Of a stretch of 64,000 nt of DNA, positions 1-64,000 are shown piece after piece. Position 1 is the stretch's first letter. Each line of letters opens with the position of its first letter. The notes beneath the pieces are model-generated. The model worked only from the letters and a program-made list of their open reading frames with translations. It searched no databases and was not told the origin of the DNA. The stretch spans positions 1-64,000 of the forward strand of contig JAKOWL010000209.1 of NCBI GenBank assembly GCA_029781535.1, in the 5' to 3' direction. The position numbers and the translations under genes were made by a program. This DNA comes from Pseudomonadota bacterium. GTDB lineage: Bacteria; Pseudomonadota; Gammaproteobacteria; Burkholderiales; Methylophilaceae.

Positions 1-139
1 CATTCGGTCCCTTTCCACCCACTTGCGACGTGGTAAAGAACTGCGGTTCGATATCCGCAAAATCATTCTCTTCCATCATGCGCTGCATGAGCACGCTGCC
101 CACCATCCCACGCCAACCGACAAACCCGACTTTCAACAT
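1..139 (-). CDS. asd: aspartate-semialdehyde dehydrogenase, N-terminal part (runs off window start)
   Basis: Own translation of the reverse strand: MLKVGFVGWRGMVGSVLMQRMMEENDFADIEPQFFTTSQVGGKGPN, typical Asd N-terminus. Confidence 0.9.
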   Translation of the reverse strand, partial: MLKVGFVGWRGMVGSVLMQRMMEENDFADIEPQFFTTSQVGGKGPN

Positions 140-183
140 ATCATTTCCAATTAAATTTATTAGACCAAACCGCCGACTACTGA

Positions 184-303
184 CTATTTAGTCGATTTCT
201 GAACTGCCTCGCCTGCTTTTTCCAGATCTTTACCCATACCGTCAATCGTATTACATGCCGTCAAGGCACAAACACACACAATCATTGCTACCAAACGCAA
301 CAT
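184..303 (-). CDS. entericidin A/B-like small lipoprotein (39 aa), not in the supplied ORF track
   Basis: Own translation: MLRLVAMIVCVCALTACNTIDGMGKDLEKAGEAVQKSTK*; lipobox LTAC followed by entericidin-type NTxxGxGKDxxxAGxAI/V pattern. Confidence 0.85.
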   Translation of the reverse strand: MLRLVAMIVCVCALTACNTIDGMGKDLEKAGEAVQKSTK

Positions 304-320
304 ATCCATACTCCTTTTAT

Positions 321-815
321 TTAATCGCGGAAGTTACCAAATTTCAGCGGGAAATCTGTAATGCTCTTTTTAACAAAGGCAATGGCCTCTTGCAAAGTAT
401 CGCGCTTGGCACCATTGACGCGCACCGTGTCACCTTGAATACTGGCCTGCACTTTCATACCGCTATCCTTGATGAGTTTGGTGATTTTTTTTGCCAGCTC
501 ACTATCGATACCATCACGCACCCGCAGATCCTGTTTCACTTTATTGCCAGAGACCTTCTGCACATCCTTATGTTCCAAGCGCTTGGAAGATTCCGGCTCT
601 TTCTTTTCCATCGCCGGCAGCAGGATATCCTTCACCTGATCTAGCTGAAAATCGTTGTCACCAAAAATGGTGATGACTTTATCTTTCTCGTTGAAATCCA
701 CTTTGGCCGAGGTGCCCTTGAAATCGTAGCGATTCGTGATCTGCTTGCTGGCAGCATCAATCGAATTATTCAGATTCACCATATCAACTTCGGATGTAAT
801 GTCAAAGCTGGGCAT
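321..815 (-). CDS. yajQ: YajQ family (UPF0234) nucleotide-binding protein
   Basis: MPSFDITSEVDMVNLNNSIDAASKQITNRYDFKG start and family-wide conserved pattern. Confidence 0.92.
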   Translation of the reverse strand: MPSFDITSEVDMVNLNNSIDAASKQITNRYDFKGTSAKVDFNEKDKVITIFGDNDFQLDQVKDILLPAMEKKEPESSKRLEHKDVQKVSGNKVKQDLRVRDGIDSELAKKITKLIKDSGMKVQASIQGDTVRVNGAKRDTLQEAIAFVKKSITDFPLKFGNFRD

Positions 816-824
816 AATTCGCTC

Positions 825-1136
825 CTACTCGAAATGGCAAACGTAATCCACTGTCTCAACAGTTTCTATGTCAAACGATGAGCTTCCCGGAACAGTGAAT
901 TTTTCGCCAGCTTTGTAAGTCGCCCAGGCATCCTCACCCTTCAAGCGCACTTTGCATACACCATCATTGATTTCCATCAGTTCAGGCGAACCGGTATTAA
1001 AAGTTAACGTACTCGGAAAAATCACACCCACCGTGCAGCGTGTCCCATTTGGAAACATGACGGTATGGCTAACGCACTTGCCATCAAAATAGATGTTGGC
1101 TTTCTTTTTAACGCTAACGTTGTCGAATTGTGCCAT
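825..1136 (-). CDS. ppnP: pyrimidine/purine nucleoside phosphorylase (PpnP, DUF1255)
   Basis: [26 protein letters not shown]...; start placed at the internal Met of the ORF. Confidence 0.85.
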
Positions 1137-1170
1137 TTGCTTATCCAATCAAATAAATTCGTATTATCCC

Positions 1171-1206
1171 AAAAAATAAGGGCTTACGCTAATCGCAAGC
1201 CCTTAT
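1171..1206 (-). terminator. intrinsic terminator downstream of leuB
   Basis: Perfect 10-bp inverted repeat ATAAGGGCTT/AAGCCCTTAT followed by TTTTTT on the minus strand. Confidence 0.8.
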
Positions 1207-1222
1207 GCTTTAATCTCGCAGA

Positions 1223-2287
1223 TTACATCGCAGCAACAATCTGGTCACCCATCTCAGAGCAACTGACTCGTTTCATGCCTTCTTCATAGATGTCGCCAGT
1301 GCGATAACCAGCGGCCAGGACTTTCTTCACAGCGTTTTCGATACGCGTCGCGGCCGCTTCGTTATCGAAAGTATAACGCAGCATCATGGCAGCAGAGAGG
1401 ATAGTTGCAATCGGATTCGCCAGGTTTTTACCAGCGATATCTGGTGCTGAACCGTGAGAAGGTTCATACAGACCTTTCTTGGTCTCATTCAACGAAGCGG
1501 ACGCCAGCATACCGATAGAGCCAGTGAGCATGGAAGCCTCGTCAGACAGGATGTCACCGAAAATGTTGCCAGTGACCATCACGTCGAACTGTTTCGGGTT
1601 ACGAATCAACTGCATCGCTGCATTGTCCACATACATGTGGCTCAATTCCACTTCAGGATATTCCTTAGCCACGTCGATGACGATCTCTTTCCAGAACTCG
1701 GTAGTTTCCAGCACGTTCGCTTTATCCACGGAGCATAGTTTTTTCTTGCGCTTCATTGCGATTTGGAAAGCCACATGCGCGATACGGCGCACTTCAGGCT
1801 CACTGTAAATCATGGTATTGAAGCCTTCGCGGATACCCTGCTCGTTGGTGCGCATCCCGCGTGGCTGGCCGAAATATACGTCACCGGTCAACTCACGTAC
1901 GATCATGATGTCCAACCCAGCCACCACCTCTGGCTTCAGTGTGGAGGCATTGGCAAGTTCCGGATACAGCACTGCTGGACGCAGGTTTGCGAACAGACCC
2001 AGATCCTTACGGATCGCCAATAAACCGCGCTCCGGGCGTAAAGGACGATCCAAGGTGTCGTACTGCGGGCCACCAACTGCACCCAACAGCACAGCATCTG
2101 CCTCACGGCAGATTTTCTGGGTGAACTCTGGGTATGGTGCGCCAAATTGGTCGTATGCTTGACCGCCCAAAGGTGCTTCGACAAACTCCATGTCCATGCC
2201 TTCTTTTTTTAGCACTTCCAGTACACGTAACGCTTGTGCAATGATTTCCGGACCGATGCCATCACCTGGCAAAACTGCGATTTTCAT
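1223..2287 (-). CDS. leuB: 3-isopropylmalate dehydrogenase
   Basis: [15 protein letters not shown]..., full-length, in leuCDB order. Confidence 0.97.
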
Positions 2288-2304
2288 ATTTATCTTCCTT
2301 AAAA

Positions 2305-2946
2305 TTATTGTGCAAACAACCAGGGTTGAGCGGCTTTATGTTTTACCTCAAACGCTTTGATTTCATCTGCATGCTGCAAGGTCAGACCAATCTCGTCCAA
2401 TCCGTTCAACAAATTATGTTTGCGTGTTGGTGTAATCTCAAACGTAAAGCTATCGCCGCTTGGCAACGTTACGGTTTGTGACGGCAGATCCACGTTCAGC
2501 CTGTAGCCCTCGTTCGCTTGGCACTCCTTAAACAAGCGGTCAACCACAGCCGCATCGGCAACAATCGGTAAAATGCCGTTTTTGTAGCAGTTGTTAAAGA
2601 AAATATCGGCAAAGCTGGGGGCAATAATCACGCGAAACCCTTGGTCTTCAATCGCCCAAGGCGCATGTTCACGTGAAGAACCGCAGCCGAAGTTATCACG
2701 TGCCAGCAGTACTTGCGCACCCTGGTAGCGTGGCTGATTCAGCACAAAATCCTTGTTCAGCGGACGTGTACTGCAATCCATGCCAGGTTCACCGTAATTG
2801 GTGTAACGCCATTCATCAAACAAATATGGACCAAAACCAGAGCGTTTGATGGATTTCAGAAACTGTTTCGGAATGATTGCGTCGGTATCCACGTTAGCGC
2901 GATCGAGCGGGCAAACCAAGCCGTTTAATTGGGTAAATGCTTTCAT
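2305..2946 (-). CDS. leuD: 3-isopropylmalate dehydratase small subunit
   Basis: [27 protein letters not shown] motifs. Confidence 0.97.
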
Positions 2947-2957
2947 GTTCCTTCTCC

Positions 2958-4367
2958 TTAATGCACGCTACGTACGTCAACAAAATGACCGGCAATCGCT
3001 GCGGCAGCAGCCATTTCCGGACTCACCAAGTGTGTACGGCCACCCGGGCCTTGACGGCCTTCAAAGTTGCGGTTGGAAGTCGACGCACAACGCTCACCTG
3101 GGCTCAGACGGTCGGAATTCATCGCCAGGCACATGGAACAACCTGGTTCACGCCATTCAAAGCCTGCCTCGATGAAAATCTTGTCCAACCCCTCTTCCTC
3201 AGCTTGACGTTTTACCACGCCAGAACCTGGCACCACCATCGCCAGCTTAACATTGCCTGCTACCTTTTTGCCCTTGGCTACGCCAGCTGCGGCACGCAAA
3301 TCTTCGATACGTGAATTGGTGCATGATCCGATGAACACCTTGTCGACATTGATTTTCTCGATTGGCGTATCCGCTTCCAACCCCATGTATTTCAATGCAT
3401 TCTCGATGCTGGTACGTTTGGTTGCATCTATCTCCTTGGCAGGATTCGGCACGCTTGCACCGATTGGCAACACTTGCTCAGGTGAAGTGCCCCAGGTTAC
3501 TTGCGGTTCGATATCCTCGCCGCGCATTTCGATCACTGCGTCGAACTGTGCATCCAGGTCAGATTTCAACGTATTCCAGTAAGCAACTGCTTTATCCCAG
3601 TTTTCACCTTTAGGCGCATGCTGGCGACCCTTCAGATAGGCCGCGGTTTTCTCGTCTGGTGCCACGATACCTGCACGGGCACCCGCTTCGATCGCCATGT
3701 TGCACAAAGTCATACGGCCTTCCATGGAGAATCCGCGAATCACTTCGCCGCCAAACTCGATGGCATAACCAGTACCGCCTGCAGTACCAATTTTGCCGAT
3801 AATCGCCAAAGCGACATCCTTGGCTGTCACACCTTTACCTAATTTGCCATCCACTTTCACCAGCATGCGTTTGGATTTTTTTGCAACAAGCGTTTGCGTT
3901 GCCAAGACGTGTTCAACTTCGGATGTACCGATGCCATGAGCCAACGCCCCGAATGCGCCATGCGTGGAGGTATGGCTATCGCCGCATACTACGGTCATGC
4001 CAGGCAATGTTGTGCCATTTTCTGGACCAATCACGTGGATGATGCCTTGATGGCTATCCTTGAATGGGAAATACACCAAAGCACCAAACTCTTTGATGTT
4101 GCTGTCCAGTGTTTCCACCTGCAAACGGGAGACAGGGTCTTCGATACCTTTGTCCCAATCCTTGGTTGGTGTGTTATGGTCAGGGTTGGCGACGATCGAA
4201 GTACTGCGCCACGGCTTGCGGCCAGCCATGCGCATCCCCTCGAAGGCTTGCGGACTGGTTACTTCATGCACAAGGTGACGGTCGATATAAAGCAAACACG
4301 TACCGTCCGATTCCTCACGGACGACATGTGACTCCCATAATTTGTCGTAAAGCGTTTTTCCCGCCAT
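2958..4367 (-). CDS. leuC: 3-isopropylmalate dehydratase large subunit
   Basis: [16 protein letters not shown]..., aconitase-family GSCTNSR and CSMCLAMN. Confidence 0.97.
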
Positions 4368-4471
4368 GACTCACTCCTTAATAAATAATGCTGATTTTTG
4401 AAACAGTATTTTTAATACTAAATTCTGAAAACTTGCGCAGAATAAACATTTTCCAATACCCTGACAAGACT

Positions 4472-4510
4472 ATAAGTTATACTAGTATTATAATTAACAG
4501 GATAACTTAT
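4472..4510. promoter_or_regulatory. candidate operator: 9-bp perfect inverted repeat flanking the TATAAT of the HTH gene
   Basis: ATAAGTTAT (4472-4480) ... ATAACTTAT (4502-4510); TATAAT at 4489-4494. Confidence 0.5.
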
Positions 4511-5294
4511 GGACAATAGACGAAAAGAGTTGGGTGAATTCCTGCTGGCCCTGCGCCAGCGCGGCACTCCAGAGGAGTTCGGATTCCCTTCGGGCGCACG
4601 CCGCCGGACAAAAGGGTTGCGTCGCGAAGAAGTTGCGCAACTTGCTGGCATCAGCGCCACCTGGTACACCTGGATAGAACAAGGCCGCGAGGTCAACATC
4701 TCGTCCGATGCTCTGGACAGGCTTGCGCAGGCACTCAAGCTGTCACGCACCGAACGCGCTTACCTGTTTGACATGGCCGATCGCCGCGATCCGCGCGCCA
4801 ACACGGCAGAAGAAGACACTGTGCCGGAAACCCTGGTCAACATGCTCGACAATATCAATATCCCCGCCTACATCATGGGCCGCACCTGGGATATATTGGC
4901 TTGGAACAAACCAGCGCAAATCTTGTTCGCCGGCTGGCTGGATAAACAACAAGAAGTTGAAGACAAGCCCAACCTGCTCCGTTATGTGTTTCAAAATCCG
5001 GATGCGAAGCAACTAGTGGTAAATTGGGAAGTACGTGCAAGACGGCTTGTAGCTGAATTCCGCGCAGATTGCCGCAGCCGTCTGGAAGAACTGGAACTGC
5101 AAAAGCTAGTCGCTGAACTCTCGCAAGCAAGTCCGGAGTTTGAACGCTTCTGGAAACAACATGATGTGCTGGAACGCCAAGGAGGCCAACGGGAATTCAA
5201 CCACCCAAAACTCGGCCTGATCAGTTATCAGCAAGTGACTTTACGTCCAGTTGAACAAGAACAACTTAAACTGGTGGTGTTGCACCCAATCTAA
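4509..5294 (+). CDS. XRE/MmyB-like helix-turn-helix transcriptional regulator with C-terminal ligand-binding domain
   Basis: N-terminal LRREEVAQLAGISATWYTWIEQGR HTH and MmyB-like C-terminal region. Confidence 0.85.
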   Translation: MDNRRKELGEFLLALRQRGTPEEFGFPSGARRRTKGLRREEVAQLAGISATWYTWIEQGREVNISSDALDRLAQALKLSRTERAYLFDMADRRDPRANTAEEDTVPETLVNMLDNINIPAYIMGRTWDILAWNKPAQILFAGWLDKQQEVEDKPNLLRYVFQNPDAKQLVVNWEVRARRLVAEFRADCRSRLEELELQKLVAELSQASPEFERFWKQHDVLERQGGQREFNHPKLGLISYQQVTLRPVEQEQLKLVVLHPI

Positions 5295-5305
5295 CACAAC
5301 CACTT

Positions 5306-5386
5306 TTCATTAAATAAAGCATTGCTCCGGAATCCGCATCCAGCCTAGCTTCCAAGGCAGGCATTTTACCAATGAATACGCGCGCG
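5306..5386 (+). repeat. 71-bp palindromic intergenic element copy 1 plus CGCGCGCG flank
   Basis: TTCATTA-N12-CTCCGGAATCCGCATCCAGCCTAGCTTCC-N17-AATGAA-TA-CGCGCGCG; aligns without gaps to copy 2. Confidence 0.75.
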
Positions 5387-5399
5387 TGAATTTGCGTGA

Positions 5400-7004
5400 T
5401 TATATGGCTACTGCTTGCTCGGATGACGATACGCGTTCCTGATCACGCATCAGCTTGTACTCGATTGCATCGATCATCGCACGCCAGGAGGCATCCACCA
5501 CGTCGGTAGAGACGCCTGTTGTCGTCCAGCTCTCATGATGGTCGGCAGATTCGATCAGCACACGCACTTTGGCAGCAGTCGCACGGTCTGAATCCAACAC
5601 ACGTACTTTATAGTCAGTGAGGCGCACTTCCTTGATAGCGGGATAGAAACGCTCCAAAGCGCGACGCATGGCCTTATCCAATGCATTGACAGGACCATCG
5701 CCTTCTGAGGACATCACTTCCTCCTGTCCGTTGACCAGCAACTTGATGCTGGCTGAAGAGTTGACGCCATTAATAGCGGGTTCATGAATGCTAACCTGAT
5801 ATTCCTTGAATGCGAAGAATGGACGGAACTTGCCAAGATCCCTACGTACCAGCAGTTGCACAGAGCCTTCTGCACTCTCGAACTGGTAGCCCTCGTGCTC
5901 CAGTGCCTTGATATGTTCAAGGATGCGTCTTGTGTCTGCGGAATCTTTACCCAAAGAGGCGTCGACTTCGTGGATCTTGGAAAGCAATGCGCTGCGACCC
6001 GCGACTTCCGATACCAGAATATGGCGCACATTACCCACTTGTGCAGGGTTGATGTGCTCGTAGGAAATCGGGTTCTTGCTCACCGCATCGATATGCATGC
6101 CGCCCTTGTGGGAAAAGGCATCGTTACCCACATAAGGTGCTTTGTCGTTAAAGGTCATATTGGCGACATCGCTGACGAAACGCGCGGCAGCAGTCAACGT
6201 GGCGATATTCTCCTGCGGGATGCAGGAAAGGCCCAGCTTAAGCTGCAGATTCGGGATAATGGAACACAGGTTAGCATTACCGCAGCGCTCACCGATACCG
6301 TTGATGGTGCCCTGCACTTGTGTCGCACCCGCCTGCACAGCCGCTACCGAGTTTGCTACTGCCATCTCACAGTCGTTGTGGCAGTGAATGCCGACTTGCA
6401 CTTTTGGAAAACGGGCGACTACTTTTTGTGTGATTTCAAAGATTTCATTCGGAAAAGTGCCGCCATTGGTATCACATAGGCAAAGCACATCTGCACCGGC
6501 ATGTGCCGCAGCCTGCAGCGTTTGCATGGCATAGTCGGCATTAGCCTTGTAACCATCATAGAAATGCTCGGCATCGAACACCACTTCTTTACCCTGCTGT
6601 TTCAGGAAAGCGATGGTATCGCCGATCATGTTCAGGTTTTCCTGCAGCGTGGTGCGCAGGATATCCGTCACCTGATAATCCCAGCTCTTGCCGAAAATCG
6701 CCACCGCGCCTGTGTTGGCTCGCAGCAGGGATTTCAGGTTGTTGTCATCCGCAGCATTGACGCCCACCTTACGGGTGCTGCCAAACGCGATGATCTTGGA
6801 ATTCTTGAGTTTCAACGCGCCAACGCGCTCGAAGAATTCCAGATCCTTGGGATTGGAACCCGGGTTACCTGCCTCGATATAGCCGACACCCAACTCATCC
6901 AGACGCTCGACGATCTTGAGCTTGTCCTCTACCGTAAACGAGACCCCTTGCGCCTGCGCGCCATCGCGCAGGGTGGAATCGTATGCAATCACCTGACTTG
7001 CCAT
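5400..7004 (-). CDS. cimA: (R)-citramalate synthase
   Basis: MASQVIAYDSTLRDGAQAQGVSFTVEDKLKI..., LeuA/CimA family; start set at MASQ, adjacent to argG stop. Confidence 0.9.
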   Translation of the reverse strand: MASQVIAYDSTLRDGAQAQGVSFTVEDKLKIVERLDELGVGYIEAGNPGSNPKDLEFFERVGALKLKNSKIIAFGSTRKVGVNAADDNNLKSLLRANTGAVAIFGKSWDYQVTDILRTTLQENLNMIGDTIAFLKQQGKEVVFDAEHFYDGYKANADYAMQTLQAAAHAGADVLCLCDTNGGTFPNEIFEITQKVVARFPKVQVGIHCHNDCEMAVANSVAAVQAGATQVQGTINGIGERCGNANLCSIIPNLQLKLGLSCIPQENIATLTAAARFVSDVANMTFNDKAPYVGNDAFSHKGGMHIDAVSKNPISYEHINPAQVGNVRHILVSEVAGRSALLSKIHEVDASLGKDSADTRRILEHIKALEHEGYQFESAEGSVQLLVRRDLGKFRPFFAFKEYQVSIHEPAINGVNSSASIKLLVNGQEEVMSSEGDGPVNALDKAMRRALERFYPAIKEVRLTDYKVRVLDSDRATAAKVRVLIESADHHESWTTTGVSTDVVDASWRAMIDAIEYKLMRDQERVSSSEQAVAI

Positions 7005-7005
7005 A

Positions 7006-8229
7006 CTATTTCTTGCGGTTGCGCAAATTGGCAGCAATACGCATGCGCAGCGCGTTCAGCTTGATGAAACCGCCTGCATCTTTCTGGTCGTATGCGCCTG
7101 CATCATCCTCGAATGTCGCGATAGTAGAATCGAACAGCGAATCTGTTTTGCTGTCGCGGCCGACCACGATCACATTGCCTTTGTAGAGTTTGACGCGCAC
7201 CCAGCCGTTGACGTTCTGCTGTGTGTGGTCAATCAAGGTTTGCAACGCGACACGCTCTGGACTCCACCAGTAGCCGTTATAGATCAGGCTGGCGTAGCGC
7301 GGCATCAGGTCATCTTTCAGGTGTGCCACTTCGCGATCAAGCGTAATGCTTTCAATCGCACGGTGCGCCTTGAGGATAATGGTGCCACCCGGCGTTTCGT
7401 AACAGCCTCTGGATTTCATGCCCACGTAACGGTTCTCCACCAGATCCAGGCGGCCAATGCCATGCTTGCCACCCAAACGGTTCAGTTCCGCCAGAATCTG
7501 ATCCGCTTTCATCGTTTTACCATTCAAGGCGACGATATCTCCTTTGACAAATTCAATGTTCAGGTATTCCGGTTCGTTTGGTGCTTTCTCAGGAGAAACT
7601 GTCCAGCGCCACATGCTTTCTTCAGCTTCTGCAGCTGGATCTTCCAAGTGGCGACCTTCGTAGGAGATATGCAACAAGTTAGCATCCATGCTGTAAGGGC
7701 TGCCGCCTTGTTTGTGTTTCATATCCACAGGGATGCCATGCTTCTCGGCATAGGCCATCAATTTTTCGCGAGAAAGCAGATCCCACTCGCGCCAAGGAGC
7801 AATGATCTTGATGTTCGGATTCAACGCGTACGCACCCAACTCAAAACGCACCTGATCGTTGCCCTTGCCGGTAGCACCATGGGAAATCGCATCGGCATTG
7901 GTTTCGCGTGCAATCTCGATCAAACGCTTGGCAATCAGTGGACGTGCAATCGAAGTGCCCAGCAGGTACTCGCCTTCGTAAATGGTGTTGGCGCGAAACA
8001 TCGGGAATACGAAATCACGCACGAACTCTTCACGCAAATCGTCAATGTAAATCTCTTTTACGCCAGCCGCTTTGGCTTTGGCGCGCGCAGGTTCCAATTC
8101 TTCGCCCTGCCCCAGATCGGCGGTGAAAGTCACCACCTCGCATTTGTATTCATCCTGCAGCCATTTCAAGATGACTGATGTATCCAAACCGCCCGAATAG
8201 GCCAACACAACTTTTTTGATGTCGCTCAT
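7006..8229 (-). CDS. argG: argininosuccinate synthase
   Basis: [26 protein letters not shown]-loop; full length. Confidence 0.97.
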
Positions 8230-8247
8230 CGACTACCTTCTTAATCA

Positions 8248-8547
8248 CTAAAACAATTCAAATGCTACTAAAAAATTGATACCTACCATAAACAGCATAC
8301 CGACCATGAAGCAGCGGTCGGCCAGCTTTTCAATCATTATCAAGTTCTCTTTATGTCGGATCGACCAGTAAGACAACATCGTGCTTGCAAGAAAAACCAA
8401 GCTGTCCAATGCAATCAGATTGTCTGCCCATTCCGATATGCCATTTTTAGGCGCCAATTGCAGAATGGTGATGACTGTCATGCAGACACCCACCATCGTG
8501 GCCGATACAGGCAAGATGTGTTTTGATAAATCTTCCCTGCCAGCCAT
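8248..8547 (-). CDS. small membrane protein of unknown function in the arg cluster
   Basis: 99 aa with about three hydrophobic segments; compact spacing with argF and argG. Confidence 0.6.
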   Translation of the reverse strand: MAGREDLSKHILPVSATMVGVCMTVITILQLAPKNGISEWADNLIALDSLVFLASTMLSYWSIRHKENLIMIEKLADRCFMVGMLFMVGINFLVAFELF

Positions 8548-9465
8548 CTATGCAGTAACTTTACCTAACAACAGATATTCCATCAGCGCCTTTTGTGTAT
8601 GCAGGCGATTTTCCGCCTCGTCCCACACGACGCTTTGCTTACCATCGATCACATCCGCGGCCACCTCTTCACCACGATGCGCCGGCAGACAGTGCATGAA
8701 CAATGCGTCCTTGTTGGCAGCCTTCATCATGTCGGCATCTACTTGCCAGTCTGCAAAGTCACGCATACGCTCTTCGTTCTCTGCCTCAAAGCCCATGCTG
8801 GTCCACACATCGGTGGTTACCAAATCTGCACCGTTCACCGCATCCATCGGGTCAGCGAAGGTTTCAAAATGATCATTGCCATACAGGTTGGCGCGCTCAG
8901 GCTCCACCTCGTAGCCTGGCGGCGTAGAGACATGCACATTAAAATCCAGCAGCTCTGCAGCTTGCAGCCAGGTATTGCAGACATTATTGCTGTCACCGAT
9001 CCACGCGACCGTCTTGCCCTTGATAGAGCCGCGATGCTCAATGAAGGTGTAAATATCCGCGAGAATCTGGCACGGGTGATACTCGTTGGTCAAACCGTTA
9101 ATCACCGGCACTCGCGAGTTCTGCGCAAAGCGCTCGATGATGCTCTGTTCAAAGGTACGGATCATAACCAGATCGGACATACGCGAAATTACTTGTGCAG
9201 CATCTTCCACCGGCTCTCCACGTCCAAGTTGAGAATCGCGTGTATTCAGGTAAATAGCGGACCCGCCAAGCTGATGCATCCCTGCCTCGAATGACAAGCG
9301 TGTGCGCGTACTGGCCTTTTCAAAGATCATCACCAGTGTACGGTCGGTCAACGGCCAGTACTGTTTGTAATCCTTGAACTGCGCCTTTATCCACTTGGTG
9401 CGCTCGAATATGTGATTCAGCTCGTCCGTGGTCAGGTCGTTAAATTGCAGAAAATGTTTAACCAT
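8548..9465 (-). CDS. argF: ornithine carbamoyltransferase
   Basis: FEKASTRTRLSFEAGM, MHCLPAHRGEEV motifs. Confidence 0.97.
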   Translation of the reverse strand: MVKHFLQFNDLTTDELNHIFERTKWIKAQFKDYKQYWPLTDRTLVMIFEKASTRTRLSFEAGMHQLGGSAIYLNTRDSQLGRGEPVEDAAQVISRMSDLVMIRTFEQSIIERFAQNSRVPVINGLTNEYHPCQILADIYTFIEHRGSIKGKTVAWIGDSNNVCNTWLQAAELLDFNVHVSTPPGYEVEPERANLYGNDHFETFADPMDAVNGADLVTTDVWTSMGFEAENEERMRDFADWQVDADMMKAANKDALFMHCLPAHRGEEVAADVIDGKQSVVWDEAENRLHTQKALMEYLLLGKVTA

Positions 9466-10639
9466 TTAAAAACTTCTTGATGAGTGGCGCCAAGCGATTC
9501 ACCAACTCCTTCGCTTCCTGCGCATTAATAATCAGCGGCGGCAACAAACGTACCACCTTTTCAGCTGTCACGTTGATCAGCAACTTCTCTTCCAGCGCCA
9601 TCTTCACCAGTTCGGTACATGGCCTATCCAGTTCGATACCAATCATTAACCCAGCATGTCGAATCGTCACAATACCCGCAACACCTTCAAGCGCAGTCTT
9701 GAGCGAATCACAAATCAGATCTCCCATCGCTTCGGCATTCTCACGCAGCTTGTCTTCTGCAATGATGTTGAGTGTTGCCAAGCCTGCAGCCGTCGCCAAT
9801 GGGTTGCCGCCAAACGTCGAACCATGTTTACCGGGCGTAAATGTTTCTGCAGCAACACCTTTGGCAACGCATGCTCCCACAGGCACGCCTGAACCCAGTC
9901 CTTTGGCCAGGGTCATCACATCAGGCGTGATGCCGGTATGCTGGAAAGCGAACCAGGTACCTGTCCTGCCAATACCGCTTTGCACTTCATCCAGCATCAG
10001 CAGCCAGCCGTGTTCGTCACAGACCTTGCGCAAACCTTCCAGATAGGCTTTGCCATCATGCGGAATATTGATGCCGCCTTCACCCTGCACCGGCTCTACC
10101 AGTACAGCTACGACGTTATTCTTACGTGCTGCAATCTGCGTGACTGCTTCCAGATCATCGAATGGCACACGGATAAAACCGCCTACCAGCGGTTCAAAAC
10201 CTGCCTGAGTCTTGCGGTTACCTGTTGCAGAGAGCGTTGCCATGGTTCTGCCATGGAACGCTTTTTCCATCACGATGATTTCGGGATTCTCGATACCTTT
10301 GTTATGTCCGTACAAGCGCGCCAGCTTGATAGCCGCTTCATTCGCTTCGCAGCCGGAATTACAGAAAAACACTTTATCCATGCCAGACAATTCAGCAAGC
10401 TTGTCCCCAAGCGTCGCCTGCTCAGCGATCTGGTAGATATTGGAAACATGAATCAGCTTGGCGACCTGTGTCTGTAAGGTCTTCACCAATTTTGGATGTG
10501 CGTGGCCAAGGCCATTCACCGCTACGCCAGCGAGCGCGTCGAGATATTTTTCACCCTTATCACTCCACAACCATGCACCTTCACCATGGGTAAAAGTAAT
10601 TGGCTGCCGACCATAAGTGTTCATTAAATGCTGTGACAT
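9458..10639 (-). CDS. argD: acetylornithine/succinyldiaminopimelate aminotransferase
   Basis: class III aminotransferase motifs, LMLDEVQSGIGRTG; overlaps argF start. Confidence 0.95.
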   Translation of the reverse strand: MSQHLMNTYGRQPITFTHGEGAWLWSDKGEKYLDALAGVAVNGLGHAHPKLVKTLQTQVAKLIHVSNIYQIAEQATLGDKLAELSGMDKVFFCNSGCEANEAAIKLARLYGHNKGIENPEIIVMEKAFHGRTMATLSATGNRKTQAGFEPLVGGFIRVPFDDLEAVTQIAARKNNVVAVLVEPVQGEGGINIPHDGKAYLEGLRKVCDEHGWLLMLDEVQSGIGRTGTWFAFQHTGITPDVMTLAKGLGSGVPVGACVAKGVAAETFTPGKHGSTFGGNPLATAAGLATLNIIAEDKLRENAEAMGDLICDSLKTALEGVAGIVTIRHAGLMIGIELDRPCTELVKMALEEKLLINVTAEKVVRLLPPLIINAQEAKELVNRLAPLIKKFLNG

Positions 10640-10652
10640 AAATCTAATTCCA

Positions 10653-10684
10653 GAAAAACAAAAACGGCGGCTCTGGCCGCCGTT
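10653..10684 (-). terminator. strong intrinsic terminator hairpin just upstream of argD
   Basis: AACGGCGGC-CAGA-GCCGCCGTT then TTTGTTTTT on the minus strand. Confidence 0.75.
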
Positions 10685-10866
10685 GGTGCCTAAAGCCGAC
10701 TTAACCCGCCCTCACCTTGCGGCATGCAGAAGCAAGTGAGGACATGCTTGCATGACTATGTCGCAACTTTTTTGTCATCATCTGCAATTTTTCATGTAAA
10801 GGCCGGTTTTCTGCACAAACAGTAACGTTGAAGATTAGCTCAAAACTGCTGATTTGGCAAGGTTTT

Positions 10867-11925
10867 TCAGCCAGAACAAGTCGGTTTTGCCAGCATGAAC
10901 GGCTTCACCCGATCCAGCGAATCAGGGTGAGTAGATAATATATCGCTAAGGGGCTCTTGTCTTTGTGCTTGTTTTTTGTCGCCCTTGCTGACGGACACCT
11001 GTGAAAGTCGCAACAAGATATCCGCAAATGCCTTAGGTGGCAAACAGGCTTTTTGCAAGGATTGCATGGCAAAGCCATCCGCTTCGGTCTCCAGCGCACG
11101 GGAATATCGCATCTGCAAAACAGCAGCCGGCAAACCTGACGCCATGGAGTTTACATCCCCCGTCACCGCAGCCAAAATCAGGCCTGCCAGTGCGCCTTGT
11201 ATGCTTTGCCTGAAAGCGTGACGCTTCTTGACATGCCCCAGCTCATGCGCCAGCACCGCCACCAGTTCAGTATCAGTTTTGGAAAGCTTGATAAGGTCAT
11301 CCGTCATCACGGTGATGCCTCCGGGCAATGCAAATGCATTTGGCCCTATCATCTCACTTTCTCGAAATTCCAGGCGATAGCGGGGGCAATCACCAGTTTT
11401 TTTGCACATGTCCGCCAGTGCCTGACGAATCTCATCCTGTTTGCTGACAGCGATCTTGGAAGGTGAAAGATAACCCATCTTATGGTCAAATCCAGCGAGC
11501 ACCTGCTCCCCAAGCTTCAGCTCGATACTTGGCGGAGTAGCTTCTGCGACATACTCGGCCAGACGCGGCACTCCGAACTGCAAAAACATCCAGCCCGCCA
11601 GCACCGTACCAATCAAGGCCACGATTACCCAGCCAAGATGATTTTCCAGATAGTGCACCATTCTCCAGAACGCATTGCGTCGAGACTGCATAGCCATTTC
11701 CAGCTCTTCTATCTGATTGGCTTCCAGCCTGCCTCCATCGGGCAAATCAATCAGACGTCTCGCATTACCAAGACGCGCTTGCACATGGATTTCAGAGAAG
11801 GCATAACGATATCTTCTTCCGTCAGAATCGAATTCGATCATTGAATCCGGTGCCGGAAGCGCCTTGACAAGCACCGAAGAGGCGCGCGCGCTATACCCGT
11901 CAAAAAAATCAGCCTGAAATGTCAT
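10867..11925 (-). CDS. M48 family metalloprotease
   Basis: AVLAHELGHVKKRHA (HExxH), membrane segment. Confidence 0.9.
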   Translation of the reverse strand: MTFQADFFDGYSARASSVLVKALPAPDSMIEFDSDGRRYRYAFSEIHVQARLGNARRLIDLPDGGRLEANQIEELEMAMQSRRNAFWRMVHYLENHLGWVIVALIGTVLAGWMFLQFGVPRLAEYVAEATPPSIELKLGEQVLAGFDHKMGYLSPSKIAVSKQDEIRQALADMCKKTGDCPRYRLEFRESEMIGPNAFALPGGITVMTDDLIKLSKTDTELVAVLAHELGHVKKRHAFRQSIQGALAGLILAAVTGDVNSMASGLPAAVLQMRYSRALETEADGFAMQSLQKACLPPKAFADILLRLSQVSVSKGDKKQAQRQEPLSDILSTHPDSLDRVKPFMLAKPTCSG

Positions 11926-11928
11926 GCC

Positions 11929-13290
11929 TTAACCAAACGACAGGTCCACGTCAAACATATCCACGATCTCTTCGCCCGTCGCTTTTATTTCCGCCTTCTT
12001 GTCTCCAACGAACTGGTCAAAATCCACATCTCCCAGAATCTTGAGTTTGGAGGTACGGTATCTGGCCAGACGCACCTGCGCCCAAGGCGTCGCCAGGCCA
12101 AATGTCAACGCGATAGCTAGGATATTAGTGATATATATCCATATCAGGTCCCGTGCACGCAAGCTGCTTTTGAATGACAAACGCTCAAGCGTCGTATTGT
12201 TCCAGACAAGATTACCAATCCGTGCCTGCAGATAACCCATAAAACCGAAAATAAAGAACAGATACAACAGCATGGCACCCAGAAAACCAAACATCGCCAC
12301 AGGATGCTGCAACATTTTACGCAGCTGCTCGCGTCTGGCCTTTTGACGCTCAGCCATCATTTCCTCGATTGTTTTCTCTCTAACCTGTCCAGACGCCGTT
12401 CCTGTAGCAGTGGCTGGCGTCTCTTCATGAGCCGCTTGCTGTTGATCTGTCACACCTTGCTTCTGCGGCGCAGGCTCCGGCACATTCTCAGAATAGACGC
12501 GCTCCACACGATACATCCTGGCATCCGTATTGCCTTGATCTTCATTGCCTGTGGCGGGAGTTTGTTCGGCTGCTGCGGCCTCACTGACGACATTCGCAAC
12601 TTCCGGCACCCTAAGCAGCGTATGCTGCTGAGCTTTATGAGAATAATGATAATAGGCCGGAATGGCTATCGCCGCTACGACACCTATCAATACGACCATC
12701 AATGGAAGCAAAAACACCTTCAGATACACCTTGTAGAAATCCCGCACCTTGGCTTGTAGATTAAATGCCGACAAGCCGAAACGATAGTTGTCTATCATGA
12801 ATTTGTTCTTCAGATATGCGCCGTAAGGAATAATCAGGCCCAATGTAACAAAGGTCAGCATCGGGATACCAATAAACACGCGGACGGCTTCTCCTTTTGT
12901 GCCTACAAAATTGAACCGCAAACCGCGGTGACTGGTATTTCGCGCATTAAAGGTAGCAGAACGCACCACCAGCCACGGCAGAGCGAAGAAGAACACCAGA
13001 ATGAATAATGCGGGCAGAAACAGGTTTACGCTACCCCCGAATGAGTATCCCAGAAAAAACAGCAGGGCAATCGCACGGCCTTTCAGGATCGAAATAGGAT
13101 TGGCGTGATAGTCGAACGCGGCGTTCTCTATCAAGGCATTGTTGTAGAAGTATTTTTTTCTTCTTACCTTAGCCCATGCAGAATAGACCCCCAACGTGAC
13201 AAGCGACAAAAGCAGATTGACTATCCAGATACCAAAATATTCCGACGCCTTGCCCTGAAAAACGATAGGGGTTTCTTTTTGTTGGTTCAT
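11929..13290 (-). CDS. YjgN/DUF898 family membrane protein with large low-complexity insert
   Basis: GIWIVNLLLSLVTLGVYSAWAKVRRKKYFYNN signature; operon with M48 protease. Confidence 0.85.
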   Translation of the reverse strand: MNQQKETPIVFQGKASEYFGIWIVNLLLSLVTLGVYSAWAKVRRKKYFYNNALIENAAFDYHANPISILKGRAIALLFFLGYSFGGSVNLFLPALFILVFFFALPWLVVRSATFNARNTSHRGLRFNFVGTKGEAVRVFIGIPMLTFVTLGLIIPYGAYLKNKFMIDNYRFGLSAFNLQAKVRDFYKVYLKVFLLPLMVVLIGVVAAIAIPAYYHYSHKAQQHTLLRVPEVANVVSEAAAAEQTPATGNEDQGNTDARMYRVERVYSENVPEPAPQKQGVTDQQQAAHEETPATATGTASGQVREKTIEEMMAERQKARREQLRKMLQHPVAMFGFLGAMLLYLFFIFGFMGYLQARIGNLVWNNTTLERLSFKSSLRARDLIWIYITNILAIALTFGLATPWAQVRLARYRTSKLKILGDVDFDQFVGDKKAEIKATGEEIVDMFDVDLSFG

Positions 13291-13430
13291 TATTATGCTC
13301 CCTTTTGATTTACCTCAAGTTTAACTGATTTTGTATTGGCCACAAGCGCCAAAAAACAAGTTTGGCCCAGAAAATATTTGCAAGTTACGACGATTGCGGC
13401 AAAATTACGTTTTTGATTTTTGCATGACTT

Positions 13431-14549
13431 ATGAGCGTTATCAGTACTGTCGAAAACTCTTTACAGCAATCCACCGCGCAATTGCCGGTGGACTGGTATG
13501 TAAGCGAAGATGTATATGCGCTGGAAACCGCGCATCTATTCTCAAATGCCCCCAAATATGTTGGGCACCAGCTGATGGTGCCCAACGCCAATGATTATCT
13601 CAGCATAGACTGGATGAACAATGCGAAAGCGTTAGTGAACCATGGCGGCGAAGTATCGCTGATCAGCAACATATGCCGCCATCGTCAAGCATTGATGCTG
13701 GATGGACGTGGCTCAACAAGCCATATCGTGTGCCCGTTGCACCGCTGGACCTACGACCTTGACGGAAAGCTACTTGGCTCGCCGCACTTCAGCAAGAACC
13801 CCTGCTTGCACCTCAACAAGACACCCCTCCATAACTGGCATGGCATGCTGTTCGAAGGGCCGCAGGACATCGTGGAAATCCTGAACTCCATAGAGTGCAA
13901 GGCGGATTTCGATTTCACGGGTTATCACTATGACAGCACGCATGTAGACCACTATGACTTCAACTGGAAGACATTCATTGAGACCTATCTGGAAGACTAT
14001 CATGTAGGCCCGTTTCACCCCGGACTGAACCAGTTTGTGGATTGCGACAAACTGCACTGGCAGTTCGCTAAGGACTACAGCGTGCAAACAGTAGGTTATA
14101 AGGACTTGCCGCACCATTTCCTATCCCCCACCTATCAGCGCTGGCAGAATGCCGTGGCGCGCTACCATGGCCAAGAAAAACCTAAATACGGCGCCATCTG
14201 GTTTGCCTATTACCCGTTCCTGATGGTCGAGTGGTATCCGCAGGTGCTGGTGATCTCACACCTCATCCCGACCGGCGTACACAGTTGCAGTAATGTCGTG
14301 GAATTCTACTATCCTGAAGATATCGGCCTTTTCGAACGTGAATACGTCGCTGCACAGCAAGCCGCTTATATCGAAACCGCTGTTGAAGACAGGGAAATCT
14401 GCGACCGCATGCACCAAGGCCGCAAAGCGCTGCATGCGCTGGGCAAGGATGAGCGCGGCCCTTATCAGCACCCGATGGAAACCGGCATGGCACACTTCCA
14501 CGAATGGTATCGCCGCAAGATGGAGTCACACCTGAGCAATTTGCGATGA
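13431..14549 (+). CDS. aromatic ring-hydroxylating dioxygenase alpha subunit family (Rieske) protein
   Basis: Rieske motif CRH...CPLH and downstream mononuclear-iron region DYHVGPFHPG. Confidence 0.85.
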   Translation: MSVISTVENSLQQSTAQLPVDWYVSEDVYALETAHLFSNAPKYVGHQLMVPNANDYLSIDWMNNAKALVNHGGEVSLISNICRHRQALMLDGRGSTSHIVCPLHRWTYDLDGKLLGSPHFSKNPCLHLNKTPLHNWHGMLFEGPQDIVEILNSIECKADFDFTGYHYDSTHVDHYDFNWKTFIETYLEDYHVGPFHPGLNQFVDCDKLHWQFAKDYSVQTVGYKDLPHHFLSPTYQRWQNAVARYHGQEKPKYGAIWFAYYPFLMVEWYPQVLVISHLIPTGVHSCSNVVEFYYPEDIGLFEREYVAAQQAAYIETAVEDREICDRMHQGRKALHALGKDERGPYQHPMETGMAHFHEWYRRKMESHLSNLR

Positions 14550-15400
14550 GATTACCAAACCTGGGTAGTCTGTGGATGCTTGTGGCCGCCTTGGGCTTTG
14601 CCATCATGGGCGCTTTGGTCAAGGTTGGCGCAGCAAAATTCTCCAGTGTTGAACTGGTATTCTACCGTTCCCTTTTTGGCCTGATAGTAATCAGCATTAT
14701 CGCGTTCCTGAATGGCCACTCTTTGAAAACACCTGTCATCAGAAAGCAAATGTCCCGCGCCATCGTGGGATTCCTATCACTGGTGTGTTTCTTTGTTGCT
14801 ATCGCGCATCTGCCATTGGCGACAGCAATTACCCTGAACTACACATCGCCGTTGTTCGTCGCGTTGTTATTACCGTTCACCCTGCGAGAAAAACCTGCCA
14901 AGCTACTATACTTTGCGGTTTTGTTAGGCTTTATCGGCATCATCCTGCTGCTTAAACCCAGCATAAACAGCAGCGACGTATGGTATGGCATTCTCGGACT
15001 GATATCAGGCTTTGGTGCCGCATGCGCATATATCTACGTAAAACAATTGGCCAAGATCGGAGAACCCGATTGGCGCACGGTATTCTATTTCACACTGATC
15101 TCCACCATCGGCGCCAGCATCTGGATGCTGCCGTACAAGTTCACTTCAGTAGAATGGAAAGACGTCCCGGTAATCGTTGGGCTCGGTTTTTCTGCCACAC
15201 TGGCGCAACTGGCCGTGACGCGCGCCTATCGCACTGGCAACACCTTAACTGTAGCAAGTCTGGCATACACCACCGTGATTCTTGCAAGCGTGTTTGGCGT
15301 ATGGTTTTGGCAAGAATCCTTGTCCTTATCCGAATATCTTGCCATCGGCATCATCCTTCTGGGTGGCTTGATCAGCCTGCACACCAGTCGTCGCGTTTAA
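14546..15400 (+). CDS. EamA/DMT family transporter
   Basis: ten-helix hydrophobic pattern with EamA repeats; ATGA overlap with the upstream stop. Confidence 0.85.
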   Translation: MRLPNLGSLWMLVAALGFAIMGALVKVGAAKFSSVELVFYRSLFGLIVISIIAFLNGHSLKTPVIRKQMSRAIVGFLSLVCFFVAIAHLPLATAITLNYTSPLFVALLLPFTLREKPAKLLYFAVLLGFIGIILLLKPSINSSDVWYGILGLISGFGAACAYIYVKQLAKIGEPDWRTVFYFTLISTIGASIWMLPYKFTSVEWKDVPVIVGLGFSATLAQLAVTRAYRTGNTLTVASLAYTTVILASVFGVWFWQESLSLSEYLAIGIILLGGLISLHTSRRV

Positions 15401-15518
15401 GCAACAGAAACGCTATATTCTGTGTTGTTCACTGCCCAAAATCACTAAGCGCTGGACATTTTATTAAGCTAGCAGTAACCTAAACTTTCCGCGTTAAAAA
15501 TACCAGCTTAGTTATTGA

Positions 15519-16268
15519 ATGTTAAACGCTTTTCACATCAAGCAATTATTGTTGTCAGCGCTATGCATCGCCCTGACCGGCTGCCTAGGGGGCACAATCG
15601 CACAGCAGGTGGCCCGCTCTGTTGCAACCAGTATTGCTGACAAAGCGGTTGCCAAAGCCATGGATGTGGATGAAAGCACTGACGACACGTACAGCACCAC
15701 AAACACAGAAGTAAAAAATACCTCCCTCTCCGGCAATCCTTTCGAATCGAAACAGGCCGTAAACGGCATGCCTAAAACGGCTGCAGAGATGTATCCACAA
15801 TTGCCGAAGATGCAGTCCATAGAGACACTGGCCGCCCGCTCACGCACGCCTAGTCAGGACGAGATCGATGAATTCAATGAACGTTATGTACTAGCGACCT
15901 CCGGTTTCAAACCTGCTGAAACAGCCCCAGAAGAACAATCTGGCGCACAGAACTCCAAAACCGCCACGCAAGCCCTCAAGACACCTGAGATAGTGGCAGA
16001 GTCACGCCCATTGGTAAAAGTGGAAGTACTGAATTTTCTACCTGCTGACGAGAAAAAAGCCATTTATGAAAAAGCCCGCCTGCTGGGAGCACTCAACCTG
16101 CCGCAGGAGCGGGAGTGGCCAAGATGGCAGGTCGCCATGGGCCGAGTCGATACTGACAAGAAACTGATCACTTTCCTGATTCCGCCTCAAATGGGCAAAC
16201 TGCCGAGCGGTTCCAGAACCGTTGTCGAACTTGCCAATGTGGGCGACCTGAATATCGCTCGGTATTAA
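15519..16268 (+). CDS. hypothetical lipoprotein
   Basis: N-terminal signal with lipobox-like ALTGC. Confidence 0.6.
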   Translation: MLNAFHIKQLLLSALCIALTGCLGGTIAQQVARSVATSIADKAVAKAMDVDESTDDTYSTTNTEVKNTSLSGNPFESKQAVNGMPKTAAEMYPQLPKMQSIETLAARSRTPSQDEIDEFNERYVLATSGFKPAETAPEEQSGAQNSKTATQALKTPEIVAESRPLVKVEVLNFLPADEKKAIYEKARLLGALNLPQEREWPRWQVAMGRVDTDKKLITFLIPPQMGKLPSGSRTVVELANVGDLNIARY

Positions 16269-16271
16269 CGC

Positions 16272-16910
16272 TTAAGGGTCTATCAAGCCGCTGCGCATGG
16301 CAATCAGCGCAATCTCGGCAGAATTGTTGGCATTCAGTTTCTGTTTGATGTTGTACAAATGCGTGCCTACCGTACGGGGGCTTAAAAACAAAGTCTCCGC
16401 AATCTCGTTAGTCGTTTTGCCTTTGGCGAGCGCCATGAACACTTCAAACTCACGATCGCTCAGCACATCTACAGGGTTTTGTTCTCCGGAAAGCTGCTGG
16501 ATCGCCATTTGTTGCGCCACACTGGCCTCGATATATTTTTTGCCGCCAGCTACCATGCGAATCGCTTTGATCAGTTCTTCCGCCGCAGAACGCTTGGTAA
16601 GGTACCCCATCGCACCGGCGTTCAATACGCGTTTGGGATGGACAGAGTCCTCATGCGCCGAGAGTACCAATATCCTTGCAGCGGAGTCTTTGGCCAGAAT
16701 ACGCTCTATCGCTTCGAGACCGCCTATCCCTGGCATGGTAATATCCATCACAACCACATGCGGCTTATGGTCCATATAGGCTTTGATAGCGCTTTCGCCA
16801 CTTTCAGCTTCGGTAACCACCTTGATGTCGTTATCTGCCTCGAGCAGCATTTTGAAGCCCATGCGCACCACCGCATGGTCGTCCACTAACATCACGTCAA
16901 TTTTGCTCAC
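16272..16910 (-). CDS. NarL/FixJ (UhpA-like) response regulator
   Basis: receiver domain MLVDDHAVVRMGF and LuxR HTH. Confidence 0.9.
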   Translation of the reverse strand: MSKIDVMLVDDHAVVRMGFKMLLEADNDIKVVTEAESGESAIKAYMDHKPHVVVMDITMPGIGGLEAIERILAKDSAARILVLSAHEDSVHPKRVLNAGAMGYLTKRSAAEELIKAIRMVAGGKKYIEASVAQQMAIQQLSGEQNPVDVLSDREFEVFMALAKGKTTNEIAETLFLSPRTVGTHLYNIKQKLNANNSAEIALIAMRSGLIDP

Positions 16911-16913
16911 AAT

Positions 16914-18257
16914 CTACCCTTCTGTCTTTACCGCTTGTGGAATATTGATATAAATCGCAGTCCCTTGTCCAGCCTTTGAATCCACATTAAAGCTGCCATG
17001 TAACGCCTGCACCCGCTCACGCATCCCCAGCAGACCAAAATGATTCGTCTGATCTACCGCATTGATATCCATGCCTTTACCATCATCATGAATCGCCAGC
17101 TGCAAATCACCCGTTTCTGTCGTAGACAGTTTAATCTCCAATAGATTCGCTTCTGCATGTTTAATGGCATTGTTCAGCGCCTCCTGCACAATGCGATAAA
17201 TATTGATGTTCAGCGTCTCTCCCAGCCTATCTACCTTGCCGGCCATTACCAGATTGATCTTCAGTTCCGGATGCTGCTGCTGTACAACATTGACCGCATC
17301 ACTTAGCGTTTCTGCCAACCCTAGATTATCCAGCGAACCAGGCCGCAATTGCCGGATAATGTCATGCATGCCATCATAAATATGATTGGCAGCAGCCACG
17401 ATAGTCTTGGCGCTGGCTTCGATATCTGGCGCACCATTCTTGCTTCTGTTCACGATCGCCACGGCAAAAGTCTTGATAGCTGTCACATATTGCCCCAGTT
17501 CATCATGCAACTCGCGCGCAAGGCTTCGCCGCTCCTCCTCGATATGGCTCTGAATCAAATGCGTCAGCTGACGGCTCTCCTCTAATTGGCGTTCTGCCGC
17601 TAACGATTCGGCCATCCGGTTCAGGCTGTGACCGATCTTTTCGAACTCCGGCAGATCGAACTCCGGCAAGCGTGTATTCAGATTACCTCTTTCCATCCTG
17701 TTGATGGCCCCCAGGATCGGCTGCAGGGGTTTCAGCCAGTGTCCAAGCATCCAGTACACTACGACGTTCAACACAATAAAAAAGCTCAAGCCTATCCACA
17801 TGATTTGCTGCAAACTATTCCAAGCCTCGCGAATCGAACCCTCCGCGCTGGACTCTATGGAAAGCCTGCCAAAACGAACCAACCGCTCCACTTTCTCTGG
17901 TTTGGGTGCTACCCAGTTGGCGAACCATTGCGGTGGATGAACACCGGCACGAAATTTGGATGGCGGAGATACATAAAGCAATTTGCCTTGCAGATCTGTC
18001 AAAGTGATCTTATTGCTGCGCACATAGCCCAAATGTTCCAAAAAGCCTTTCAGCACTTCATGCGTATAACCAAACTCAGGATTCATCGTAGAACTGGCAA
18101 TGACAGTATCCATGAGCTGTACTGTCACCCGTGTAGCTGCCTCAACCCGCTCGCGGATGGAAACACGTGTTTCCTCCAATATCACCCAGCCGACAGCTAC
18201 CATAAACAGCAGCATCAGGGTGGTAATCAGCAAATTCAAGCGTAGGCGTAGGCTCAT
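16914..18257 (-). CDS. UhpB/NarX-type sensor histidine kinase
   Basis: HAMP-like region, HisKA_3 ELHDELGQYVTAIK, HATPase. Confidence 0.9.
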   Translation of the reverse strand: MSLRLRLNLLITTLMLLFMVAVGWVILEETRVSIRERVEAATRVTVQLMDTVIASSTMNPEFGYTHEVLKGFLEHLGYVRSNKITLTDLQGKLLYVSPPSKFRAGVHPPQWFANWVAPKPEKVERLVRFGRLSIESSAEGSIREAWNSLQQIMWIGLSFFIVLNVVVYWMLGHWLKPLQPILGAINRMERGNLNTRLPEFDLPEFEKIGHSLNRMAESLAAERQLEESRQLTHLIQSHIEEERRSLARELHDELGQYVTAIKTFAVAIVNRSKNGAPDIEASAKTIVAAANHIYDGMHDIIRQLRPGSLDNLGLAETLSDAVNVVQQQHPELKINLVMAGKVDRLGETLNINIYRIVQEALNNAIKHAEANLLEIKLSTTETGDLQLAIHDDGKGMDINAVDQTNHFGLLGMRERVQALHGSFNVDSKAGQGTAIYINIPQAVKTEG

Positions 18258-18355
18258 GCAGTTGTCAGGTCAAACAGTTGTCATAGTATTACGAGATGTG
18301 TAGAGTTTAACAACTTTAACCAAAACGCAATATAGTAAAAAAATTATTCGTCACC

Positions 18356-18985
18356 ATGAGAACCGCATTCATCCTTTCCGCCAGCCAGGCCATCCATGCC
18401 GCCATTGTTGCCAACGAAGCCGAGATAGAATCGCTCGACCGTGCGATTGGCGACGGCGACCATTACGTCAACATGAGACGAGCATCCGAGATGATTGCCA
18501 GCATGCAGAGCGAGCTTGACGATCAGCCTGTGGATGTCGTTCTCAACAAGATAGGCATGAAGCTGCTCAGCACGCTGGGCGGCGCTTCCGGCCCGCTGTT
18601 TGCCAGCTTTTTCATGGCCATGGGTAAAACCGCCAAAGAAAACGGGCACGAAAGCTTATTGCAAACCGCCGCCGCATTTGCCGCTGGGGTGCAAGCCATC
18701 ATCCAACGCGGCAAAGCCGGCCTGGGCGAAAAAACCATGCTGGACGTACTGATTCCGGCATCCACCACCTTCACTACACTGGCAGCCCAAGACAAACCCG
18801 CCAAGGAAATTGCCGAGGCACTTAAAAAAACAGCCGATGAAGGGCTGGAATCCACCCGAAACCTCATCGCTACCAAAGGCCGCGCAGCGGGGCTGGGTGA
18901 ACGTGCCATCGGGCACTTGGATGCAGGAGCAAAAAGCTGCCAAGTGATGATACATACTGTTTGCGATTTAGTTTTGAAAGGTTAG
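18356..18985 (+). CDS. dhaL: dihydroxyacetone kinase subunit L
   Basis: LDRAIGDGDHYVNM and GGASGPLF motifs. Confidence 0.9.
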   Translation: MRTAFILSASQAIHAAIVANEAEIESLDRAIGDGDHYVNMRRASEMIASMQSELDDQPVDVVLNKIGMKLLSTLGGASGPLFASFFMAMGKTAKENGHESLLQTAAAFAAGVQAIIQRGKAGLGEKTMLDVLIPASTTFTTLAAQDKPAKEIAEALKKTADEGLESTRNLIATKGRAAGLGERAIGHLDAGAKSCQVMIHTVCDLVLKG

Positions 18986-18989
18986 AAAC

Positions 18990-19988
18990 GTGAAAAAATT
19001 CCTGAATAAAGTGGACAATATGCTGGTCGAAAGCCTCTCCGGCTTTGGCACTGCGCACGCTGACTTGGTCTCCGTCAATTTCGAACCGACTTTCGTCACA
19101 CGCAAAAACAAAGCAAAGAACAAGGTCGTGCTGATTTCCGGCGGTGGCTCAGGCCACGAACCATTGCATGCCGGCTATGTGGGCAAAGGCATGCTGGACG
19201 CCGCCTGCCCCGGCCAGGTATTCACCAGCCCGACACCAGACCAGATGCTGGCCGTAGCCGAGGCTACGCATGCTGACAAAGGTGTATTGTTCATCGTCAA
19301 GAACTATGCGGGCGATGTGATGAACTTTGAGATGGCAGCCGAGATGCTGCCTTTCGAGCATGCGACCGTACTCACCTCGGACGATTGTGCCGTCATCAAC
19401 AGCACCTACACCACCGGCCGCCGCGGTGTGGCAGGTACCGTGATCGTGGAAAAATGTGTGGGCAGCCTGGCAGAAACCGGTGCGGATTTGCAAACCTGCA
19501 AAGCACTGGGCGACAAGATCAACCAGCGCACCGCCAGCATCGGCGTGGCACTGACCAGTTGCACCGTACCGGCCAACGGGAAACCAACCTTTGACATTAG
19601 TGAAACCGAACTGGAAATGGGCGTCGGTATCCACGGCGAACCCGGCCGCAGGCGTGAGGCGATGCGTGAAGCTGATGCGATTGTCGGCGACATGGTTGCT
19701 GCGATCGTGGCTGACTTTACAGCCAAAAACCTGCCGTTAAAAGGAGAAATCCTGTTGCTGGTCAATGGCTTGGGTGCAACACCATTGATGGAACTCTACC
19801 TCATCTACAACACGGCTGCGAAATTGCTTGGCGCGCATGGTTGCCAGATTGCCCGCAGCCTGGTGGGCAACTACACCACCGCGATTGATATGGCTGGCGC
19901 CTCTATCACCGTGTGCCTGCTGGATGAAGAGATCAAGCAGCATTGGGATAGCGAAGTGCATACCCCTGCGCTGCGCTGGGGCTGCTAA
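18990..19988 (+). CDS. dhaK: dihydroxyacetone kinase subunit K
   Basis: SGGGSGHEPLHAGYVGKGML, MGVGIHGEPGRRR. Confidence 0.93.
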   Translation: MKKFLNKVDNMLVESLSGFGTAHADLVSVNFEPTFVTRKNKAKNKVVLISGGGSGHEPLHAGYVGKGMLDAACPGQVFTSPTPDQMLAVAEATHADKGVLFIVKNYAGDVMNFEMAAEMLPFEHATVLTSDDCAVINSTYTTGRRGVAGTVIVEKCVGSLAETGADLQTCKALGDKINQRTASIGVALTSCTVPANGKPTFDISETELEMGVGIHGEPGRRREAMREADAIVGDMVAAIVADFTAKNLPLKGEILLLVNGLGATPLMELYLIYNTAAKLLGAHGCQIARSLVGNYTTAIDMAGASITVCLLDEEIKQHWDSEVHTPALRWGC

Positions 19989-20003
19989 GAAACGTTTCAA
20001 ATT

Positions 20004-20083
20004 TTCATTAGAGGCGCATGCACTCTGGAAGCCGCATCCTGATTGGCTTCCAGGCCAATGGCTTCATCAATGAAACGCGCGCG
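20004..20083 (+). repeat. 71-bp palindromic intergenic element copy 2 plus CGCGCGCG flank
   Basis: Contains perfect hairpin TGGAAGCC-N11-GGCTTCCA, termini TTCATT/AATGAA. Confidence 0.8.
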
Positions 20084-20089
20084 TACGTA

Positions 20090-22795
20090 TCAGAACACAT
20101 GCTGCCACAGCTGTAGAACCGCTTGCTGATGTATTGCGACTTCCGTCTGTGGCACTTTGGCATCCTGCCCTTGCAGCTTGGTCTGGTGGATGATCCGGCG
20201 ATATTGCCGATACGCATCAGCGACCGCATTGGCTAGCTGCGTCTCGATGACACCTAGCGTTGCCAGCGATTTAAGCAAGGCGATATTCCCTATATTATCG
20301 GTGAGTTGCGGGTATTTACCTGCGTAATTCAGCAACAAATACTGCACGATGAATTCCACATCGATGATGCCGCCCGGACTATGTTTGACATCAAACTCGC
20401 CGGGCTTGGCCTTGTTAGCCTCACGCATCTTCTCACGCATTTTCAGCACGTCTTTTTTCAGATTGCCGGTATCACGCACTTGCATCATCACCTCACGACG
20501 AACCGTTTCGAACTCGGTGCCAATGCGTGATTCGCCTGCCACAAAACGTGCCCGGGTGAGTGCCTGATGCTCCCATGTCCAGGCTTTATTGTGCTGGTAA
20601 TCACGGAACGCATCGACTGTACTGACCAGCAGGCCGCTATTTCCGTCCGGCCGCAACTGCAGATCGGTTTCGTATAACTGGCCTGCGTTGGTCATGCTGT
20701 TGAACCAGCTATTGATGCGCTGCGCGAAACGTGCGTAGATATCCCCTGCCTCCGGATGCTCATCATCGTACAGAAAGATGATATCTAGGTCGGATGTATA
20801 GCCCAGCTCCTTGCCACCCAGTTTTCCGTAACCAATGACGGCGAATTGCGGTATATCACGATGGCGGAATTTGAGGCTCTGCCAGATGGTATCGAGACTC
20901 ACTTGCAGGATCACATCCGCCAAGGCGCTGAGATAGTCCGATAAAGTCTCCAGTTGCAGTTCATTGTTGATATCCTGCGCGGCAAAACGCATGACATAAC
21001 TATTCTTGAAGTGGCGCATCGCATCCATCTGCGCTTCTGTATCCCCCGCCAGAGCCTGCATCTGGTTGATGAGCGATTGCTTGATGGCACTAAAATCCGG
21101 CGCAGCATACAGCGTGCGAACATCCAGCAACTCATCCAGCAAAATGGGATGTGCTGCCAGATACTGCGCCAGCCAAGGGCTGGCCGCGCACAATCTGACC
21201 AGCAGCTCGAGCGAATGCGGATATTCCGCCAGTAAGGCCAGGTAACTGGCACGGCGGCAGATAGTCTCCAGCAGGTTCATGGTACGCAGCAAAGCTGTGT
21301 CCGGAAGCGCCGTTTTGATACTTTGTGCCAACACCATCGGCATGAGCTTGTCCAGCCGCTGTCGGCTCTGTTCCGGCAACTGCTGGTAACGCTGACTGCT
21401 GCGCATGCCTTGCAGCAACTGCAAAGCATGCGGCGCATCTGCAAACCCTCTGGCCTTCAGTTGCGTCTGAGCCGCTTCTGCACTCACTGTACCGCGCCAA
21501 ATGGCGGTCTCGGTGGGCAGTTCAACCTGCGCATCTTCGCTGAAAGTGGCGTCGAAATGCTGCTGCACGAGATTGCGATGCTGGTTGAGCACCTGCAGGA
21601 ATGCAGGCCAATCTGCGAAACCCATCGCTAGGGCGATACGCGCCTGTGCTTCTTCGTGTTTTGGCAACTCCTGTGTCTGCTGATCTTCCACATACATCAG
21701 GCGATGCTCCAGATTACGCAGGAAGACATAGGCTTCGATCAGCGAATCTACGGTGCTGTCTTCCAGCAGCTTTTTGTCTTTTAACAGATTTAACACGGAA
21801 ATGGTCGGCCGAATCTGCAGTTCCGGCTCACGCCCGCCGCGAATAAGCTGAAACACTTGCGCGATGAACTCGATTTCACGAATACCACCACGCCCTAACT
21901 TGATATTGTCCTGCATGCCTTTTTGCAGCACGTCGCGCTGGATCTGCGACTTCAAGTCACGCATGCTGGCAAAGGCGTTGTAGTCCAGATACTTGCGAAA
22001 AACGAACGGCCTGAGAAGCGCATGGATATTGGCTTCCGGGCCTGTCACCGCACGCCCCTTGATCCAGGCGTAACGCTCCCACTCGCGCCCGTTGATCTGG
22101 TAATAGCTTTCCAGCGCATCCAGGTCACTTACCAAAGCGCCCTCGCTGCCATATGGCCGCAAGCGCATATCCACACGGAACACGAAACCGTCCTCGGTCA
22201 CATCATCCAACGCAATGATGAGTTTTTTGCCAAGTCGGGTGAAGAACTCCTGGTTACTGACAGATTTTTCACCAGCAGTCTCTCCAGTTGTTTCATAGGC
22301 GAAAATCAGGTCGATATCGCTGGAGACGTTCAGTTCGCCGCCGCCCAGCTTGCCCATGCCGATGACAATCAATTCTTGTGGATAACCTTCCGCATCCACC
22401 GGCTGGCCATAGATATTCACCTGCCAGGTATTCAGAAAATCGATCGCCGTCTTGATCGCGCACTCTGCCAGCTTACTTGTCGTTTGCATGACTTCCTGCA
22501 AATCCGCCAGACCGGACAAGTCGCGCAGTATCGTGCTGGCCATCACACGCTGGCGAAGCTGGCGCAAGGCTTTTTTCAGGGATGGCTCATCAGAGATAAC
22601 CTGCGTAGACAAAAATCTTTGCATGCGCACTGCGTCATAGGGTCTCGCATGAGTTTCAAGCAAATCCTTGAGCAGCACTTTATCTTTGACAAGCAACCGG
22701 CCAAGATATGGGCTGCATGCGACAGCGTGCTGTACCAGCGCTACCTGTTGCGGTGTGGCCAGTGCCTCTGAAAGCAAATTATCCAGTGATTCCAT
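20090..22795 (-). CDS. glnE: bifunctional glutamine synthetase adenylyltransferase/deadenylase
   Basis: 901 aa, two nucleotidyltransferase domains (GYGKLGGKELGYTSDLDIIFLY). Confidence 0.95.
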   Translation of the reverse strand: MESLDNLLSEALATPQQVALVQHAVACSPYLGRLLVKDKVLLKDLLETHARPYDAVRMQRFLSTQVISDEPSLKKALRQLRQRVMASTILRDLSGLADLQEVMQTTSKLAECAIKTAIDFLNTWQVNIYGQPVDAEGYPQELIVIGMGKLGGGELNVSSDIDLIFAYETTGETAGEKSVSNQEFFTRLGKKLIIALDDVTEDGFVFRVDMRLRPYGSEGALVSDLDALESYYQINGREWERYAWIKGRAVTGPEANIHALLRPFVFRKYLDYNAFASMRDLKSQIQRDVLQKGMQDNIKLGRGGIREIEFIAQVFQLIRGGREPELQIRPTISVLNLLKDKKLLEDSTVDSLIEAYVFLRNLEHRLMYVEDQQTQELPKHEEAQARIALAMGFADWPAFLQVLNQHRNLVQQHFDATFSEDAQVELPTETAIWRGTVSAEAAQTQLKARGFADAPHALQLLQGMRSSQRYQQLPEQSRQRLDKLMPMVLAQSIKTALPDTALLRTMNLLETICRRASYLALLAEYPHSLELLVRLCAASPWLAQYLAAHPILLDELLDVRTLYAAPDFSAIKQSLINQMQALAGDTEAQMDAMRHFKNSYVMRFAAQDINNELQLETLSDYLSALADVILQVSLDTIWQSLKFRHRDIPQFAVIGYGKLGGKELGYTSDLDIIFLYDDEHPEAGDIYARFAQRINSWFNSMTNAGQLYETDLQLRPDGNSGLLVSTVDAFRDYQHNKAWTWEHQALTRARFVAGESRIGTEFETVRREVMMQVRDTGNLKKDVLKMREKMREANKAKPGEFDVKHSPGGIIDVEFIVQYLLLNYAGKYPQLTDNIGNIALLKSLATLGVIETQLANAVADAYRQYRRIIHQTKLQGQDAKVPQTEVAIHQQAVLQLWQHVF

Positions 22796-22915
22796 AAAAA
22801 AATTCAGTTATGATTCAGATTGAAATATGTAACAAACAACCAGTTTATTATAAGCCTGTCGGCGTTTATCCCAAGCGATCTACGCAGGCAAAAGGTGATC
22901 AGGAGAGCCGTTAGC

Positions 22916-24892
22916 ATGTCCATTGAATCAGTATTGCACGAAAACCGTGTATTTGAACCTAGCGATGCATTTAAAAAACAAGCCAACGTCTCTGGCATGG
23001 ATGCCTACCGTGCACTGTGCGCAGAAGCCGCCAAGGACTATGAAGGATTCTGGGCCAAACTGGCGCGCGAGTTATTGATTTGGCACAAGCCTTTTACCAA
23101 AACGCTCAATCAGGACAACGCGCCTTTCTACAAATGGTTTGAAGACGGCGAATTGAACGTATCGGCCAATTGCCTGGATCGCCATCTCGACACCATCCCC
23201 AACAAGACTGCCATCATCTTCGAAGCAGACAATGGCGATGTAAAGACCGTCACTTATAAAGAGCTCTACCATTCGGTTTGCCAGTTTGCCAATGGCTTGA
23301 AAACGCTCAATCTCAGTTTGGGCGACCGTGTCATCATCTACCTGCCAATGGGGATAGAGGCGATTGTTGCCATGCAGGCCTGTGCGCGGCTAGGTTTGAC
23401 ACACAGCGTAGTGTTCGGCGGCTTTTCTGCCAAGAGCCTGAACGAGCGTATCCAGGACGCCGGGGCAAAAGCAGTCATCACAGCAGATGGCCAGTTCCGC
23501 GGTGGCAAGACCATACCGTTGAAAGCGGCAGTGGATGAAGGCATCGCTATGGGCGGTTGCGGATGTCTGGAAAAAGTCGTGGTGCTGAAAAAGACTGGGC
23601 AGGAAATCGCCTGGAACACATGCGACATGTGGTGGAGCGACCTGATCGCCGGTCAAGCCGATGCATGTGCTCCGGTAATGGTAGGTGCAGAACACCCATT
23701 ATTCCTGCTTTACACGTCCGGTTCCACCGGCAAGCCCAAAGGTGTACAACACAGCTCCGCAGGTTACTTGCTGCACGCCATGAACACCACACGGTGGGCT
23801 TTCGACCTGAAACCAGAGGATGTCTATTGGTGCACTGCGGATGTGGGCTGGATCACTGGCCACACCTACGTTTGTTATGGCCCGCTAGCGCTGGGAGCGA
23901 CACAAATTGTGTTCGAGGGTATCCCGACTTACCCGAACGCAGGCCGATTCTGGCAAATGATCCAGAAACATAAAGTGTCAATCTTCTATACCGCGCCAAC
24001 TGCAATCCGCTCTCTGATCAAGGCTGGCGAAACCGACCCAAACACGCATCCGAAGAATTATGACCTGTCCAGCCTGCGTTTGCTGGGCACTGTGGGCGAG
24101 CCAATCAATCCGGAAGCCTGGATGTGGTATTACGAGCAGGTAGGCGGCAGCCGCTGCCCGATTTGCGACACATTCTGGCAGACTGAGACTGGCGGACACG
24201 TCATCACGCCCCTGCCAGGCGCCACTGCACTGGTGCCAGGTTCCTGCACACTCCCTTTCCCCGGCATCGAGATCGATGTGGTAGATGAAACCGGCAAGGA
24301 TATCCCTTGGGGCCAAGGCGGCTTGCTGGTCATCAAAAAACCCTGGCCTTCCATGATACGTACCATCTGGGGTGATCCGGAACGCTTCAAGAAGAGCTAC
24401 TACCCCGCCGAACTGGGTGGCACCTATTACCTTGCGGGCGATGGCGCAGTGCGCGATGTCAAAACCGGCAACTTCACCATCATGGGCCGCATCGACGATG
24501 TACTGAATGTTTCCGGCCATCGTCTGGGTACGATGGAAATCGAATCCGCGCTTGTTGCCAACCATCTGGTGGCCGAAGCGGCTGTCGTAGGCAAACCGCA
24601 TGACGTGAAGGGTGAAGCAGTCGTCGCCTACGTCGTACTGAAAGGCAGACGCCCCGAGGGCGAAGACGCCAAGAAAATCGTCGCTGAACTGCGCGAATGG
24701 GTCGGCAAGGAGATTGGCCCCATCGCCAAGCCGGACGAGATTCGCTTTGGCGACAACCTGCCTAAGACGCGTAGTGGCAAAATCATGCGCCGCCTGCTGC
24801 GCAGCCTGGCCAAGGGAGAGGAAATCACTTCCGACATCTCGACTTTGGACAATCCGGCTATTCTGGATCAGTTAAAGCAGGCAGTGAGATAG
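22916..24892 (+). CDS. acs: acetyl-CoA synthetase
   Basis: [15 protein letters not shown], full Acs-type sequence; start chosen at [11 protein letters not shown]. Confidence 0.95.
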
Positions 24893-24902
24893 CATCAAAA
24901 CC

Positions 24903-24942
24903 GGGTTGTGGTAGCTCAACCTTAATTGAGAAACCACAACCC
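24903..24942. repeat. large stem-loop downstream of acs
   Basis: GGGTTGTGGT...ACCACAACCC 10-bp perfect stem with nested CTCAA/TTGAG. Confidence 0.7.
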
Positions 24943-25013
24943 AAACTATCGACATAAGTCATACACCCACATTTCAACCAAGCCACGCATATTTTAAATA
25001 TCGCTTTCGACAT

Positions 25014-25036
25014 CCAATCAGACTATTTCTGATTGG
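25014..25036. repeat. small inverted repeat upstream of glycosyltransferase pair
   Basis: CCAATCAG-ACTATTT-CTGATTGG. Confidence 0.65.
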
Positions 25037-25087
25037 CAGGACAAGTGTTAAAGTAACATCATAGCTTTACATGCCTGTGCAAAATCA

Positions 25088-25978
25088 ATGCCTATGATTT
25101 CATGTTTATCCTCGATCAGAAACAATCTGAATAAAGGTGGCGATTATGGTCTGGTGCCATATCGAGAACCAGGCAATACAATCCCAAAAACAATTCACCA
25201 AACCTATCACCTGAAAAACCTGCCTGTCGAAATTCAGGAAAACATCAACAAACTGAAAAGCATGAACCCGGGCTGGGAGCACAAATTATATGACGATGCC
25301 GACATCGATAAATATATTGCCCAGAACATGCCCGAGTTATATAAGTTCTATCAAATGATAAACCCGGTATACGGGGCAGCTAGAGCAGACTTTTTCAGAT
25401 ATGTCTTGATATATAACGAAGGTGGTGTTTATCTCGATATTAAAAGCAGTGCTAACAAGCCATTGGATGAAATCATCAAGAATGACACCTACTTGTTATC
25501 GCATTGGAGAAATGATGTCGGCGATCCATTTTATTCTGCCGGCATCACACCTGACATCCCCAATCCTTTGGGCGAGTTTCAGCAATGGCATATCATTGCT
25601 GTTAAAGGTCATCCTTTCTTGAAAGCCGTACTAGAAAATGTCTGCAACAATCTGAGAACCTACAACCCGTTCTTCAACCACACCGGTAGATGGGGGGTCA
25701 TGAGCGTCACCGGCCCGGTCGCCTATTCCAATGCGATTTTGCCTATTCTAAAAGACCATCAGCACCGGCTGGAACGCTCGAACGACGACCTAAACCTTGT
25801 ATACAGTATTTATTCGGACACGATTGAAGTAAAGCATCACAATCTGTACAAACATCATTACTCTTCAGTGAATGAGTCAATTACAAAACAAGCTTATCTT
25901 AATCAATTTTTTTTCAAACTGTGGCAACCAGTCAAAGAATATTTTATACTAGTTTTTAGGAATCTAAAAAAACACTAA
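25088..25978 (+). CDS. GT32/Gly_transf_sug-like glycosyltransferase (copy A)
   Basis: IPKTIHQTYH, RADFFRYVLIYNEGGVYLDIKSS, GRWGVMSVTGP motifs. Confidence 0.85.
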   Translation: MPMISCLSSIRNNLNKGGDYGLVPYREPGNTIPKTIHQTYHLKNLPVEIQENINKLKSMNPGWEHKLYDDADIDKYIAQNMPELYKFYQMINPVYGAARADFFRYVLIYNEGGVYLDIKSSANKPLDEIIKNDTYLLSHWRNDVGDPFYSAGITPDIPNPLGEFQQWHIIAVKGHPFLKAVLENVCNNLRTYNPFFNHTGRWGVMSVTGPVAYSNAILPILKDHQHRLERSNDDLNLVYSIYSDTIEVKHHNLYKHHYSSVNESITKQAYLNQFFFKLWQPVKEYFILVFRNLKKH

Positions 25979-25989
25979 AAAAATTTTCA

Positions 25990-26880
25990 ATGAGTCTCAT
26001 CCAATTCGCATCTAAAATCAGGAACAGCCTGAACAAAATTGGCGATTACGGTTTCGCCCCGCCTGTTCTCAAGGGGGACAATATCCCGAAGATCATCCAC
26101 CAGTGTTTTGATAGCAACAATATAACATCGGAAATAAAAGAAAATATCCTGTTACTCAAGTCTATGAATCCTGATTGGGAGTACCGTTTTTACGACGACT
26201 CTGACATGGAGGCATATATACATAAATATTTTCCAGACTTGTATCCTTATTTTCTAAAGATAGATCCAGCATATATGGCAGCCAGGGTGGATTTTTTTAG
26301 ATACCTGCTTATCTACAATGAAGGTGGAGTTTATCTGGATATCAAAAGCAGCATCACCAAACCGCTTGATGAAATCATTCAAGAAAATGACAAATACCTG
26401 CTTTCATATTGGCCAAATGAACGCGACCAAGCATATGCCAATACAGGATTACACGACTGCCTACCCAATCAACATGGTGAGTTTCAGCAATGGCATATCA
26501 TTGCTGTAAAAGGGCATCCATTTTTGAAAGCTGTGATTGATAACGTATGTAACAACATCAAGATATACAACCCCTTCATCCATCATACTGGACGCTGGGG
26601 CGTCATTCGTGTTACTGGCCCAATTGCCTATACGCATGCAATCAATCCTCTTTTAAACGAGCAACCTCACAGATTAGTTCGTTCACATTACAACTTGGAT
26701 TTGACATACAGTATTTTCTCTCACAACCAGATTCCGGCACACCATGCCATTTTTAAAAAGAAGCATTATTCACAATTCAATCTTCCTGTTATTAGACAAT
26801 CCCCTCTAGTCCATCGTACATTTATGCTACTTCAACCCGTTAAAGATAAACTCATTACATTTTCCAAAAAGCTCAGATAA
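25990..26880 (+). CDS. GT32/Gly_transf_sug-like glycosyltransferase (copy B)
   Basis: Same length and motif order as copy A: IPKIIHQCFD, RVDFFRYLLIYNEGGVYLDIKSS, HTGRWGVIRVTGP. Confidence 0.85.
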   Translation: MSLIQFASKIRNSLNKIGDYGFAPPVLKGDNIPKIIHQCFDSNNITSEIKENILLLKSMNPDWEYRFYDDSDMEAYIHKYFPDLYPYFLKIDPAYMAARVDFFRYLLIYNEGGVYLDIKSSITKPLDEIIQENDKYLLSYWPNERDQAYANTGLHDCLPNQHGEFQQWHIIAVKGHPFLKAVIDNVCNNIKIYNPFIHHTGRWGVIRVTGPIAYTHAINPLLNEQPHRLVRSHYNLDLTYSIFSHNQIPAHHAIFKKKHYSQFNLPVIRQSPLVHRTFMLLQPVKDKLITFSKKLR

Positions 26881-26948
26881 TCTCCCCGTTTTATTTGGGC
26901 AAGAACGTCTCGTGAGGTAAAATGCGCGCTTTACCTAACAATACCCCA

Positions 26949-28523
26949 ATGAGTTCACTGCAAGCCGAAATCGCGCGTCGCCGCACCTTTGCCATCATCT
27001 CCCACCCGGATGCCGGCAAGACCACATTGACAGAGAAATTGCTGTGGTTTGGTGGCGCTATCCAGGTGGCAGGCGAGGTGCGCGGACGCAAAGCGGCACG
27101 CCACGCGACATCTGACTGGATGGAACTGGAGAAGCAACGCGGCATCTCGGTCACATCTTCCGTCATGCAGTTCCCGTATCGCGAGCACATGATTAACTTG
27201 CTCGACACACCCGGCCATGATGACTTTTCCGAAGACACTTACCGCACGCTTACTGCGGTAGACTCTGCCGTGATGGTGATTGACAGCGTCAATGGCGTGG
27301 AAGCGCAGACCATCAAGCTGTTGAACGTATGCCGTATGCGTGACACTCCCATCATCACGTTCATCAACAAACTGGACCGCGAAAGCCGTGCGCCGATCGA
27401 ACTGCTCGATGAGATTGAATCCACACTCGGCATGGAATGTGCGCCGATGACTTGGCCAATCGGTATGGGCAAGAGCTTCCGTGGCGTGTATCACTTGTAT
27501 AACGACGAGATTTCGTTCTTTGATCCGCACGCGGAAAAAGGTACTTCCGAAACCATCAAGGGCTTGGATAATCCACGTTTGGACGAGTTGATTGGCTCAC
27601 AAGCTGACGATTTGCGTCTGGATGTCGAACTGGTACGTGGCGCCTCACACACTTTTGATAAAGCACGCTATCTGGCGGGCAAGCAAACGCCGGTGTTCTT
27701 CGGCTCAGCCATCAACAACTTCGGTGTACAAAGCCTACTGGATGCGATCGTCGACCTTTCCCCTGCCCCCAAACCGCGTAACACTGCAACGCGAGAAGTC
27801 GCGCCTGTAGAGCCGAAATTCTCGGGCTTCGTGTTCAAGATACAGGCCAATATGGACCCAAAACACCGTGACCGCATCGCCTTTCTGCGCGTGTGTTCCG
27901 GCCGTTTCGAGCGCGGCATGAAGATCAAGCAGGTCGCCACCAACAAGATGCTCAGCGTCAACAACGCCATCACCTTCATGGCGCAGGACCGTACGACGAT
28001 GGACGAAGCCTACGCAGGCGATATCATCGGTATTCCGAACCACGGCACGGTGAAACTCGGGGATACGTTTACCGAAGGCGAGGCGCTCAAATTCATCGGC
28101 ATCCCTAGCTTCGCGCCAGAGTACTTCCGCCGCGCACGCATCAAAAACCCGATGAAGATGAAACAGCTGCAAATCGGCCTCAAGCAGCTATCCGAGGAAG
28201 GCGCTGCGCAGCTGTTCCGCCCACTGCTTTCCAACGATCTGATTCTGGGCGCAGTCGGTATGCTGCAGTTCGATGTGGTCGCCCATCGTCTGGAACACGA
28301 ATACGGCGTGGATATGGTGTTCGAACCTTACGACTGCTACACCGCACGTTGGCTGAAAGGCAAAGATGCCGATTTAAAGGCGATTGCCGACAAATATGGC
28401 TTCAATGTCGGGCTGGATAGCGCGGATGACTACGTCTACCTTGCCCCTAACCGTGTGAACCTGCAAATGGCGCAGGAACGCTACCCGGATATCCAATTCA
28501 TGGAAACACGTGAAATCGCCTAA
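26949..28523 (+). CDS. prfC: peptide chain release factor 3
   Basis: [34 protein letters not shown]3 GTPase. Confidence 0.96.
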
Positions 28524-28908
28524 TGTTCCACAGGCATGCCCTTGCGAAAGTGGCAAGCCATATGACACATGCTGCAAGCCTAATCATGAAGGCAAACCGG
28601 CGCCAACTGCTGAAGCAATGATGCGCTCACGCTATACGGCTTATGTACTGAAACTGGAAGATTATCTATTAGCGACCTGGCATCCGGATACCCGCCCAAA
28701 AACGCTGGATTTACATGAAGAGCCACCTATCAAATGGTTTGGATTGGACGTAAAGCATGCAAAAACTGAAGGCGACACCGCAGAAGTGGAATTTATTGCA
28801 CGTTACAAGATTGGCGGTGGCAAGGCTGAACGTCTGCATGAAGTCAGCCAGTTCAAGCAAACCGATGGCCGCTGGTACTATGTCAGCGGCAGCTTTGTGA
28901 ACGATTAG
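28510..28908 (+). CDS. YchJ-like SEC-C motif protein
   Basis: [19 protein letters not shown] and YchJ domain [10 protein letters not shown]. Confidence 0.85.
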
Positions 28909-28911
28909 CCT

Positions 28912-28990
28912 CGCGCGCGTTCATTATCATTGCCACGCCTCTGGAAGGCAATCTGGATGTGGCTTCCAAAGCAATGGTTGCGCCAATGAA
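28912..28990 (-). repeat. 71-bp palindromic intergenic element copy 3 (inverted orientation) with CGCGCGCG flank
   Basis: TTCATTA...AATGAA 71 bp with CGCGCGCG on the opposite side; reverse complement carries TTGGAAGCCACATCCAGATTGCCTTCCA. Confidence 0.75.
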
Positions 28991-28993
28991 AGA

Positions 28994-29635
28994 TCAGGGC
29001 TGTCCCCATTTCCCATAACCTTTGAACTGCCGGAACACTTCCCGCATCTGCGCCTCTGATAGAAGCGGCAGATTGGCGTTGATCTGCAACAGACGCCAAT
29101 ACTGTTCACACAAATTTTCCACTTCCACCGCTACGGCCAAGGCATCTTCCAGGTCTTTTCCCAGCGCGATCATGCCGTGATTCGCCAACAAGCACGCCTT
29201 GCGTTCGTACAGCGCATCCATGGCGAGATCAGATAGTTCCTGCGTGCCAAACAGCGCGTAAGGTGCACAGCGAATGGTATCGCCTCCTGCCAGAGCGATC
29301 ATGTAGTGGAACGGCGGGATCTCCTGATGCAGGCAAGCCAGTGTTGTAGCAAACATGCTATGCGTATGAATAACCGCACCAATCTCCGGCCGGTTTTTGA
29401 GTATATCGTGATGAAAGCGCCATTCACTGGAAGGTTTCTTCCCCGGCTCAGCATTGCCTTGAAAATCCATGAACACCATGCTGCGCGGCGTCATCTCGTC
29501 CGCGCCCATCCCTGAAGGAGTCACCAGGAATCCATCATCGAGGCGCACGCTGCAATTGCCGGACGTGCCTTTATTCAGGCCGAGTTCCAACAGTCTTCGC
29601 GCCATGTCGATTAATTGTTCAGCCTGATTTTTCAT
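28994..29635 (-). CDS. class II aldolase/adducin family protein (fuculose-phosphate-aldolase-like)
   Basis: GLNKGTSGNCSVR, VIHTHSMFATTLACL, ANHGMIALG; start codon overlaps the upstream gene's stop. Confidence 0.85.
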   Translation of the reverse strand: MKNQAEQLIDMARRLLELGLNKGTSGNCSVRLDDGFLVTPSGMGADEMTPRSMVFMDFQGNAEPGKKPSSEWRFHHDILKNRPEIGAVIHTHSMFATTLACLHQEIPPFHYMIALAGGDTIRCAPYALFGTQELSDLAMDALYERKACLLANHGMIALGKDLEDALAVAVEVENLCEQYWRLLQINANLPLLSEAQMREVFRQFKGYGKWGQP

Positions 29636-31227
29636 AATTGATATTGCATGTTTTGGCCGTGTGTTTGCGCCCAATCTACCAAAGCTCTATATTTATGGGC
29701 TTTGGCAGTTGGTTCATTATAGTAGCGCAACACACCCCAGCTACCAAACTTACCCCAGTTGCCTGTGCTGTAGTAAGCACAAAGCAAATCCCCATACTTA
29801 CCCCACATCTTCAAATATTTTTCGTAAAGTTTGCCCATACGTTGATCAGCGTTAGCATCTTGAAGCAACTTACTAAGCTTATCGTTGTTTTCTGCCCCCA
29901 TAATCCCTACCAAGTGCTGGCCAGCCTCATATGCAGCGAGCCGCACGCCGAATTTAGCAGCCAGTCTGGCAGCCTGTTCGACTTGAACTGCCGCCTCTGG
30001 TAAGGCTTTATTTTCTAGATATTCAAACACTTGATCGAGACTCCACTTTTCGACTTCCTTGTCTGAAAGCAGCCCCTCTTGGCCGGTCGCAACGCTCATC
30101 TGTAAATATGGTGCAATCGCCAACACATCTACATTCCCTTCTAGCCCATTAAATGACAACAAACGCTCCGAGCGAGCCGGGAAAGCTGCCTGAGACCCGA
30201 TAACGCGAACAAACTGCTCATTGCTACGAAAAACTTCCTGCCAAATCTTGAAGATTCTTAATGATCGAAAAGCGGTGTAATCAGCCGCCGCTTGCCATTC
30301 ATCATGTGAAAAGCCCAATCTTTTACCCGAATGTCTGGCAAAGCTATTTTGTTCAAACATGCTGTTCCAAACCTCGTTCGAGTACTCCACCCACGCCTTA
30401 AGAGCAGGATTAAGATTATCCTTTACGTAATGGGCAAACTGATACACATAATCGTCATTGGCCATATGTGGAATACAGAACCATGGATCGGCCATCTGAC
30501 GGTTAGCCAAATCCACCATCAATTCCAATGGAGCACCGTTACGCGCAAAGCTACAGTCTGTCATCTTCGGTCGATCAGCCCACAACACCTGTTTACTATT
30601 ATTTGTTTGCATGAAGTTCATATACCGGAAACATGCAACACCCGCCCATCTCTTAATGAAATCCGGATTCCAATTATCTGCCGTTGAAGCATTTTCAAAC
30701 CCTGGAAGCAAAACACGAATGTTGCGAATGTAATTGTCAGGATTAATTTTCGAAACATTTAGCGCCCACATGCCTTTTGCAGAATTGACATTCACCACAA
30801 TTTTGCCGGGGCTTCTCTGTATGATGTTTTCATTCGTGGCAGCATTAAAAAAAGAAATCTCGCCCTCCCCGTCATACAATACAGTGTAGCGACCACTGGG
30901 ATATTGTTTCTTATCGACAGAGGATAAGATGGTTGTTGCATAACAATTAGGCTCCAGCATTTTGACCCATCCGTTTTCATCCAAATGCAGCGCTGGTCCT
31001 GTACCCCAACTTGCATTTTCGCCCTGGCTAATCCATTCTCGCGACTGTTTGAATACGTTAATGAAAGCTTGCTCTGTACTATGATTAGAAATTGGACTCA
31101 GATTGATTCCAAGCTTCGGGTGGTTATTGACCTTATTGTTTAAAACCCCAAGCAAGCTTGTTTTGGACAGGCAGTATGCACCCAAAAAGCCTGTTGCACC
31201 ACTTACCAGAAAACGCCTGCGATTCAT
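29632..31227 (-). CDS. exported protein with possible glycoside-hydrolase-like fold, twin-arginine-like N-terminus
   Basis: MNRRRFLVSGATGFLGAYCL leader; KAWVEYSNEVWNSMFEQ motif typical of TIM-barrel hydrolase-like proteins. Confidence 0.55.
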   Translation of the reverse strand: MNRRRFLVSGATGFLGAYCLSKTSLLGVLNNKVNNHPKLGINLSPISNHSTEQAFINVFKQSREWISQGENASWGTGPALHLDENGWVKMLEPNCYATTILSSVDKKQYPSGRYTVLYDGEGEISFFNAATNENIIQRSPGKIVVNVNSAKGMWALNVSKINPDNYIRNIRVLLPGFENASTADNWNPDFIKRWAGVACFRYMNFMQTNNSKQVLWADRPKMTDCSFARNGAPLELMVDLANRQMADPWFCIPHMANDDYVYQFAHYVKDNLNPALKAWVEYSNEVWNSMFEQNSFARHSGKRLGFSHDEWQAAADYTAFRSLRIFKIWQEVFRSNEQFVRVIGSQAAFPARSERLLSFNGLEGNVDVLAIAPYLQMSVATGQEGLLSDKEVEKWSLDQVFEYLENKALPEAAVQVEQAARLAAKFGVRLAAYEAGQHLVGIMGAENNDKLSKLLQDANADQRMGKLYEKYLKMWGKYGDLLCAYYSTGNWGKFGSWGVLRYYNEPTAKAHKYRALVDWAQTHGQNMQYQL

Positions 31228-31269
31228 GTGGATTGATACCAGCCTTCCAAATTAACTATAAATATTTAA

Positions 31270-32337
31270 TCATAATTTGGCTTGCTGTGCAGATAATTGA
31301 ACCGGCGTAAAAACACCCCTCTCAGTGATGATACCCGTCACCAGTCTTGCCGGGGTAACATCGAATGCCGGATTGAATGCCGCACTTTCGGCTGGCATGA
31401 TGCGTACAGTATGCAGTTGGTCATACTCATCCACGCCCAGCATGTGGGTAACTTCCTGCGCACTACGTGCTTCAATCTCGATGTCTTGCGGAGCGATTTT
31501 CCAATCAATGGTCGTACCGGGAACCGCCGCATAAAATGGCACACCATTGTCGTGCGCAGCCAGTGCTTTCAGATAAGTTCCGATCTTGTTGCACACATCG
31601 CCCACCTGTGTGACACGATCCGCCCCGACGATTACCATATCTACCATACCTTTCTGCATCAGATGACCTGCTGCATTGTCTGCAACAATGGTATGCGGCA
31701 CACCGTGCTGCGCCAGTTCCCAGGCGGTCAAACTGGCACCTTGGTTGCGCGGACGCGTCTCACTCACCCAGACGTGTATATCCAGACCAGCATCATAGGC
31801 TGCGTAAACAGGTGCCAGCGCCGTACCGTAATCCACTGTGGCCAGCCAGCCGGCATTGCAATGGGTCATAATATTTAACTTCTTGCCCTGATGATGCCGC
31901 CTGATTTGTGCCAATCCCGCCTGCCCGATGGCCTGGCATTGTGCAGCATCTTCCTCTGCAATCTTTTCCGCCTCTCGCCAAGCCTCGTCCTGCCTTGCCT
32001 CAAACGGCAATGGCAAAAGCACGTGCAACATCCGCTCTACAGCCCAAGCCAGATTCACCGCTGTCGGACGACTGGCCTTGAGCATCTTTGCCGTCAGTTC
32101 AAAATGCGCGTCATGGCTGGCTTGCAAGCTGGCGAGCGCCATCCCATATGCTGCTGCAGCACCTATCAATGGTGCACCACGCACTTGCATACTCTGAATC
32201 GCATGCACCATCTGCATGGGAGTGTCCAACGACAGAATCTCAAATGCAAAGGGCAGTTTGGTTTGGTCAATCACGCATACCTGATGCGTGTTTTCTTGCA
32301 CCCAAATAGTGCGAAAATGCTGGCCACCGACTTTCAT
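31270..32337 (-). CDS. mtnA: S-methyl-5-thioribose-1-phosphate isomerase
   Basis: MQVRGAPLIGAAAAYGMAL, NAGWLATVDYGTALAP, ADRVTQVGDVCNKIGTY. Confidence 0.95.
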   Translation of the reverse strand: MKVGGQHFRTIWVQENTHQVCVIDQTKLPFAFEILSLDTPMQMVHAIQSMQVRGAPLIGAAAAYGMALASLQASHDAHFELTAKMLKASRPTAVNLAWAVERMLHVLLPLPFEARQDEAWREAEKIAEEDAAQCQAIGQAGLAQIRRHHQGKKLNIMTHCNAGWLATVDYGTALAPVYAAYDAGLDIHVWVSETRPRNQGASLTAWELAQHGVPHTIVADNAAGHLMQKGMVDMVIVGADRVTQVGDVCNKIGTYLKALAAHDNGVPFYAAVPGTTIDWKIAPQDIEIEARSAQEVTHMLGVDEYDQLHTVRIMPAESAAFNPAFDVTPARLVTGIITERGVFTPVQLSAQQAKL

Positions 32338-32410
32338 GCGCTATCTATCAAAGTAAATAAAAAACGATATAAAAAATTGTTGCAAAACCTGAAAAAATTA
32401 ACTAGGTCAA

Positions 32411-32445
32411 ACATCCACAGAAACTGTGGATAACTTTGTGGATAG
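32411..32445. promoter_or_regulatory. cluster of DnaA-box-like sites
   Basis: TGTGGATAA (perfect TTATCCACA box, 32425-32433), TGTGGATAG (32437-32445), ACATCCACA (32411-32419). Confidence 0.5.
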
Positions 32446-32544
32446 CATTGTAACAAACATGTAACTTACCATTCTATAAGGCTTTTTTTTAAAAGTTCAA
32501 AAAATAATCTAAAAAAATATTCATACAAATCAATAGGTTATTGT

Positions 32545-32570
32545 ATCCCCTTGGTACACAAGGGATTTTT
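32545..32570 (+). terminator. intrinsic-terminator-like hairpin oriented on plus strand
   Basis: ATCCCCTTG-GTACA-CAAGGGAT followed by T tract. Confidence 0.55.
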
Positions 32571-32578
32571 AGCCATAC

Positions 32579-33379
32579 TTAATGTAATACTTTAAGCGAT
32601 GTGCATAAATCGGCCAGTTTTGGCAAGACTTGCAACGCATTTTTACTCGTTCTATCAATGACTTGTTGATAGTTTTCACTGCGCAAATCCGCCAAAACCT
32701 GCGCAATCTGCTTGAGTTCTGAAGGGGTATTTCTGCCCTTGTTGCCTATCCAGACAGGCGGAATATCCGGTGCATCGGTTTCCAGCACGATAGCCTCTAA
32801 CGGCAACGTAGCTGCCAGTTCGCGAATCTTCAGTGCGCGTGGATATGTCATGGCACCGCCGAAACCCAGCTTGAAACCCATATCGATGAACATGTCCGCT
32901 TGCTGGTGACTGCCATTGAAGGCATGTGCAATCCCGCCACACACAGGTATCTTGCGCACGAGTTTCAGGATATCGTCGATGGCGTGGCGCACATGCAAAA
33001 TCACCGGCATATCGAACCGCTGCGCCAATTTAAGCTGCTCGGTAAAAAAATACTCCTGCGTCTCCTTGTTGGCCCGCGTGACATAATAGTCCAGGCCAAT
33101 CTCGCCTATGGCCACACATTCAGATTCTTTTTCCAACAATGCCGACAGTGCCGTCAGGTCGCTCGGATTGGCACCATCCACATACATTGGATGGATGCCT
33201 AAAGCAAAGCGTAACCAAGGCTTACCCCTGGTCAAGTCCATCACTGTCTGGAAATTGGCATGTTCCACTGCCGGAACAACAATAGCACCCAAACCGACAT
33301 CCAGTGCGGCTTGCAGTACAGCATCCCTGTCAGTATCGAATTCCGCAGCATCCAGATGGCAATGAGTATCAATCAACAT
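32579..33379 (-). CDS. TatD family hydrolase
   Basis: MLIDTHCHLDAAEFDTDRDAVL..., GEIGLDYY, LETDAPDIPP. Confidence 0.93.
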   Translation of the reverse strand: MLIDTHCHLDAAEFDTDRDAVLQAALDVGLGAIVVPAVEHANFQTVMDLTRGKPWLRFALGIHPMYVDGANPSDLTALSALLEKESECVAIGEIGLDYYVTRANKETQEYFFTEQLKLAQRFDMPVILHVRHAIDDILKLVRKIPVCGGIAHAFNGSHQQADMFIDMGFKLGFGGAMTYPRALKIRELAATLPLEAIVLETDAPDIPPVWIGNKGRNTPSELKQIAQVLADLRSENYQQVIDRTSKNALQVLPKLADLCTSLKVLH

Positions 33380-34463
33380 AAAGCGGTCTAGCAATGATGC
33401 GCATATCTGCGCCGAACTGACGTATATCTTGGATTTGTAACTGCAGCTTGTACTGTATGTCTATAAGCGCGGGGAAATCGAACATGCCTTGCGCCTGATG
33501 TCCGAGCAGAATAGGCGCCTGATAGATCAGCAATTCATCGATGAGTTTTTGCTGCATGAGAACGCCGTTCAAGCCTGCGCCACCCTCCACCATCACTTCA
33601 TTGATTTCCGTGCGCGCCAGGTGGCTTAACAGCGATTTCAGACATACCTTACCATGCGTATCCGGCAGCACAATCACCTCTACTCCTATATCTACCAGCG
33701 CAGCGACTTTATCCGGATCTGGTTGTGCGCAGGCAATCAGAGTAGTGCCACCTTTGAGGATTTCAGCATCTAGAGGAACCTGCAACCGACTATCTGCCAC
33801 GACGCGCAATGGCTGCCGGCCAATTTGCAACTCACGCACATTCAAACGCGGGTTATCCGCAAGCACTGTACCTATGCCGGTCAGCATCGCACAACTTTGC
33901 GCACGCCAATGCTGTACGTCCTGCCGTGCAGCCTCACCAGTGATCCATTGGCTACGCCCGTTATTCAACGCGGTCTTGCCATCCAGACTGGCGGCGATTT
34001 TACTACGCACGAAAGGCATGCCATTCTTCATGCGTGCAATGAAACCCGGGTTCAAAGCTTCAGCTTGCAGCTGCATCAAACCTGACGATATGCTGATCCC
34101 TTGCTGCGTCAACCTGGCCAAGCCTTGACCAGCCACCAGTGGATTAGGGTCCTGCATGGCCGCGACGACCTTGCTGATGCCCGCGTTGACCAGTGCATCC
34201 GCACAGGGGGGTGTCCGCCCATGGTGGCTGCAAGGCTCAAGCGTCACATAGGCCGTAGCACCACGTGCGCGTTCACCTGCTTGACGTAGTGCATGAATCT
34301 CGGCATGCGGCTCACCGGCTTTGAGATGCGCACCTTGCCCGACGATGATGCCATCTTTGGCAATTACGCAGCCGACACGCGGATTAGGTGTGGTAGTGTA
34401 TAGGCCCTGCTCTGCCAGCCTTAAGGCATGTGCCATCAAAGCGTGGTCTTGAGCGGTATACAT
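33369..34463 (-). CDS. ribD: bifunctional riboflavin deaminase/reductase
   Basis: HAEIHAL and EPCSHHGRTPPCADAL zinc deaminase motifs plus reductase domain. Confidence 0.95.
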   Translation of the reverse strand: MYTAQDHALMAHALRLAEQGLYTTTPNPRVGCVIAKDGIIVGQGAHLKAGEPHAEIHALRQAGERARGATAYVTLEPCSHHGRTPPCADALVNAGISKVVAAMQDPNPLVAGQGLARLTQQGISISSGLMQLQAEALNPGFIARMKNGMPFVRSKIAASLDGKTALNNGRSQWITGEAARQDVQHWRAQSCAMLTGIGTVLADNPRLNVRELQIGRQPLRVVADSRLQVPLDAEILKGGTTLIACAQPDPDKVAALVDIGVEVIVLPDTHGKVCLKSLLSHLARTEINEVMVEGGAGLNGVLMQQKLIDELLIYQAPILLGHQAQGMFDFPALIDIQYKLQLQIQDIRQFGADMRIIARPLYVD

Positions 34464-34469
34464 AGGGAT

Positions 34470-34862
34470 TTAGTGGGAGGAAATCTGGCTGTTGATCAGC
34501 CGGCCATGCTCGTCAAAATAGATACGCAACGCATGATAGACATGCATGCATTTACCCAAGTCGTATTCGATCGTATTGTTGTCTTCCAGACTTGGGCGAC
34601 CCAAGAGCACCATCACGGCTTCACGGCTGACGCCGCGTGCCAGAATATGCTTTTTCAAATCATAGGCCATATCGCCGCGCTTGCATTCGGTCTGGATAGT
34701 CGCGGCGTATTGCATCCATTTCACCTGATCGAACTTTTCATTACCGAACACGACCTGTTCTTTCATTGCCCACCAGGCAAAAAAAACGATCGTGACAATC
34801 AAGCTGATCGCGGCAAACGCGATGGGGAATCTGGTAATCCACTTGCTTGGGTTGTCTGTCAT
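34470..34862 (-). CDS. hypothetical single-TM protein
   Basis: N-terminal TM segment; [18 protein letters not shown] SmpA/OmlA-like segment. Confidence 0.6.
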
Positions 34863-35329
34863 TTTTTATTGTCCGCTTTGTTGTTATCCAGATCGCGGAT
34901 CGCATTGTTAAAGTCATCGACATCAGAAAAACTGCGATAGACGGAAGCAAAACGGATATAAGCCACCTTATCCATCAGCCTAAGCTCATGCATGACCATC
35001 TCACCCAGATCGCGCGCAGGCATCTCGCGCTCTCCCCGCGCCAGAATCCGCTGCATGATATGGTCCAGGGCATTGTCGACATATTCAGTAGGCACCGGCC
35101 GCTTGTGCAATGCCCGCGTGAAGGATAGACGCAACTTGTCACGGCTGAACTCTTCCCGGGTGCCGTTCTGCTTCACCACCTGCGGCAAATGCAGTTCTGC
35201 CGTCTCATAGGTGGTGAAACGTTTGTCGCAAGCCATGCAACGACGACGACGACGGATCGAATCCCCTTCGTCATTGATACGGGAATCAATGACTTGGGTT
35301 TCAGCAGCACCACAGAAAGGGCATTTCAA
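34859..35329 (-). CDS. nrdR: transcriptional repressor NrdR
   Basis: [17 protein letters not shown]...[20 protein letters not shown]-cone. Confidence 0.96.
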
Positions 35330-35332
35330 ACT

Positions 35333-36580
35333 TTATGCTCCGTATACAGGGAATTTTGAGGTCAGCGCATGCACCTTCGCTTTTGTGGCAGCTATCACAT
35401 CAGCGCTTTCCGGATCATCCAGCACATCGGCAATCAAATGCGCCACCTGCTCAGCTTCTGCTTCCTTGAAACCGCGCGTGGTGATGGCTGGCGAGCCGAT
35501 ACGGATGCCGGAAGTCACGAACGGGCTTTCCGGGTCGTTCGGGATCGCGTTCTTGTTCACAGTGATATGCGCCTGGCCCAAATAAGCATCAGCTGCCTTA
35601 CCTGTCAGTTTCTTCGGACGCAAGTCTACCAGGAACACATGGGATTCCGTACGGCCTGAGATGATGCGCAAGCCGCGCGATGCAAGCGTTCTGGCCATGG
35701 CATCTGCATTCTTCAGGACTTGCTGCTGGTAAGCCTTGAACTCAGGTTGTGCCGCTTCCAGGAAGGCGGTCGCCTTACCGGCGATGACATGCATCAACGG
35801 GCCGCCTTGCAGGCTCGGGAACACATTCGAATTGAGCATTTTCTCGTATTCGGCCTTAGCCAGGATAATGCCACCACGTGGGCCGCGAAGTGTCTTGTGA
35901 GTAGTCGATGTGACAAAATCCGCATGCGGTACTGGGTTAGGATATACGCCTGCAGCGATCAAGCCGGAGTAATGTGCCATGTCCACCATGAAATACGCAC
36001 CAACTTTTTTGGCGATCTCTGCCATGCGCGCCCAGTCGAATCGCAATGCATAGGCAGATGCACCGCCAATCAACAGTTTCGGTTTGCACTCCAGTGCAAT
36101 GCGCTCCATCTCGTCGTAATCGATCTCTTCCTTATCGTTCAAGCCATAAGGCACGATATTGAACAGCTTGCCGGACAGGTTGGCGGGAGAACCGTGTGTC
36201 AAATGGCCGCCGTGACCCAAGTTCATACCCATCACGGTATCACCCGGTTTAAGAATAGAGAAATATACCGCCTGATTGGCCTGTGAGCCGGAATGCGGCT
36301 GTACATTCGCATACTCAGCCCCAAACAGAGATTTCAGGCGGTCGATTGCCAGTTGCTCAACCTGATCCACGAACTCACAACCACCGTAGAACCGTTTGCC
36401 TGGATAACCTTCCGCGTATTTGTTAGTCAGTTGCGAACCCTGCGCCTCCATCACAGCGGGGCTGGTGTAGTTTTCGGAAGCGATAAGTTCGATATGATGC
36501 TCCTGACGCACCACTTCGCTATCAATCATTTGTGCCAATGCTGGGTCGGCCAAGTGTAAATTTTTTGACTTGCTGAACAT
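35333..36580 (-). CDS. glyA: serine hydroxymethyltransferase
   Basis: full-length [18 protein letters not shown]. Confidence 0.97.
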
Positions 36581-36639
36581 GTTGGTATGTTTCCAGAATG
36601 ATATTTATTCAAAGTGGCATTTTAGCATGCCGTTACTGA

Positions 36640-36684
36640 CACCGTCACGGTGAATACATCATGGCCAACGCACCATCACGGTGC
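36640..36684 (+). promoter_or_regulatory. tandem NtrC-type enhancer sites
   Basis: CACCGTCACGGTG (36640-36652) and GCACCATCACGGTGC (36670-36684), centres 31 bp apart. Confidence 0.65.
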
Positions 36685-36769
36685 CTTAAAAGACCCATTT
36701 TGGTTATAAGCTCACAACCAATTTATCCATAAATAAATATAACTGATTGTTTTATATCGGATTTAATCA

Positions 36770-36785
36770 TGGCACGCACATTGCT
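36770..36785 (+). promoter_or_regulatory. sigma-54 (-24/-12) promoter
   Basis: TGGCACG-CACA-TTGCT, GG and GC elements at canonical spacing. Confidence 0.8.
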
Positions 36786-36795
36786 TATATAAAAT

Positions 36796-36853
36796 CGTAA
36801 TGCCAGATTCTCCAAAGTCTCCCCCTCTATGCCCGGCTCCGCCGGGCTTTTTT
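36796..36853 (+). ncRNA. candidate sigma-54-dependent small RNA ending in an intrinsic terminator
   Basis: predicted +1 about 12 nt after GC of the -12 element; C/U-rich body; GCCCGGC-TCC-GCCGGGC-TTTTTT end. Confidence 0.6.
36831..36853 (+). terminator. intrinsic terminator
   Basis: GCCCGGCTCCGCCGGGCTTTTTT. Confidence 0.9.
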
Positions 36854-36919
36854 ATCACATAGCTGCCACAGCATGAACGGTAGCGTTATAATGGGTCATT
36901 AAACTTTGGTAATACCGAA

Positions 36920-37114
36920 ATGAAGTGGACAGACACACAAAGAATCGCTGAAGCACTCTACGATACACATCCTGACGTGGATCCGGTTACCGTTCGATTC
37001 ACCGACCTGATGGAATGGGTGTTGGCGTTGGAAGGCTTTGACGACAACCCTGCACATTGCGGGGAAAAGATCCTGGAGGCCATCCAGCAAGCTTGGATTG
37101 ATGAAGCCGCCTGA
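36920..37114 (+). CDS. iscX: Fe-S cluster assembly protein IscX
   Basis: [40 protein letters not shown]. Confidence 0.93.
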
Positions 37115-37142
37115 TTAATGGTGGCATTATAAGAAAGCGACC

Positions 37143-37499
37143 ATGTTAGAAGTGTTGCTAGGCTTGTTTATCAAGCATTTTATCTGCGACTTTCCACTGC
37201 AGACCTCGCCGTGGATGTATCGCAACAAGGGAATCTATCTGCATCCAGGTGGTATTGCACACGCGGCAGTACACGGGATAGGTACCCTATTGGTGCTAAG
37301 TCCGTTTATTGGCTTGGTCGCACTCAAATTTGCTCTTTTAGACATGCTGATTCATTACCATGTAGATTGGGCAAAAATGAATATCGGCAAACGTTACAAC
37401 TTACGTCCGGACAACAGCGATTGGTTCTGGATATTGTTAGGGTTAGATCAGCTCTTACACCATCTGACTTATTTTTTAATTATTTATTTAATTTTTTAA
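37143..37499 (+). CDS. DUF3307 family membrane protein
   Basis: FIKHFICDFPLQTSPWMYRNKGIYLHPGGIAHAAVHGIGT. Confidence 0.75.
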   Translation: MLEVLLGLFIKHFICDFPLQTSPWMYRNKGIYLHPGGIAHAAVHGIGTLLVLSPFIGLVALKFALLDMLIHYHVDWAKMNIGKRYNLRPDNSDWFWILLGLDQLLHHLTYFLIIYLIF

Positions 37500-37500
37500 G

Positions 37501-38895
37501 ATGCAAATTCCTAGCGAAATTTTTAAAGCCTACGATATCCGTGGGATCGTCGACAAAACGCTCACTGAAACAGGTGTAGAGGCGATTGGTCAAGCCCTTG
37601 GAACTGAAGCGAAGAGCCTGCAGCAAACCGAGATCTGTATTGGCTACGATGGCCGCTTGTCTGGTCCCCGGCTCGCAGCCGCATTGTCACGCGGGATTCG
37701 TAAAGCAGGCGTGAACGTGGTGAATCTGGGCATGGTAGCCACCCCGATGGTATATTTTGCCGCACATCATCTGCGCACTAAATGCGGCGTCATGGTTACA
37801 GGCAGCCATAATCCACCCGAGTACAATGGCTTGAAAATGGTGCTGGCCGGGGAGACACTGTCCACGGAACGCATCCAGAAACTCCGGCAGCGCATCAATG
37901 AAAACCAGCTCACTGTTGGCGATGGCACCGAACGTACCTATGACATCGCCCCAGATTACATCTCAGCCATCCAGGCAGACATTCATCTTGCCCGTCCCAT
38001 GGATATTGTCGTCGATTGCGGCAATGGCGTAGCTGGCGCTTTTGCCAAGCGCCTCTATAATGCGATTGGCTGTCAGGTAACTGAGCTGTTCTGTGAAGTG
38101 GATGGCCATTTTCCCAATCACCACCCGGATCCTTCTGTACCTGAGAACCTGCATGACTTGATGAACAGCCTGAAGACCAGTCGTGCAGAAATCGGCTTGG
38201 CTTTTGACGGCGATGGCGATCGGCTTGGTGTCGTTACCAAGGATGGCAACATCATATATCCAGACCGCCAGTTGCTGTTATTTGCCAGGGATGTGTTGAG
38301 CCGAAACCCAAAAGCCAACATCATTTTCGACGTCAAATCCACACGGAACCTGAGCCCTTGGATACGCAATTATGGTGGCAACCCCGTACTATGGAAAACA
38401 GGGCACTCCCTGGTCAAAGCTAAAATCAAGGAAACGCAGGCTGCCTTGGCTGGTGAGATGAGCGGGCACGTATTCTTCAATGATAAAACACAGTCTGGCA
38501 AACAGCGCTGGTATGGTTTCGATGACGGTCTTTATGCGGGCGCACGCATGCTGGAAATATTAAGTTATTTTGATGATGTTTCAGCAGTGTTAAATGCTTT
38601 GCCTGACAGCATAAGCACTCCTGAACAGCATATCCAGATGAAAGAAGGCGAGCCGCATGCGCTGATTGCCAAACTGAAGGATACTGCAAAATTTGAAGGG
38701 GCAGCCGAGATCATCACCATCGATGGCTTGCGAGTCGAATACCCGGATGGGTTCGGTTTGATGCGCCCTTCCAACACTACCCCCGTCGTCGTGTTGCGAT
38801 TTGAGGCCGACAATATGGACGCGCTCAAGCGCATCCAGGAGGCTTTCAGGAAGGTCATTCTGGCTGCAGCTCCACAGGCTAAACTACCGTTCTAG
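37501..38895 (+). CDS. phosphomannomutase/phosphoglucomutase
   Basis: FKAYDIRGIVDKTL, VTGSHNPPEYNGLKM, FDGDGDRLGVV. Confidence 0.93.
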   Translation: MQIPSEIFKAYDIRGIVDKTLTETGVEAIGQALGTEAKSLQQTEICIGYDGRLSGPRLAAALSRGIRKAGVNVVNLGMVATPMVYFAAHHLRTKCGVMVTGSHNPPEYNGLKMVLAGETLSTERIQKLRQRINENQLTVGDGTERTYDIAPDYISAIQADIHLARPMDIVVDCGNGVAGAFAKRLYNAIGCQVTELFCEVDGHFPNHHPDPSVPENLHDLMNSLKTSRAEIGLAFDGDGDRLGVVTKDGNIIYPDRQLLLFARDVLSRNPKANIIFDVKSTRNLSPWIRNYGGNPVLWKTGHSLVKAKIKETQAALAGEMSGHVFFNDKTQSGKQRWYGFDDGLYAGARMLEILSYFDDVSAVLNALPDSISTPEQHIQMKEGEPHALIAKLKDTAKFEGAAEIITIDGLRVEYPDGFGLMRPSNTTPVVVLRFEADNMDALKRIQEAFRKVILAAAPQAKLPF

Positions 38896-38900
38896 GCCAG

Positions 38901-39377
38901 ATGTCAAGACAGGGGTTGCTAGCCACACTTGTTTGGCTCTGTCTGGGCGGATTGCTCTACTATCTAGCGGATGGCGTCCAGCACCCGAACAAGGCCACTC
39001 AGCTTGGACACGAGCGCAGTGTCACACTCAAGCGAGGACTGGATGGGCATTACCGTGCCGAAGCGGTCATCAATGGCAAGAAAGTGGATGTGCTGATTGA
39101 TACCGGCGCTACTGGCGTTGCGATATCCCAGCGCATTGCAGACCAACTCGGCTTGAAGAGCATCAGCGCCATCACCACCAATACAGCCAATGGAGACAGC
39201 GTAGGCTACCTGGTTCGACTCGAATCTGTCAAAGTAGGTGGCGTAGAAGCCCGTAACGTCTCGGCGATGATCGCACCAACTTTGCAGGGCGATGTGCTGC
39301 TGGGAATGAGTTACTTGGGTCGCATGGATGTGCGCCTGTTCAACAATGAAATGACCATCAAACAGGTCGAGAAATAA
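38901..39377 (+). CDS. retropepsin-like clan AA aspartic protease (TIGR02281-type)
   Basis: INGKKVDVLIDTGATGVAISQRIADQLGL; N-terminal TM. Confidence 0.85.
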   Translation: MSRQGLLATLVWLCLGGLLYYLADGVQHPNKATQLGHERSVTLKRGLDGHYRAEAVINGKKVDVLIDTGATGVAISQRIADQLGLKSISAITTNTANGDSVGYLVRLESVKVGGVEARNVSAMIAPTLQGDVLLGMSYLGRMDVRLFNNEMTIKQVEK

Positions 39378-39532
39378 TTCTACTCAACAAATCAATCAGT
39401 TAACTCTCCAAAAATCAACTTATCAAAAAACATGTAAGGAATTTTATGTTGCGATGACTAAAGGTCAGCTAGCAGCTTTCCAGTACATGTATTGAGACAC
39501 CGACAAACTTTTTATTTTTATGGAGAAATATC

Positions 39533-40000
39533 ATGAGTTTTAAAATTAAATTAGCAGTCCTCGCTCTCACTGCGGCTTTCTCTTCAGCTGCATTCTCAGC
39601 TGAAGCGATGTTAGGTACCGGCGGCTACAACAGACAGTTGCAAAAGATGGAAATGATGAAGATGTTGGATGCAAACGGCGACCATATGGTAACCGCAGCT
39701 GAAGCAGACGCCTATTACAACAGCATGTTCGATGCCTTGAACAAGGATAATGATGATTCACTGGATGCCAATGAATGGGTAGGCACAAATGGAAAGACTA
39801 AAATTGACATTGCGACAGGCGGTTATAGTCGTGAACTACGTTCGATGAAAATGATGAAAGCCATGGATACAGACGGTGACCATAAAGTAACACGTGAAGA
39901 GTTTTTAAATTTCCATCGCGCCGTTTTTGCCCATAAGGATACGACCGGTGATGAGCAAATAAGCGCACAGGAATGGGCGGCCAATTTATTGAGCAAGTAG
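39533..40000 (+). CDS. secreted EF-hand protein with four calcium-type loops
   Basis: signal peptide; DANGDHMVTAAE, NKDNDDSLDANE, DTDGDHKVTREE, DTTGDEQISAQE. Confidence 0.85.
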   Translation: MSFKIKLAVLALTAAFSSAAFSAEAMLGTGGYNRQLQKMEMMKMLDANGDHMVTAAEADAYYNSMFDALNKDNDDSLDANEWVGTNGKTKIDIATGGYSRELRSMKMMKAMDTDGDHKVTREEFLNFHRAVFAHKDTTGDEQISAQEWAANLLSK

Positions 40001-40016
40001 ATAGGGATTTAAGTTT

Positions 40017-40044
40017 AATAAAGCCAGCAATCGCTGGCTTTATT
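40017..40044. terminator. bidirectional intrinsic terminator between EF-hand gene and pgm
   Basis: AATAAAGCCAGC-AATC-GCTGGCTTTATT perfect 12-bp stem. Confidence 0.88.
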
Positions 40045-41712
<1,668 letters not shown>

Positions 41713-41745
41713 TTATGACTGAGAATGACTAAAACGAGATTGAAT

Positions 41746-41823
<78 letters not shown>

Positions 41824-41925
41824 CGATGTTGCACCCTAAGCCATCCAAGGCTACAGGGAGGGCGTATTATAAATCAAAACACAGGATTTGCCGTCTTGAA
41901 TGTGGCTAAATTGTGATATTACGCA

Positions 41926-42333
41926 CTATGCAGCGCGCAACAGGTTGATGACTTCCACTACTTGCGCACGAAGAGCAGCTACGTCCAGCCCTGCCACCGC
42001 TTCTGACTCAAACGCCACTGGCTTGGCTGCGCTTGGTACTGCGGCTTCAGCCACAACTTCCGTGCCATCCAGACGATTGCGCGCGCCACTGATGGTAAAC
42101 CCTTGCTCATAAAGCAACTCACGGATTTTACGAATCAGCAACACTTCGTGATGTTGATAATAGCGACGATTTCCACGACGTTTGACAGGCTTGAGTTGGG
42201 TAAATTCCTGCTCCCAGTAACGCAATACATGCGGTTTTACACCACAAAGCTCACTTACCTCGCCAATCGTGAAATAGCGCTTGGCGGGAATCGGCGGTAA
42301 TTGACTTACTGTCTGTTCAGCCATTTTATACAC
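41926..42333 (-). CDS. MerR family transcriptional regulator (downstream of ihfA)
   Basis: RYFTIGEVSELCGVKPHVLRYWEQEFTQLKPVKRRGNRRYY. Confidence 0.93.
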   Translation of the reverse strand: MYKMAEQTVSQLPPIPAKRYFTIGEVSELCGVKPHVLRYWEQEFTQLKPVKRRGNRRYYQHHEVLLIRKIRELLYEQGFTISGARNRLDGTEVVAEAAVPSAAKPVAFESEAVAGLDVAALRAQVVEVINLLRAA

Positions 42334-42367
42334 TCACCCAAAAGTGGATCAATCAAGCTTATCTAGC

Positions 42368-42667
42368 CTATGCCTTGGCGGCATAGTGTTCTTCAACCTT
42401 GCTTTTTAACTTCTGACTCGCGTGGAATGTCACCACGCGGCGTGCCGTAATGGGGATTTCCTCACCAGTTTTCGGATTACGGCCTGGGCGCTCGGATTTG
42501 GTACGCAATTCGAAATTGCCAAAACCTGACAGCTTGACACTATCCCCTGATTCCAATGCGATGCGCACCTCTTCAAAGAAAGCCTCTACCATGTCTTTTG
42601 CCTCGCGCTTATTTAATCCAACCTGTTCAAACAACAAGTCAGCCAAGTCAGCCTTCGTGAGTGTCAT
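42368..42667 (-). CDS. ihfA: integration host factor subunit alpha
   Basis: [35 protein letters not shown]...[18 protein letters not shown]. Confidence 0.96.
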
Positions 42668-42750
42668 AATCCCCCCAACAACCTTTTAATTCTTTATTGA
42701 TTACTTAACTGTTATAGTTTTGACTACTTTGCTTATCTGAAGTCAATCGC

Positions 42751-45102
42751 TTAACTTCTTAACTGTGCGTCAAATTGCGTCTGAAGCAATTTTAGCAACT
42801 TTTCCATCACGGCATCTGTGTCCGCATCCTGCAAGGTTCTATCAGTATCTTGCATAAGTACAAGAAATGCAAGGCTTTTTTTGTTTTCTTCGATGCCTTT
42901 TCCCTGATAAACATCGAACAATTGTAATTCTTGCAACAATGGTATCTTAGCTTTTTGCACTGCCTGCACAATAGCCTGTACGGGTATGTTTTCATCCACA
43001 ATCACGGCCACATCACGACGCACAGCTGGGAACTTCGGCACTTCGCGATACTGTGCAACCTTGGCGAGCATCAACGCCTCGGTATCCAGTTCAAACAAAA
43101 ATGTATTTTTGGCTAGGTCATACTGTTGCTGCCATTTCGGATGCAATTTACCTAACCATCCAATATGTTTGCCACGCAGATACACCGCCGCAGATTGCCC
43201 GGGGTGCAAGGCTGGATGAGACTCCGCTCGATATTCCACCATATTGCCGCACAGCGCGTCCACGGTCGCTTTAGCGTCAAAGAAATCTACCTGACGCGCC
43301 TTCTCTGCCCATTGTTCTGGTAGCACATCCCCATATAGCACAGCGGCGGTCTTAGCCTTCTCGGCATACCCTTCAGGAACCTCGCCATAGCTTGTTCCCA
43401 ACTCGAAGAGCCTTACCCGGTCCTGTTTGCGATTCAGGTTATAGGTCAGCGCGCTCAGCAAGCCTCCCCATAAACCACTGCGCATCACGCCCATATTGCT
43501 GGCAATCGGGTTTTTCAATGCAATCGGGTTTTCGTTCCCCATCAGGTCGCGTTCCCAGCCTGCATCCACAAAACTGTAGGTAATTGCTTCCTGATAGCCG
43601 TGAGACACCAGAATATCACGCAGCCTACTGGTACTCCGCTTCTTCTCCGAAGCAGGCAGCATATTTAGGTTAGCTTGCGGAGACAATGCGGGCAGATGCT
43701 CATACCCCTGTAAACGTGCCACCTCTTCTATTAAGTCTTCTTCGCGTGCGATATCAAAACGATAGCTGGGCGCCTGCACGGAATAAACACCATCTTTCTC
43801 TTGCGTCTGGAAACCGAGCTGTACCAACAGTTTCGAAACATCTGCCTGAGGAACATGCATACCCAGCACATCACACAGACGCTGATAACGCAATGTCACA
43901 ATGCTTCTGTTCGGCAAACTGCCAACTACTTGCGTCACAGGCCCTGCCTTGCCACCGCAAATCTGCATGATCAGTGCTGAGGCACGCTCCAGTGCGTTTT
44001 CTGTGTTACCAAAATCGACACCACGCTCAAAACGGTAGGAAGAATCCGTGCTTAAACCTAATCGACGCGCTTTCCCAGCCATTACGTCAGGCGTAAAGAA
44101 TGCACTTTCCAGGAAGATATCCGTCGTATCATTCGTTACGGAAGTCGGTTCACCGCCCATGATGCCAGCCAGCGCTACGACAGATTGTGCATCAGCGATG
44201 ACCAGATCATCTGCTTTAAGTTTGACTTCGATGTCGTTGAGCAGCTTCAGGCTTTCACCCTCTTTGGCAAAACGCACACAGATTTTGCCGGAAAGTTTAT
44301 TTAAATCAAATGCATGCATAGGCTGACCAAGCTCAAGCAGCACATAGTTGGTCACGTCTACAATCGCACTGATACTCCGTACACCACTGCGCTCCAGACG
44401 CTGTTTCATCCAATCCGGCGTCGCAGCTTGGGCATTCACGCCCTCGATAATGCGACCATAATAGGCCGGGCATGCATCCTCAGCCTCGACTTGCACCTGG
44501 TGGGCACGCTGAGAGCCAATATCCACTCGGTCTGCAGCGGAGGCAATCAAGGTCGCGCCCGTCATCGCGGCCACATCTCGCGCGATACCGAATACGCTCA
44601 GACAATCAGCACGGTTAGGTGTCAACTTCAAAGTGAACAAGGTGTCGTTCAGATTAAAGTATTCACGGATATCCTGCCCCACCTGCGCATCATTGGGAAG
44701 TTCCAGCAAGCCATTAGCTTCTGCAGCCAAGCCAAGTTCCTTGGCTGAGCACATCATGCCAAACGATTCCATGCCCCGCACCTTAGCCTGTTTGATGCTG
44801 ATGCCAGGCAACTCAGCGCCTACCAAGGCACATGGGGCTTTCATGCCCGCACGGGCATTCGGTGCACCACATACAATTTGCAAGACTTGATTGCCGACGT
44901 TGACCTTGCATACCTGCAAGCGATCCGCATCAGGATGTTTTTCAGCTTCCAGTATTTCGGCAATCACCACATGGCTAAATGCGACACCAGCAGGCTGTTT
45001 CTCTTCGACTTCGAGCCCCGCCATAGTCATCGCATGACCAAGCGCATCCGAGCTCAAATCAGGATTAACAAAAGTACGTAACCAGTTTTCAGAAAATTGC
45101 AT
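42751..45102 (-). CDS. pheT: phenylalanyl-tRNA synthetase beta subunit
   Basis: MQFSENWLRTFVNPDLSSDALG..., 783 aa. Confidence 0.97.
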   Translation of the reverse strand: MQFSENWLRTFVNPDLSSDALGHAMTMAGLEVEEKQPAGVAFSHVVIAEILEAEKHPDADRLQVCKVNVGNQVLQIVCGAPNARAGMKAPCALVGAELPGISIKQAKVRGMESFGMMCSAKELGLAAEANGLLELPNDAQVGQDIREYFNLNDTLFTLKLTPNRADCLSVFGIARDVAAMTGATLIASAADRVDIGSQRAHQVQVEAEDACPAYYGRIIEGVNAQAATPDWMKQRLERSGVRSISAIVDVTNYVLLELGQPMHAFDLNKLSGKICVRFAKEGESLKLLNDIEVKLKADDLVIADAQSVVALAGIMGGEPTSVTNDTTDIFLESAFFTPDVMAGKARRLGLSTDSSYRFERGVDFGNTENALERASALIMQICGGKAGPVTQVVGSLPNRSIVTLRYQRLCDVLGMHVPQADVSKLLVQLGFQTQEKDGVYSVQAPSYRFDIAREEDLIEEVARLQGYEHLPALSPQANLNMLPASEKKRSTSRLRDILVSHGYQEAITYSFVDAGWERDLMGNENPIALKNPIASNMGVMRSGLWGGLLSALTYNLNRKQDRVRLFELGTSYGEVPEGYAEKAKTAAVLYGDVLPEQWAEKARQVDFFDAKATVDALCGNMVEYRAESHPALHPGQSAAVYLRGKHIGWLGKLHPKWQQQYDLAKNTFLFELDTEALMLAKVAQYREVPKFPAVRRDVAVIVDENIPVQAIVQAVQKAKIPLLQELQLFDVYQGKGIEENKKSLAFLVLMQDTDRTLQDADTDAVMEKLLKLLQTQFDAQLRS

Positions 45103-45111
45103 CGCCGCGCC

Positions 45112-46122
<1,011 letters not shown>

Positions 46123-46162
46123 CTAAGTAATTGAAAAAACAGTGTTTATTATCAGCACTAAT

Positions 46163-46192
46163 AAAAAAAGAGGCCGCAGCCTCTCTTTTTTA
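46163..46192 (-). terminator. intrinsic terminator between rplT and pheS
   Basis: GAGGC-TGCG-GCCTC then TTTTTTT on minus strand. Confidence 0.75.
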
Positions 46193-46202
46193 TTCATAGC
46201 AC

Positions 46203-46562
46203 TTAAGCTGCGAGGCTAGCTTTGGCAGATTCCGCCAATTTTGCAAAAGCAGCTTTATCAAACACTGCCATGTCAGCCAGCACTTTACGATCGACTTCGA
46301 TCGCTGCTTTTTTCAAGCCATTCATGAAGCGGCTGTATGTCAAACCACATTCACGGGATGCTGCGTTGATACGTGCGATCCACAGTGCACGGAACTGGCG
46401 TTTTTTCTGACGGCGGTCACGGTATGCATACTGACCAGCCTTCATCACCGCTTCTTTTGCTACGCGGTATACGTTTTTACGGCGGCCACGATAGCCTTTG
46501 GCAGCATTTAAGACTTTTTTATGTTTGGCGCGGGCAATGACGCCACGTTTTACTCTAGGCAT
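46203..46562 (-). CDS. rplT: 50S ribosomal protein L20
   Basis: [33 protein letters not shown]. Confidence 0.98.
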
Positions 46563-46572
46563 TCTATTCTCC

Positions 46573-46770
46573 TTATTGGGTTGGCATCATAGCGCGAACG
46601 CGTTTTGCGTCACTTGCAGAAATCACTGCAGTACCGCGCAATTTACGTTTTTGCTTGGTGGTTTTCTTAGTGAGAATATGGCGCAAGTGAGAGTGCGTAC
46701 GCTTCACTTTACCATTGCCCAAGAACTTGAAGCGCTTCTTCGCGCTGCTCTTTGTTTTCATTTTTGGCAT
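46573..46770 (-). CDS. rpmI: 50S ribosomal protein L35
   Basis: [24 protein letters not shown]. Confidence 0.98.
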
Positions 46771-46843
46771 TTTTGTCTCCTTACGAGGTTGATTAAGGGT
46801 GATTAGGCAGCCAATTTAGCCGTATCACCCAGAAAAACTTTAG

Positions 46844-47413
46844 TTATTCCGTTTTCATTTCTGCAGCATCTGCAGGTTTTGCTTTTTTCACTGCGCTTTT
46901 TTTCTGTGGCGCAAGCACCATCACCATCTGGCGGCCTTCCATCTTAGGGAATTGCTCCACCACGGCATGCTCAATCAAATCCGCCTCAATACGTTTTAAC
47001 AGCGCCAACCCAAATTCCTGATGGGTAATCTCGCGACCTCTAAAACGCAGTGTAATCTTGGCCTTATCACCCTCAGCCAGAAAACGCACAATATTACGCA
47101 ACTTGATATTGTAGTCACCATCATCGGTACCTGGACGGAATTTCACTTCCTTGATTTGCACCTGTTTTTGCTTGAGCTTTTGCTCATGCATCCGTTTGCT
47201 TTCGGCATACTTGAATTTGCCGTAGTCCATCAACCTGCAAACTGGTGGTGCCGCATTAGGTGCAATCTCTACAATATCAATATCCGCTTCCTCGGCATGG
47301 GCAAACGCCTCTCTTAAACTCATAATGCCTAGCGGTTCGCCGTCAACTCCAATCAAACGCACCTGTGGCGCAGTAATGTCAGAGTTAATGCGTGTTTCTT
47401 TTTCCTGAGCTAT
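46844..47413 (-). CDS. infC: translation initiation factor IF-3, start reassigned to ATA
   Basis: Frame extends upstream of the track ORF: (ATA)[28 protein letters not shown]..., preceded by AAAAGGAAC. Confidence 0.88.
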
Positions 47414-47467
47414 GTTAAGTTCCTTTTCAAATCAACAAAAGATAAGCCGCGCGCTCCTTGGAAGGGA

Positions 47468-49375
47468 TTACCGTTTTTCGGCAACATCTGCTTTAACACG
47501 CTCAATGAACGCATCTACCGACATTGCACCCAGGTCTTCACCTTTTCTGGTTCGCACGGCCACTTGGCCTGCTTGCATCTCTTTATCACCCACTACCAGG
47601 AGGTAAGGCAATTTCTGCAGGCTATGTTCGCGTATTTTATAGGTAATCTTCTCGTTTCTCAAGTCAAAATCGCATCTAATGCCATTTTTCTTCAAATTTT
47701 CAACCACTTGTAGCACATATGCCGATTGACCTTCAGAAATATTCAATACCATCACCTGCACAGGTGCCAGCCATGCAGGCATCGCGCCAGCATAGTTCTC
47801 GATCAAAATACCCAAAAAGCGCTCCATGGAGCCAACAATCGCCCGGTGCAGCATAATGGGGCGCTGGCGCGAGTTATCCTCAGCCACATACTCAGCCCCC
47901 AAACGTTCTGGCAAATTCGGGTCCAACTGGATCGTGCCACATTGCCACATGCGGCCCAGGCTATCCTTAAGCGTAAACTCGATCTTAGGACCATAGAACG
48001 CACCCTCGCCCGGCTGCAGTTCATATTCCAGGCCATTGGCCTTGATCGCATTTGCCAATGCGGCTTCCGCCTTATCCCAGGCCTCTTCAGTGCCTACACG
48101 CTTTTCCGGGCGAGTGGAGAGCTTGACGATGACATCACTGAAGCCAAAGTCCCGATAGACTTCATAGAGCATCTTGATAAAGGTTGCCACTTCGGCCTCC
48201 ACCTGGCTTTCTGCACAGAAGATATGCGCATCGTCCTGTGTGAAACCACGCACGCGCATCAGGCCATGCAAAGACCCTGAGGGCTCGTTGCGATGACAGG
48301 AACCAAATTCGGCCAAGCGCAACGGCAAATCACGATAGCTATGCAAAGTGCTATTGAAAATCTGGATATGTCCAGGGCAGTTCATTGGTTTCACCGCGTA
48401 ATCACGGTTCTCGGATTTGGTCGTGAACATATTGTCACGATAGTTCTGCCAGTGGCCGGACTTCTCCCATAACGACTTATCTAACACAGTCGGGGTACGC
48501 ACTTCCTGATAATCGTATTCACGGAACTTCTGGCGCATGTATTGCTCAACTTCCTGCCAGATTACCCAGCCGCGCGGATGCCAGAACACCATGCCTGGGG
48601 CATCGTCCTGCATATGGAAGAAATCCAACTGCTTGCCCAAGCGTCTATGATCACGCTTTTCTGCTTCTTCCAGCATATGCAGATATGCATCCAGCTCTTC
48701 CTTATTGCGCCAGGCCGTGCCATACACACGCTGCAACATCTCATTATTGCTGTCGCCGCGCCAGTAAGCGCCAGCCAGCTTCATCAGCTTGAACGCCTTG
48801 AGCTTACCTGTATTCGGCACATGGGGGCCACGGCACAAGTCGGTGAAAGCACCTTCGGTATACAGCGAGACATCCTCGTTGCTCGGGATGCTGGCAATGA
48901 TTTCCGCCTTGTAAGCTTCGCCAATACCTTTAAAATAGGTTACAGCCTCATCACGCGGCAACACTTTGCGGGTTACCGGTTCGTCTTTTCTGGCCAGCTC
49001 GACCATTTTCTTTTCAATGGTTTCCAGATCTTCAGGCGTGAAGGGGCGCTTATAGCTGAAATCGTAATAAAAACCGTTTTCGATGACAGGACCAATCGTT
49101 ACCTGCGCATCAGGAAACAGTTCTTTGACTGCGTATGCCAACAAATGTGCAGTCGAGTGACGAATGATTTCCAAGCCTTCATCAGACTTGTCAGTGATGA
49201 TTGCCAGCTCACTGTCTGCTGCTATCACATGACTGGTATCGACCACTTTGCCATTCACTTTGCCGGCCAGTGCCGCTTTGGCCAAACCTGCACCAATATT
49301 CATGGCGACCTCAGCCACCGTAATAGGCGCATCAAACCTGCGTTCAGAACCATCTGGCAAACGAATGACTGGCAT
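47468..49375 (-). CDS. thrS: threonyl-tRNA synthetase
   Basis: [24 protein letters not shown], full ThrRS. Confidence 0.97.
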
Positions 49376-49421
49376 AATGCAAAGAACCTTTAACTAAAAA
49401 TAACTCTCAAAAAATAACAAA

Positions 49422-49435
49422 AGCCGCGAACGGCT
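49422..49435 (-). promoter_or_regulatory. candidate attenuator-like hairpin in the thrS leader
   Basis: AGCCG-TTCG-CGGCT followed by TTTGTTATTTTTT on minus strand, about 50 nt before thrS ATG. Confidence 0.45.
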
Positions 49436-49543
49436 GTTTTCAAAGGCGGGATTTTATCATAACAAACCGCAACACCGCGAAAAGACGGCAGGCAAGGACA
49501 GCAGTCTTGCTATAAGAACACTGTAGAAGCTAGAATAAGTGCC

Positions 49544-50548
49544 ATGAAAATAATCAATTTGAGTGATTTCCCCACTCAATGGAATTGGCTAGCTGGTGAA
49601 TACAATGATTCAAGCCTGACTTGGGAACACGTCTCCGTACAATCCTACCCTTCACCGCACGGACTGCCAAAAGCACAATCCATTGCCCGCTTACGTGCTG
49701 CATGGCATGCTTTCAATCTAGCAAACAATTCCAATGGCCTGCTGGTATCCCACGGCCCGAGGCCGGCACTATACAGCAGCACCATTGCATCGGTGCGCAA
49801 CAAAACATTGTCGCATCTGGTCTATTCGTTCAACTTCACCACCCTGCCTAAAGGGCTTCAGCATACGTTGATGACAAAAGCGTACCAGCAGCCACAAAAA
49901 TTTGTGACTTACTCCACAGCTGAGAAACAACTTTACGCAGACTATTTCGACATTCCGATTGAGCGGATCGACATGATCCACTGGTCGGTACATCGCCCGA
50001 AGATAGACCAGAATGCCCCTCGCATGATTGAAGGCAATTATATTTGTGCGCTAGGCAGTCAGGGACGGGACTTCCCGACACTATTTACAGCAATGAAAAA
50101 ACTGCCCTCCGTTCAATTGGTTGTAGTCACACATCCGCAATATCTGCATGGGCTGGAGATTCCCCAAAACGTTACAGTGCTGACGAACATCCCCTTGAAT
50201 CAGGCCCTCAATGTTCTACTGCACAGCCTCCTGATGGTCGTGCCACTGCGTGACAACGAAGTACCATGCGGCCACGTGACCATCGTATCCGGCATGTTCT
50301 TTGGTAAACCCATGGTCGTCACGAATTCTGTAGGCGTGCATGACTACATTCAGGACGGCAAAACCGGTCTGTTCTGCGAAGCGAAGAACCCGGATGACCT
50401 GGCACAGAAGATCGATATGCTCCTTTCGTCAAAAGCATTATCCACCGGCTTGGCCGACAGCAGTTTGGCTTTCGCCGAAACACACTGTACCGAAAAAACA
50501 GTGTTGAATTATTTTAACGACTTCCTTAAAAATCTATCCAATCAATAA
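49544..50548 (+). CDS. glycosyltransferase (GT4-like)
   Basis: C-terminal GKPMVVTNSVGVHDYIQDGKTGLFCEAKNPDDLAQKI. Confidence 0.82.
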   Translation: MKIINLSDFPTQWNWLAGEYNDSSLTWEHVSVQSYPSPHGLPKAQSIARLRAAWHAFNLANNSNGLLVSHGPRPALYSSTIASVRNKTLSHLVYSFNFTTLPKGLQHTLMTKAYQQPQKFVTYSTAEKQLYADYFDIPIERIDMIHWSVHRPKIDQNAPRMIEGNYICALGSQGRDFPTLFTAMKKLPSVQLVVVTHPQYLHGLEIPQNVTVLTNIPLNQALNVLLHSLLMVVPLRDNEVPCGHVTIVSGMFFGKPMVVTNSVGVHDYIQDGKTGLFCEAKNPDDLAQKIDMLLSSKALSTGLADSSLAFAETHCTEKTVLNYFNDFLKNLSNQ

Positions 50549-51538
50549 ATGACCATAGAACCTAACAACAAACCAACCATCGGCATAGTGATGGCCACCT
50601 ACAATGGGGAACGCTATCTGCGCGAACAGATCGGATCATTGCAGAGCCAGACCTATCCACATTGGCATCTATATGTGCGAGATGACGGATCAAAGGACAA
50701 CACAGTATCGTTAGTCAAGTCACTAGGCCAACAAGACCCTAGAATCACTCTTATTCAGGATGATCTGGGCAATCTGGGTTTTAACCTGAATTTCTATCAG
50801 GCACTGCAAGCATCGAAGGAAGATTACATTGCCTTCTGTGATCAGGATGACGTTTGGGCACCAACCAAGCTCGAAAAACTTCTCATTGCGATGCAACAGC
50901 TCGAAACAAAAGCAAAGATTCCAGCATTGGTGCATTCAGAAGCTGAAATCGTTGATTCAAACTTGAACCTGATCAAGTCTAAATTTATTGGCAAGAGAGG
51001 AACTGTCACAGGGATTAAAGGCATTATCTTTGCAAATGCTGTGCAAGGCGCATCGATGATGATCAATCGCTCTTTGGCAGACTTAGTCATCCCGGTTAAA
51101 CCTAAAGTACCGTTTGATTTCCATATTGCAATCATTTCGGAGCTAAAAGGTAAACGGGCATTTTTGGAAGAACCCCTCTCAAAGTACCGTCAACATGGTA
51201 ACAACGCCATTGGCGCGATTAATATGAAAAGTGGGAATGATAAGACGCTTCAAAAGGAAACTTACACCTTGAGCTTCCTGGCTGGGCTGGGCATGTATCA
51301 GCATATTAAGCAAGATTTCAACATATTTACACCCAGTAAGGAAACAGCCTGTGCATTGCAAGACTATTTTTATCTTTTTGAAGGTAAGAGTCGGTTCAAA
51401 AAAATATGGATTTATTTGAAAAACCGTTACCCATTATCAAGAAAAAAAGACGCTTTGCTATTACTTAAAGCACTCGTCATGAATCAGGACTTGAGAGCGA
51501 TATACAAGGAAAACGTAATCGAAAAAAAGAAAGATTAG
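50549..51538 (+). CDS. glycosyltransferase family 2
   Basis: IGIVMATYNGERYLREQIGSLQSQTYPHWHLYVRDDGSKDNT, DQDDVW. Confidence 0.9.
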   Translation: MTIEPNNKPTIGIVMATYNGERYLREQIGSLQSQTYPHWHLYVRDDGSKDNTVSLVKSLGQQDPRITLIQDDLGNLGFNLNFYQALQASKEDYIAFCDQDDVWAPTKLEKLLIAMQQLETKAKIPALVHSEAEIVDSNLNLIKSKFIGKRGTVTGIKGIIFANAVQGASMMINRSLADLVIPVKPKVPFDFHIAIISELKGKRAFLEEPLSKYRQHGNNAIGAINMKSGNDKTLQKETYTLSFLAGLGMYQHIKQDFNIFTPSKETACALQDYFYLFEGKSRFKKIWIYLKNRYPLSRKKDALLLLKALVMNQDLRAIYKENVIEKKKD

Positions 51539-51551
51539 CAGCCAAACTACA

Positions 51552-52118
51552 TCAAGCTGCCTCAAACGCCTCGCACAACTGGCTTAGCAACTGCCCTGCT
51601 ATCGGGTACATCTCGGCTTTGTCATGCGGCGTGTCGTCGTCCGTACCAGCAATCACGAAACTGACTGTCACTTTATCCAGGTTTTCCCGGAACTCCGCCC
51701 AATGCTCGCTTTCGGCCTCGGCGATCAGATTGAATTTATTGAAACCGCTATCGATGATTTCGACCAGTTCCGCATCACTCACACCGGAGAACAGTGTTTT
51801 GGCGATAATGATCTGCGCGCTTTCGAACGCAGGGTCGATCTCCTCTTGCCCCAGCGGCATGGTCAGGAACGCATATACCAGCAATGCATAGGCGTGATAG
51901 ACACTCATCATATCGAAGTTTTCGACCCGCTCTTGCGCAGGATTACGTTCGGCAGACTGAATCGCCTTGACCGTCAGCATGCTGGCAAGATAGTGCGCTG
52001 CATCCAGCGCATCATAATCCGCCAGGTTGGTACTGGGCTGATGGCCGTCACTATAGCTCTCTGCCAGACAAGTGCCATGCAAAAGACGCAGGCGTTGTGA
52101 AAAAGTCATTTCGTTCAT
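51552..52118 (-). CDS. hypothetical protein
   Basis: 188-aa ORF with cognate neighbours; no domain recognised. Confidence 0.6.
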   Translation of the reverse strand: MNEMTFSQRLRLLHGTCLAESYSDGHQPSTNLADYDALDAAHYLASMLTVKAIQSAERNPAQERVENFDMMSVYHAYALLVYAFLTMPLGQEEIDPAFESAQIIIAKTLFSGVSDAELVEIIDSGFNKFNLIAEAESEHWAEFRENLDKVTVSFVIAGTDDDTPHDKAEMYPIAGQLLSQLCEAFEAA

Positions 52119-52140
52119 TGTTCGTTTCCTTTGAGTTACT

Positions 52141-54048
52141 TTAATCTACTGGCGGCAATGCTTCAAGCTGTGTCTGTAAATCCAGCCATTGCATCTCCAG
52201 CGTTTCTATCTCATCATTGACCGCGGCTTGCCGTATCAGCAAAGTCTGAAGCTCATCCCGTCTCGATTGCTCGTACAGACTGTTATCGGCAGCCCGCGTA
52301 TCCAGCAAGTTCTTTTCGGCATGCAATTTGGCTAACGTTACTTCTGCAGTCTCGATCGCCTTGACGATAGGGCGACGGGCGGCGATGCGCGCCTGCCTAT
52401 CAGCCTTGTTCTGCGCATAAGACGATGCCCTGGAAGGTGCGTCCTGCTTGGCTTCCAGGGCGGCTGTTTTTTGCTGTGCCTTTTGATTAGACAGCCATTG
52501 CTTATAATCGTCCAGATCACCATCAAACTCTTGGACACGACCATCAGTCACCAGCAGGAACTGGTCACAAGTGGCGCGCAGCAATGCCCTGTCATGCGAA
52601 ACGATGATGACGCCGCCTGTGAAATCCTGCAAGGCAAAACTCAAGGCATCGCGCATATCCAGGTCCAGATGGTTGGTTGGTTCATCCAGCAGTAGCAGAT
52701 TCGGCTGATGCCAGATCAACAACGCCAACGCCAGACGTGATTTCTCGCCGCCGGAAAAATGTTCGCAAGGGGTTTTTGCCATATCCCCACGGAAATCAAA
52801 ACCGCCCAGATAATCCAGATGATCTTGCTCGCGCGTAGCCGGGTCAAGCCGCTGCATATGCTGCAACGGGGACTCGTTGAGCCGCAACTGCTCCAGTTGA
52901 TGTTGCGCAAAGTAACCGATATTCAGATCCTTGGCATCGGTACGCGTCCCCTGCCCCGCCTTGAGTTCTCCTGCCAGCAGCTTCATCAAAGTGGATTTGC
53001 CTGCGCCATTTTTGCCTAACAGGCCGATGCGCTGGCCAGGTCGTATCGTGAGCTGGACACCCTGCAGAATGGGTTTGTCAACATAACCCGCACTGACTTT
53101 ATCCAACACTGTCAGCGGGTCAGGCAATGCCTTGGGTGGCTTGAAGCTGAAACTGAATGGGGTATCCACATGTGCGGCAGCAACGCGCTCCATCCTTTCC
53201 AGCGCCTTGATTCGACTTTGTGCCTGCCGAGCCTTGGTAGCCTGTACGCGAAAACGGTCGATATAACTTTGCAGATGCGCCACCTTGCGCTGCTGCCTCT
53301 CGAACATCGCCTGCTGCAAAGCCAGCTTTTCCGCGCGCTGACGTTCGAAATCACTATAACCGCCACGATAGAGCGTGATGCGCTGGCGCTCGATATGCAG
53401 TACGTTATCCACTACGTTATCGAGAAAATCGCGGTCGTGCGAAATCAGCAACAGCGTACCGCGATAATCACGCAGCCAGCCTTCCAGCCAGATCACCGCA
53501 TCCAGATCCAGATGGTTGGTCGGCTCGTCCAATAGCAATACATCGCTGCGGCACATCAGCGCACGCGCCAGATTGAGCCGCATTCTCCAGCCGCCGGAAA
53601 AATCCCGTACCGGCCGGCTAAAATCTGCCTGTGCAAAACCAAGACCATCCAGCAGGCTGGCAGCACGTGCATATGCCGCATACCCGTCGATATCTGCCAA
53701 CCGATGATGCAGTTCTGCGATACGTTCCCCCTGATGCTCCACCTCTGCATGACTGAGCGCCGCCTGCACCTGCCGCAACTCGGCATCACCGTCCTGCGTA
53801 AACTCGATGGCCGCCTGATTCAGTGCCGGCGTCTCCTGTGCCACATGGGCAATCACCCATTGCGCGGGAATCTCCAGATCACCTTGCTCCTGATGCAGCT
53901 CGCCTCGCAGCAATGCGAACAGGCTGGATTTCCCTGTGCCGTTGGCGCCAGTCAATCCGACTTTCTGTCCTGGGTGCAACTGGAAGGAAGCCTCAACGAT
54001 CAGTGGTTTGGCGCCTCTGGCGAGGCTGATGTTTTTAAACTGGATCAA
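52141..54048 (-). CDS. ABC-F family ATPase (YheS-like)
   Basis: two Walker A (GANGTGKSS, GKNGAGKST) and two LDEPTNHLD motifs. Confidence 0.93.
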   Translation of the reverse strand: MIQFKNISLARGAKPLIVEASFQLHPGQKVGLTGANGTGKSSLFALLRGELHQEQGDLEIPAQWVIAHVAQETPALNQAAIEFTQDGDAELRQVQAALSHAEVEHQGERIAELHHRLADIDGYAAYARAASLLDGLGFAQADFSRPVRDFSGGWRMRLNLARALMCRSDVLLLDEPTNHLDLDAVIWLEGWLRDYRGTLLLISHDRDFLDNVVDNVLHIERQRITLYRGGYSDFERQRAEKLALQQAMFERQQRKVAHLQSYIDRFRVQATKARQAQSRIKALERMERVAAAHVDTPFSFSFKPPKALPDPLTVLDKVSAGYVDKPILQGVQLTIRPGQRIGLLGKNGAGKSTLMKLLAGELKAGQGTRTDAKDLNIGYFAQHQLEQLRLNESPLQHMQRLDPATREQDHLDYLGGFDFRGDMAKTPCEHFSGGEKSRLALALLIWHQPNLLLLDEPTNHLDLDMRDALSFALQDFTGGVIIVSHDRALLRATCDQFLLVTDGRVQEFDGDLDDYKQWLSNQKAQQKTAALEAKQDAPSRASSYAQNKADRQARIAARRPIVKAIETAEVTLAKLHAEKNLLDTRAADNSLYEQSRRDELQTLLIRQAAVNDEIETLEMQWLDLQTQLEALPPVD

Positions 54049-54185
54049 GTCTTTCTCTGTCTTTTAAAACGGGATGTGTCAGCGGCTGTACACAAAAGGC
54101 GTTATTCTAACGAAAACCGGCGCAAAAAACGCTGGAAACTGATGACTTATGCAGTAAAATAGCCCCGAAACCTTAAAGCCCCAAC

Positions 54186-57100
54186 ATGATCATAAAGTCT
54201 TTCCGCCGGATACTTCGTTACGCTTCAATCTTACTTGCGACAGCCGCCATTATAGTACTGGGGGGCTACCTGACCTTGCAGTTCTATTTGTTGCCTAACA
54301 TCCATCAATATAAAGATGAGATAGCCGCCAGGGTGTCCAAGGTTGCCCAACAAAAAATCGCTATCGGCGACATTCGTGCCACATGGGATCATGTACGGCC
54401 GATACTTGCGGTCAGCCAGATCACTGTCTATGACACAAAGGATCGCCCTGCACTGGAATTCGAGCACATCATTGCCACTCTCTCATGGAAAAGCCTCTCC
54501 AGCCTGCAGCCACGGCTTTCCAACCTGACCATCCTTTCGCCTCAGTTAGTGGTAAGGCGCGAAACCAATGGGGACGTGTTCGTGGCAGGCATCCCGCTGA
54601 GCGGCAAAAGCAATCCGGAGCTGGCCAATTGGCTCCTGAGACAAGGTGAAATCAACATCAAGGATGCAAGCGTCATCTGGCAAGACGATTTTAGAAAAGC
54701 ACCAGCGCTTTCTCTGAACAAACTGGATTTTCGCCTTGACCGTCCGATACTGAGCCGGATTACAGGACAACACGAGTTTACCTTGCATGCAACGCCTTCG
54801 CTTGGCACTACACACCCAATCGATATCAATGGCCGCTTTTATGGCAACGATGTCAGTAAAACTGCCAGCTGGCATGGGGATATTCATGCCAAGCTGATTG
54901 ATACTGACTTATCCGTCTGGAAACAATGGCTGGATTACCCGTTCAATTTACAGTCAGGCTACGGCACCGCCAGTCTAAGCCTGCACTTTGATGAGAACAG
55001 AATCGACAAAATCCAATCCGACGTTGCCTTGCGTGATGTCAGCAGTCTACTCAAGCAGCAAAACAAGTTGCTGACCTTAAATCGCCTTGCCGGGCAATTA
55101 AGCCTCCTGCGGACAAAAAACACCTCCACTTTCGAAGCGGACAACATCCAGCTGACCACAAGTAATGGACTTAATATCCAGCAAGGTTATGTACGCTTTA
55201 CCAACACCATTTCGAATGGCCAGCCAAGCATGAACGCCATACTGAAGCTGGATACGGTACGCCTGGAATCCTTACGGGAATTTGCCGGCTACTTCCCTAT
55301 TCCGGCCAACAGAATGCAGCAATTGGAAAACATGGCTCCCAGTGGCTTATTGACCAAATTGGACTTGCGCTGGCAAGGTAACAGCTCCACTACCCTGACT
55401 TATGGCATCAATACCCAGTTCAGCGACCTCTCGATCAAGGCTTACGAAAAAATTCCCGGCATCTCCAAATTGACGGGAAATATACAAGCAGATGAAAAAC
55501 ATGGGATTTTAAAATTAGACAGCCAGCAGGCTGTTCTGGACTTAAAGGACATTCTGCGCTGGCCAGTGCCCCTTGATGTGCTTAAAGGGGATATTCTGTG
55601 GCAACAAAACGACAGCAACACAGTGATTACTACCGAGAATCTGCATCTAGCCAATGCGCATCTGGCGGGCAGGGTAAGTGCCAGCTACACGCATGATAGT
55701 AACAAGGGCGATTACCTGGACCTGGAGGGCAATTTTGGCAAGGGCAACGCCAAATACGCACCGTTCTATTACCCAATCATTTTAGGAGAAGCAACCCTGC
55801 ACTGGCTGGACACCTCGATTTTGAGCGGCAAAGCTGAAGACATCAAAGTCATTGTCAAGGGCAAACTGGCCGACTTCCCTTATGTGACCGCCAGCAATCA
55901 GCTCGATACCCAGAAGGGGCTATTCCGCGTTACCGCCAAGATCAGCGATGTGGAAATGGAATATGGAACCGGCTGGCCAAACATTCAGGGATTAGGGCTT
56001 GACATGCTGTTTGAGGGCAAACGCATGGAACTGAATGCGAACAAGGGGCATATTTTCCGCAATCAGGTCATCAAAAGCAGAACTGTCATCCCGCAACTCG
56101 ATGCGGACTCACCTATGCTGCTTATCAGCAGCGAAGTCACTGGTCCGGTAGAAGATGGGGTGCGATTCGTGAATGAAAGCCCGGTAAAACTCGTTACACA
56201 AGGCTTTACCGATACACTTAAGACAGCCGGCCAAGGCAAGCTGTTGCTTGACCTGAAAATCCCGATGCAGGATCTGGAATCGGCAAAATACAAAGGAATA
56301 TACACCGTCAGCAATGGCACCATTTTCGCCGACAAAGCCGCGGGGTTACCGCAGTTGAATAACATCAATGGCGCACTGAACTTTACAGAGAACAACCTTG
56401 CGGCTCAAAACATCAAGACCGAGATTCTGGGCGGCCCTGCACAGATCACCCTGAAAGCCGGGGCAGATAAGGCAATTCACGTGATGGCCAGCGGCCGGGT
56501 CAGCGATACAGGTATCAGACAGGCTGTAGACCACCCTCTGGCGCAAAAACTGCAAGGCAGCGTGGACTGGTCTGGCGAACTGAATGTCAAAAAACCATTG
56601 ATGGACGTCACTGTCAAATCCAATCTCAACGGGATGGCGATACAACTGCCCTCTCCAATCGGAAAGTCTGCAGATCAATCTTTGGCTTTCAGCCTCGTCA
56701 AAAAGCAGATTAGCGAGACGCGTGATTCGATCCAGGTCAATTACGGCAGTGCTATCTCCGGCATCCTGCTGCGCCAGCTGCAATCAGGTAATGCGCAGAT
56801 TGAGCGGGGGGATATTGCCGTCAACGCCCCCGTACAAACGCCTACTGAGAATGGGCTTACGGTCCGCGGAAAACTGGACGAACTCGATGCTGACGCCTGG
56901 CTGGAAGCACTTGGCAGCGGATCCAAAACCAATAAGGATGCGGCGCTGCCGATCCAAAAAGCTGATTTCTCAGTTCATAAATTCCATATTTATGGCCGTC
57001 AACTAAATGACCTGCACGTCGTCGCACACCCGGCCAACCGCGGCCTGAACATGAATATCGTCAGCAATGAAGTCAGCGGTGATGTAGATTGGCAATCTCA

Positions 57101-58043
57101 GGGGAACGGCAAAATTATCGCCCGACTCAAGCAACTCACTATCCCTTCCTCGCAGAACAGTAATCAAACTATCGAAACTGCCAGAGACATTCGTCCTAAG
57201 GACAAGTCTTATCCAGCGCTGGATGTCATCGCGGAAAATTTTCAGGTTGGTGAAAAACAGCTTGGCAAGTTAACATTGAACGCTTATGAGAATGGAGACG
57301 ACTGGGTCATCCAGAAACTGAATATTGCTAACAGCGATAGCACCTTGAATGCAGATGGTATCTGGCAAAACTGGACACACCACCCCAGCACCAATATCAA
57401 ATTCAGTCTGGTCGCCAATAACATCGGCAAAACGCTCAAGCGTTTTGGTCAAGCGGATATGGTAAAGGGCGGTGAAGCCGAAATGTCAGGCCAACTGCAA
57501 TGGCCGGGCAGTCCACAGGAATTTGACACAAGCGCATTGAGTGGGAATTTCACACTAGATGCTAAGAAAGGGCAAATACTGAAAGTTCAACCCGGGGTTG
57601 GCCGCTTGCTTGGCCTGCTCAGTTTGCAAAGCTTGCCCAGACGCCTGACGCTGGATTTTCGCGACTTATTCAGCGAAGGTTTCGCATTCGACCAGATCAG
57701 CGCTACCGCACAGATCAACAACGGTATCTTGCGCAGCAATGATTTCTTCATGACAGGGCCAGCCGCGGAAGCAAATATCAAGGGCGAGACCAACCTCAAG
57801 ACCGAGACGCAGAACCTGAATATCAAAGTGATGCCACATGTCAGCGACTCCCTATCGCTAGCCGCATTGGCCGGCGGCCCTATCGCGGGCGCAGCCGCAT
57901 TTGTTGCGCAAAAGATACTGAAAGACCCTCTTAACAAGATTGCCAGCTCAGAATACGTGATTACTGGCACCTGGAACAATCCGCAAGAGGTAAAATCAAA
58001 AAAGGATGATGATAAACTCAATAACAACAACCCATTGCAATAG
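54186..58043 (+). CDS. YhdP family (AsmA-like, TIGR02099) protein
   Basis: 1285 aa, N-terminal TM and C-terminal AsmA_2-like GPAAEANIKGETNLKTETQNLNIKVMP. Confidence 0.9.
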   Translation: MIIKSFRRILRYASILLATAAIIVLGGYLTLQFYLLPNIHQYKDEIAARVSKVAQQKIAIGDIRATWDHVRPILAVSQITVYDTKDRPALEFEHIIATLSWKSLSSLQPRLSNLTILSPQLVVRRETNGDVFVAGIPLSGKSNPELANWLLRQGEINIKDASVIWQDDFRKAPALSLNKLDFRLDRPILSRITGQHEFTLHATPSLGTTHPIDINGRFYGNDVSKTASWHGDIHAKLIDTDLSVWKQWLDYPFNLQSGYGTASLSLHFDENRIDKIQSDVALRDVSSLLKQQNKLLTLNRLAGQLSLLRTKNTSTFEADNIQLTTSNGLNIQQGYVRFTNTISNGQPSMNAILKLDTVRLESLREFAGYFPIPANRMQQLENMAPSGLLTKLDLRWQGNSSTTLTYGINTQFSDLSIKAYEKIPGISKLTGNIQADEKHGILKLDSQQAVLDLKDILRWPVPLDVLKGDILWQQNDSNTVITTENLHLANAHLAGRVSASYTHDSNKGDYLDLEGNFGKGNAKYAPFYYPIILGEATLHWLDTSILSGKAEDIKVIVKGKLADFPYVTASNQLDTQKGLFRVTAKISDVEMEYGTGWPNIQGLGLDMLFEGKRMELNANKGHIFRNQVIKSRTVIPQLDADSPMLLISSEVTGPVEDGVRFVNESPVKLVTQGFTDTLKTAGQGKLLLDLKIPMQDLESAKYKGIYTVSNGTIFADKAAGLPQLNNINGALNFTENNLAAQNIKTEILGGPAQITLKAGADKAIHVMASGRVSDTGIRQAVDHPLAQKLQGSVDWSGELNVKKPLMDVTVKSNLNGMAIQLPSPIGKSADQSLAFSLVKKQISETRDSIQVNYGSAISGILLRQLQSGNAQIERGDIAVNAPVQTPTENGLTVRGKLDELDADAWLEALGSGSKTNKDAALPIQKADFSVHKFHIYGRQLNDLHVVAHPANRGLNMNIVSNEVSGDVDWQSQGNGKIIARLKQLTIPSSQNSNQTIETARDIRPKDKSYPALDVIAENFQVGEKQLGKLTLNAYENGDDWVIQKLNIANSDSTLNADGIWQNWTHHPSTNIKFSLVANNIGKTLKRFGQADMVKGGEAEMSGQLQWPGSPQEFDTSALSGNFTLDAKKGQILKVQPGVGRLLGLLSLQSLPRRLTLDFRDLFSEGFAFDQISATAQINNGILRSNDFFMTGPAAEANIKGETNLKTETQNLNIKVMPHVSDSLSLAALAGGPIAGAAAFVAQKILKDPLNKIASSEYVITGTWNNPQEVKSKKDDDKLNNNNPLQ

Positions 58044-58051
58044 GTAAGCAC

Positions 58052-58903
58052 ATGAAACCAAACACCACTCGTAGCGCCCCGGCTAAAAAAACGCAAACCG
58101 TGCGTGTAGCCGGCATACAAATGGCATCCAGCCCACAAGTCAGCTCCAATCTTATCGAGGCCGAGCGCCTGATTGACATGGCAGCTGCAAAAGGTGCGCA
58201 AATCGTCGTGCTGCCTGAGTACTTCGGCATCATGGGAGCAAAAGACGCCGATAAGGTTGCCGTGCGCGAAAAACCAAACGAAGGACCGATTCAGCAATTC
58301 CTGTCACGCAAAGCACGTGAGCACAAGATCTGGATTATTGGTGCAGGAGTGCCTTTGGTGAGCAACTTTCCTAACAAGGTGCGTAATAGCTGCCTTGTAT
58401 ATAACGACAAGGGCGTACAAGTTGCCCGCTATGACAAAATCCATCTATTCGGCTTGGATTTGGGCTCAGAACACTATCACGAGGAAAACACGATCGAATC
58501 AGGTAACGAGGTCGTTGTCGTTGATACACCCTTTGGCAAGATTGGTTTGTCTATCTGTTACGACTTACGCTTCCCCGAGCTATACCGGGCGATGGGGCAA
58601 GTCGATATCATCGTTGTACCAGCAGCTTTCACCGAAACCACTGGCAAAGCCCATTGGGAGAGCCTGATTCGCGCTCGCGCGATTGAGAACCTGTGCTATG
58701 TCATCGCTCCGGCACAAGGCGGCTATCATATATCCGGGCGTGAAACACATGGCAATAGCATGATCGTCGATCCATGGGGCGTGGTGCTGGACAGGCTATC
58801 TCGCGGCTCCGGTATCGTGATCGCCAACATCAACCGGGACTATCAAACCAGCCTGCGCAAAAGTCTGCCAGCACTCAAACACAAAACCATCAAGGCAATT
58901 TAA
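58052..58903 (+). CDS. carbon-nitrogen hydrolase (Nit family amidase)
   Basis: Glu-Lys-Cys catalytic pattern VVLPEYFGIMG, YDKIHLF, LSICYDLRFPELYR. Confidence 0.93.
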   Translation: MKPNTTRSAPAKKTQTVRVAGIQMASSPQVSSNLIEAERLIDMAAAKGAQIVVLPEYFGIMGAKDADKVAVREKPNEGPIQQFLSRKAREHKIWIIGAGVPLVSNFPNKVRNSCLVYNDKGVQVARYDKIHLFGLDLGSEHYHEENTIESGNEVVVVDTPFGKIGLSICYDLRFPELYRAMGQVDIIVVPAAFTETTGKAHWESLIRARAIENLCYVIAPAQGGYHISGRETHGNSMIVDPWGVVLDRLSRGSGIVIANINRDYQTSLRKSLPALKHKTIKAI

Positions 58904-58935
58904 TAAGCATTGTTGCCAGATTCTGCAGAACTTAC

Positions 58936-58976
58936 TTAAAGACACTGCAACAAACAGTCTGCTATAGTGTCTTTAA
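58936..58976. repeat. 11-bp perfect inverted repeat upstream of tldD
   Basis: TTAAAGACACT-N19-AGTGTCTTTAA. Confidence 0.8.
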
Positions 58977-58996
58977 TGGTAACAATGATTTAACTT

Positions 58997-60436
58997 ATGC
59001 AGCCCGATACCCTTAACATCGCCCAAAGCACCCTGCTCACAGCAGCAGGCCTCACGCCGACATCACTGCAAGGTGTGCTGGACAGCATTCTCAGCCACAA
59101 GGTCGATTATGCAGACCTGTACTTCCAATATACCCGTTCAGAGAGCTGGGGGCTGGAAGAAGGCCAGGTCAAATCCGGCAACTTCAGCATAGACCAGGGT
59201 GTAGGTGTACGTGCGGTCAGCGGCGAGAAAACCGCCTTCGCCTACTCCGATGACATCAACCTGCCCGCTTTGCAGCAAGCCGCAGCGGCGACCAGATCCA
59301 TTGCCGCAATGGGCGGCGAACAGACAGCCAAAAGCATCATCGCACGTCCATCACAGGCATTGTATGTGCCTCATGATCCAATCGCATCTCTCTCTGCCGA
59401 TGCCAAGGTCAAATTGCTAGAACGGCTGGAACGCTTTGCCAAAGCTATTGACCCGCGCGTGACGCAGGTCATGGCCAGTATCGCCGGAGAATATGATGTC
59501 GTACTAGTTGCCCGCAGTGACGGTGTGATGGCCGCCGACATTCGCCCGCTGGTACGCATTTCCGTGCAAGTGCATGTGGAACAGGATGGCCGCCGCGAGC
59601 AAGGCTCCTCCGGTGGCGGTGGCCGTTTCGACTACAGCTACTTCACGGACGAAGTATTACAGGACTATGCACAAAAGGCAGTGCATCAGGCACTGGTGAA
59701 TCTGGAAGCACGCCCCGCTCCGGCGGGCAGCATGACGGTGGTACTGGGTGCTGGCTGGCCCGGCATCTTGTTGCATGAGGCTATCGGCCATGGTCTGGAA
59801 GGTGACTTCAACCGCAAAGGCAGCAGCGCATTTTCCAACATGATAGGTAAACAGGTCGCGGCAAAAGGCATCACCATCGTGGACGATGGCACCATCATGC
59901 ATCGCCGCGGTTCTCTCAGCATTGACGATGAAGGCAACGTGCCTGAGCAGACCGTGCTGATTGAGAACGGCATATTGCGCGGCTATATCCAGGACAGCCT
60001 GAACGCCCGCCTGATGGGCATGGGCGTCACCGGAAACGCACGCCGTGAAAGCTATGCCCATATCCCCATGCCGCGCATGACCAACACCTATATGATGAAC
60101 GGCAACAAAGACCCTGCGGAGATCATCAAGTCTGTCAAGAAAGGCCTGTACGCGGCCAACTTTGGTGGCGGCCAGGTAGATATCACTAGCGGCAAGTTCG
60201 TGTTCAGCGCCGCTGAAGCCTACATGATCGAAGATGGCAAGATCACCTACCCCGTCAAAGGTGCCACACTGATTGGCAACGGGCCGGACGTCCTCACCAA
60301 GGTCAGCATGGTGGGCAACGACATGGCGCTCGACAGCGGTGTCGGTACCTGCGGCAAGGAAGGACAAAGCGTTCCTGTTGGGGTTGGACAACCCACTCTC
60401 AAGATAGACGGTTTGACAGTAGGCGGCACGATTTAA
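58997..60436 (+). CDS. tldD: metalloprotease TldD
   Basis: [27 protein letters not shown]. Confidence 0.96.
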
Positions 60437-60500
60437 TATCATAGACATAGTCGGCCACAAGCCACTTAATTTTTAGCACACTCTTTACGAAGGAGCATCT

Positions 60501-60827
60501 ATGGCAACCACCAAAACTACCACAACAGCAGCACCCAAAAAAGCGGCTGCACCTAAAGCCGAAGTTGCACCGAAAGCTGCGGCTGCACCTAAAGCTGAAA
60601 TTGCAACTAAAGCTGCAGCTGCACCAAAAGCTGTAGCTGAAAAGAAACCTGCCGCCAAAAAAGCCAGCACAAAAAAAACCGCAACCGCGAACAGCCCATT
60701 CGAGCGTTATAAAATGATCGAAGTTGCTGCCTATTACCTGGCTGAGAGAGATGGCTTCAAAGGCTACGCAGCTGACTACTGGATAACAGCAGAACAAGAA
60801 ATAGAAAAGAAACTGACCGGCAAATAG
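60501..60827 (+). CDS. DUF2934-type protein with Ala/Lys/Pro-rich repeat N-terminus
   Basis: APKAEVAPKAAAAPKAEIATKAAAAPKAVAEKK then IEVAAYYLAERDGFKGYAADYWITAEQEIEK. Confidence 0.8.
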   Translation: MATTKTTTTAAPKKAAAPKAEVAPKAAAAPKAEIATKAAAAPKAVAEKKPAAKKASTKKTATANSPFERYKMIEVAAYYLAERDGFKGYAADYWITAEQEIEKKLTGK

Positions 60828-60832
60828 ATAAC

Positions 60833-60860
60833 AAAAAAGGCGCTTGAAGCGCCTTTTTTT
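60833..60860. terminator. bidirectional intrinsic terminator between the DUF2934 gene and efp
   Basis: AAAAAAGGCGCT-TGA-AGCGCCTTTTTTT. Confidence 0.9.
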
Positions 60861-60880
60861 AATGCCAGATAAGTTGCCTG

Positions 60881-61441
60881 TTATTTCATGACACGGTTGC
60901 GGTATTCACCGGTACGTGTGTCGATTTCGATCTTGTCGCCTTGGTTGCAGAACAAAGGCACGGCCACTTCGTAACCTGAAGCGATCTTCGCAGGTTTCAT
61001 CACTTTACCTGAGGTATCGCCTTTTACAGCTGGCTCAGTGTAGGTGATTTCGCGTACGACTGTGGTTGGCAGTTCGATGGAGATGGCTTTGCCGTTATAG
61101 AACTTCACCTCACATGGCATCGCATCTTCCAGGAAAGGCAACGCGTCAGCCATGTACTCTGCATCCACGTCATATTGATTGTACTCAGTATCCATGAATA
61201 CGTAGGTCGGGTCTGCGAAGTAAGAGTAAGTCACATCTTTCTTCTCCAGCACGATCACGTCAAACTTGTCTTGTGCACCATATACGTTCTCGCTTGGCGC
61301 TTCTGTCAGTAAGTTTTTCATTTTCATTTTCACCACGGCTGAGTTACGGCCGGATTTATTGTATTCGGTCTTGACGATCACCATCGGATCGTTACCGATC
61401 ATCACCACGTTACCAACGCGAAGTTCTTGTGCAATTTTCAT
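60881..61441 (-). CDS. efp: elongation factor P (Arg-32 type)
   Basis: [38 protein letters not shown], Arg at loop tip. Confidence 0.96.
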
Positions 61442-61486
61442 AGCTTGAATTCTTTAATAAATTGGGGGATAAAATCAAACCGCGCA

Positions 61487-62623
61487 TTATACGCGAGTTT
61501 CTCTTAAATTTTCAATAAAAAACACCAAGTTAGACACCAGATCCACCTGGCCGGCCAACTTGGCGGATTGCCGGGCGGTATCACGTTGGATATCCGGCAA
61601 ATATCGCAGATACTCACCGAAAACACTCGCATCACCCTGCCCTGTTGCCCAGTATTCATGTGCCTTGCGGATTAGCTGTTTCTGCCGGGAATCCGCATAG
61701 AACAACTCCAGGAACGCATTCAACTTATCCAGATGCGCATCTTCATCCTGCCGGTATGGCTGCCAGATGAAAGGTTTTTCTGCCCAGATGGCGCGTATCC
61801 AGCTGTCCTCACCCCGCACAAAATTCAGGTCGCAAATCCTCAACAGCGCATCGTAATCGTCCTGACTCAGAAAAGGCAAAATGATTACGACTAAGCTGCC
61901 TTTTATGTATTTGGCGCCTATATCTATTTTTTCAAGTCCAAAGAACGACTGAACTGCCGGAAACGAGATAGACGCAGAGATGTAAACCACACATTTCCAT
62001 GGTGCCTGCGAGAGCTGCCGCAACAACTCGCCGACAGGTGCATGCGGGTAGCAGAATAAAGAAAGTATCAGCGCCTCGCGCGTGTCATTAGCCAGACCAA
62101 TGCCCTGCAAGGCAAGCGGGACAAGGCTTACAGACCGGCTGCTCAATAATGACAAATTCAGTAGATTATTCTCGCGCAGCAATCCACCGGTCTTTTCAGT
62201 AAAGCCGGGATAGAAGAAATAGCGCCTGTGCTGCGTCGCGCCAAAGTTGGAATGCTGACCATGAAAGCCCTCAACCCACGGCTCGGCAGACAGGTACTCC
62301 AGATTCACCCATACCGTTTCAGCCGGCATGTGCGCCATATAAGCCTGCGGCAATTCACAGCCAAAAGCCTCGATCACCGCATCGGGATAGTCGGAAAACC
62401 GCGTTGCAACATTCCAGCGCACGATTCGAATCTTGTCGATGATTTGCGACATGTTCGATGCATCCAGATTGGGAATGATGCGGCTGGCAACCTGCAGGTC
62501 GTCCACGAACAATCTTACATCTACCCTATGCTCTGCCTGCAACTGTTTTGCCAAACGCCAACAGATACCGATGTCGCCAAAGTTATCGACGACTTTGCAA
62601 AAGACATCAAACCGCTTTGTCAC
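61487..62623 (-). CDS. earP: EF-P arginine rhamnosyltransferase
   Basis: DVFCKVVDNFGDIGICWRLAKQL, adjacent to Arg-type efp. Confidence 0.93.
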   Translation of the reverse strand: MTKRFDVFCKVVDNFGDIGICWRLAKQLQAEHRVDVRLFVDDLQVASRIIPNLDASNMSQIIDKIRIVRWNVATRFSDYPDAVIEAFGCELPQAYMAHMPAETVWVNLEYLSAEPWVEGFHGQHSNFGATQHRRYFFYPGFTEKTGGLLRENNLLNLSLLSSRSVSLVPLALQGIGLANDTREALILSLFCYPHAPVGELLRQLSQAPWKCVVYISASISFPAVQSFFGLEKIDIGAKYIKGSLVVIILPFLSQDDYDALLRICDLNFVRGEDSWIRAIWAEKPFIWQPYRQDEDAHLDKLNAFLELFYADSRQKQLIRKAHEYWATGQGDASVFGEYLRYLPDIQRDTARQSAKLAGQVDLVSNLVFFIENLRETRV

Positions 62624-62970
62624 AGCAAATTGACACCGAATTTAGCCATTACTAGGGCATAGAGATAAAAAACCACCAGCGTGATGACTACGCTCGCCAT
62701 TAACGTCGGCCAGAAGCCGATTTTTGACAGCAGGTATGGGAACAGCAGGAACATCAGCAGCGTAGGCAGCACATACCAGAAAGTGTACCAAGCATGGTTG
62801 GCGATCTTTTCGGCAGGCTGTTTTTCCACATACAGCCAAATCAGCGTCATCACAGTCACCATCGGTAATGCGGCGATCAGCCCGCCAAGCCTGTCACTTG
62901 CCTTGGCGGCCTCGGAGACCGCTACCACGACTGCAGCCGTAATCAGGTACTTGATGATGACAAAGCTCAT
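62620..62970 (-). CDS. GlpM/DUF3147 family membrane protein
   Basis: hydrophobic; VSEAAKASDRLGGLIAALPMVTVMTLIWLY. Confidence 0.75.
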   Translation of the reverse strand: MSFVIIKYLITAAVVVAVSEAAKASDRLGGLIAALPMVTVMTLIWLYVEKQPAEKIANHAWYTFWYVLPTLLMFLLFPYLLSKIGFWPTLMASVVITLVVFYLYALVMAKFGVNLL

Positions 62971-62978
62971 AGCCTCTC

Positions 62979-64000
62979 CTAATGCCCGGCATGCTCATGG
63001 CCGGGTTTCTTCACCTGCAATTCTACTGCAGCTGGCGTTTCCTTGGCAGGTACAGGTGCTTGAGGAGCCTCCGGCAACGCACCTGCCCATTCGTAAGCGG
63101 ATGTGCCTTTGGGTTGCTGATAAAAGCCCGGATCGCCATAAAAATCCTTAGGCAAGTCTTTACGCACTTTCAGCGTAGTAAACATACCACCCATGGCAAG
63201 GGCACCAAACGGCCCATTGCCGGCCATCATCGGCAAGGTATTTTCCGGAAGCGGCATGGACATCATCTCTGCCATATCCACCATTTCCGCCATGCCGGTC
63301 TCTCCCATCTGCATGTAGTCAGGCACCAGTTTCCCAAACTGCTCGGCAATCCCGCGCTGGCTCACACCTATCATATTGGGGACCTGATGCCCCATCGCGT
63401 TCATCGTATGGTGGGATTTATGGCAATGGAACGACCAGTCGCCCAGCTCATTGGCAATGAACTCGATTGCTCTGGATTGCCCAACGCCCACATCGGTCGT
63501 CACCTCTGGCCAGCGCGCAGCTTTTGGCACCCATCCGCCACCTGTGCCGGCAACCTCGAACTCGTGCCCATGCAAATGGATAGGATGGTTGGTCATCGTC
63601 AGATTACCGATACGGATACGGACTTTCTCGCCTTGTTTGGCTACGAACGGCGCGATGCCGGGAAACACGCGGCTATTGAAGGCCCATAGATTGAATTCCA
63701 GCATCGTGTTGGTGCGCGGCGTATAGCTGCCCGGATCGATATCATAAGCGCTCATCAGGAAGGCATAATCGCGATCCACCTTCATGCTGTTGGGATTCTT
63801 GGGATGCGTAACCCACATGCCCATCATGCCCATGGCCACTTGCGTCATCTCATCGGCATGCGGGTGATACATGAATGTGCCCGCGCGCTTCGCCTCGAAC
63901 TCATACACATAAGTCTTGCCCGGCTCTATCGGCGGCTGCGTCAGGCCAGACACGCCGTCCATGCCGTTAGGCAGGCGCTGCCCATGCCAGTGGATGCTGG
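62979..64000 (-). CDS. multicopper oxidase, C-terminal part (runs off window end)
   Basis: Open frame to window end giving SIHWHGQRLPNGMDGVSG; C-terminal HPIHLHGHEF and FHCHKSHHTMNAM copper motifs. Confidence 0.92.
   Translation of the reverse strand, partial: SIHWHGQRLPNGMDGVSGLTQPPIEPGKTYVYEFEAKRAGTFMYHPHADEMTQVAMGMMGMWVTHPKNPNSMKVDRDYAFLMSAYDIDPGSYTPRTNTMLEFNLWAFNSRVFPGIAPFVAKQGEKVRIRIGNLTMTNHPIHLHGHEFEVAGTGGGWVPKAARWPEVTTDVGVGQSRAIEFIANELGDWSFHCHKSHHTMNAMGHQVPNMIGVSQRGIAEQFGKLVPDYMQMGETGMAEMVDMAEMMSMPLPENTLPMMAGNGPFGALAMGGMFTTLKVRKDLPKDFYGDPGFYQQPKGTSAYEWAGALPEAPQAPVPAKETPAAVELQVKKPGHEHAGH

Follow-up and report, generated by a model that had tools for sequence, protein, structure and literature searches.

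The window analysed here, a 64-kb stretch of DNA, contains a compact regulatory interval between the divergent genes glyA and iscX (table 1). That these two genes flank the gap had been proposed from the letters of the DNA alone, and the matches to PF00464 and PF04384 bear this out. The interval holds two NtrC-type dyads, a sigma-54 promoter, a predicted small RNA (sRNA) with its own terminator and, beyond the terminator, a promoter for iscX whose TATAAT is found again in relatives.

Table 1. Features of the glyA–iscX region in the 64-kb window.
Feature	Position	Strand	Remarks
glyA, serine hydroxymethyltransferase	35333–36580	−	PF00464; divergent neighbour, synteny anchor
Distal NtrC-type dyad, ACACCGTCACGGTGA	36639–36653		8 of 10 consensus positions
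Proximal NtrC-type dyad, GCACCATCACGGTGC	36670–36684		perfect GCACC-N5-GGTGC, centre at about −119
Sigma-54 −24/−12 promoter, TGGCACGCACATTGCT	36770–36785	+	match to TGGCACGN4TTGCW
Predicted sRNA	36796–36853	+	about 57 nt
Hairpin 1, AGAUU-CUCCAA-AGUCU	36805–36820	+	CUCCAA exposed by the loop
C/U-rich single-stranded linker	36821–36830	+	poorly conserved
Intrinsic terminator hairpin with U-run	36831–36853	+	stem 36831–36847, T-run to 36853
Sigma-70-like iscX promoter	36863–36892	+	3′ of the terminator
iscX	36920–37114	+	PF04384; not always the neighbour in relatives

The sequence-only reading had recognised the sigma-54 element, and we find it where it was described. In the 64 kb no sequence other than TGGCACGCACATTGCT comes within one mismatch of TGGCACGN4TTGCW, while at two mismatches or fewer 23 sites occur (17.6 expected). 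The GG-N10-GC arrangement that characterizes the −24/−12 region of sigma-54-dependent promoters is present. The start of the RNA (36796) was placed 12 nt past the −12 element. The centres of the two dyads, 31 bp apart, lie 119 and 150 bp upstream of this predicted start, so that their positions and spacing agree with those first claimed; the two have fared differently in other respects. The proximal dyad, about 85 bp from the −24/−12 site, is the sole perfect GCACC-N5-GGTGC in a scan of the window and is kept in relatives. The distal dyad is imperfect and has no counterpart in the relatives' promoters. The terminator, too, was correctly located by the reading. A search of the window with Rfam at the gathering score matches tRNA alone and nothing for the sRNA; at that threshold, the earlier remark that no described RNA family is present holds.

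Conservation and structure of the RNA

Is this arrangement maintained in other Methylophilaceae? A blastn search of the glyA–iscX gap against 60 relatives returned only the window itself, because the element is too short. Orthologous gaps were therefore read by anchoring on glyA and iscX rather than by DNA search. Their conservation had been set beforehand as a refutation test, and a conserved promoter–sRNA–terminator module is what they contain. In this module the sigma-54 promoter is followed, after about 12 nt, by an RNA of 57–70 nt carrying (U)AUCUCCAAAA(U) and by the terminator; most Methylophilus genomes have it upstream of glyA, as do members of several other genera of the family. GGCA and TGC of the promoter and UCUCC of the RNA (36809–36813, within the hairpin 1 region) do not vary among the 21 aligned copies, the relatives compared not being statistically independent.

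R1, a covariance model built on the promoter together with the RNA, matches 96 of 187 Methylophilaceae genomes, part of these through the glgA-linked paralog described below, and 21 of the 22 genomes of the window's genus. Only 4 of 300 genomes sampled from the order are matched, two of them Methylophilaceae. The streamlined genera g14 and g16 have no match to R1 or to R2, the model of the paralog, though most of their members possess RpoN. In some genera the glyA-linked copy is gone or much changed (L039, L040, L044, L045, L049, L051); one of these loci, L040, retains a degenerate promoter (TTGGCATGTCGATTGCC).

Could the element belong to one of its neighbours, to iscX as a regulatory leader or to glyA? 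Its position between the two genes invites the idea, which we nevertheless regard as highly improbable. The RNA ends in a strong terminator, iscX has a separate sigma-70-like promoter, the direction of the element is away from glyA, and only the + strand carries the U-run. Moreover, among 38 copies with known positions, 34 lie less than 400 nt from glyA and diverge from it, the exceptions being about 1.2 kb (G101) or 17–19 kb (G071, G127, G132) away. In many congeners other genes intervene between the RNA and iscX; the RNA thus travels with glyA, not with iscX.

The sequence-only reading took the body of the RNA to be largely unstructured. This we must correct: copies folded individually form two hairpins, a double-hairpin architecture of about 58 nt, the first being AGAUU-CUCCAA-AGUCU in the window. 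The corresponding stem is AGCG...CGCU in most Methylophilus, AGAGC...GCUCU in another genus and AGCUU...AAGCU in the second, glgA-linked paralog. Nor is CUCCCCCUCU, which the reading had proposed to pair with Shine–Dalgarno sequences, the conserved segment; that segment is UCUCC(AA). All but one of 56 distinct 5′ segments place CUCC inside a hairpin loop (55, as against 13.2 expected when the remaining bases are shuffled), and 32 different stem sequences carry it. The stem pairs of the terminator likewise covary. The CUCC counts are strong evidence for RNA-level selection to keep this motif in a loop. A conserved, accessible anti-Shine–Dalgarno (anti-SD) segment in a supported structure is what marks a trans-acting anti-SD sRNA, and both are found here. 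The proposal that the RNA pairs with SD sequences accordingly gains an invariant loop motif and a covarying stem, but specific targets are not demonstrated.

The same pattern bears on a protein-coding interpretation. In the window a frame of 20 codons begins with an ATG at 36800, which might suggest a small protein gene. Yet the ATG is missing in most relatives, the reading frame extends across the terminator, and what is conserved is a hairpin with compensatory changes; we give this interpretation almost no credence.

The glyA-linked RNA is not the only one of its kind. A second class, AAGCUUCUCCAAAGCU...CUUCUCCUCCC-terminator, is preceded by a sigma-54 promoter and flanked by glgA and a convergent oligoribonuclease-like gene (orn). 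Its model, R2, matches 127 of the 187 Methylophilaceae genomes, including the window's own (G000:C167:5866-5962, locus L187); further loci are L117–L136. Several other genera have a third class, longer but also sigma-54-driven, which occupies the interval from amtB to gshA and ends in UCUCCUCCUC-terminator. Four loci of the amtB–gshA class (L198, L199, L200 and L201, around position 1500) show the ending UCUCCUCC-terminator. At weak scores, a sigma-54-like promoter followed by CUCC(UCC) and a terminator is also seen in other Burkholderiales families (L193–L196).

Control of the sigma-54 promoters

If sigma-54 polymerase transcribes the RNA, which activator might serve it? We scanned 46 glyA-linked promoters for NtrC-type dyads. 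At least 9 of 10 consensus positions are matched in 18 of them, compared with 0.2 expected from dinucleotide shuffles, and all 18 dyads begin within one narrow band, 98–111 nt upstream of the −24 GG. The 46 leave out six more glyA-linked promoters (L050, L052, L140, L141, L142 and L144), of which L140 has a dyad matching at 9 of 10 positions. In the same scan the promoters of the glgA-linked paralogs, which serve as an internal negative control, contain no NtrC dyad. The glnK–amtB operon provided an outside control: all 8 congener loci have a sigma-54 promoter before the operon, and in 3 of the 8 it is preceded, about 110 nt away, by a similar dyad. A conserved GCAC-N7-GTGC dyad 100–150 bp upstream, as expected of an NtrC enhancer, is thus found mainly in Methylophilus. 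Methylotenera-type copies have no NtrC dyad upstream of the −24 element; in its place are TGGTTG...AACCA dyads (L104, L138, L139, L145, L146, L148), and for this reason the activator may differ between genera. Of the NtrC control first proposed, then, the part concerning Methylophilus is upheld by the positional conservation of the dyad, whereas the Methylotenera-type genera do not conform.

RpoN is encoded in the window's own genome (G000:C43) and in 176 of 187 Methylophilaceae genomes; with so few members lacking it, its co-occurrence with the RNA is uninformative. Hfq is encoded in a congener. A search through 2.0 of the 2.6 Mb of one congener did not find the gene for NtrC; the same 2.0 Mb contain one bEBP-like open reading frame, with a score below the ntrC cut-off.

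These observations bring forward the principal competitor of NtrC control, namely that the sRNA is sigma-54-dependent but answers to another enhancer-binding protein and another signal, carbon state for example, with NtrC acting in some Methylophilus species or in none. The replacement dyads of the Methylotenera type, the dyad-free glgA-linked paralog and the failure to locate NtrC in the part of the congener covered all speak for it. On the other hand, GCACC-N5-GGTGC is positionally conserved in Methylophilus, some glnK–amtB promoters have a similar dyad, and amtB directly precedes one paralog. On balance we judge this competitor rather doubtful, and continue to favour NtrC for Methylophilus.

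Candidate targets and proposed mechanism

Which messages might the loop recognise? Its complement is UUGGAGA. The pattern TTTTGGAGA-N3-9-ATG occurs 2–16 times per Methylophilus genome, as against 0–3 times for the reversed pattern, an excess that owes something to ordinary SD sequences. Orthologous genes share TTTTGGAGA with ATG in as many as 14 of the 22 congeners. At the start sites of one Methylophilus genome UUGGAGA precedes 12 genes, AAGGAGA 28 and CAGGAGA 19; since GGAGA sites more often take one of the latter two forms, the loop would be selective.

Two genes stand out by recurrence. A porin-like outer-membrane protein has an identical TTTTGGAGA site in the 14 genomes listed, and hexulose-6-phosphate synthase (TIGR03128) has the site in 13 genomes listed. 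Nearly every Methylophilus copy has the latter site, but few copies from other genera do, giving 18 of 80 across the family. The porin-like protein (L234 and its orthologs in Methylophilus, about 418 aa, with a nearly invariant leader) matches no family in Pfam or NCBIfam. Thiol peroxidase (tpx) also recurs: TTTTGGAGA is kept in 4 of 5 species while its flanks vary, four of the five having been picked by that pattern. HtpG and PqqC were added by inspection. When the 1808 genes of one congener were ranked by duplex energy, GuaB (IMP dehydrogenase) came first with a perfect 13-bp match and hexulose-phosphate synthase sixth; the porin-like protein would be fifth. However, 2 of 55 flank permutations of the loop equalled or beat the best match, and strong duplexes were not enriched genome-wide in this congener over flank-permuted loops. 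The ranking was therefore dropped as proof of targets. The porin-like protein, hexulose-phosphate synthase, Tpx and GuaB are to be read as candidates, still unproven.

Taken together, the observations support the interpretation with which the analysis began. We think it probable that the locus encodes a free-standing sRNA, controlled by sigma-54 and NtrC, that responds to nitrogen limitation and represses mRNAs with UUGGAGA ribosome-binding sites. An activated enhancer-binding protein, in Methylophilus most likely NtrC, would bind GCACC-N5-GGTGC about 119 bp upstream, and under nitrogen limitation sigma-54 RNA polymerase would initiate near 36796. The transcript of about 57 nt would fold into a small hairpin holding UCUCCAA open in its loop, followed by the terminator hairpin. 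Pairing of the loop with UUGGAGA-type ribosome-binding sites would then block translation initiation on a selected set of mRNAs. The family comprises the glyA-linked RNA, a glgA/orn-linked copy in the same genome and an amtB-linked type in other genera.

More speculatively, the glyA-, glgA- and amtB-linked sRNAs could form one SD-masking double-hairpin system through which one-carbon assimilation, storage and envelope proteins are coupled to nitrogen supply, each RNA answering to a different enhancer-binding protein; the system might be a parallel or distant sister, under sigma-54, of the Burkholderiales double-hairpin RNAs. We put this forward tentatively, as a possibility somewhat short of an even case. 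Methylophilaceae include industrial and ecologically abundant methanol users, and the sigma-54 sRNA set could offer a direct, testable route from nitrogen supply to the translation of one-carbon and envelope genes. With its paralogs, different enhancers and 32 stems around one loop, it is also a natural series for studying the selectivity of anti-SD RNAs.

Relation to known small RNAs

How does the RNA compare with those already described? CrcZ is likewise a sigma-54-dependent sRNA with a dedicated enhancer-binding protein, CbrB, but is a 407-nt Hfq decoy. The Qrr RNAs are sigma-54-dependent with the dedicated enhancer-binding protein LuxO. Both CrcZ and Qrr differ from the window RNA in architecture and lineage. 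NrsZ of Pseudomonas aeruginosa is induced on nitrogen limitation by NtrB/C and RpoN (PMC9308961); it is, however, 226 nt long and processed, adjoins ntrC and activates rhlA, and the Rfam search found no sequence relation between it and the window RNA. Nearer in character is MmgR of Sinorhizobium meliloti (RF00519), a short nitrogen-controlled sRNA that is induced on nitrogen depletion, activated by NtrC and acts as a post-transcriptional repressor (PMC9170634, PMC9049629). The window RNA does not match its model, and the glgA-linked paralog does so weakly (21–24 bits against a cut-off of 41).

The architecture is best paralleled by RF02278, the double-hairpin 'toxic' sRNAs of Burkholderiales (ncS03, ncS05, ncS27, ncS62). 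These RNAs, too, measure about 58 nt, place an anti-SD loop hairpin before a terminator hairpin, and occur as several paralogs per genome in Betaproteobacteria. They differ in displaying CUCCUCC where the window RNA has CUCCAA, and the latter scores 19 bits against a cut-off of 50. Among the genomes sampled from the order, those of Methylophilaceae, the window's own included, gave no RF02278 match, and no sigma-54 promoter was seen by eye before 30 inspected Burkholderiales members.

In E. coli the short anti-SD RNAs of RF02278 act as growth inhibitors, and the host of ncS27 grows more slowly when that RNA is overexpressed (PMC5688073). Might our RNA, similarly, be a general decoy of ribosomes or Hfq, or a brake on translation, without specificity for particular mRNAs? 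The duplex ranking, no better than that of permuted loops, would agree with such a role. But CCUCC is what one would expect in a blocker of SD sequences at large, and the near-invariant AA after UCUCC favours pairing with UUGGAGA, which is rarer at starts than AAGGAGA or CAGGAGA. We consider a general decoy unlikely, and retain selective repression as the preferred function. No report of sRNAs or regulatory RNAs of Methylophilaceae was found in the open-licence papers searched, and a description elsewhere is possible; the conserved set of very short sigma-54 RNAs in this family is apparently undescribed so far. As judged from sequence comparison, no Rfam family fits the window RNA, and its closest counterparts are RF02278 and MmgR.
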